In this document: positions 1 to 46,392 of the stretch, one piece after another
Layout: each line of letters opens with the position of its first letter
How positions within the stretch are numbered: the first letter of the stretch is position 1
Source of the DNA: Spirogloea muscicola
Taxonomy: Eukaryota; Streptophyta; Zygnematophyceae; Spirogloeales; Spirogloeaceae
Length of the DNA stretch: 46,392 nucleotides
Assembly: GCA_009602725.1 (NCBI GenBank)
Contig: WELB01000006.1
Span: 487,634 to 534,025 of the forward strand
Direction: 5' to 3'
The notes under the pieces: model-generated
What the model was told of the DNA's origin: nothing
What the model saw: the letters and a program-made list of their open reading frames with translations, nothing else
Databases searched by the model: none
Translations under genes and position numbers: made by a program

Positions 1-118
1 TCTTCAGGCCCCGCAGTCGCTGCTTAGCTCGTAGTTTGGCCCCTTCGAACCTTGTCAATTCTTTTCGGGCTGGCTTCTCACAGCCCTTGCCCCCATTCGG
101 AGAGCCACTTCTTCTTGC
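1..118 (+). repeat. 3'-tail copy of a non-LTR retrotransposon
   Basis: This segment nearly repeats the sequence that follows the stop codon of the retrotransposon ORF at 29640 (copy at 29671-29850). Shared landmarks are GCTGCTTAGCTCGTAG, GGCCCCTTCGAACCTTGTC and GGGCTGGCTTCTCACAGCCC. No coding part is attached, so it looks like a severely 5'-truncated insertion, or the window starts inside one. Confidence 0.6.
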
Positions 119-3100
119 TGTTCATAGCCCTCGGCCCCTTCAGGAGAGCCACTTTCTTTCACAGCCCTCGCCCCCTTTGAATGAGCTTCTTCAAATACTT
201 TTTCTAGGCTGGCCACTCACAGCCATCGCCCTCTACTGGAACAGTCTTTCTTCCTACTTCTCTCTGTCACCTTAGCCACCTTAGCATAAGGCTTCGCTTA
301 TGTAGCCCTTGTTTTTGCAATAGACTTGCTGTACAAAGTATTCGCTTAAATTGGCCTACCTTTCATTTCATGCGCACTGCACGCCTGGAAGAGCTTACCA
401 TTCTGGTTATCCTCTACAGCCGCTTCTGGCTATCAGCAAGGGGACTGCTTTCCGGTTGCTGATATTTCTAACTTGCGGCTGCTAACCAGGGGCTACTGAG
501 CGACCGTCCTTCGCGGTGCTTGCACAGCTGTGTAATCTAGCGCTTACCGGCCCCTCAGACGTTGTCCATTGTGGTCGGGCTGGCCTTTCGCAGCCCTCGC
601 ACCCTTTGGAATGCAATCCTCGGCCCCATTGCAAGTGCTTACACAGGCCATCGCCACCTGAGAAGAGAGAAGGGCTCGCCCATTGAGGATAGGGGCTGAG
701 AAGAACCCTCCCCTCGAGAGTGGCGCCGTGGCGAGCGAGTCCGGCGCCGGTTCCATGTCGGGCCCCGCCGCAGCCCCATCCGTCTGCGGCGTCAGGCCTC
801 CTCTTCGATTTTCTCCGCGGCGCCTGCCGGCGCGCCGCGTCGCGCGCCGACCCGCGGATCCGCCGATGCGCCCACGCGCCGGCGCCGCGCTCCGACACGG
901 CGGGGCCCAGCAGCGGCGGCACAAGGCGGGCACAGCAGCGTCGCCACTAGCGCCGCAAGCCCGACGGCGAGGCCGCCGCCAGCCGGCCTGCCGGTGGTCG
1001 TCATCGGGGGGCGGGCCCGCAGGCGCCACGACGGGGCCTCTGCGGGGCCCACGACGGCTCAGGTGACGCAGCGCAATCGGCATCGGAGCGCGCTGGCGTG
1101 CCGCGAGCGGCCCCGAGCGCGAAGTAGATGCAGATACGGTGGCCACGCGTCCACAGTGGGGTTTGCAGACGACGGGGCCGCCTGCTTTCCGTGTCCGGGC
1201 AAGCGGGCCGGTGAAACGGCAGACGTCCCCCTTTTCACACAGCTTAGAAGCCCCCGAAAGCCCACCCCCCCCCCTCCCCCCCCGGCGGGCTTCGCCGGCC
1301 ACGCCGCCACCAAGCCTGGCGCCCCATGTGCCCGCGCCGCTCCCGCACGGGTTCCGCCGCACTCTTCGCCTCGCTTGGAGAGGGGCCGCCCACCCTGCCT
1401 CGGCCCCTCTTGCTCCCTGCCCGCAGCCTCGCAGAAGGCGGCGCCCGCGACACTCCTCGATCGCTCCACCCCTCGGGCTCAGAACATGCATGTGAACAGT
1501 CCGGCAGCGTCCTTTGCCCACGCGGCCCACGCTTTGCCCCATCGATTGTCGCCATGTGCGGGTCGCATTTCCCCATCAATTCCCACCATGTGCGGGTCGC
1601 TCGCCTCCCTCACCATCGCCATCCTTTTGAGCCTTGTCCATGTTTTATTGGGCTGGGCTTTTACAGCCAAGCCCCGCTCTGGGAGCTTCTCCCTCCACCA
1701 GCTCATTTCGGGCCCGTCATAGAAAGCATCAGCACATTAGAAAAGACCAGGCGTTCAAGAAGGCGCTGATTGCTTGACGGCCCACCAAGCTGCCCATATC
1801 GGCTACTGTGCCCCTGCTGGCGCATGCCACTGTGGTAAGCAGCCCTTTTGCAGGGTGTGATTCTTAATACTCCTCCAGGACATGAACATGCCATGTCATT
1901 GACTGTAGAGTAAGCAAGACCGCCACAGTACCTATCGCCAGTTTCGAAACCCCTCCAACGTTGGCCTGGCACCATAAGAACCAAGCCCTTGAGGAGACCA
2001 CCTCTATTCCGTCTGCTATGAACCTCAATGGCGGCCACGGTAAGGAATGGTTCCTTCTCCAGCATCTGGCCCAGCTGGTGGACGCGCGTTGTCGTGTTCG
2101 GGGGGGCAGCTTGGGGCACACTAGCATTCCGGTAATTGCACATTACAGAATGAAGCTTTCGCTAAGTTCGCAGCGCTCCCAGGCTTTGGCTGTCTACAGC
2201 GTGCTGAGCGTGCACTAAGCATTGGCAAGTCGCTTCCGTGGATTGCTCCGGCTCCTCAATGAAGCCTGCCCCCTTTGTTTATGCTCACTCGTGGGTACTG
2301 AGTCCCCCTTCAGCCTGCTATTGCATTGTTACCTTAACCACCTTAGCGTACGGCTTTGCCTTGTAGCCCCTCTTGTTGCACACTGCCGTTCAGGCAAATT
2401 CATCTGGCCTCCACTTCATTCCATACGCACCGCGCGCCCCTCGTCTTACTTGGCACGGCGCGAGCCGTGCACGGCGCCAGAGGGCATAGGGGCAGGAATT
2501 AAATGCAAGTATTAGGCCTGCAGCGAGCCTGGGTGCCGAGGCTCATGCAGTGAGCCAAGCAGAGGACCTGAAGGGCGGCCAAAACAGGCCGGGCTCCCAC
2601 GCCGTTTCCTGGCTGGCTGGCTCACGCTTAGCCGTGGCCCGTAGCTCATCGCTGCCACGCAGCTGAATGCATGGCCTGGCCACCGCGTGATCGTCCTGAT
2701 GGATTTCCTGGTGAGGGGGCTCGGGCGTGGCTCCGAAGTTTCCAAGAGCCAGCAGCCATAGCTTGCGCTGCACTTGGGACGAACGCAGTGACCGCCCTTG
2801 CCGCGCCGCCACTGTCTTGCTCCTCACACCGGCTTGGCTAATTTGCGGTACTCTGAGGCTTAGGCTTCTGGCTGTCGAGCGGTAGCACAGACATCAAGTG
2901 GGAGGTGAGCAAGGGTCGAGGAGGCAGTATAAGTGATTGGTAATTGTGTGCCACTCCGGTAGCATGAATGCATGTTGCTCTCGCACGGGCTACAGCGCTC
3001 CTTGAATCTTCTGGATGCCTAGGGTCGTGCTAGCTTGGACCCACTTTGTATAATTAGAAGACATGCATAGGAAGGCTGTCCACTGCAGTCACATGCAACT

Positions 3101-3479
3101 CAAGACTTTGTGTGATCGTGCAGGTACAGGTGTTTCAGCATAGAGGAACTCGTTGGCTGCAATTGATGGTGTGCCTAGACAAGATAGTGCTGATGGGTAT
3201 ACTCGCCACAGTATCCTGTGAGGGGTTGCAGGTAAGTTCGTGGCCTGCAACTCGATGAGCTAGGCAGCTCTCATGCTTATCTTTTAAATAAGTTGGTGAC
3301 ATCTCATGTAGAACACTCCACGTCATTGCAGTCTCCATAATTCCCTGCTGTCTGCAAAGCACATTGCGAAAGGAGGGCAGTCTGAAGCCGCATAAGGTCC
3401 ATGCTGTCTATCACATGGCTACTTTACCTCAGCTGTAGGCCTACTATGGGCCTGCTGTAGCTGTTGTTTCTGCCTTAGC
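119..3479. other. Non-coding and repeat-rich stretch with no resolved gene
   Basis: About 540-1560 is very GC-rich and open in several frames at once, which is composition rather than coding evidence. It holds a poly-C tract near 1262-1285 and copies of the GGGCTGG fold-back repeat near 566-600 and 1637-1668. The block GGGCTCGCCCATTGAGGATA near 675 recurs near 14960. From about 1700 to 3479 I see no exon with recognisable protein content. Confidence 0.5.
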
Positions 3480-3959
3480 ATGTCGCTGATATGCATGCTT
3501 GACCAAGTTTCGTCTCAGTTTGTCAGAGCGGCAGCACGCGGTAGCTTCCGTCAACCCGTAAGCCGGACTACAAGCTATTTGGCTGGGACTGCAGTTTCAG
3601 GCAACAATTACAAGCAGCTGCAGGCAACACCAGCGGCTTGCTTCTCCACGATGGTTTACTACGAGATGTACTCGAAGCAGCAGCTTGTCCGCCCATCAGC
3701 TGCTGGGGCTGAGGGCCTCTCGTCAAAAATGAAGGAGCTGCATATCAAGAATCCTGCTGTGGACCACTATGTCTTCAACTGTTGCTCTCAGAACAACATG
3801 ATCGCTGCCAATGGTTACAAGTACGGATTGACATGTGCTGATGATGGTTACGGTGACCGCAACGGCGTCACGATTGGGGACTTGGACGAGGAGGCCTACG
3901 GGGCGCAGCACACTATTCTGAGCTCCGACTACTCTTCCAACAGCAAGCTGCTGGAATGA
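3480..3959 (+). CDS. Small orphan protein with a putative mitochondrial presequence
   Basis: This is an uninterrupted 159-codon ORF that I do not recognise. The first ~55 residues are rich in Arg, Ser and Ala with few acidic residues (FVRAAARGSFRQPVSRTT) and reach a possible processing site near ACFST, as in mitochondrial targeting peptides. The rest is a compact, more acidic region with motifs NPAVDHYVFNCC, NGYKYGLTCADDGYGD and IGDLDEEAYGAQ, and three Cys residues. It lies tail to tail with the NOT3 gene, which ends at 4657 on the other strand. The ATG has A at -3. A single exon is unusual beside such intron-rich neighbours, so an upstream exon may be missing, or it could be a recent gene or retrocopy. 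Function is not assigned; the targeting idea is inference from composition. Confidence 0.5.
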   Translation: MSLICMLDQVSSQFVRAAARGSFRQPVSRTTSYLAGTAVSGNNYKQLQATPAACFSTMVYYEMYSKQQLVRPSAAGAEGLSSKMKELHIKNPAVDHYVFNCCSQNNMIAANGYKYGLTCADDGYGDRNGVTIGDLDEEAYGAQHTILSSDYSSNSKLLE

Positions 3960-4656
3960 CAAGGGCACACGGTACAATCCACTATTTGGCAGATGCACCG
4001 TAGAAGAGCTGCATGTTGGCAAACGCATGAGGACATGCAGCAACATATAAAGGTTCCACATGATGAGAAGCATTAGCGTCAGACAGAATTGCACATAGAT
4101 TGAAGGCGTCACCACGGCATTACCATCACTCGACTTCACATGCCTCGGCGTCTCAGCAGTGATGCAATTTGATTTTGCTTAGTCGACTTTCAGCAATGAC
4201 AGCAACAGCCTGACTGCAGGACGGTCTTGCATCAAGTCCTGTACTGACTTTTAGGCTTCAGCTCAGAGATTGGGGCCTGTGTACACACTGCAGCACATAT
4301 AGCACATCAGTGAACAAACACTGCACCTTTGATCCCCCCGACTCCTGCAACCACACGCACTGAGCAAGGAGGCAGCAGCTACTGTGCATGCATGCTGCAG
4401 CTGATAATGGTCGACATGAGGCTCAGGACGGACTCCGAAGGACATGCCAACGTCCTGTAATATATACACGCACCTGACATGGACTGTGATTCTGTGTAGC
4501 AAGCTAGCATGCCTGCTATTATTGACATCAGACCTCGTGGTACGTTATTACATCGTATGGCGACTGCATGTATAGCAGCCTCCAAATGGTGGCGCTTCGC
4601 TTTGATAGTAGAGCGACCGATAGGAGCGTCCTAAAGCTTCACAGTCATGTGTACAG
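3960..4656. other. Convergent intergenic region
   Basis: This is 3' flanking sequence between the small ORF and NOT3. On the minus strand a TGTAA motif lies at 4548-4552, about 105 bases past the NOT3 stop. TGTAA is the usual green-algal polyadenylation signal, so this is a reasonable candidate. I see nothing else. Confidence 0.4.
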
Positions 4657-7600
4657 TCATGCTTGTCTACTGCCATCCTCCAGGTATTTGTATTCAAAAG
4701 TGAAGCTGTTCTTGATGCGTGTGCACCTGCATTGACGGGCATGCACCAACATGCACACCTCAATCTGAATACACGTACTCACAAAACAACAGGACGACCG
4801 ACTGCAACCTATTGAGAAGGCATGACCAATACACCTAAACTTAAGCCGAATAAATTGTGATTGCTGAACGAGCAGGCTTCTTACAGAAACTGAAGAGCCC
4901 TCAAACAGCAACATGCTGACTTGAACTGGGGCTTACCACCCACTCGTCTGCCTGTCAGCACCTTCCACTTGGTGCAAGTTGAAGTCAAAGTACACATAGC
5001 TACCCTGCTCCGATTCTTCTGTTGCTATCTGTAAAAGAGCATCCAAGATTTGACTGCTCAGTGTCTGTACATGCAACTACAGCCATGGTATAATTGAGCC
5101 GTTACTGTGCCTCATCACAGAAACAGTGATATAATATTAAGCATCAAGTAGCATATGCATGTGATATCACGAATGCATGTGATATCAGTGATGACACACA
5201 AAGCTTTAGTAGGCAAGGTTGGGCGCTGCATTTGGAATCTAGAGTGGGTAACTAACATGAGGACTGGAATGGCGCTGAAACCAAGTGTTGTAGCGTGTGT
5301 GGTACCTCCACGCCTGCTTCTTAAGCTCCCGAGAAGCAAGGTACTGCAAATACGTGCCCTGTACAAGCAATGGGAAGTACTCAAATTGTCAGTGATGAAT
5401 TGATTATGCCAAGATCAGCATCGCTGATGCTCATCAAATGGGCTCGCCTAGAAAGCTTCACAAACAAGGAGTGCCTTTGACAAAGTCATATCTTTTTCGA
5501 GCCAACAGGTGGTGCAACATCTTATTCTGAATCAAGTACGTCAACCACTCTTCCTATGAATTCATTTGAGGCGAAGCAAGGATTGCAACTGGCGGGATGA
5601 CGCTGGAAAGCAAAAGACTAAGCATGTGAAGCTGAGATTGAATGCAGCTTCATATTGAGTGCACCTGCTGGAAGTAGAAAGCGAAGAACAAGGCATCAGT
5701 ATCGAGCTTCTCAAACAGTGCATGAGCGTTTTGAGCTGCCACTGGCGCTTGCGGCCAGCTGCAGGGCAACTTCAATGGCTTTGATGATGCGAACGTTGGC
5801 CTTGTGTCAGCACAAGTCAGCGAACATTTGGTTAATACTTGATCAGCATAAGCTGGTATCGATAGTGGCTCTTACGGCGTTAAGTTATCTGATTATGCTC
5901 GCGATATTATATCCCTTCAGTATCATAGCTCACATGTGCTTGTATACATGGTCAAAGAGGGTAGTATTGGGTGAACAAGAGAATGTCACGCATTTATGAG
6001 CTACTGAAAGGTTACCTTGCATCGCCTTGGTTCGGCGTTCCATTTGCTTGAGTCGGACTTATGTGCCTCAGCCCACTCACTAGCAGGGCGTCGGCCTCGC
6101 CATGCGGTCCCTTCGTACACTTTACAGGGTCAGGGAGCAGCTCATGAGCTGCTAAGCTGGAGCTTGCGGAGGTGTCAATATGATTCCGCCAACCAGGTGG
6201 GAATGACGGCTGAGAGTGCTCCTGAGGGGCTGCTGGCGTAAGTTGTTGATCTCGTTGGTGTTGACTTAAGAACCTGTTAGGGTGGTCAGATTTGGGAGTG
6301 AAGCCCAGCTCCCAGTCTTCCCGCAGCTTTTGTCCAACCTCCATGTCATTGCCCTTCTCCTCTGGGTTGATAGCAAGGCGAAGAGTCAGTCAGAAGCTGG
6401 ACTCCTTGACATATTGGTCAGCTATAAATTGTCCCAATCCACAAGTTGCATCCTCCATTTGCTGATTTCTGCTGACCTCTCAGTCCAACTCTGCTTCCTT
6501 GGTATCTGTGAATCCGAAAGCTTGGTGTCCTGCTCTTATTCTCTCTTGCTTCTCTACCAAGAATCGAGACCGAAAGAGCTTGTTGGGGGGTAAATGGTAT
6601 GGTGTGCAGGATTAGAGATGTCGCCAAAGTGTGCACTGCTTGCTTGAGTCTGAATAGAACCTGAAAGTGGGGAAGGATGACTAGTACGTACTTCCTTCCC
6701 GCTTGACTGGCTGGGATTGTTACTTTGCGGGTCAGTTGCTACTGTTTGCAAAGTTGCTGTAGAGGCCTGCCCCCTACTTCCACCTTTTGAGGAAGTTAGT
6801 TGTGAGTTTAAAAGATTGACTCCGATGTCACGAAGGACCTGCTCTTGCATCTGCATGCAATAGAGATACAATGAGTAAGTCGATGCTCTTTGCAGCAATT
6901 CGCAGAGGATAAAAGATTTGAATATGCCGTACTATAAGGAAAAGCATCAAAAGGACACTGCCTCAGCCATTTTGCTGGAGCGGATGCTTATTTTGGTAGG
7001 ATGCACGCCGTCACATTCTTATTACTATATTCACAGCCCTGAGCAATGAGGACAAGTTGCAGTAAACACTCACTTGAGGAGGTTCACTAATGTTGGATGA
7101 ATTAGCACTTGAATGTTGGGAGCTGGCCTGGGAGGTACCATCACTGACTTTGTCACCTTGGCTATCTAGTTGACTTGACTTCCGCGGAGTTGGCACAGTG
7201 CCTTTAATTCCAGAAATACTGCGAGAGAACAGCATGCTACTGGCCCTTGTACCAACTGGTGCAAGCCGTTCTCCCTGTCTCGACATGATTGATGCATGCA
7301 CAGGTGCATCCCTCCGCAAGAGCTCAACAGTCCCATCCTTTGTGTCCCTTTCACGAACCTGCAATGCCACAAAAAATAGGAAAAGTCATGCATTGCAGAG
7401 TTTCTAGCCATTGCTAGTCTTTGACGACTATAAACTGCATGCACTGAGTGACGCGATCAAGCTTCGCAAAGTATCTAGCCATTGCTAGCCTCTGACAGAG
7501 TCAGCTGCATGCATCTAACTCAAGTCCAAAGCTTGTCATGTGCTACCTATGCCAGACCTGTTCTATAGCAGGGTCCTGTGATACTACCAAACGGCTGGAA

Positions 7601-10600
7601 ATAGGAGGACTTTCCCGCCCAAATGCTGCAGCTAGAAGTGAGGCTCGTCTCCGTGTAGCTAGCATCTGTGAGTGCACAAGTCAGTCGGAGTGTTACTGCT
7701 CGTCTTACCGACATTGCAGGCTGCCGGAGTGGCTGATGTACATCTGATGAGACAAGTATAAGTGGGAAAGTCGAGTATACGATAGGAACATACAGATTGT
7801 GGAGAATGAGGAAGGTTGCGAGGAGACAAGGACTTGTTTCTTTTCGGTGTACTCGACATGTCTTCAGAGCATCCAGCGGCTGTTGGGCTGCAAGCGCTGC
7901 CGGGTATCTGCATCGGCAATGGACTGCCCATGGCATCTGGCATAGCGATCCATGTAACTGAATTAGATGGAACACTGGCACGTCATCTGGATTGATGACC
8001 GAGATTTTATGTCCTGGAAACCACTGGCACGACCAGAGCGCAAGCGATACGAGCATTTCTACCCGCAGAAGACCTGTCAAGCAAGAAGAAAGACACCCTG
8101 CTCGACTGCAGCATGTATTCTTCAAAATTTAGGACATAACGTAGGCACCTCAGTCATAGACCCAAGTCCTGGTGTGCACATCACCTGTGATCTTTGGTGG
8201 AAATGCATCTGCAATGATTGCTTGAAGCTCCTGTACAATCAACATAGGCCATGTAAGAAACATACACTCAGCTACCATGCCCTAAGCTCACAGGATTGCA
8301 AAAGATGCTGCGGTCAACTTGCAGTACACTGCTAGCTTTTACATCGAGATTAGTCTTGAAGACAAGGTACAGTCACTGCATGTTGACATTTTCAAGCAGC
8401 ATAATAGACCTCCCATCAGGGTTCAACTTGCAGGACTCAATCGTTTGGTCAAAGATGGGTCCACCGGCACCTTTTGCGAAGTACCACTTGTTGGTGAAGT
8501 GGCCAGCACAGTAGCTGCACTCTTGGGGCTGAGACCAGGTATAACTTTGGCTGCACGTCAAGCACACATCTCATCATCCATTCTGTCCTCCAGATGCAGC
8601 CATTAGAAGCAGATACACATGTTCAATTATAGGTCTCCAGGCTTCCATGGCTGCAGAAACAGATGCTTCAGGCCACCATGCATAGATTTCACAACATGAT
8701 GCGGATGTGCGCTGCTCGAGTTACTGTCACTGTATTTAGGGGTCCTGATCTGGCAGCCAAAGCGCAAGCTTATTTCTGAGGTAGCATAGATTATGTGCTG
8801 ACGATGATTTTGCACGACCTGCGCGCCCAATGCTAAGTTCTTCTCCAACTTTGCTGTCCAGCTTGTCAAATGGGAGGTGACTATAGATCGTCTCGTCATG
8901 CATGTAGTCTGGGTCCTGCATCCAGAAGTATGGATGATTCACGTAAGTATGTTTCAGACGAAGCTACACAGCATTGAGAGGCTCGATGGTACTCAGCTGA
9001 CATGCCTACGAGACATTACGACCTTCCTTTCAAAAGCCAAGAGCTAGACAGGCGCTCATACTGCCAGCATCAATGTGCAACACAGCATAGACTGTAGATG
9101 CAAGTCCATGACACCTGCAACAACCATCATGTATTTCAGAATGCACAGCAGTATATAGATTCAGGTATGTCGAATCAGGTAGTGACCTGATTCATGTCAA
9201 GGTAATATTCCAGCATGTCTCTTAGGTCGTCAACCTCCTGACAGGCAAGCTCGTTGTTCTCCAGCAGCCTATGTACCTACTTGATCCATAAACAAGGTAA
9301 AGAGGACGCCATCAGCAACAGCAGGCTGTGACACACATTAATACTTACTTGACCTTATACCATATGCTGCTCCTGGTCCCAGTGAAATATGTGGGACACT
9401 TCAGAGAGTATAGGAGTAGAGCTTGCTAGGCAAAGTGTGAGAGTGTCTGCACCATGGTAATTATTGGGACAACTCTACTCCGATTCAACCTTTAAAGCAT
9501 TTGATACCTGTTCCAACTTTGCGCGGTGCCATTTGTTCTGCACAGTAACACATAAATTTGAGAGCGTGAAATGACACTATTGTGGAGATTGTGCACCGTT
9601 GAGATTTCTTTGGCATAATTGCTTACGAATATGCATCAGTGTCTGGAAGCTTTATCCAGAAGCTTTTGTTGCTTTCAGGATTGGCTGACGAGGCCAGGAA
9701 TGGGACTGAAGAATAGACATTACTGCTTCCAATGGTGCAGAGATACTTCTCTTACCCTGTCAACCATGCACTCCAGCTCGGAAACCCTTGAACATGCCTT
9801 TTTGTTACCCCTTCCTGAGTGGGAGCAGCCAAATGCACCGACAATCTCAAAGAGCCGCCGATTGAAGGTCAGCATTGCTGTCCACACTCTGAGATATTCC
9901 AAGGTCTTGCTGCAGCTCTTCTACTTTGAGCCTCGAAATGGTAAGACCAAAATGAAACCCTCTGAGCTGAGTCCTTGATTTCGAATTTCAGAGATTATTA
10001 GTTCGTCATAGATGACATCAGATGCATGCATTAATTCACCTGGCCCTATGCTTTCAATTTCTGCTTCAAACGCATCAATTTGCAGCTGAAGCGCATCAAT
10101 TGTCTGCAGAAGCACACCACAAAGCTATCATTCCGATCACTGTAATAAGGTCCAGCCGCAGCCAGGCTTTTGCGAACAGGTGTGCCATGCATAATGCTGA
10201 AGCGCTGCTTACAGGCTCCAAAGTAGGCTAGCTTACCTTATTGAGGAAGGTTGCTGCTTCGACCTTTCCCTGCTCCTCTGGGTCCAATTTAGGCTTCGCC
10301 ATGAACCGAACGATCATTGTCGAGTCAGAAGTATACAATGGATGCTTTTGATGTCAATTGACAAGTCAGTGAGCATGGACAATATTCACAAACACAACCC
10401 TTTCAGTACTGATACCAGTGTCCATCAGCTGTCCAGCCGTGTACCTGCTGAACAAGCCCTTCCTTGGAGAATGCTTTTATTTTGGAGGCCTTTTCGCACT
10501 GCTTAAAGCGCTCCATTTCCTGCTCAATCTGCTTCCGTGCACTCTCGAGCTGGTCTGACAGCGCTTTTGTATCTTGGGTGGACAGCCATGTTCGGATCTG

Positions 10601-11213
10601 ATCTCGATACCTGTCGACAATATGGCCACCGCACAGCCAGAGATGATCTCTCCATTTCCAGGACTAGGTGATGTATCGTTGCTGGCGCGCTTTGAGTCAA
10701 ATTTCACGAGACCATGACTTTGGAGTACGACATAATCGCTTGCAAATTGCACATGCATGTGCAGTAGCTCAAGGATGATGCTATCTAAAAATCTCAGGGT
10801 ATGTCAGTCCAATAGGATTTCATAGGACAACGTGCTCGTACCTTTGTAATTTCTTGAGCTCCTTCTTCAACTCGTTCTCAAATTTGTCCTTCTTTGCTGT
10901 CTGCTCATTCGGAAAGTGTTAAGTCATGCAGGCTTCGTAATCATACTCCAGCTGAACTGACAGACTGCAGGTGGTTCAACACATCTGCATGCAAGCTGTT
11001 GATCGTGCTAACTTCAAAGCAGATGGCGAAGCGCAGGCGTGGCTCATTGTTTGACAAAAAGAGGACGGTCTATTTGAGGTTGCTCGCAAGAAGCTTACTA
11101 CGCACATCGTTGGCTTGGTCCATCTTCTCCCAAGTCCTGCCGAATTCGTCCAGCCCTTCTTGGACCTTCTTCAGGGTCCTCTCCACCTCCAGCTGCATCT
11201 TCTTGGTTCCCAT
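4657..11213 (-). CDS. NOT3: CCR4-NOT transcription complex subunit 3 (NOT3/NOT5 family)
   Basis: A scaffold subunit of the CCR4-NOT deadenylase complex (mRNA decay and translational control). N-terminal exons, phase-consistent: 11213-11106, 10900-10842, 10610-10445, 10293-10237, 10103-10040, 9814-9756, 9537-9508 (30 nt), 9276-9187, 8915-8819, 8550-8471. They encode the family's coiled coil, with [73 protein letters not shown] and [12 protein letters not shown] Ser/Thr/Pro/Gln-rich linker follows; clear linker exons are 7358-7074 and 6850-6692, while others between 8470 and 5760 are tentative. The C-terminal NOT box is in ~5758-5665 ([17 protein letters not shown]), 5358-5257 ([20 protein letters not shown]), 5028-4937 ([10 protein letters not shown]) and 4726-4657 ([15 protein letters not shown]). 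Identity is firm; the linker model is incomplete. Confidence 0.9.
7397..7512. repeat. Imperfect direct repeat in a NOT3 intron
   Basis: Two diverged copies of a unit with core TCTAGCCATTGCTAG, each followed by a CTGCATGCA motif, lie about 68 bases apart just upstream (in gene sense) of the exon that starts at 7358. Confidence 0.5.
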
Positions 11214-12610
11214 CGAGCAGGCAGGCTGCTCGAAAGACGACTGAAGATTACGCAGGCAAGTGTGTTACAGCATTTCTTGACTTTGAGCAGCTCCACGAGT
11301 GGCAGACGCAGCCGCAGCCGCAGCCGAATGGAAGAGCGCCGCAGCCATTTCCCTACCACGCGCTAGTAGGCAGGCCGGTGGTGGAAAGGGGGCTGCGCAG
11401 GCGCAGATTGAGGCCGCGGCTTTGGGGGACGGCGCTGCTTGTCCTCTGCCTGCAGTTGAGACGTCGCCAACAGCAATTTCCCCGGTCGAGGGACCTCTCC
11501 GCGCGCTAGAAACGGATTACGGCGAACGCCACCGGTCACGTGTGTGGGGCCCAATCTGGCGTTGCCAGACCGCGTCTTGGACCTTCTTGTGAGCCTCCCC
11601 AGATGCCCTCTACGCTCAGCAGCTGCAAGTGAGCAACAAGTAGAGATCCAAAGAAGTACAGGTCTGCAGGGTTGCAACCCTCAGAGCAGTTGGTGAATGC
11701 CTCGTAGTCAGGCACAACATGCCAATATACCCCAGTGTCTCAGCAGCCCAGCCACACCATCTATTCATCGAACTACAGGTTGAGTCACTAGATGCAGCTG
11801 CGAGGTGAGAGTACGTTGAGTGAAGATGCAGACGACAGTGACCCACTACCTATTGCTGCAGCAAATAATCAATAATGAGGCAACATGCCAGCGGACAATG
11901 TATACATGCTGCAGGGCCAGTGGTATGGGAGGGCACCGAGTGCCTCACAAAGTATGTGCATGCTACGTTTGCAGAAGCAGACCACACATGCCGTAGCAAA
12001 CGTTGCAGCACCTAACGGCATGGCTGTTGCCACGAATGGCGCCACTATTACATATGGCTAGATTAGTAGCATGAAGATAATCGAGGAGGCGTCAAGTATT
12101 TTAACAGTAGTTGCACAATGGGCTTGGTTCTTGCTCTTGCCACATGTCAGCTTGTTGAGATATCTGCGAGATTCATTCTGACAGGTGCCTCACAGAGCTG
12201 GCAGGATACTAGCATAATCTTATCTGCCAGATTTACTGGCATTAGTGGCAAAAGTGGAATGCTTGACATGCTGGCAACGCTGGCGATGCTGGCAATACCT
12301 GCCAGCAAGTACTGCCTAGCAAGTAGTCATTTGCCTTTCAGTCCAAGGCTGTCATCGTGGACATAGTAAGAAGCCATCTGCACTGCAAGCGATCTGAGTA
12401 CTCCCTCTTTCCGATTGCTATATACAACTCTGGCCACTTGCTCATTCAGTTGGCGGTTATGTTGCCTTGCGTGCTTATTCGTATCATGTCCTCCATGTCT
12501 CCAGTGCTGCAGCAGCCAATGAGGCATGCGTAAGCCAAGTCTTCGTCCTACACCAGTTGCTTAAGTGCATCCTTGGATTCACTTCCAAGTCCAGATTCAC
12601 GTCCAACAAT
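11214..12610. other. NOT3 upstream region and unassigned spacer
   Basis: A GC-rich patch at about 11290-11580 lies directly upstream of the NOT3 ATG and probably carries its promoter and 5' UTR. From 11600 to 12610 I find no exon I can support. The part at about 12195-12310 is dense in TGGCA/TGCCA pentamers, which may be a degenerate tandem repeat. No TATA box stands out. Confidence 0.4.
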
Positions 12611-14619
12611 CTAGCATCTTCTAAACATGGCACTTGGCTTTATTGCAGAGCGATGCACATCTTGTGATACACCATATTTACCTGCTTGCGCGAAAGAGGG
12701 TGCCACAAAGCTGGCCATGGCTGTTGATACGATTCACACCCTTCATTGGCTGACCATGCTTCACATAGCTGCAGCAAATAGGCAAGTTAGTCTCCAGCGA
12801 GTGAATAACCTGGACAATGTAGAGGTCTGCATGTCAGCAGAGAAATGAGCATACCTTTTAACATGGCCATCTTCAGAAGTGCTATCTCCCTCAAAGTAAG
12901 ATCCCGCAGGAAACTCTGACGCAGCTCCGGGTCCTGAAGTGCACTCCTCCGAGAGGATACGCAAATTTGACGACAACAACAGAGCTCCTGCAAGCACAAC
13001 CCAGCCACTTCAAAGGCTGCCACTTGGCTACTCACGTCCCTGAATATGACATTTGAACGTGGTAAGACTCAGATCAGGACCGCTGGTGATCACTTCACAT
13101 TTCCGTCCTTGCAACCAGAAACCCAGATCCAGTGTCCATTTGGCTTGTAACTGAAATGGGATCAGGTCCCCGACTTAGCCAAGCTTAGAACGTACCCATT
13201 GGGGAGCAGCCCCAGAAAAGGGGTGCTCCGGCTGATCTGGCAGCGAGTACGTAGTTGCAGGATGCATCATAAAGAATGAACGAGTATTGGCCCTGCACCG
13301 GCAAATCACAGTATACCATGGTGGTGAACCCATTGCACCTCATTGCACCTCACATTAATATGGACTTGCATAAATTCTGCATTGGGACCCCTTAGACGAT
13401 TATATGCAGCATGTTGTGCCTTGAGAGTTGACTGCCACACTTGGGAAAGTACATTTCCAGCAATGAAAGTTGCTTGTAGAGAGTTTTGAGAATACTTACC
13501 CTGATAGCATCAAGACAAGTCTGTGGCTGAGCACTTTGATCACCATATGCATCAACAAAGCCCTGCAGTAAAATATGAGATTGATTACTGAGACAGACCT
13601 GCAAGGGATGAAGTGCGAGTTACTCAACGCCATTGCAGTGTCTTGTTCAAAGCAGATGTTTCTCAAACAAATGTCATACCTAGGCAGCGAGTCTGACCTT
13701 GCAGTACAAAGCCAGGAGGAGCTGAGCGCTCGTCGAGGTGAATGTGCTGAAAGTATCAGTTGCTTGAAGACTAGCTGGTAGGAGGCCGTACAGGTCTCTC
13801 ATCTCTTCATCATTGTCTATCCTCCCGAACATGACAAGAAATGCTTTCTGCCCATCCCTGCACCATCATGTAATGTGTTCATGAAGGCATGTCTGGAGTT
13901 CAAAGCATGTGAACACTGTGCATGCCAGCGTACAACCCGTCCTTATGCAAGAAAGACATTCAGGTTTTCATGATGCCTAGAATGACATACTCAATTCATA
14001 ACAAGAACTTAGTAGAGCAGTGCATTAGTATAGGCAGTGCAGATGAAGTGGCTAAGTTGGACGTACAGCGAATTGGTACACTCTGCGTAACTTACGCTCT
14101 TGTCAAGTCCATCATAGGCAACAGCAGCTCCTCCAGCCATGAGGTCTACAACCTGAACATCACGCAGTTACCTCAGGACATCAACCCTAAGTCTACAGCA
14201 GGGTAGCTTGGTGGTGGTTGACAGAACCACCACCAAGCAACCAGCATCAATGATAGCACCAGCATTGCTGCTTACGGATGTCGAACCTGCTTGTGCATGT
14301 GATAAGGAAGGGACATCCTCATTCTTGTCATGGTGTCCCGTACTACTTCCTCACCATCAAAGCCCAGCCTGCATGTGAAATTATGGTTTCAACAGTGTGA
14401 TATCGTACAGAAAGCCACAGAACGACAGAAATTCTCAATTAAAGTACCAGCCTTCTGTGATTCCTATGCCATCAAAAGCACAGATATAGATCAGAGTATG
14501 CCACAGGTGAGGTCAATCAGACTCGAGGTGTACCCAAAGTGCCTGTCATCAGCTCCCGCTCCCTTTTTGTCCATAGCAGGAGGTGGTTGCACACACACAT
14601 TTGAGATGACGGCGAACAT
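12611..14619 (-). CDS. Aluminium-induced-protein-like (YGL/LRDR, DUF3700) GATase-fold protein
   Basis: This family has a class II glutamine amidotransferase (Ntn) fold, is common in plants as stress-induced TSJT1/AILP proteins, and has no settled biochemical role. Proposed exons: 14619-14534 (start MFAVISNVCVQPPPAM), 14368-14287, 14152-14096 (GGAAVAYDG), 13857-13698 (KAFLVMFGRIDN, then the YGL motif), 13562-13500 (GFVDAYGDQ), 13292-13196 (GQYSFILYD, APLFWG), 13107-13036, 12987-12855 (LLLSSNLRILSEEC, FPAGSYFE), 12768-12682 (GQPMKGVNRINSHGQLCGTLF) and a 10-nt last exon 12620-12611. The YGL motif, the GQYSF/YWG-like core and the CG-T-F end match the family. Phases agree except between 14096 and 13857, where a small exon or a different boundary is missing. 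The last exon is tentative. Confidence 0.72.
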
Positions 14620-14964
14620 GGTAGGAGCTGTTAAAACGTGCCAATATTGCAGGTTGCCTCGGAGTTGCCAATGAGGCAACAGAGTGCAAAGGCAGGAAAG
14701 TCTGGCAGTGCGAGCCTGGCCTGACAGCAAACAAGAGCAGTGTCACAGTAGGCAGGCGCGCGGGCGCAAGCGGTGCGGGGAGAGCATCGACGCCCTTGGG
14801 CGTGCGCGCAGCTCCTCCGCGCGCCGGGGGCGGCGAGCAGCCCGGCGAGGCCTAGGAGCGGAGGTCGCTGCGTTTGTGCAGTGCGGAGAACTGCAGCTGC
14901 CACTACCTCTGGAGGAGACTCCGCAGCCGGCGCGGATCCCATTGGAAGAGGAAGAAAGGGCTCG

Positions 14965-15212
14965 CCCATTGAGGATAGGGGCTGGAAAGGCCAGCCCAAA
15001 AAAGAAGGAACAAAGTACGAGAAGGGGGCCAGGGGAATCGCTAAGAAAACAAACACAACAAGAAACAAAGCAGCCACGTATTTAAGCAGAAGAAGTGGCT
15101 CTCCCAATGGGGGCAAGGGCTGTGAGAAGCCAGCCCGAAAAGAATTGACAAGGTTCGAAGGGGCCAAACTACGAGCTAAGCAGCGACTGCGGGGCCTGAA
15201 GAGGCTATGCAG
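14965..15212 (-). repeat. Minus-strand copies of the fold-back repeat and retrotransposon 3' tail
   Basis: At 15078-15212 the minus strand nearly repeats the 29671-29850 tail (the same GCTTAGCTCGTAG, CTTCGAACCTTGTCAATTC and GGGCTGGCTTCTCACAGCCC landmarks). At 14965-15008 there is a second short unit with GGCTGG...CCAGCCC. The long open frames here are by-products of this repeat. Confidence 0.6.
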
Positions 15213-16660
15213 CCTCAGGTCAGAGAAGCTAAGCTCCTGGATGTGGGTCCCCTGGCCCCAGAGCCAGAGGCGCGGATCCCGTTGGAAGAGCTCCTTCCTT
15301 TTAGCTTGAATTGGCCAACCTTTCAATGCGCACCGCGCGCCCATCCCTCTTTCTTTCTTGGAAGAGCTCATTTGTGGCGACCCCGAGCTCGGCGTCGCCT
15401 CGTGGGCGTTTGCTCAGCCGACGTGGCGGGCGGCCAGGATTGGCACCGCCCACGTGACGCGGCGGGCCTGCCTCAGATTGCGTCAAGGCCAAACGCCACA
15501 ATCCCCGGCCGCCACAAACGCGGCCCCGCCCCCACCCCCGCCTCCACGTTCCGCCTGCACGTCCTTCTCCATTCACTCTCCTTTCTGGGTTGGCCTCTCC
15601 CAGCCACCGCCCTCTCCTGGAAGCGTCTCTCTCCCTTTTCCGTTCACAAGGAATAGCTCTGCTAATGCAAGGCAATGGCTGTGTCTGGTATAGGCTTTTC
15701 ACAGCCCCTGGTTCTTCCGGGGGCTGTAGAGAGGGAGCTGTAGAGTCCTCAACTGGGCTTCTGCATTTCTCCCGAAGACAAGCAGACCACCCTCGTCTCA
15801 GCAGTCCAGATGCAGATCTGCTCATGGTGGCACACAGAGATCAGACACTCAGACACACCGACAGCTGAGGCTCCGCCCTCCATCAGCCACAAAGCCACAC
15901 AGTCGCACAGCCACACAGACATAGGACAGCACAGGCTCCCCTCTCGATCAGAGATCTCAGCGACACGGTCATATAGACAGCACAGGCTCCGCCCTCACTC
16001 CGTGGGTAGCTGCTGTAGCTAGGGCGACGGGAGCAGCAGCGTGGTCGCCTCAGATCCATAATCGGAAATGAATTCCGATGTGCCAGGGCACCCCTTCTAC
16101 CAGGGAGCGCTCCCATTGCCCACTAGGCTGAGTCCGATAATGATCCAGCCCACCGGCTGATTTACCATACACCCGCAAAATGGTTTCGCTGAATCACCTA
16201 CATGCAACATCCTCAACACAATCACTCCCGCCTTCAGCCTCCATGGCAGGCGCCTGTGCCGCCGCCGTATACCTGAGGTACAATTCTTGATAGGAAGCAA
16301 CTGCTGCTGTCCAGGCTATCAGAGGCAGGCGAAACAATGGGCCAAGCTTCAAATGCTCCTTCCATTGCTCCTTAGCCTGGGGGATTGCCTGATCTCAGGA
16401 GTCTAAGCAAGGTAGGCAACAGTGAGATCTACATGTTGGTGGTGCTTCGTCTTTCGGACTTTTTGGAGTTGATGAGGGCATTCACTTTCTCTAATGCCTG
16501 CCACAACAGGAGCTGATGTCGAGAGGTCATTTGATCTGATCAAAAAGATGTAGCACGGCAAAGGATGAGCACCCATTTGCTATTTACCGGAGTAAAAGTA
16601 GAAAACTAACAGAAATTAATCAGGAGAGTTGTCTTGGTTGTCAAACTTGTCAGAGGTTAT
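15213..16660. other. Repeat-bearing spacer without a resolved gene
   Basis: A further fold-back repeat lies near 15584-15635 (GGTTGGCCTCTCCCAGCCACC). At about 15867-16005 a short phrase around CAGCACAGGCTCCGCCCTC recurs three times within a CACA/CAGA-rich tract. A 5S-rRNA-like segment lies near 16385-16430 and is listed separately. I see no exon I can support. Confidence 0.4.
16385..16430 (+). other. 5S rRNA-like segment (possible pseudogene or SINE head)
   Basis: The run beginning CTGATCTCAGGAGTCTAAGC and continuing AAGGTAGG resembles the CTGATCTCGGAAGCTAAGCAGGGTCGG-type core of eukaryotic 5S rRNA. The flanks do not form a recognisable intact 5S gene. It could be a decayed 5S copy, a 5S-derived SINE head, or chance. 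Confidence 0.25.
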
Positions 16661-19226
16661 TCAAAATACCTCCAATGCCACTGCTCCAGAGGTGACAGAA
16701 GACAAGCTTTCCAAACCCAGTGAGGTTGCCAAGTCTGCAGCAAACTTTGTCCTGTGAGTACCATTTTAAAAGCATGGCACATGCTCTTTGCTCCACCTTT
16801 GTGAAGCTTCTGCCATCGGGATCTCTTGGGCATGAGGAGCAACTCCACGATATAGTTATGCTTGCTGAGTGTGATGACCATCAGATGCTCTGCTATTATT
16901 AGAGAGAGAACGGATGTAAATTGAAGCTCATGACCAAGAGAGCGACCCTACCCTCCAATCTGAGTGTGGCATCTGCTTGTGCGTACATATCCCGGCGATC
17001 ACCGAGGAGCTGGTTCAATCTTTGCAACAACTGCAGCAAGATGAATAAGCAATAGCAGATTAATAGGGACCCACAAGAGTAAGCTCCTGTGACAAAGGCT
17101 CTTAAGTGAGTCCTCGAGTGGCCTAGCCTGCAATCACAGAAGGCCACGCACCTTAGAGTGCTCTTCAAGGTCTGTTGTTTCTCCATTGTTCAGTAATGGA
17201 CGTGACTTAGTCCCAGCAGATAGCAGGCGATCAGCAAGAGCACCTACAGGAACATCGAGCCATACTGTGACATGATCTCTCATTTTTGACCTGCAAGCGC
17301 AACTGCTTCCTGTTGAGTTGTGCTTGCATATCTGAGTCTGCAAGAATGACACCAGTGTAAACAAGCATGACAAAGGTGCACTCTCCTGATTACTAGTCCA
17401 GTAGAGCTTGGAACCTTTTAAGCAGTTGCGGCGATCATTGGCTTGCTTGCTGATACTTCTGATCTCTTGCTGATACTGACCAGTTGATTGGGCGCGTCAC
17501 TGCACCACCACCAGTTGCAACCACAAGCCGGCCGTTCAACGAAAGCTCTGCAATTACTTTGCTCTGCACAGACATGAACAGTGGCACGGCTGTAGAAGGC
17601 CAGCAATAAGCATATGAAGTGAGCCAGCTGATTTTCTCGTTACAACAATGAAGTTCAGCATACTTCAGATATTACACATGGCAACCTGCTGCTTGCACAC
17701 GTATTGGGGTGAAGCTCAACCTCAGTCATTGCTGTTGCACCACACCGGAGTGCTTATGAAGCTTGCAAGCTCTACAAGCAAGATATATAGCTAGCAAGCT
17801 TGCAAACGCCAGATGTGTGAGGTAATGGGTGGCAGTAAGGACCTCAAGTTGTCGAAAGACCTCCTCTCCACACTCAGCAAAGATCTCATTGACAGATGCT
17901 CCACCTGCTACTTGTTCTACCACCTGGTCACTGATATTATATCAGACTTGATGTGAGACCTTGATGATTGTGACAAGATGGATCCATCTATGTCAAAGCT
18001 GGGTCCACAAGCCATGGCTTGTGTGCCCGCAGCTACGGACAAGAAGCTTTTGCATGTCCTGTTACGAACTCTTGAGTACAAGCAGGGCCACAGACTATTG
18101 AGGCTGTTAGGCAGCCATCACATTTGAAGTAGTTGCACTGTGCTGCTGCTTTGCTTGTGTTTTTGCGAGCTTGGCTAGTACCAGTCAAGAAAGGAGTAAT
18201 GTAGAGCGTCCGCAAGGATTCTTCCAACAGTGGTCTTACCGCTGCCCATCATGCCTGCATTAGCCCAAATGGATCGAACAAAGTCACAAACGCTATATCT
18301 TCTTCGACGACGGTCATGCCTCCACCCGCACACAGGCTGTCAGAGTGCCAAAATACGCACACACTAAAGTCGTTAGCCTAGCAGTGCTTGTAAAGCCACG
18401 TCGTGCAAGTGAGCTGCAGTCACTGAGCCCACATTCTCATCACGTCACTGACCAACAAGGAAGATGCTGGTTCCCCTTAAGTCATCCACAACTTCTGCTG
18501 CCTTCCTCTGCAACAGCACCAAGACACAACGTATGACGTGGACCTCTACATTACAGATCAACTCTGAATTTGGAATGCTAGGAGCGAAACAGTCAATAAT
18601 CAGACCAGTGTGAACTTCCAGTTCAAAAAGCACTCCTGTGACTTGTAGAGTGGGTGAATTCCTCAGTAAGCAGCATCCTGTATGTTGAGTGACTGGTGGA
18701 CTGACATGGTAGATTGAAGATTCCCAGCTCAGTAGGCAATGCGAGAGAGAACTGCTGGACGTCAGGCTCGCGCAGGACCTCAATTTGGAGCAATGAGCGA
18801 GGTTGTTACCTGTAACGCTGAAGTCTCCTCCTCTGAAAGTGAGTACGCCTGCTGGTTCTTTGCAATGACTGCCAAGCGCACAGAGAGAGGAACTGATATT
18901 CCACGTTCCTCTCGACCGCTGGGCAACTCTATTCCGTGTACGGAAGCTCGGACCAGGTGTTAGTAGACAAGAAGGGCCTGTGCAGATCCTCTCGACCGTC
19001 CACGCTACGTACCAAAGCAGCCGTCCCGTCGCTGCTGCTGCTGCCGCCTGCGGCAAGGCCGTGGCGCGTTCCGGCGCGGGGGGCTCCTCACGAGAGAGCT
19101 CGACGGCCAGTGCTGGGGTGGGCGCACCTCCGCGGCGGCACTTGCAAGGCCGTCTGCGGCGGGACAGCGTCGGAGATCGTGCGGCGGCGCACAGCAAGCG
19201 GCTCCGAGGAGGGAGAGCGCGACCAT
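16661..19226 (-). CDS. SK: Shikimate kinase, plastid type, with an extra N-terminal region
   Basis: Phosphorylates shikimate at the 3-hydroxyl in the plastid shikimate pathway, which leads to aromatic amino acids. Eleven exons join in phase to 370 aa: 19226-19013, 18946-18810, 18778-18706, 18641-18544, 18507-18453, 18254-18182, 17930-17843, 17563-17481, 17290-17152, 17030-16952, 16734-16661. Residues ~1-70 are Arg/Ala/Pro-rich and suit a transit peptide. Residues ~72-175 are an extra region I cannot place. The kinase follows: FLVGMMGSGKTTVGR (P-loop), LDCD (shikimate/Mg site), EEVFRQLE, VVATGGGAV, VWLDVPVGAL, SRPLL (lid Arg), DRRDMYAQAD and a C-terminal VTSGAVALEVF. The catalytic positions are present, so it should be active, unlike plant SKL1/SKL2. 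SKL2 also has an N-terminal addition, but I cannot show homology. The start is chosen by phase and leader composition; an in-frame upstream ATG at 19373 is possible. Confidence 0.9.
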
Positions 19227-20035
19227 CGTTGCGAGCTGACGCGCCAAGCGCAGCCTCGTCCCGGGGGCGCGCCGGAGGAGGCGCGCGAGCGCGGCAGGCG
19301 GGCGTCGGGCTGGGCGGGCGGCGCGCGGGGGACAAGGGGTCCAGGTGTGGCCTTTAAACCCCACCCCCACCATCCACCCAGCTGGGCCAGCTGAGAACTG
19401 CGCCCGCTGCGACGGTGCCAGTCCGTCCCGCCGCGCCGCCCCCTTCTCTCAGTCCCGCCCGCCGCCAGGACAGCCGGGCAGCCCCCGCGCGCGCGCGGGA
19501 GCGGCCGCGACGGGCGTAGCGCCTGCTGGGGCATCGTCTGGCAGCGCACGGGCCTCGCTTCCGACGCCGCTGCCGCACGCGGAAGGCTGTAATTGCAGCA
19601 TCAGGCGGCCCCAGTGGGCGTGGCGTGTGCCCGCTGTGCCATCTGCGTCCGGGCGGGGCGCCTGCGGGCCTTCCTCCGCTCGAGACAAGCTTGACTGCCT
19701 GGTGGCGCTGAGTGGGCCACCAGCCATGCACCGAGTGCTGGCTGGGGCCGCGCTCGGTGGAACGGCAGGGGGGCTGCTTGACCCCCAGGGCCGGCCGATG
19801 CACCTCGTCAAGCGGCAACGTTCCAGTGGCCGGCCAGCGCGGTGGAGCGTGGCTGCGCCTCCCGCTCCCGTCGGTGTACGGTGTGCGAGGCATGGGGGCA
19901 TCCTTCGCCGCGCAGGTCATTAGCAACCGAGTCTCTGGCCGGCACTACGTCGTGGTGCACATTTGCCGGCTTTCTCTTTCGCCTCGCCATTCTTATGGGT
20001 GCGGCCCATATCGTCGGGAGGGGTCGTCGTCTGAC
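19227..20035. promoter_or_regulatory. GC-rich divergent upstream region shared by shikimate kinase and RsmD-like genes
   Basis: These ~800 bases lie between two divergent genes and are strongly GC-rich, with open frames on several strands that look compositional. Promoters and 5' UTRs of both genes should be here, and probably the first exon of the RsmD-like gene. No TATA box or operator can be named by eye. Confidence 0.4.
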
Positions 20036-22349
20036 GCCTTGGACGCTGCCATGCAGCAGTGAGGAAGGCCGGCAGCGGCACGAGGCCGCGCAGAGACCCC
20101 AGGAAGCAGGAGGCAGAGGAAGGCCCGACAGGTGAGCAGAGGCGACGGGCTGGAGGCCGACTACCCGCGGCCGACGCAGAGAAGGAAGGGGAGGAGGATG
20201 TGTACACTCTGGAGCACGGGTGGCTGGTGGACCCCACCATGCTAACCTCAAGGGAGGTGTGCACTGTCTCCTCATCTCTTCTCTCGCTCGGTGGCAGGAG
20301 GTCCGCATACTCTGTAGTCCTTGCAGGTGATGCTCCTGCGTGTTCAGATGTGTAGTGACTGTGTCTGGTGGGTCTTACTTGAAGCAGAAGCTTTTTGCAT
20401 AGCACAATGCTCCTGGAAGCTGAAAACCTTTCCTTGCATGACACGTTTGACCTTCTTGACAGAAGACAATTGGCACAGGCCTACACATCCCACTCAAAAT
20501 CCGCAAGCAGCTCGAAAAGGAGGCAGAGAGCAAGAGCACGTCTGACCTCAGGGGTGAAGCGCCCCCACTGCGTTCCACGCATCGGCAACTGAGGGTGACC
20601 AAGCTTTACTTCTCTGCCACAATTGGGCATGCGGTTGCTCACCCTTTGCTGCATGATTACATATAAAATATGACAAGGCCAGAAAGTCATGTATAACACT
20701 GTAGAAATTGCACAGCTGTACTCAGCACAAAATTGCTCACATTGTGGCAGCTCTTGTGCAGGTTATGGGTGGGCGCCAAGGTGGCCGGAAGCTGCTCTCT
20801 CCTGCTGACGCCAATGTCCGGCCTATGATGGAGGTCGTGCGTGGAGCGGTCTTTAGTATGCTGCAGGTTCTTGGCACACCCTCTCAGAAGCCCTGTCCAA
20901 CCTTCTGTGTCGTTTTGTCGTCTTGCTAAAGAGGCAGGGTGACAAAGAAGAATGTTGGTGTCTGTCACATGGCCGCGTGCTGAAGAGGTTGCGTACCTGC
21001 GCTGGAATACTGGAATAGCACCACTACTGATGCTTCTTGTGGGCAGTGCTTGGCAGGATCACCTGGCTGTTTGCCGGGCGGCAGGTGGTTGGACTTGTAC
21101 AGCGGAACAGGCTCCGTTGGGATAGAAGCCATGAGCCGAGGGTGTGCCACTGTAAGGCAGAGGAGTTGGGGGTGTATCACACCGAGTTGGCTATTTCTTG
21201 GGTTGCTTCAGCTTGAAGCAGCAATAGATGCTCATGGTGAAGCAGTTCCAGCTGCTCCGGTGCCAATGACCAGTCTCTTCTTTGCTTCAGGCACATTTCG
21301 TTGAAATGGACCCATGGGTTGTCAGCAACGTGCTCGGGACCAACCTATCCTCTTGCGACCTGGCTGGCCAAAGCGTGATTCACACTGTGCGGGTGGAGGC
21401 CTTCTTGAAACGTGCCGAGGAGTGTGGTGGTATGCCTCTACTTATACGCGTTGCCTTTCCCTGCCAGAATGCAAGGTCTTGCTTACAAGATATACACCTA
21501 CCACCTAAGCAGTCCCACTGATTACTACTTGGGGTTCTGCACAACAACTGTGCCGAATTCCTTATGCGTGTGACTCCCTGCATCTGCTCGGTGCTCCTGC
21601 GAGGTTTATGTACACGTCATGGACAGGGTCCACTACCTAACTGCAGCAGCACTTTGCTGCAGCGGCCTTTGCTGGAGGAATTTTTGACTACGTGAGTGTC
21701 ACACCTCCGTATGAAGCTGTGTCCTACTCGGAACTTCTTACGAAGCTTGCCATATCTCCCCTTATTGGATCAGATACCATATGTGTACGTCTTACACGAG
21801 ATTCATGCGCTTGCGAGCTATGAGCTTTGTCAAACTTTCTCCCATTGATGAATTATTCGATATTGTCCATCCATATGTAGAGTACATCTTGTAATATCAT
21901 TGAGTGTCTGTTATCCACCTTTGCCTTGTGATCAAAGCCTTGAGCCTCGAACCTCAAGCAGTACGCACTTTTAGGTGCTGTGTAAGACAGTGCCTGAGCC
22001 TGATTTGTGAATTCTCTCGTCAGGTGATCGAATACCCTTCCCGGTCAAAAGCAGACATCCTGGACCAATGTGGCCCTCTACACCTGGTACAGATGTTCTT
22101 TGATACAGCTGATGCTAAGCTGAAACATGAATATTTGCGCCAAAGGCTTGCTACCAGGCTGCATCTCAAGTTCCTGCCTCTAAGCAGGTCCGACTTGTAT
22201 GATCGACCATATAGACTCTGAAGCCAATGACTTTGGACTTTGTACTGCATCTGACTGTCGCAGTTCCTTCTTTCTCGCAGATACGAGATCGACGCTATGG
22301 TCGCACCAATGTTGCCTTTTACGGGCCTGAATGGGCAAAGCCCAGTTAG
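20036..22349 (+). CDS. RsmD-family rRNA guanine-N2 methyltransferase (5' end unresolved)
   Basis: RsmD methylates a guanine (G966 in E. coli 16S) of small-subunit rRNA using S-adenosylmethionine; eukaryotic homologues probably act on organellar ribosomes. Phase-consistent exons: one ending at 20256 (WLVDPTML), then 20463-20594 (IPLKIRKQLEKEAES), 20762-20866 (GGRKLLSP, VRPMMEVVRGAVFSMLQ), 21047-21151 (RWLDLYSGTGSVGIEA, the SAM-binding motif I), 21291-21429 (HFVEMDPWVVSNV), 21663-21784 (FDYVSVTPPYEAVSY, the catalytic motif IV as TPPY rather than bacterial DPPY), 22024-22086 (VIEYPSRSKADILDQCG) and 22281-22349 (DRRYGRTNVAFYGPEWA, stop). TPPY and EMDPWVVSNV are as I recall for plant homologues. 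The frame is open only from 20036 with no ATG, so the first exon with any targeting peptide lies upstream, unresolved in GC-rich sequence. The gene is divergent from the shikimate kinase gene. Confidence 0.88.
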
Positions 22350-22727
22350 CATCGCACTGCCTCATGATCACTCAAACACGACACATTGCTAATTGTGAGC
22401 AGCTCACAAGGCACTGAGATTTGCCAACTTGTTATGTCCACAAGCGATGCTTGCAATACATTCACGTTGATAATCAAAGCATAAAATCACCAAAAGTTGA
22501 AGTCATTGGCTTCTGCGACAGGAAAAGGATCAGGGGCGGAGAATGTCTCAACCACTGTAAGAGGGTGTGCACTTATGCTGAGCAGTCCTGCACTTGTAAA
22601 TTAAGAGTGGCTCAGCTATCCATGGCCACCTGTTGTGTTCACATTGCAAAGCTTCACAAAGAGCAGCTACAGCCATGGTGGTTTGGCAAGGTACTCGACC
22701 TCACACTTGACCAAACATATGGAGCAT
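22350..22727. other. Convergent 3' intergenic region
   Basis: This lies between the tail-to-tail RsmD-like and dioxygenase genes. Plus-strand TGTAA motifs at 22556-22560 and 22595-22599 are candidate green-algal polyadenylation signals for the RsmD-like gene. I see no exon. Confidence 0.4.
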
Positions 22728-24423
22728 TCATGCTCGGAGCCCATGCCCAAAAGAGTAAGAGGCCATGCTGGTGCTCATCCTCCTGGCTGAATGAAGCTTC
22801 AGACCCGGCGAACTGCCAGCAGCGCCAATGGCCACATGAAAGGGAAGGAGGTGCTCCAGTGTGGGATGTGCTTGCTTGACTTGAGGCTGTTGCTCCAAGC
22901 CTATGAGAGCACTTTCATGGTCTTAAGATGTTGACAAGCAGCTAGATACAGAGGTCAAGGTGTTGACAAGCAGCTAGATACAGAGGTCAAGGTGTTGCAC
23001 GTTGGAATGCTTTGATACACGTACCAATTGCTCTTTCTTTGCGGTCTGAAGCATCGGTGGTCTCGAGGGCTACAGCATCCAATGCGTCATCAAAAAGGCC
23101 AACATACTCTGGCACCTACACAGATGAGGTGCAATACGCCTGCGTGTAAGGCAGCTGCTGCGAATCTTTATCACCAAGAAACAGACACACAAGTCTGTCA
23201 ACGCCACACATGATTAAGGTCACACATGACGCACTCTCTGACAAGTAAAGGGGGTATACTTCTCAGACCTTCTGATTATCAAGGTACTTGCGAATCTCCT
23301 GCAGATTATGCACTGAAGTGCCGCTGCAGATGAGCAACACTCCTTCGTCCCGCAGAACAGAGAGCGCTTCTCCTATAGCCACATGGTCCCTCATTGAGCC
23401 TCCAGCCAACAATGAAAGCTGAAGATGAGCAAGTATGAGCACAACTTAGTAAATACATCCAATACTCCAGAGCGACTGGGTGATGTGAAGCACTAAGCCC
23501 TAGATCCAATGCAGCTCTTGCTGTCAATGACTGAACAGACAAGTACCCGCCTGAGACACATCTCAGTCCTGTCAATTTGACTTCAGAGCTGCAACTGATT
23601 GTAAGTGGCCGGTTGACCTGAACAACTGGAATGTCAGCCTGTGGGAGCATCACGTGCAGTGGGACCCATGCTCCGTGATCCAAAGCATGGGAAGAATCCT
23701 CAGTGGCAGCGATTCCTGCTCTTCTCAGGAGCTGTACGGAAGCTCAGAGGAGGTCATTGATCAGTAGAAGCTGTGGGACATTTGATCACTGCCTGCCAAG
23801 CTGCTATATTCCTACCAAGATGTCGTAGTCAAGCTGGCCTAGATGATGGGAACTTTGCTGGGTGGGAGGCAACTGCAGTGGAAAGATCGTACGATGACCT
23901 GTAGCCCCTTCTGATGCTTGGCAGATCAGTATACTGGGCACCCACAACATTCTTCTCAACCAGCTCTCAACAGTGATAGCACCCTACGTCGGTTTGGCTG
24001 TCACATTGACCTCAATAGCTCGTCTGGCGACGTCAGGATGGCCGCGCGCCGGGTACGTGATCTTGTACATGGCTGACGGAAAGCCGTAGAAGTCATGGAT
24101 CAGAGTCGTTGTGGCAGAGGTGTTCACGTGGATTGTGCCATGGGTCTCCCAATGGGCGCTCACGATGACGATCGCTTTCACGTTTGGAAGCTTCAGCACC
24201 TGCCTCGTGGGAAGTAAGGCAAGGCCGGACGAGTCAGAGCGGCCGGATGTGCACACAAGCTCCTCGTGAAGAGGGCGACATTCAGCACCACTGTTGCTGG
24301 GGACGCGCAGCAGCTGGCCCTCACCTGGCCGCCGAGCTTGGCAAGGAACGCGGAGGTGGGGCTCTGCTCCAGCGCGAGCATCGGCGAGCCGTGCGAGACG
24401 AACAGCACGGGCAGCTCCGCCAT
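22728..24423 (-). CDS. LigB/DODA-family extradiol ring-cleavage dioxygenase
   Basis: Members open catechol rings beside the hydroxyls with a non-haem metal; the best-known plant member is 4,5-DOPA dioxygenase of betalain synthesis. Six exons join in phase to 271 aa, the family's normal length: 24423-24325, 24199-24011, 23731-23618, 23418-23269, 23115-23025, 22900-22728. Visible motifs in order: MAELPVLFVSHGSPML (metal His), AIVIVSAHWETHG (metal His), IHDFYGFP, YPARGHPDVA, LDHGAWVPLHVMLP (conserved active-site His), DEGVLLICSGTSVHNL, AHPTLEHLLPFHVAIGAAG and a C-terminal ASYSFG. All the usual metal-site and active-site histidines are present, so an active enzyme is expected. No targeting peptide is seen, so it is probably cytosolic. 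The substrate cannot be inferred; algae are not known for betalains. An ambiguous base (24509) lies just upstream of the ATG. Confidence 0.92.
22929..22992. repeat. Two-copy tandem repeat, period 32, in a dioxygenase intron
   Basis: The unit beginning TGTTGACAAGCAGCTAGATA occurs twice head to tail (22929-22960 and 22961-22992) with identical sequence. It lies in the last intron (22901-23024) of the dioxygenase gene. Confidence 0.85.
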
Positions 24424-25109
24424 GCTCGCACGCCCGGCGCAGCCAGCGGCAAGGCGCTCAGCGCCGCCGAGCCGGCGGCGGCGGCCGCGCGCCCGCGCAC
24501 AAGGCGATNGAGGTGCGGCGCGCCCGGTGCTGGGTGGCGGTTGCGCACGCCGCCGGCTGCGGTACCGCTGCGGCGCTGTGAGCGGCTTTTGCGCAGGAGG
24601 CCGCCATGGCGGGAGTCGGGGGAGCCTTCGCCGTGCCGGGGAGGTCGGCTGAGGAAGGTTCGGAAAAGGGCTGGCGGGTGACGGCGGGGCCCACGAGCAG
24701 CCACCGTGTGCAGGCGTCAGCGAGAGAAGTGCGCGTCAGCGGGGCCGGCAGACGGTGGGGTTGGCTACTTCTTCTTCTACTCCGCTGTCGCCTTACCTTC
24801 AGACCTTGTCCATTCTTTTGGGCTGGCCTCTCCCAGCCACCAGTAAATCTGGCCGCGCTTGCTCCTTCCCAAAAAATGGTTGGGCTTACGATGCACAGCC
24901 TCGCCCCTTTCGAATGAGCTTACTTCTTTCCATTGTCTGTACAATGTATTGGCTTGAGACGGCCATGCTTTCGTTTCATGCGCACCGATCGCGTTCTCAT
25001 CTTTTCCACAGCCATTGCCGTAGATTGGAAGAGCTCACTTTCTCGTCGTGGCCTCGCCATTGGCGGCGAGTCTCAGCGATGCCGGCCTGCGACCCGGGGA
25101 GACGATAAC
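24424..25109. other. Dioxygenase upstream region with a fold-back repeat
   Basis: The first ~300 bases are very GC-rich and probably include the dioxygenase promoter. A fold-back repeat lies near 24806-24842 (CCATTCTTTTGGGCTGGCC then TCCCAGCCACC). The 24940-25060 part resembles other repeat tails (TTTCATGCGCACCG, GGAAGAGCTCA) also seen near 15330. Confidence 0.45.
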
Positions 25110-26716
25110 TTTCCAGACTGCCTGCCAGCGAGAGAAGTGCGCGCCCATCTGCGCCTGCCCGTGGGCTGCCAGACATCAGAAGGGGGCCTCACCCTTCTCG
25201 GCGTCCCCCTAGGCTCACCTGCCTTTGTGACGGAGCAGCTGCAGGCGCGGCTGCAGGAACACCTCCGGCCGGCGGACCGTCTTCACACGCTGCAGGACAT
25301 GCAGCTGGCGACCGCTATGCTGACCCATTGCATCGTGCAGCGGCCACACGATCTGGCCCGCACCATCCCTCCCTCACCGGCGGTGAAGGCAGCGTATGCA
25401 TTTGACTCCCGCATCCTGGCGCCGCGGCCACCCTCGTGCAGCACCCTGCATTCCTCACCTCACCAGCTTTGCTGCTGCAGGCTAGCTTGCCGGCCAGCTG
25501 CGGCGGCTTGGAATGCCGCTCAGGTGCCCGCGCCTACGAGGCGGCCTACATGGGCAGCTGGGCTCAGGTTGCAGCCCCCATGAGCCAGAGATTCATCGTC
25601 CACGGCCATCGCGCCCTGGAGCGGGCGGCAGCTGAATGGAGATCGGCCAGCTGCCCTTTCAGCTTGTTGCCCTCCGCTCTGCCCGCGACGGGCTCCTGGC
25701 GGTCCACCCCAACATGTCGGAGCAGGCCGTCCCCTTCGTCCACCTCGCCCACACCCCTGACCTGCGTGCCCAGGCACGCTTCACGGCGTTGGTTTAAAAA
25801 GCGGCCTCTGACCAGGTGGTGGCGCTTCTCCCTCCGTCTGACCTTTGAGGGCGCGCCTGGCTGCTCTCAGCCTCCTCCCCTGGGGCGGCGGCGTGGTTAT
25901 CAGCGCTCCCACTCCGCGCGGCGCTCACCATGCCCGTTGAGGTCTTCAGGACGGCGGTCTTGGGCCTCCTCCCTCCCTGCCTCGTGGGCGTCACTCAGTG
26001 CGAGTGCGGTGCCCGTCACGCTGAACCTGCGGAGCTGGCTGCCCATCTGCGCCGTTGCGCGCACGGAGGCGAGCGGACCGCTTCCCACGACCTCCTCCGA
26101 GATGGTATGCAGGGGGAGTTTTCGGAGGCTGGCTTTAAGGTCGCGGTGGAGAACTCCTCCATAATGCCCATCCAGCTGGGCGCGGACGGCCAGCCCCATA
26201 CGCGACGCGCCGACCTGGTCGCCATCCCGCCCGGCGGCGGTCCCCGCATCATCGCTGATGTGGTGACAACTGACTGCATCGACTCCGCCAATCCCACCAG
26301 ATACGGCGTCGTTTGCAGGGCACGCGGTCGGCCAGGCGGCCCGGGGCAAGGAGCGAAAACATGCCGATCACCCGGTTGGTGCTGAGTCCGCGACCCTGGC
26401 GATAGATGTACACGGGGCTTACGGCAGCCGCTGGCTGGATCTACTCCAGCGGCTTGCCCGTCAGGCCATTGACCGGCGGCCGGGTCTGCCAGCGGCGATG
26501 CCCGGCTTCACTGCCGCCGAGTCGCTCGCCCAAGTCTTTCGTATGAAAGAAAGTGCTCGCCGTATGCGCATGGCGGTATCGTTTCAACGCTCCCTTGCCT
26601 ACGCCGTCCACACGCGAGCAGGCCGTGCTATGGCTGCCGCCTCTGGGTCTCGGCGGAGTGCCTCTATCCCTGCAGCGAGCTACTCCGACCTGATGTTGCT
26701 CACTCGCGGGTACTGA
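25110..26716 (+). mobile_element. Decayed non-LTR retrotransposon: RT end, zinc knuckle, PD-(D/E)XK-like region, C-terminal domain
   Basis: Coding content shifts between frames, so this is a pseudogene. At 25140-25420 the frame carries EGGLTLLGVPLGSPAFV, typical of the region after the catalytic core of LINE reverse transcriptases. At 25440-25590 another frame has LPASCGGLECRSGARAYEAAY, the usual thumb-end motif. At 25930-26280 a frame has CECGARHAEPAELAAHLRRC (CCHC-like), then RRADLVAIPPGGG and IIADVVTTD, resembling the D...D-x-x core of PD-(D/E)XK nucleases. At 26400-26716 another frame has LAIDVHGAYGSRWLDLL, FRMKESARRMRMAVSFQRS and a terminal LLTRGY. Zinc knuckle plus nuclease downstream of RT is the architecture of restriction-like-endonuclease non-LTR elements. 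The RT core and 5' end are missing. Family assignment is inference. Confidence 0.7.
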
Positions 26717-26786
26717 GCTTCCCTTTGCATCGTCTTGCGTTTTGTAGTGTTTTGAGGTGTAGTCCGTTTTTCGGCACCTCTTTGGG

Positions 26787-27020
26787 GCAAGCGCGGCCAG
26801 ATTAACTGGTGGCTGGGAGAGGCCAGCCCAAAAGAATGGACAAGGTCTGAAGGAGTCGGAGTGCTAAGGACTGAGACAGCAGTAAGCGAACTCTCAGTAA
26901 CCTCTCGTCAGTAGATGCAAGTCTGAGTAGCTAGCAGGCGGAAAGACGTCGCCCTGACGGAAGCCGGAGGCCGCCGCCAGAGCGCGGCCTGCGCGCAAGT
27001 GGACCGCAAAAGCTAGGGAC
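26787..27020 (-). repeat. Left arm of a 234-bp inverted repeat beside the assembly gap
   Basis: This is the reverse complement of 27562-27795; I saw one mismatch by eye. On the minus strand it carries the end of a retrotransposon ORF (stop at 26894-26896), including GRALAAASGFRQGD, and then its 3' tail with the GGGCTGGCCTCTCCCAGCC fold-back. Confidence 0.9.
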
Positions 27021-27030
27021 CGCTGCACAG

Positions 27031-27561
27031 NNNNNNNNNNNNNNNNNNNNNNNNNNNNNNNNNNNNNNNNNNNNNNNNNNNNNNNNNNNNNNNNNNNNNN
27101 NNNNNNNNNNNNNNNNNNNNNNNNNNNNNNNNNNNNNNNNNNNNNNNNNNNNNNNNNNNNNNNNNNNNNNNNNNNNNNNNNNNNNNNNNNNNNNNNNNNN
27201 NNNNNNNNNNNNNNNNNNNNNNNNNNNNNNNNNNNNNNNNNNNNNNNNNNNNNNNNNNNNNNNNNNNNNNNNNNNNNNNNNNNNNNNNNNNNNNNNNNNN
27301 NNNNNNNNNNNNNNNNNNNNNNNNNNNNNNNNNNNNNNNNNNNNNNNNNNNNNNNNNNNNNNNNNNNNNNNNNNNNNNNNNNNNNNNNNNNNNNNNNNNN
27401 NNNNNNNNNNNNNNNNNNNNNNNNNNNNNNNNNNNNNNNNNNNNNNNNNNNNNNNNNNNNNNNNNNNNNNNNNNNNNNNNNNNNNNNNNNNNNNNNNNNN
27501 NNNNNNNNNNNNNNNNNNNNNNNNNNNNNNNNNNNNNNNNNNNNNNNNNNNNNNNNNNNNN
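27031..27561. other. Assembly gap (531 N)
   Basis: Unresolved bases. The gap sits exactly between the two arms of the inverted repeat, as expected if a palindrome or two opposed element copies collapsed the assembly. Confidence 0.99.
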
Positions 27562-27688
27562 GTCCCTAGCTTTTGCGGTCCACTTGCGCGCAGGCCGCGC
27601 TCTGGCGGCGGCCTCCGGCTTCCGTCAGGGCGACGTCTTTCCGCCTGCTAGCTACTCAGATTTGCATCTACTGACGAGAGGTTACTGA
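27562..27688 (+). pseudogene. C-terminal fragment of a retrotransposon ORF
   Basis: The open frame reads out of the gap with HLRAGRALAAASGFRQGD and ends LLTRGY-stop. It matches the ORF ends at 26716 and 29640. The 5' part lies in the gap. The following bases to 27795 are its 3' tail and form the right arm of the inverted repeat. Confidence 0.75.
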
Positions 27689-27795
27689 GAGTTCGCTTAC
27701 TGCTGTCTCAGTCCTTAGCACTCCGACTCCTTCAGACCTTGTCCATTCTTTTGGGCTGGCCTCTCCCAGCCACCAGTTAATCTGGCCGCGCTTGC

Positions 27796-28340
27796 TGCAT
27801 TGGAAGAAAGTGCTCGCCCGTGGAGAAGAGGGGCTGGCAGGGGAGAGCCACTTCGGCACCTTCGGCACCTACTTTCGGCACCTTCCTCACTCGTAACTTC
27901 TTAGTGGTCCATCCTCCACCCGCTCTGCCATAGCGTCAGGCCCCTCCGTTATTTGGCCCCTTCGAACCTTTGTTCCTTTCGAGCTGGCTTTTCACAGCCC
28001 TTGCCCCCATTGGATACTGAGCTCCCCTCTGCATCGTCTTGTGTCTTGTAGTAAAGTCCTTCTCCGGCTCCTCTTTCTTTGGCTTTGGACATTGTCCATT
28101 CTTTTTGGGCTGGCCTTGCCAAGCCCTCTTCTCTAAGGGCGAGCACCTTCTTCTTGCCCGCATTGGGAGAGCCACTTCTTCTACTTCGGCTTTTGGATAT
28201 TGTCCATTCTTCCCTGGGTTGGCTTTGCCAGCCCCTTTCCTCTAAGGGCGAGCAATTCTTGCAAAGTTGCTCCGAGTTGCGGCAGCTGACTCGGAGTTAC
28301 TAAGCTCCCACTCGGTGTGGTCTCTTGCATATCTGTGTGG
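27796..28340 (+). repeat. Cluster of retrotransposon tails and fold-back repeats
   Basis: At least three repeat units follow each other: 27948-28012 (TTTGGCCCCTTCGAACC, GAGCTGGCTTTTCACAGCCC), 28090-28130 (GGGCTGGCCTTGCCAAGCCC) and 28193-28235 (GGGTTGGCTTTGCCAGCCCC). Each can fold into a short stem. The arrangement suggests nested or tandem insertion of truncated copies. Confidence 0.6.
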
Positions 28341-28365
28341 TCTTAGCGCCTTCCTTTTATAAGCA

Positions 28366-28933
28366 ATGCCCTCCTTGCAACTCCTCCTCACTCCTTCTCA
28401 GCGCTTGCCCAAGCTGGACGAAGGGGCACAGGCAAGACTCATCGCAGCAGTCAAAAGTGAGCGTTGCAAGACGCTGAGGAGGATGTCAGAAATGGGGACC
28501 AAAGCGAAGAATCTAGATCGACTTACCTCTCTGGCAACACCTGGGGCTACCGACTGGCTCACGACTCGCGCCATCCACAATGCTTCTAAGATCAGCCTCG
28601 AGGCTTATCGGACGCTCCTCCAAATGTTCCTTGGCCTGGCCCCCACCTGCCAGAGAGTATGTCAGTGTGATGCGGCTTTCACGCGGAGGGCGGAGACCTT
28701 GCTTCGCATATGCTGCGATGTCCCGTAGGCCCTGCATTGGTGGGCGAGTTCAAAATGTACTACGGGATGCCCTGGCGGACTTGATGGGTGACGCCGGCTA
28801 CCGCGCCATTGTGGAACTGAACAACATTGTGCCCATCACCACGGATGCTCAGGGACGCCATCACCGTCATACCCTAGACATTGTGGGTGTACAACCTGGC
28901 GGAGGGCCACGAGCCTTGGTCGATGTGCTTTAA
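28366..28933 (+). pseudogene. Second retrotransposon fragment (zinc knuckle and PD-(D/E)XK-like region)
   Basis: The first frame (28366-28728) ends with CQCDAAFTRRAETLLRICC, a CCHC-like knuckle matching the one near 26010. The product then continues in another frame to 28933 with LRDALADLMGDAGYRAIVE, RHTLDIVGVQPGGGPRALVDV, parallel to the RADLVAIPPGGGPRIIADV stretch at 26200-26270 but strongly diverged. A frameshift and a stop break it. It stands for a related but separate subfamily. Confidence 0.65.
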
Positions 28934-29160
28934 TGGAGGCGTACAAGAGTCCAGCATTGACCCACATTGCTGGTCACGCAGTGGGAAGTGCAGAGCGAGG
29001 AAGCTGTAGCACTACTGCCACCAGCTAAGGCTCGACCAGCTTTCTGGTGCAAGCATGAGCTTGACCTTGCTGCAAACAGGCTGACACCGGACGTCGCGAA
29101 AACAACAGATAGGCTGCATCGAGGACCCGTGCAGCTAAAGGTGGTTACTTAGCGGGTGAT

Positions 29161-29640
29161 GTGCATCTGTCAATGCGCTTGCCTTCGTACTTGGCCACTC
29201 AGGCCCCTCATAATTTACATTCAAACTCCATTCCCCTTTTGGCAAACCCGGGGCTTTCTGCCTCGCGGGCTGGCCACGCTGCGGCGAAGGCCGCTCGCAG
29301 CAAGGCGGCCAAACACGCCGACCACCCGGCTGCCGATGAGTTCGTCCCCCTGGCTGTGGACGTGCACGGGGCTCTCGGATCCCACTGGCTCAACCTGTTG
29401 GCCAGGCTTGCACGGCGCGCTTTGTCCCGCAGGCGTGGTGAGCCGGCTGACTTCAACGCCGCTGGCTCGTGGGCTCAGGTGTATCGTATGCGCTTGTCCG
29501 TCTCCCTCCAGCGGTCCATGGCCCACGCCTTGCATCTGCGTGCTGGCCGTGCTCTCGCTGCGGCCTCCGGCTTTCGTCAGGGGGATCGTTTTCCGGCAGC
29601 TAGTCTGTCGGATGTGAGGCTTCTTACTCGTAACTACTGA
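29161..29640 (+). pseudogene. Third retrotransposon fragment: C-terminal domain
   Basis: A 159-codon open frame whose last ~110 residues (LAVDVHGALGSHWLNLLARL, VYRMRLSVSLQRSMAHALHL, GRALAAASGFRQGD, LLTRNY-stop) match the C-termini at 26716 and 27688. It lacks RT and nuclease parts, so it is 5'-truncated, but this stretch is intact and may be recent. The conserved domain is basic and probably binds nucleic acid (inference). Confidence 0.65.
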
Positions 29641-29850
29641 GTGGTCCATCCTCCCCCCTTCTGCCATAGCCTCTTCAGGCCCCACAGTCGCTGCTTAGCT
29701 CGTAGTTTGGCCCCTTCGAACCTTGTCCATTCTTTTTTTGGGCTGGCTTTGCCAGCCCGTCTTCTCTATGGGCGCGCACTTCTCTTTCGGGCTGGCTTCT
29801 CACAGCCCTTGCCCCCATTGGGAGAGCCACTTCTTCTTCTTCTGTTTGCA
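29641..29850 (+). repeat. 3' tail of the retrotransposon
   Basis: It starts right after the ORF stop and contains two hairpins, GGGCTGGCTTTGCCAGCCC near 29742-29760 and GGGCTGGCTTCTCACAGCCC near 29790-29810. Copies of this tail occur at 1-118, 15078-15212 (minus), 27948-28012 and 43990-44112, which makes it the reference 3' end for the dispersed family. Confidence 0.7.
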
Positions 29851-30113
29851 CTCGCCTCTGCTTGAACTGTGTATTGGCTTGTATTGGCTTGGCCCCTCTT
29901 CTCTCTACTGGGAAAGTCTCTCTCTGTGCGCAGCCACGGGACACCGAGCCAAGCACGGGGGCTCGTCACTCCGCTGCCGCCATTTCAGCTCCGCCAGGTC
30001 GCACCCCCGCTCTCGCGCCGCCGGAGCCGCCCGAGGTGCCCTCGCAGAGCGGCCGGCGGCCGCGGCGCACGCTGCCTCGCCGGAGAGCCGCCGGCATTGC
30101 ATTGCGCGGCCCC
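29851..30113. promoter_or_regulatory. Short upstream region of the magnesium chelatase H gene
   Basis: Only about 260 bases separate the retrotransposon tail from the chosen CHLH start, so the promoter is short or the element lies within it. The sequence is GC-rich from 29940 on. The ATG at 30114 sits in CCCCATGGCT, a good eukaryotic start context. Confidence 0.4.
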
Positions 30114-33100
30114 ATGGCTGCAGCGGCGGCGGCTGCGCCGGCCGCGTCCGGATGCGGCTCCCGCCTCGGCCGCTGCTCTGCGACGGGCGATCGGCGCGCC
30201 CATTCCGCCTGCCGGGCGGAGCAGCTCGGCTGGCGGCACGGCGGACAATGGGGGCGGGCGGTCCGGCTGAGGCCCCTGAAGATCAGCCTCCGGGCAGCCT
30301 GCCATGCATATGCTCCTCGGGCAGTGCTGGCCGACAAGCCAGCGGCTGAATCCACCCGGGCGACGGATGTTCTCGATGTAGCGAGCTCAAATAGCAGTCC
30401 TGCAGGTGTGGAGGACATCACACTGGATAATCCCGCCACAATTCTGCAGCAGCAGCAAGCACTGTTCGAATAGCACAACACTGTAATGCAGGGATAGCAA
30501 TTTATTCGGGGTAGGACCAAGTATGTACTGTGTGTCCATAAGCGCAGTTCCTACGCTCTACTGCCTGTCCATCACGTAACTACTTCACAGCATGCCAATG
30601 CTTGCAGAGTTGTTCATGGCTGCTGTTGAGGCCTCTGAGGAACTGGCTAAGGAGCTCCAGCACAAAATCGATGCAAAGATGTCCCAGATACAGCAACTCC
30701 AGGAGTCCATTGACTTACTGTACAGGGATACCTTCTCCAATGTACCCGTCAAGGGGAAAGGCCTAGCTGCAGATGAGCAACAGGCCCAGGAGGGGTTCAC
30801 AAAGGTGTTCAGTGAAGTAGATGAGGGCCTGTGGATGGAGCTGGGCAGGTCTGAGCCCATAGTTTTGAAGGCTCTCATTGGTGAGTAGCCAGTCTCTGCG
30901 CACCTTGAGTGTATAGCCTGTCAGTGCTCTGTCAGTCAGGGCCCAAACATGCCCAGCGAATGGGTCATCTCCGGTGCCTCTGCCTGACTATAGTTGGCCA
31001 CTTCCATGAAGCAGCACAGCAAAAACCCGTCTCTCTATGTTCTTCCAGTAGTCATGTCCTATTATAGGCATGAAATTTTGGTGTTTCGATCACAACTCTA
31101 GGATTGTGTGGCCTGCCTACAGACGTGTCAGCGGCCAGTGTTGCCAGACCATCCTTAGTGAGCCCGTGCTAAGACAACTGAACCCCCTTTGGTCCACAAT
31201 TGCAGGCTCGGTAGACAAGGCCAAGTGGGCAGAATTCCAAAGGCAGATCCACACAAAATCTCTCACAAGAGATAGGGCACGCAAGGTTTGCCTCCAGTAC
31301 CTTTTAAGTATGACACTTCAATTAAAGGCAGACAATGCAGAAGACATACACTGCACCCAATGATACGTGCAGCTTGTAGACTTGCAAGTCTAGGGCTGGT
31401 ATTGCTTCGGCTACAGTTGCTGTACGAGCAGGTTGCAATTATTTACCAGCCTTCTACCAGCTGACGAAGTATAAGACATCTACACAACTCCTTCGCACAC
31501 TAACTTTGGCTATCGTTCAAGTGGAGTAGGAGTTGCTGCTGCTGAGGACTCAGCTTGAAGAGACTCTGGCTATTACAGCAGCGGTGTGTAGTGCATGCCT
31601 CATGACACCCTGCTCTATCTGGCAATATATATATAGCACTCGATCTGACTGTTCAGCTGTCTATGAAGTTGATCATCCCAAAGCTACTGCTGCGAGAGAG
31701 GAGTGACAATTGACAGTCCTCTTCGTACGTCCACAGCCTATCAGTGGGGACGACATGGGTGATGAAGCTGACAGTTGGACCAGGGATGGCAAGAAGCAAC
31801 AGGCAGGTGCACATGGCTCAAGAACAGACAGGTGTTCAACACAGGAAACCAGCATTGTCCTGATTTCAGGATTTGAATCCTTCAACGTCGAACTTTACAA
31901 GAAAGCTGGGGCTGCTTTCACTTCTATCTGCCCAGGTGGAACTGATGTTCGTGGAGAAGAATGCCCTCTAATTTAGTCAGCATTGTCATGGTTGCCTGAA
32001 ATGTTTCATGGGTGATGTGGCTGCCTGACTTGAACCACGATGGTGGTCTTCACAAAGCAAGTGCTTTGGAGGAAAGAAAGACTGATGTAGAATCTGATGA
32101 CTTGATGCCACGCTATCCCAAACAAGCGACAACCTTATCCTTTTCAAATGAATTCTGCAGATGTCAAGGTTCACATCTTCAGTGACAGAGACCTTCTTAG
32201 CAAGCGCCAAGAGGTGTGGCCTTTTTCCAAGTCACTGCTGTAAGTCTGTCATCTACTAGCAGGTTCTTGTACTTTGTAGTGAATGCCAAGCATCAACTGA
32301 ACCTGACCTTCCTGATGGTAATGTCTTTGTGTACTGTCTACACACCCAACAGCATATAACCTGCACCAATCATGCCAGACACCTACCTTGTGTGCTCTAT
32401 TCGTTATGCATCTTTCCCCTCACAGGTAGAAGCAAAATTGGCCCAAGCAGATGTCTTCTTTGGTAGCTTGCTCTTTGACTACGACCAGGTAAGACAAGCA
32501 ACCGCCATGTGCTCACTCGCTTACCAGGGTTCGTGTAGATGAGCCCCCCTCAAAGCCGGATAAGCTTAAGTGGAGGGGATAAATACATGTCCTGCTATGT
32601 CAAAATAATGGATTCTTTGCTTGACAACTCCTGCTCCCTTGTGATATTGCTTGCTGATTTATCCTGCTGCTAAGGTTGCTTGTCGTGGTCACCCAAAAGT
32701 CTTCCTTACGCTTACCAGCATAGCATCTCCCCTCAGGCAAGTGCTTGCTTGATATGTTAGCTTGGCCTGATGACTGGCACCTGCAGTGTGAGTGGCTGCA
32801 AGCAAGAGTAAATCACATACCAGTTCGCCTCTGTTTTGAGTCTTCCCTGGAGCTAATGTCCACAACGAAGATCGGCAGGTGCTCCTTGCAACAGCAATAG
32901 CTCCCAGATGCTTGCATCTTATCTCCTCCCATATGGCACCGACTTAGATTTAATGTAGGCCTCTGGGAGGTTATGAAGACCTTCCCTTTTCCAGTCTAGC
33001 TCTTGAGATGGTATATGGTCCTCTCCCACTTTGGTACGTCCTGACTCACCCCATACAAGACTAAGTATAGTACAGTGTAAGACACGCCAAGCAAGAAAGG

Positions 33101-36100
33101 TCCATTGACTAAATGGCCTGCCTGCTATTCTGAACATCTGGACCTCTGCAACTTGCTGCACAGCTTCACAATGGGTGGTAAGGAGCAGAAGAAGGGCATG
33201 CCTGCTCCAATCAAGGCAATCCTTGCCAAGTTTGGGGGAGGAAAGGAGGAAGACAAAATGGTCTTTTTCACTCTACATTCCCTCTTCCTCCTGTTTGCAA
33301 TACTTCTCTTAACAATGCATGTGAGCTATCTTATGCATCCACAGTGTGCAACCACTCTACCCTGAGGCAATCATAAAGTGTGGTCGAGCAAGATTATTGT
33401 CTGCACCAGGGTGCATCTACTACCTAAGTCTACTCTCGTGCGTGATCAGGTGGGCTACTTAAGCTTTCTGAAAATTGGGCCAAAGCTTCTGCGATTTGTT
33501 CCTGGGCAGAAGGTCCGCGATCTGCGTAATTGGCTCACTATCTATGGGTACTGGAATCAGGTGTAGTCCCAGAACAATTCACTGCTCACTTGCTTTCAAC
33601 TCCCAGGAACTCTTCATGTAGACGCTCTTTTGATCAAGCAACACTGTCTGATCGATACCAGTAACAGTGTACCAGAAGAGATGCTGCACCATTAAGATTA
33701 AGTCAGCAGATAACGTGAGTTCTGGTTGTAAGCATCCCCTTCTTCGGTGCTAAGATTGACATTCAGAAAACAACAGGGAGGCATGGAAAATGTGATGAGC
33801 ATGTTCAGCTATCTGGCGGCTGAGTACCTTGGCAAGACTGGCTTGCCTAAGGTCACTGTGAAAGAGACTCCAGCCCTGGGAGTCTACCATCCTGATCACG
33901 GTTAGTCTGCATATCGTACATCCTTTGAGGAGCCTCCGATAGATCTGGAGATTTAAGCTATCTGACTATGTTGTAAAGTAGGTGTTGAAGGGCCATGACT
34001 GTGCCCGAGTTTCTGCTTCTTGGTGTGAAATTCTTAGCACCTGGCAGATACAGACACTTGTATTAACGGTACTGGGCATAGTTGGTCTCACCAATGTCTT
34101 ACTGATGCCAGGAGATTATTTCACGAATGCTCAGGATTACTTGAAGTGGCACAAGACTCTCTCAAGGTTGCCTCAGAATGCCCCAGTGGTGGCTGTTCTG
34201 CTATACAGAAAGCATGTCATTACAAAGCAAAAATACATACCCCAGATGATCCATATGTTTGAGAAGGAAGGCATCAAGCCTGTCCCCATCTTCATCAATG
34301 GCGTGGAAGCCCACACGGTCGTTAGAGATTTGCTGACATCAGTGCATGAGCAGGTGTGCAGCTCAACATAATATCCAAAGGATTACAATGACACTAAGCG
34401 AGTATGTAGGATTCACCGGCCAACCTCTTCTCTGCCTTGCGCTGAAGGTTTTGCAATATCAGTTGCCATTAACCCTGGTTTTGAGCACCACTTTATGCAG
34501 GAGTTTAGGAGGAATGGGATAAAGGCTATAACGTCTTTAAGCAAGTCTGCTGTCACTGTGGACGCTGTTGTCAGCACGATAGGTGAACCACCACTGACAA
34601 GTGCAAGGCCCCTGTTTGAGCACAAAAGTGACCTGCTGCTTCCTCTTAAGCGAAGCAATGCTCCTGCTATTTGTCCTCGAGTGCTGGGAATATTAGTAGT
34701 CTGTTAAGTCAGTCAACATCTCAGTGATGTATGCATGCATGAACTATGCCACACTTTCTACTTGTTCGCAGGTTTCCCTCTAGTAGGTGGACCTGCAGGC
34801 ACCATGGAGGGTGGACGGCAGGCAGAGGTATACATCTCTTGATTTTACTTCCCTGCAGTTTCAAATTTATTATACTGCGTACATCGCTTTCACAAACACC
34901 CTATGGCAGGCGTTCTTATAATGTTGCTGGAGTGCTGACTAGGTACTAAATTTGTTAACTGCGTGTTCCAGATTGCCAAGAGCATTCTACAGGCGAAGAA
35001 CCTTCCGTACATAGTGGCGGGGCCCCTCCTAATACAGGACATTCGCAGCTGGCAAAGGGATGGTGTGCAGGGACTGCAAAGTGTCGTCCTCTACGCCCTG
35101 CCGGAGCTTGATGGGGCAATAGATGCTGTGCCCCTTGGTGGGCTTGTTGGGGATGGCATACACCTGGTACTGACTCGCTTTTGGTCTCTCGCATGCTGAA
35201 CGGTAGCTGTTTGGGATTTGTCTTGCTGTGGCAACAACTCTGCATTGATTGTCCTTTGTAGCAAGAGTTGAGAGTATACATGCACTTTGATCGATTGGTC
35301 AATAACCTGCTTCAAGCACGTGCAAAGAGGGCAGAGGAACAACAGGTGGTGTGCTCTGTATGCTTCTGAAGTTAGGAGCAGGGGTCCTGGCTTCAAGTGA
35401 GTGACACTGCTTTCAATACAGACTCTGAAGTTGCTATCAGAGCCTCAGAGCTTTGAGTACGTAGTAGATCACTTGGCTATACAGGTGCCTGAACGGGTTC
35501 GGAAGCTTACGGCGAGGCTAAAGAGCTGGGTCAATCTGAAGAGAAAGCCAGTCTCCAGGCGAAAGGTGAGATCCAATAAACAATCTGGCGTGCCAGGTGG
35601 ATTTTGCCAAGCTGGTTCTGGTGTAAGTTGTGCTTGACCACACATGTGCTTAACCATGTTAATACTTCAGAGGAGCAACTTGCAGGAATGTGAGAAAGGC
35701 TGTCCTAGTCAATTTGTTGCCTCCTTTGCACAGACTTGTACATATCAAGGCTCCTTCTTGCCTTACATGTGCAGGTTGCTATTGTTCTATATGGCTTTCC
35801 TCCCGGCGTGGGAGCAACAGGCACAGCCGCACTGCTGAACGTGCCCAAGTCGCTGGAGAGGCTTCTGCAGAGGCTTAAGTCGGAGGGGTGAGTGCAACGG
35901 TCATTCAAATGTATCTTTGCTTGCCAAATTGTTGGATGAGATATTGTTGTCGCTTGTCTTCAAGCGCTGGCCTGCATGGTGTGTTTGGTGCATGTCATAA
36001 TGGCTTGTCGCTCGTTGATGTACAATGAGATGTGTCGCTCGTGGATGTACAATGAGATGCGGATCTTGTTGCAGGTATGATTTGGGAGACATGGAAGAGT

Positions 36101-39100
36101 CAATCAGCGGCGAAGACCTCATCCTCCTTCTCAAGGAACTCGACCAGGACAGGGTGGTCTCTCTGGGAGAGCAAGGGGTGGAGCTGGCCTTGAAGACAGT
36201 GAAGGAGGGTGCTTTGTCAGGCGTTCATCCAGTAGCTCACTCAGTAGGATGGCAGCAACTAAGAAGTTGGATTGGGTAAGTATCACATTTGAGCCCAAGG
36301 GTCTGGAACATGCTCAGTAGATGCACTTTCCCTCAGAAATGTCAATCATCTTATGTCTGATGCTCCTTTGGTAGCTTACTCTTATTTACAGCTGATTTCT
36401 TAGAGTTACCATACTGACTTGAATCGATTCAGTGAGACACTGACTGGGCGCATGGAGAAGGCATGGGGGCCCCTGCACAAGTACCGTGGCATTTGCACAG
36501 ATGCAGACGGGAAAAGTGTGGTCAGTGGTCTCCAGCTAGGAAACGTCTGGTATGTTTTTTGAAGGTCAAGCACTGCTGCTGCTATGCTGTCTTGTTTGCT
36601 TCTATCATCTGAAATAATGGGCTAGCTCGTTGGCAACACGATATCAAAGTACCGCTATCTCCCGTGGTCTCGCTGTTGGCCATATGCTAAGCTCACCTTC
36701 ACATGTCACCCTGTGGGAGCACAGTCTTATTCTGCACTATGAGTAGCACTGATACTGCTATATCAACATGACAGCGTTGATGGTGGTCGTGCTCAGGATT
36801 GGTGTGCAGCCGCTTCTGGGCCTTGAGGGCGACCCCATGCGTCTCCTATTTGAGAGAGACCTCACGCCACATCCACAGGCATGTAATCTGCTCTCTCAGA
36901 CATTACCCGAAGCAATCTACAGGAGCCTGTTGACAGACTGCAGCACAATCCCAAGTCCCAGTGCTCAGTATCGTGTGCCCTTCTCTGTGCAGTACGCAGC
37001 ATTCTACAAGTGGTTGCAGAATGAGTTCAGGGCAGACGCCCTGATACACTTTGGGATGCATGGGACTGTAGAATGGTTGCCAGGCTCCCCTCTGGGAAAT
37101 ACTGGCTACTCCTGGTCTGATGTTCTGATGGGCAACATTCCAAATTTGTAAGCAATGACACATCAAGCCAGACACAATTGGCCTTCCTTCCTTCAGCCTG
37201 GTCACAAGCTGCAGTACTTTGCCAAATGCTTGTGCCAAATACTTGGCACAAGCATTTGGTAAAGTATTCTATAGCTTGTTGTATCTTCATAGCTCCACCT
37301 TGACGTCCTTGGCATTGTTCTATGGCATGCTATTGTGGCCATAATGCGTCATGGCAATGATAGTATCTAGCTTTTGACAACTGCAGGTATGTCTACGCAG
37401 CAAACAACCCCTCAGAGTCCATTGTTGCAAAAAGGAGGGGTTATGGCACCATCATCTCATATAATGTTCCACCCTATGGGAGAGCTGGCCTTTACAAGGA
37501 GCTTGCCTCACTTCGTGAGCTGGTATGTGCAGCATCAGGCTTTGTGGTCTTTGGACTGATTCTCTGTGCAGTCGGCTGTGCTGACAATCAAGACCTGAAT
37601 TCTCGGCCACTTGCAGACTTTCTTGACTTGTTTGTGTGCATCTCATGTGTAAGAGAAGGTACACAATTACAGCACATATGCAGGCACCTCAAGGTAGCCC
37701 CTCGTGGTTGCATGCAGATAAGCGAGTCCCGCGAGGATCCAACCAAGAATGAGGCCTTAAAACCTGTCATCATCTCCACTCTCCTCTCATCTGGACTCCA
37801 GAGCGACTGCCCTTTCCGAGAAGCTTCATCAGCAGGAGGGCAGTCCTATATGCTGACAAACCCAGAGGAGGAGGTTGACACTACAGAGTTTGATGCATAC
37901 TTGGGCAGGCTTCAGAGCTACTTGGTACAGCAAGCTTGATAGACCTGTTCACAGGGGATTGCTAATAGTATGCTGTGACAAGAAGGACTAACTCTGTTTG
38001 TGCATGTTGTTGTACCCCACACAACCGCATTGTCTCGTTTGACCACCACTGTGTCATGTGCTAGCTGTGCAACTGCTGTTGTATTTCCATTGCATCAAGG
38101 CTCCTTTAATTTCGATTCCACTTCGATGGCATGCATATATATCATGTCGCACACTGCTCTTCTTTGTGCATAGGCTGTTATTGAGAGTCGTCTTTTCTCT
38201 GAAGGCCTTCATACCCTTGGTGAACCACCTTCTGAGGCGCAGGTAAATATCCAGACTACTATGGCTCATAACGTTCCATTGGCAGCTTACATCACTGTAG
38301 TTGCCACATGATTCAGGAGGTGAATTGTAAGCCGTGAATAAGCCATGAGCCCTGCAACACTGCATAAGTTGTTGTGCCTTAGGGGTCAAACAGTATGTGT
38401 TTCTTACGTGAGCAAATGGGTTACTGATGAATCAAGTGATTACCACCTGCTAAGCAAAGGTGACTAAAGATGACTATGTGGATTTTTGAATCTGCGGGCT
38501 CTGCCAGACGAGCCAGTACTTGAGTGCCTACTTTGGAGATGACATCCAGGAGGAAGTCGTAGAGGCGGTTTCCACTACTTCCGGGACCACAGCTGAGGTA
38601 ATATGTCAAGTGCTGATAGTGCATGTCACCTGCTCTGTTAGCTTGTTGTTGTTGGCACACTGGCAACGTTTGATGAGATTGACAATGTACAGTCCTTTAT
38701 GGGGTTCAACCTGCAGACAGATGTGCAAGATTTATATATTGTGCAAGATTTCATGCTGTGTGCACAAAATGTAGGTGAGGAGAAAGTTGGAAGAGCTCTT
38801 CCTCCAGAGCAATGACAGATATCAAATCCGAAGCGAAAGCTTAGACAAGAGGATGGAGGATGCGGTGATGATCAGGGATCTGCTGCAGCAGAATACGGAT
38901 GAGATGACAAACTTGATCAAAGGTCTCAATGGTAGGCTTTGTACACCAGCAACTTAAAGCAGTCCTCATACTCTTCTTTTTTTCTGGGCTGGCCTCTCAC
39001 AGCCGCCGCCCTCTCCTGGAAGCGTCCTTCTCTCAAACTTAGTCCTTTTCTGACTACACTCTGCTGCTTTGAAGTGTTCCATCAGTACTACTTGCTTTGT

Positions 39101-42100
39101 TGATCCGGTTGAAGAGGTCTTGCTTCTTTGTTCAAACAGAAAGATGTCTCTTGCTTCTTAGTTCTCACCGCTTTGTACTTCTGAGTCTTAAGTATCTATC
39201 TCTGTCCGTTTCCTAGGTGATTATGTGCCGTCAGCTGTGGGTGGGGACCTTCTCAGAGATGGACCAGGCGAGCACTCTCGCAATTGCAGCAGCTTTTCTG
39301 TTCAGCTTATCACCACAAACCCCCTGCACATGCATCCCTGAGAAGCACCGTACATGCAAGTATTAGTCAATAAGCTAGAGGTTTGAGCTCAGATGAGGAT
39401 TAGTGGTGTCGTTGCTGGCAGGTGTACTGCCAACTGGTCGAAACATCCATGCCCTTGACCCATACCGAATGCCTTCAGCAGGTAGTCTACCATGCCATGT
39501 ACTTCGCTCTTCCTGTTAGGATGTGTCAATTGTTTGACTCTGCACCGCTGTGCCCTTGACAGTCACCGGCTCTTAACATACTGCAATAAGACAGAGGTTT
39601 ACGCTTGTTGACGTTGCAATAGCAGACATGCATTGTGATTTATCAGAGTATGTCACCGGCCTTATCAGCGGCCTCATACATCGAGAAGTCACATGCATGT
39701 CCTTTTTGCAAGTCTGACCCTGTCCTGTGAGCTTTGCCTGGGCTCCTTATTGCGCGTGGCCTTGCCAGCTGCCTGGGAAAGGGGATGTGCCTTGGCAAGC
39801 AACATCATAGATCAGCACAGAGAGCAGAATGGCGGACAGTATCCAGAAACAATAGCAGTCATGCTCTGGGGCTTGGATGCCATCAAAGTAAGGGCCAGAG
39901 CTCTTTGCAGTCTGTTGTTGTCCAATATTTTCTGCAGAAAAGTGCCATGTAAGCAAGGAGCATTGGGGCCAACTAAGACGAGCCTCAGAATATGTGCAAT
40001 TTTGATGTTCAAGTTGGGTTAGCTCCATGCAGTATATGGTAGTCGTCCCTTGTCATTAGTGTCATCCACCAGAGGCAGGTACTTAAAGCTCATACTGTGT
40101 GACTCGTTCATGCTGGCAGACAAGAGGCGAGTCTGTTGCCATTGCCTTGGCATTGGTGGGAGCTTACCCTGTCAGAGAGGTCAGTTTGCAGGCAGCATGT
40201 CCCTGAAGGTGACACCATCTCTAGTACGACTGACTGAGCAGAGTTGTGGAAGGCACAGTACATCTTGGATTGCATCAGGAGGCTCCTTGCTTTTGCTGTG
40301 ACAAGATGCTGAACAGTTGCATGCTGTCAAATGAGCAGGGCACAGGCAGAGTAGTGAGGTTTGCGCTTACGCCACTGGAGGAGTTGAAAAGGCCTCGTGT
40401 TGACGTCCTTGCTAACATGTCTGGCATCTTTCGGGACAGGTATCACATTCACCTTCATTTACTGTTTCCAGCATCCCTCTTGTCCTTCTTTGGAAGCTTT
40501 TCAATATATTGTCTTGAATGTGTGCAAAGGGCATGAATGGTGCACCTGTACTGCTCAATCGATCTCAGGGCTTTCGAGTCATCAGAGCCTGCATGTAATT
40601 GTTTTGTGCTAGCTGTGCAGCTTTGCCAATGTAGTTGAGTTGCTGGATGATCTCTTCCAGCGGGCGGGCGAGGCAGATGAGCCTTCTGAGATGAATTTTG
40701 TACGAAAGCACTCCTTAGCGCTTAAGGTATCCTTTGGTTCCTGGTCTGTTCCTCAACACGTTGAAGCTCCTGCTGGTGTATGCGATGATTCCAAGGAGAT
40801 CTGACTTGGCAGTCTTGGTCTGGAGAACTGTCATTCTCATGCAATTTTCCGCATGCTTGTGATACATGAGAAGACATGGTGTCAAGCATGGTTCTGGTTC
40901 TTGAGAGCATGCCAGTTGTTGCCGTGGTCTGTAAAATCTTGAGCTCAAAGCATTTCTTATTCTCTCCCCCTCCCAATGTCAGGCGCAGGGTGTTGAGGTT
41001 CCAACGGCTCGTATATTCTCCAATCCGGCTGGTGACTATGGTTCGATGGTGAATGAGAGAGTTGGAGCTGCAGACTGGTGAGCCGCTTGTCTTGTGGTGT
41101 CCACTGTAGCTCAACAAAGCAGGGCCAGCAATCAGTGCACTTCATGCAGGAGACAAGTATTTTTTACAAGACCAAACATTTTAGCTTTTACTGCACAGGG
41201 AAAGCGGAGCCGAGCTTGGTGAGACTTGGCAGTCACGAAATAGCTTCAGCTATGGCAGGGGGGATCGAGGCACTGCCCGACCAGAGGTTAGTCACAATAA
41301 GCGTTGAATTACGAATCAGATATTGATATCTTCCATCAGGTGACATCAGGTGACTCACTGATTGCATGTTGCTTTCTGCTTCCAGATTACTAATTTTGCT
41401 TTTTCTGGTATATGTTCACTCCTGACGCACTGTCTGCCCATGTGATCTTCCAGGTTCTCCAAGAACTCCTCAGAACAACGGATCGAATTGTACAGGAGAT
41501 CGACAGCGTCGAATACGGCCTGACTGACATACAGGTGAGCTAAACTGATTAGCTTCATTGCAAAACACAAGCTGGCAGGATAGAGCAAGGTGATCGAAGT
41601 TCTAATGAGCATTGAGAATCTTGTTTGTGTGATAATCAATCAGCAGCAAGCGCTTTCCTCGTGGATTGGGATGATGTTCTGCTGAAGTAGACTCAATTAT
41701 ATCCTCATCATTTGCTTGGGACAGGAGTACTATGCAAATACTGGGGCAATGAAGAGTGCAGCAGAGACAGCTCGCTCAGGAAGAGAGGTGCAGTACATTG
41801 CCTGGTCAACTGCCTCGCAACTGTCTTTTGCGTGACAGCTGCGGGTGCCTTGTATGGCAACGGATGTGCTGTGCATACCAAGTCACTGCATATTGTTGTG
41901 CATGATGTGACAGGTGTCTTGCAGTGTTGTCGAGACTTATGGAAAGGACCTTATGCCTCGTGACTTGAAGTCCACTCTCAAGATTGAGTATCGATCCAAG
42001 GTAACAACGGCGTAGCAATGCGCGAAGCTTACAGCTTCAGGAAGAAGAGCTTGCGAGATTGCATTGCACTAATTTGACCTGCTGCTATTGGATGCTTAGC

Positions 42101-43121
42101 AGCATTGAGTGTATTCGTGTGCACTGACATGGTACCGTCTGAGCCTCACATCCAGACATGTACGTCTACCTATGCTGCCAGCAACCACAAGCATCTTGGC
42201 TCTGGAATCTAACATTTCTGCCTCACTTGTCAGCTTCTAAATCCGAAGTGGGCAGAGAAGATGGCTGCAGCTGGCTCAGGTGGTGCTTATGAGATTTCTC
42301 AGGTGCTTCTCTGTACTGGGAGAGTGCACCAATAGCACATCAACAGTTGATGAGCCTTGATGAGCCAGCTAAGGCAGATTAATGTTCTGTCGATCCATGG
42401 GGTACACTAGATGGTTTGCTACACAGAAGAATTTGAGCACATGCCAACATGTGGCATAAGTCCAGCCATACGATGCGCATGTTTGCTGAGTGGAGGATTC
42501 AACCACGCAGTTCACAAGCATCTGCTGCTTATCTCTCCAGAGAATGACTGCGCTGCTTGGCTGGGGAGGGACTGCAAATTTTAGGGAGGATTGGGTCTAC
42601 AACCAGGTTTGGCTGTCCTCTCGTGCTGGTATGATCTGCTCGTGATCTCTTGCTGCTGGCTACAACATGCAGACATTTTGGGCTAGAGCATAGAAAGTGA
42701 GATGGAATCCTCACTGCGCTGACAGGCCTCAGAGACCTACACGTTGGATGACAAGATGGCTGCTCAGCTTAGGAAGAACAACCCTCAGGTATGCCTCTGA
42801 CATGGTAGAACTAGCTTAAGTTGGGCATGCATAAGGAATGGTTCGCTGCTCTTGCAAGCTCTGCAGTTGTCGACTTTGGAGGTATAGATTCCTCCTGAGT
42901 GTCAGCGCCTCTGAAATGGGGTTACCGGTCAGTATTCTTTATTCATTGTTACCACCCATTCATTACACGGCCTGCAGGCATTTCAAAACATCGTGAAGAG
43001 GATGTTGGAGGCAGCTGGCCGTGGCCTGTGGGAGAACCCGGACCCTTCCACACTTGAGAGGTTGCGAAATCTCTATGCTGAAGTGGACGAGGAGCTAGAG
43101 GGAGTAAAGCAACTTGCCTAG
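30114..43121 (+). CDS. CHLH2: Magnesium chelatase subunit H, BchH-like (CHLH2 type)
   Basis: The large porphyrin-binding subunit of Mg-chelatase, which inserts Mg2+ into protoporphyrin IX with CHLI and CHLD in the plastid. 42 exons join without a phase break to 1585 aa. The start (MAAAAAAAPAASGCG) suits a transit peptide. Exons 1-4 (30114-30405, 30608-30880, 31206-31285, 31530-31583) give a 233-residue extension with a coiled coil. The BchH-like body starts in exon 5 (31737-31935, SIVLISGFESF) and shows HIPVRLCFESSLELMS (32787-32878), FPLVGGPAG (34772-34827), LYALPELDGAI (34972-35166), LYGFPPGVGATGTAALLNVP (35775-35887), IGVQPLLGLEGDPMRLLFER (36797-36878), HFGMHGTVEWLPGSPLGNTG (36993-37147), YAANNPSESIVAKRRGYG (37387-37522), LPTGRNIHALDPYRMPS (39422-39481), WGLDAIK (39769-39887), IDSVEYGLTDIQ (41454-41534), LNPKWAEKM (42234-42302) and LEAAGRGLWEN (42978-43121, stop). 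GTVEWLPGSPLGN is BchH/CHLH2 type; plant CHLH1 differs there. Introns after 36878 and 39267 use GC donors. Confidence 0.93.
36005..36058. repeat. Two-copy tandem repeat, period 27, in a CHLH2 intron
   Basis: The unit TGTCGCTCGTTGATGTACAA occurs twice with one T/G difference, in the intron 35888-36074. Confidence 0.8.
36879..36992 (+). other. In-frame GC-AG intron of CHLH2
   Basis: The upstream exon ends ...LTPHPQ with CACAG followed by GCATGT; no GT donor is available. The next exon starts YAAFYKWLQ after a CTGTGCAG acceptor. The 114 intervening bases are 38 codons with no stop, so retention would add 38 residues. BchH-type proteins run directly from PHPQ to YAAFYKWLQ, which supports splicing. 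Confidence 0.75.
37213..37268. repeat. Hairpin: 26-bp stem with a 4-base loop in a CHLH2 intron
   Basis: Left arm 37213-37238 and right arm 37243-37268 pair along their whole length; as transcribed there are two G-U pairs and the rest are Watson-Crick. The loop is ATAC. It lies in the intron 37148-37386. Confidence 0.9.
38974..39032 (+). repeat. Fold-back repeat inserted in a CHLH2 intron
   Basis: A T-rich run, then GGGCTGGCCTCTCACAGCC, then GCCGCCCTCTCCTGGAAGCG, the same phrase as at 15584-15635 and 43915-43960. It lies in the intron 38932-39216, on the sense strand of the gene. Confidence 0.7.
39268..39421 (+). other. Second GC-AG intron of CHLH2
   Basis: The exon ends GATGGACCAG and the intron starts GCGAGC; no GT donor fits nearby. 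Joining after CCA G to GTGTACTGCC restores DGPGVLPTGRN, the expected BchH order, in phase 1. Confidence 0.75.
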
Positions 43122-43914
43122 TATTCACCATCGTGAGGCAGAATACCTGCGTCCTCCCAACTGCTTGACATTGTTGAGTCCCAGGCTTTTGACTGGAGAG
43201 GCCCGTCAAGTCAACTGCCTTCGTGGGGCACAGCTGCGAAGTGCTAATAGAATCAGGACCTCAAGCAGCCCCTTGACGGGCTACCATATGCCACTCAAGG
43301 ATGGAGCTGCTGTGTAAACGGCGGATGCAGTCAAAGGGGTTGCGCAGAGGAGTGCACCTCCTTGCTACTTCAAAGTGGGTGCCACACAGTAGGTGCCACT
43401 CAGAGAATCAGCTGTGGTGGCAGGACCGTGTAGCGCTGCAGCAGCTACACCATGGTGGGCTTGGGTGGTTGCCACGAGAGGGTGAGCAGACTTGGCTGCA
43501 AGAGCGGGCGTTGTAAGGTGGCTGTGGAAGCCAGCCAAGTGCGCACGCCCACCGGGGAAGTGCTCCCACAAGAGCGGAGGCTGTGATGGCAGCCACCGCT
43601 CGAGAAGGTAGACAGCAGGGAAGAGGTCGGGACTGCAGACGACAGGGCCATCGGGGCCTGCATAGACGGGGCGTGTAGGGGCGCGCAGCAAGAGATGGTG
43701 GTCGTCGATACCGGACGTGGTTGCGGAGGCCAGCGGTGTGGGCAAGGTGGTGGGGGCGGAGGCTGTGCCGGCGCCGCTGCTGAAAGCTCTGGGCGTGGAT
43801 GGGCCCTCCCGCTCACACAGCGCTGCTCAGCTTGAGTAGCCGGAGCGAGGCAGAATAATGCGGCTGCTACTAGCATTGAGAGAAAGTGGCTCTCCCAAAG
43901 TGGCTCTCGTGTCT

Positions 43915-44112
43915 GAACTGGCCTCTCACAGCCACCGCCCTCCCCTGGACGCGTCCTTCTTCCCAAAGGGGGCGGGGCTTTGTACTTGTACAGGCCCCTT
44001 CGTAGCTGCTTAGCGCTTTTTAGGCCCCTCCGTCATTTGGCCCCTTCGAACCTTTGTCAATGCTTTTCGGGCTGGCTTTTCACTGCCCTTGCCCCTATTG
44101 GGAGTGCCACTT
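43915..44112 (+). repeat. Fold-back unit followed by a retrotransposon 3' tail
   Basis: The first unit reads CTGGCCTCTCACAGCCACCG then CCCTCCCCTGGACGCGTCC. The second begins near 43990 with GCCCCTTCGTAGCTGCTTAG, then CCCCTTCGAACCTTTGTCAA and GGGCTGGCTTTTCACTGCCC, matching the 29671-29850 tail with many small changes. Confidence 0.6.
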
Positions 44113-44593
44113 CGTCTTTGTACAGCCAGCCCGTAAGCAGTTGACGAGGTCCGAAGTGGCAGAAGAAGCGCGCGGCTGTAAAGGAGCGGCCGTGATAACC
44201 AGCCAGGTGCATGCCAAAGAATGTAGATGACTATTGTAACGGAGCCTAGAAGAGCAGAAAGGAAAGGCGGGGAGCGGGCCGCAGGAGTTGGCCCGTGGCA
44301 GCCCCACGCCCACGCGACCCAAGGGAAGGCACGCGATAAGGTGCACGTGACTGCCGCCCAGGCGAAGGTTCGAGGCGCCGGCTGTCAGATCTGCCGTGCC
44401 GGGACGGATCCTCCCTCGGGCGGAGCCTCCCCCAGCGTCCGTACAAGAGGCTTGGTCAACGGCGACCTGCCGCCCCGCGCCTGTCGCCGCGCCGACGCTG
44501 GCGTGTCGGCTTGCGGGCCAGGGGCCCCCGCTCGTGCGAGCGCCGGGAGCGTATCGCCGGGGGGATGCCGTTGGGCCCCGCGGGTCGGCTACT

Positions 44594-44713
44594 CCGGACC
44601 TTGTCAATTCTTCTCGGACTGAGCTGTTCACAGCCCTCGCGCCTTTGGAAGAAGCTTCCCCCAACGAGGGCGGGGGCTGTGAGCAGCCAGCGCGGAAAGT
44701 TGACAAGGTCCGG
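44594..44713. repeat. Inverted repeat element of about 120 bp
   Basis: It starts CCGGACCTTGTCAATTC and ends with the inverse, GTTGACAAGGTCCGG. Inner parts pair imperfectly (ACAGCCCTCGC against GCGGGGGCTGT). The arms are related to the dispersed fold-back repeat, so this may be two opposed copies or a small fold-back transposon. Confidence 0.6.
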
Positions 44714-45045
44714 CAGGGGCCGAGGAAGGGCTCACTTTACTCCTTATTGCCCTACCAAACGCTTTCGGACTCCGAGGCCCGGCACCCACTCCGCTCGCTT
44801 ACCTCCCGCAGCCCCTCCGCCTACCCCGTTCCCCCCAAACCCCCCACCAGCCTCCCGGCCCTCGCTGCCCGTTCCCAGCCACGCTGCCGGCGCCGGCCTG
44901 TCCCAGCCTGCGGCAAACTCTCCAGGCGGGGGCTATCCCTGCCCCGAGCCCAGTGCCCAGTTGCCCAGTCGCCCAGCCGCACCCGCACCTCGGCCGCAGC
45001 CTTGCCTCTTCGGCCCTCCTAGGCCTCCCTCATCTGCCGCTCGCC

Positions 45046-46191
45046 ATGGCTCGCCACGCCGTCGCGCTCCTCGTGCTCGCTGCCTTGGCCGCCTTTGGCG
45101 CCGGCACCGCAGGTCAGCCTTTCCGCATGCAGTCTCGCAGGGTTGCTCTGGTGGCCCTCTGCTCTTCCCTTGCTTGCTGCTGTCGCGACTATGTAAGCAC
45201 ATCTGTCTTACATCTGACAGTGGGAGCTCTCTGTCTGTGCCTTGCGCTCGTCTTCCAGATGCTCAAGCCACTATCCAGTGGAAGTTGGGCCTCAGCAAGA
45301 CAGACTTCAGCAGAACGATCAAGGCTGGACAGAGCGTCACCTGGGTGTGGGCGGATAATAATCCACATGCTATCCAAGGTAGTCCAAACAATCCGACTGA
45401 GCACTTCTCGCTTCTTAGTTGGTAGACGTTGGTAGCCGTTGCCAAGAGTTTTGTAACAACAGAGAGAAGCCGGGAGGTGCGCATGAAAGGAGAAGGGGGT
45501 GAAGCGAGCGACTACGAATGTTATACCAAACAGAGAACCATGTGAATCATGTGAGACTAAGAAGGGTTCTGACGAGGAGTATGCACGGTCCAAACGGACA
45601 GCCAACACATGGTTTGCAGAGGTCGTGCCTCTCTTGACTCCACTCTCCTGTCCCTCCAGATTTGTCTCGCAAGCAGAGCTACACAGGTGCCGGAGGAGGA
45701 TCAAATTTTGTCATCAAGTCTGGCTTCAAGTATACACATGTGTTCAAGACTGCTGGCTCTTACCCGTACCAATGCTACATCCACACGACTAAAATGACAG
45801 GCGTCATCACTGTCTCCGGTACATTGCCTCTGACCTTTGCTACTCGAAGTTAGTCAGTAAATTTAGCCCTTTCTCTTGCCATGGCACAGATTTCAGTGAG
45901 AGACAACCTGATAACTGTGTATCCTTGCTTATTGGGCTGCCTTCACTTGTACAATAGCATGTGCCACAGTGCATGTGGGAGTCGACCAGTGCTCAGAGCA
46001 CGTTGTGATGTGTAAGATGCATTCAGCTTCAGTTTGACTGGCCCCACTAAAACAATTCATATTGCCCTTCAACAGGTGTAGCATCCAAGAAGAGCCCACC
46101 ACCAAAGAAGGGGGTGAAAACGCCTCCAAAAAAGTCCCCTTCTAAGAAGCCCCCTCCAAGAAAGGGCAAGAAGGGGACCAAGCACTTGTAG
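45046..46191 (+). CDS. Secreted cupredoxin (plastocyanin-like) with a Lys/Pro-rich tail
   Basis: A small blue-copper-fold protein. Four exons join in phase to 153 aa: 45046-45112, 45259-45378, 45660-45818, 46076-46191. Residues 1-22 (ARHAVALLVLAALAAFGAG) are a clear signal peptide, so the mature protein enters the secretory pathway or, less likely, a thylakoid lumen. The core shows WKLGLSKTDFSRTIKAGQSV, then NNPHAI with the first copper His, then AGSYPYQCYIHTTKMTGVIT with Cys, His and Met in a C-x2-H-x3-M spacing, which completes a type 1 copper site. The last exon encodes a 38-residue tail of Lys, Pro and Ser (KKSPPPKKGVKTPPKK), extensin-like and very basic. An electron carrier or copper protein at the cell surface or wall is plausible. 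It is not the photosynthetic plastocyanin, whose sequence and leader differ. The final exon boundary is supported by phase. Confidence 0.85.
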
Positions 46192-46392
46192 GCTCTCATG
46201 GAATATAAGCTAGACGATTTTGCAATGTGGTTTGACAATCCATGCAATTGGCAACTTGCAAGCCTTTCTTACATGCTTGTTCATTGTCAGTCAGTCATGC
46301 CATAAGCTACAGGACGACTGCACCGACCAACATCAGAAGAAGAGCACTTCCTTCTGCATTTCTTCTCATCCCCTTCCCCCGCGCCCCCCCCC
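46192..46392. other. 3' flank of the cupredoxin gene to the window end
   Basis: I see no exon. The sequence ends in a C-rich low-complexity run (about 46374-46392), which may be a contig end. Confidence 0.5.

Follow-up and report, generated by a model that had tools for sequence, protein, structure and literature searches.

Two isoforms of the Mg-chelatase H subunit, ChlH1/CHLH1 and ChlH2/CHLH2, have already been published from cyanobacteria and green algae, in two studies (PMC10156173, PMC6078071). In Chlamydomonas, a third study reports that CHLH1 is co-expressed with chlorophyll genes and that CHLH2 is not (PMC8226298), which makes separate control of the CHLH2 isoform plausible. An H subunit carrying an added part also has a precedent, in the GUN4-CHLH fusion transcripts reported from dinoflagellates (PMC10156173). 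The literature covered leaves open what the second H subunit does in green algae, and no N-terminal extension or coiled coil on an algal H subunit is described in the literature searched, outside which most subscription papers lie.

Here we analyze a stretch of 46,392 nucleotides from Spirogloea muscicola (hereafter, the window), in which an H-subunit-like body is preceded by four exons that an initial annotation had joined to it as an N-terminal extension. We favor, with a probability of about 0.7, a single nuclear gene at 30114-43121 that would encode a plastid CHLH2 of ~1557 residues with a helical N-terminal extension. The locus is best read as a known isoform with an extension that is not seen in its cyanobacterial kin.

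A full-length H subunit of the ChlH2 type

The body occupies 31737-43121 of the + strand and consists, in a corrected model, of 37 exons encoding 1324 residues and ending at a TAG at 43119-43121. Including the extension, which contributes 233 residues, the corrected gene has 41 exons and 1557 residues, and its body introns are 114-318 nt long. A first model, drawn by eye from chelatase-like peptides, had 42 exons and 41 introns of 76-325 nt (39 GT-AG and two GC-AG, the GC-starting ones at 36879 and 39268), and its body reading frame was intact, with no stop across 38 exons. The two models differ by a dubious coding stretch on the + strand at 35262-35484 (35262-35345 plus 35422-35484), an insertion of 49 residues that is present only in the first model. 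We removed it because cyanobacterial ChlH2 lacks it and because it used the two shortest introns. This in-phase stretch could be a lineage insertion or an exon called in error; 35262-35348 is still predicted when the exon search described below is trained on the whole body, but not when it is trained on either half.

This body represents a complete ChlH2-type H subunit of Mg-chelatase. It scores 1392.8 bits against the BchH equivalog profile TIGR02025 (cut-off 829), and two other H-subunit equivalogs fall below their cut-offs (943 vs 1300 and 793.7 vs 1166). Pfam places DUF3479 (154 bits, cut-off 27.4) and CobN-Mg_chel (283.1 bits, cut-off 24.5) in the N-terminal 918 residues of the first model. 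A scan of bacterial and archaeal genomes gave 107 relatives, from which 80 loci were kept, all of them cyanobacterial, and the body is 52-60% identical to these ChlH2 sequences. As comparison rows we used the best 18 of 24 PF02514 matches from six of the same genomes, and we named them ChlH1 or CobN according to score and tree position. The ChlH1 rows (L087-L091) are 31-33% identical to the body, a further one with a broken frame (L093) is 36% identical, and the CobN-like rows (L081-L086) are 25-32% identical. In the tree, the body falls inside the ChlH2 clade with support of 100/100, a placement that its long branch makes less sure. Of 257 positions diagnostic of ChlH2 vs ChlH1, 205 have a ChlH2-like residue in the body, 10 a ChlH1-like one and 42 neither. 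The body also retains 551 of 637 near-invariant positions of ChlH2, together with 274 of the 289 that both isoforms share. The body had initially been described as BchH-like, and while its identity as an H subunit holds, the assignment can be sharpened from a generic BchH to ChlH2.

Exon 5 (31737-31935, + strand) encodes a linker of ~39 residues, which contains an ATG at 31755, followed by the first ChlH2 strand. Counting from this exon, residue 40 of the protein is where homology to cyanobacterial ChlH2 typically begins; the usual cyanobacterial start is an ATG three residues before that position, and the cyanobacterial proteins typically begin 2-4 residues ahead of the match. In 75 of the 80 cyanobacterial loci, an in-frame stop closes the frame 3-35 codons before the match begins. 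Thus, cyanobacterial ChlH2 has neither the extension nor the linker. Among the remaining five, four (L034, L059, L068 and L080) reach the end of their contig, and in L046, where the match starts late, a stop immediately precedes it. The premise that BchH/CHLH proteins begin shortly before the first chelatase strand is therefore borne out, for cyanobacteria only.

The extension resembles none of the families against which it was compared. Two Pfam scans gave nothing over the cut-off, with SKA2 and DUF641 below it, and no NCBIfam family exceeded its cut-off; a 54-residue plasmid-maintenance model at 17.1 bits, against a cut-off of 100, was rejected as a chance match. The PDB contains no convincing relative (best E 0.28). 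Viral contigs held no relatives of the extension and no match to the N-terminus of the body, and the rest of the window and 98 fetched loci likewise lacked any relative of the extension. A search of 194 genomes of the cyanobacterial phylum was also empty, a result which, having no positive control, shows nothing.

Splicing and coding signal of the upstream exons

All four upstream exons lie on the + strand. Exon 1 (30114-30405) provides the start codon and an Ala/Arg-rich, transit-peptide-like N-terminus in 97 codons plus 1 nt, and exon 2 (30608-30880) encodes a long helix that shows a coiled-coil pattern over four heptads and is followed by another, less certain helix. Exon 3 (31206-31285) encodes a charged segment, SVDKAKWAEFQRQIHTKSLTRDRARK, and exon 4 (31530-31583) a Leu/Glu-rich one, ELLLLRTQLEETLAITAA. 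Intron 4 (31584-31736, + strand, 153 nt) forms the boundary between extension and body. The four introns are all GT...AG, their cumulative phases of 1, 1, 0 and 0 carry the frame into the body at 31737, and the joined reading frame contains no stop across 233 residues. The initial annotation had proposed these exons and phases together with a length of ~230 residues; all are present letter for letter with valid GT/AG ends, as are both of the peptides that it quoted. The first 70 residues of exon 1 include 19 Ala and 11 Arg but a single Asp and a single Glu, and ATG 30114 is the first Met of an open frame at 29706-30473. The donor of intron 4 scores 3.1, above 4 of 37 body sites, and its acceptor 4.61, above 13 of 37; the acceptor preceding exon 4 is the weakest of the extension and scores below all 37 body acceptors.

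Codon scores for exons 1-4 are 0.16, 0.25, 0.10 and 0.23 per codon, set against a leave-one-out mean of 0.20 for the body exons. The signal in exon 2 is frame-specific, at 0.25 per codon vs -0.25 and -0.42 in the other two frames. In exon 1 the remaining frames are positive too, and GC-rich parts of the window have high codon scores in several frames and on both strands. High GC thus confounds the codon score of exon 1, and the case for this exon depends on where it lies, on its start codon and on its splice site.

We then searched for the best-scoring chain of exons using splice, codon and length terms (priors on both exon and intron length), blind to the exons of the initial annotation. Trained on the corrected body and run over 29900-31736, the search returned exactly the four exons, including exons 3 and 4, with a score of 29.73. 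This score was reached by none of 676 controls (0/300 GC-preserving dinucleotide shuffles, 0/300 intron concatenations and 0/76 antisense pieces), which places the four-exon chain proposed initially beyond chance. Training on the first body model gave the same four exons at 29.67, and here the controls, which included an extra 300 shuffles confined to 30406-31716, again fell short (0/300, 0/300, 0/300 and 0/76; 0/976 overall). An earlier search without length priors had produced a path of many tiny exons, matched by 11 of 200 shuffles and 0 of 200 intron mixes; it was replaced by the search with priors.

Support for the chain is concentrated in exons 1 and 2, with exons 3 and 4 contributing -1.3 and +1.6. 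Taken alone, the exon 2-to-body link scores 3.14, a value that 14 of 1000 shuffles and none of 1000 intron mixes attain. It is thus weaker than seven comparable links within the body, themselves part of the training material of the search, which score 12.4-20.7 (0/100 shuffles each) and have their exact exons recovered in six of seven cases. In whole-gene runs, all four extension exons were recovered after training on the entire body or on its 3' half, and three of four after training on the 5' half, in which exon 4 was trimmed to 31554-31583. The same three runs recovered 34, 29 and 32 of the 37 body exons exactly, so that the whole-gene search misses or misdraws 3 to 8 of them.

When the search was begun at 28900, exons 2-4 were kept, the start of exon 1 moved to 29934 and an exon at 29173-29613 was added. 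This longer chain outscores the four-exon chain (44.15 with first-model training, 45.81 with corrected-body training). We set it aside because the added exon sits in a repeat-rich, GC-rich upstream region; it is discounted for this location and not for its score. This leaves the 5' end of exon 1 provisional.

The surroundings of the gene have several further features. Directly upstream, 27562-29843 is a mobile-element-like region with dispersed short repeats on both strands, many of which hold GGGCTGGC or its like and CATTGGGAGAGCCAC; further copies lie near 1-154, 14951-15209, 24796-24863 and 44022-44118. Overlapping open frames of up to 175 codons at 28363-29640 (28363-28728, 28517-28933 and 29113-29640) match no Pfam family over the cut-off and are possibly the remains of a retroelement. 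An assembly gap, a run of N at 27032-27561, is flanked by a 234-base inverted repeat with 99.6% identity between its arms (26787-27020 and 27562-27795), so that the gap forms the center of a palindrome. Downstream, a gene at 45046-46190 has a signal-like start, a plastocyanin/azurin-type copper-binding domain (PF00127, 28.6 bits vs a cut-off of 21.2, for a splice drawn by eye) and a tail rich in Pro and Lys. This plastocyanin-like neighbor, the chlorophyll gene itself and its numerous spliceosomal-type introns indicate a green alga. An Rfam scan of the window found nothing over the cut-off.

One gene or more

The fusion suggested by the initial annotation survives in part: the four exons most plausibly form the 5' end of the chelatase gene, with a transit-peptide-like exon first. 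Their splice sites and intron lengths are of the same kind as those of the body. Within 29000-32200, GC content peaks at 30001-30400 (0.82 and 0.68), and it is 0.47-0.49 around 31.7 kb; the repeat region at 29201-29600 is also GC-rich (0.64 and 0.68), and a GC-rich stretch (0.61-0.77) precedes the plastocyanin-like gene at 45046 as well. Against a single gene we count the start contexts, as ATG 31755 has G at both -3 and +4 and ATG 30114 has C at -3, as well as the shuffles that match the exon 2-to-body link, the poor acceptor of exon 4, the alternative exon 1 found from 28900, and the tendency of the search to predict one body exon that cyanobacterial relatives lack.

The region could instead hold two genes, one for a small plastid protein and then a separate CHLH2 that starts at ATG 31755 or in a short first exon of its own. 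The upstream gene could comprise exons 1-4 up to a stop near 31703, where the reading of exon 4 past its donor ends, or exons 1 and 2 up to a TAG at about 30886, two codons past the exon 2 donor; the latter is a possible variant that goes beyond the alternatives considered initially. Such a division would suit the good context of ATG 31755 and the fact that exons 1 and 2 carry nearly all of the chain score, and an ATG exon at 31360-31431, capable of an in-phase splice to 31737, would give the protein a 24-residue start, MIRAACRLASLGLVLLRLQLLYEQ, which is basic and hydrophobic and might be a targeting peptide. That exon is at the level of chance, however: the best ATG-started chain in 30889-31736 scores -4.8 and is equalled by 124 of 300 shuffles. 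A protein beginning at ATG 31755 would have an acidic start unlike exon 1, with four Asp and two Glu in 39 residues, and no GC-rich start accompanies it near 31.7 kb. A splice joining the two parts would be in phase, with ordinary intron lengths. Nor does TGTAA, which we take to be the chlorophyte poly(A) signal, occur between 30482 and 32239; it is present on the + strand at 43313-43317, 192 nt past the stop codon of the chelatase. This is weak evidence, as the window contains 41 such sites, or about one per 1.1 kb, and only about 0.8 would be expected by chance in 30888-31755. On balance, the separate small gene that the initial annotation offered as its alternative is disfavored, and we regard two genes as unlikely.

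The contrast in start contexts also raises the prospect of a single bicistronic message on which leaky scanning would let translation of CHLH2 begin at ATG 31755. A study of green-algal bicistronic nuclear transcripts describes a weak start context at the first reading frame and advises a strong one at the second (PMC11291117), a pattern that the weak ATG 30114 and the strong ATG 31755 would fit. However, 13 AUGs, 10 of them out of frame, lie between the two on the spliced message, and an added AUG lowered output from the second frame in that work (PMC11291117). The splice between exon 4 and the body would also have to be skipped or shifted, and we consider this arrangement very improbable. 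A different kind of objection grants the single gene but would make the extension a long precursor stretch, composed of a transit peptide and a spacer, that is removed during import and plays no role in the mature enzyme, with exons 3 and 4 perhaps partly misdrawn. The extension has no known domain, and exons 3 and 4 are weakly supported and show no significant heptad pattern, which are points in favor of such a stretch. The four-heptad pattern of exon 2 and its confidently modelled helix speak against it, since such features are unusual for transit peptides. Such a role-less extension seems quite unlikely, and the single gene with a helical extension remains the reading that we prefer.

The predicted coiled coil and comparison with known H subunits

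The initial annotation had described a heptad-like segment and a Leu/Glu helix in the extension, and a heptad pattern is upheld for exon 2 and not for exons 3-4. On a heptad scoring scale devised for this analysis, the exon 2 helix has hydrophobic residues in the a/d pattern over four heptads, a score reached by 4 of 2000 residue shuffles, and the pattern in exons 3-4 is unremarkable (204 of 2000). A single-sequence structure model of exon 2 (mean pLDDT 69.8, pTM 0.40) forms a helix at residues 2-43, confident to about residue 40, with a second helix that is unsure.

In the single gene that we favor, exon 1 would supply a transit peptide and so probably direct import into the plastid. Exons 2-4 would encode the helical extension, ~137 residues long and containing a four-heptad coiled coil, from which the ~39-residue linker would lead into the full-length ChlH2-type H subunit, with extension and body presumably translated as one chain. 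Judging from the coiled-coil pattern, the likeliest role of the extension would be to pair CHLH2 chains or to dock them to a plastid partner. As a proposed consequence, the second H subunit could be controlled separately from CHLH1. More tentatively, and in our view doubtfully, green-algal CHLH2 may have a built-in coiled-coil module, matching no family searched, that oligomerizes or docks the porphyrin-binding subunit and thereby separates this isoform from CHLH1 in the place or timing of magnesium insertion. A testable module of this kind would offer a handle on how the second H subunit is recruited or restrained. Should the extension prove to be shared by green-algal CHLH2 proteins, it would also reveal how a subunit that has relatives in cyanobacteria was adapted to the plastid.

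Several described systems bear comparison with this locus. The dinoflagellate GUN4-CHLH fusions are alike in that an H subunit is joined to another segment; a Pfam scan of the extension plus the N-terminal body, however, found no match to a GUN4 domain, and we do not class the locus with them. ChlH1/CHLH1, represented by structures such as 4zhj, belongs to the same subunit family, and the 401 residues that begin at the first strand match 4zhj with an E of 2.5e-31; yet the body shares just 31-36% identity with ChlH1 of the same genomes and sides with ChlH2 at 205 of 257 diagnostic positions. A third system is ChlH2/CHLH2 itself, known from cyanobacteria, prasinophytes and chlorophytes (PMC10156173, PMC6078071). 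The likeness lies in the body, at 52-60% identity to the cyanobacterial members, whereas the difference lies in the 233-residue extension and the ~39-residue linker that precede the first strand.
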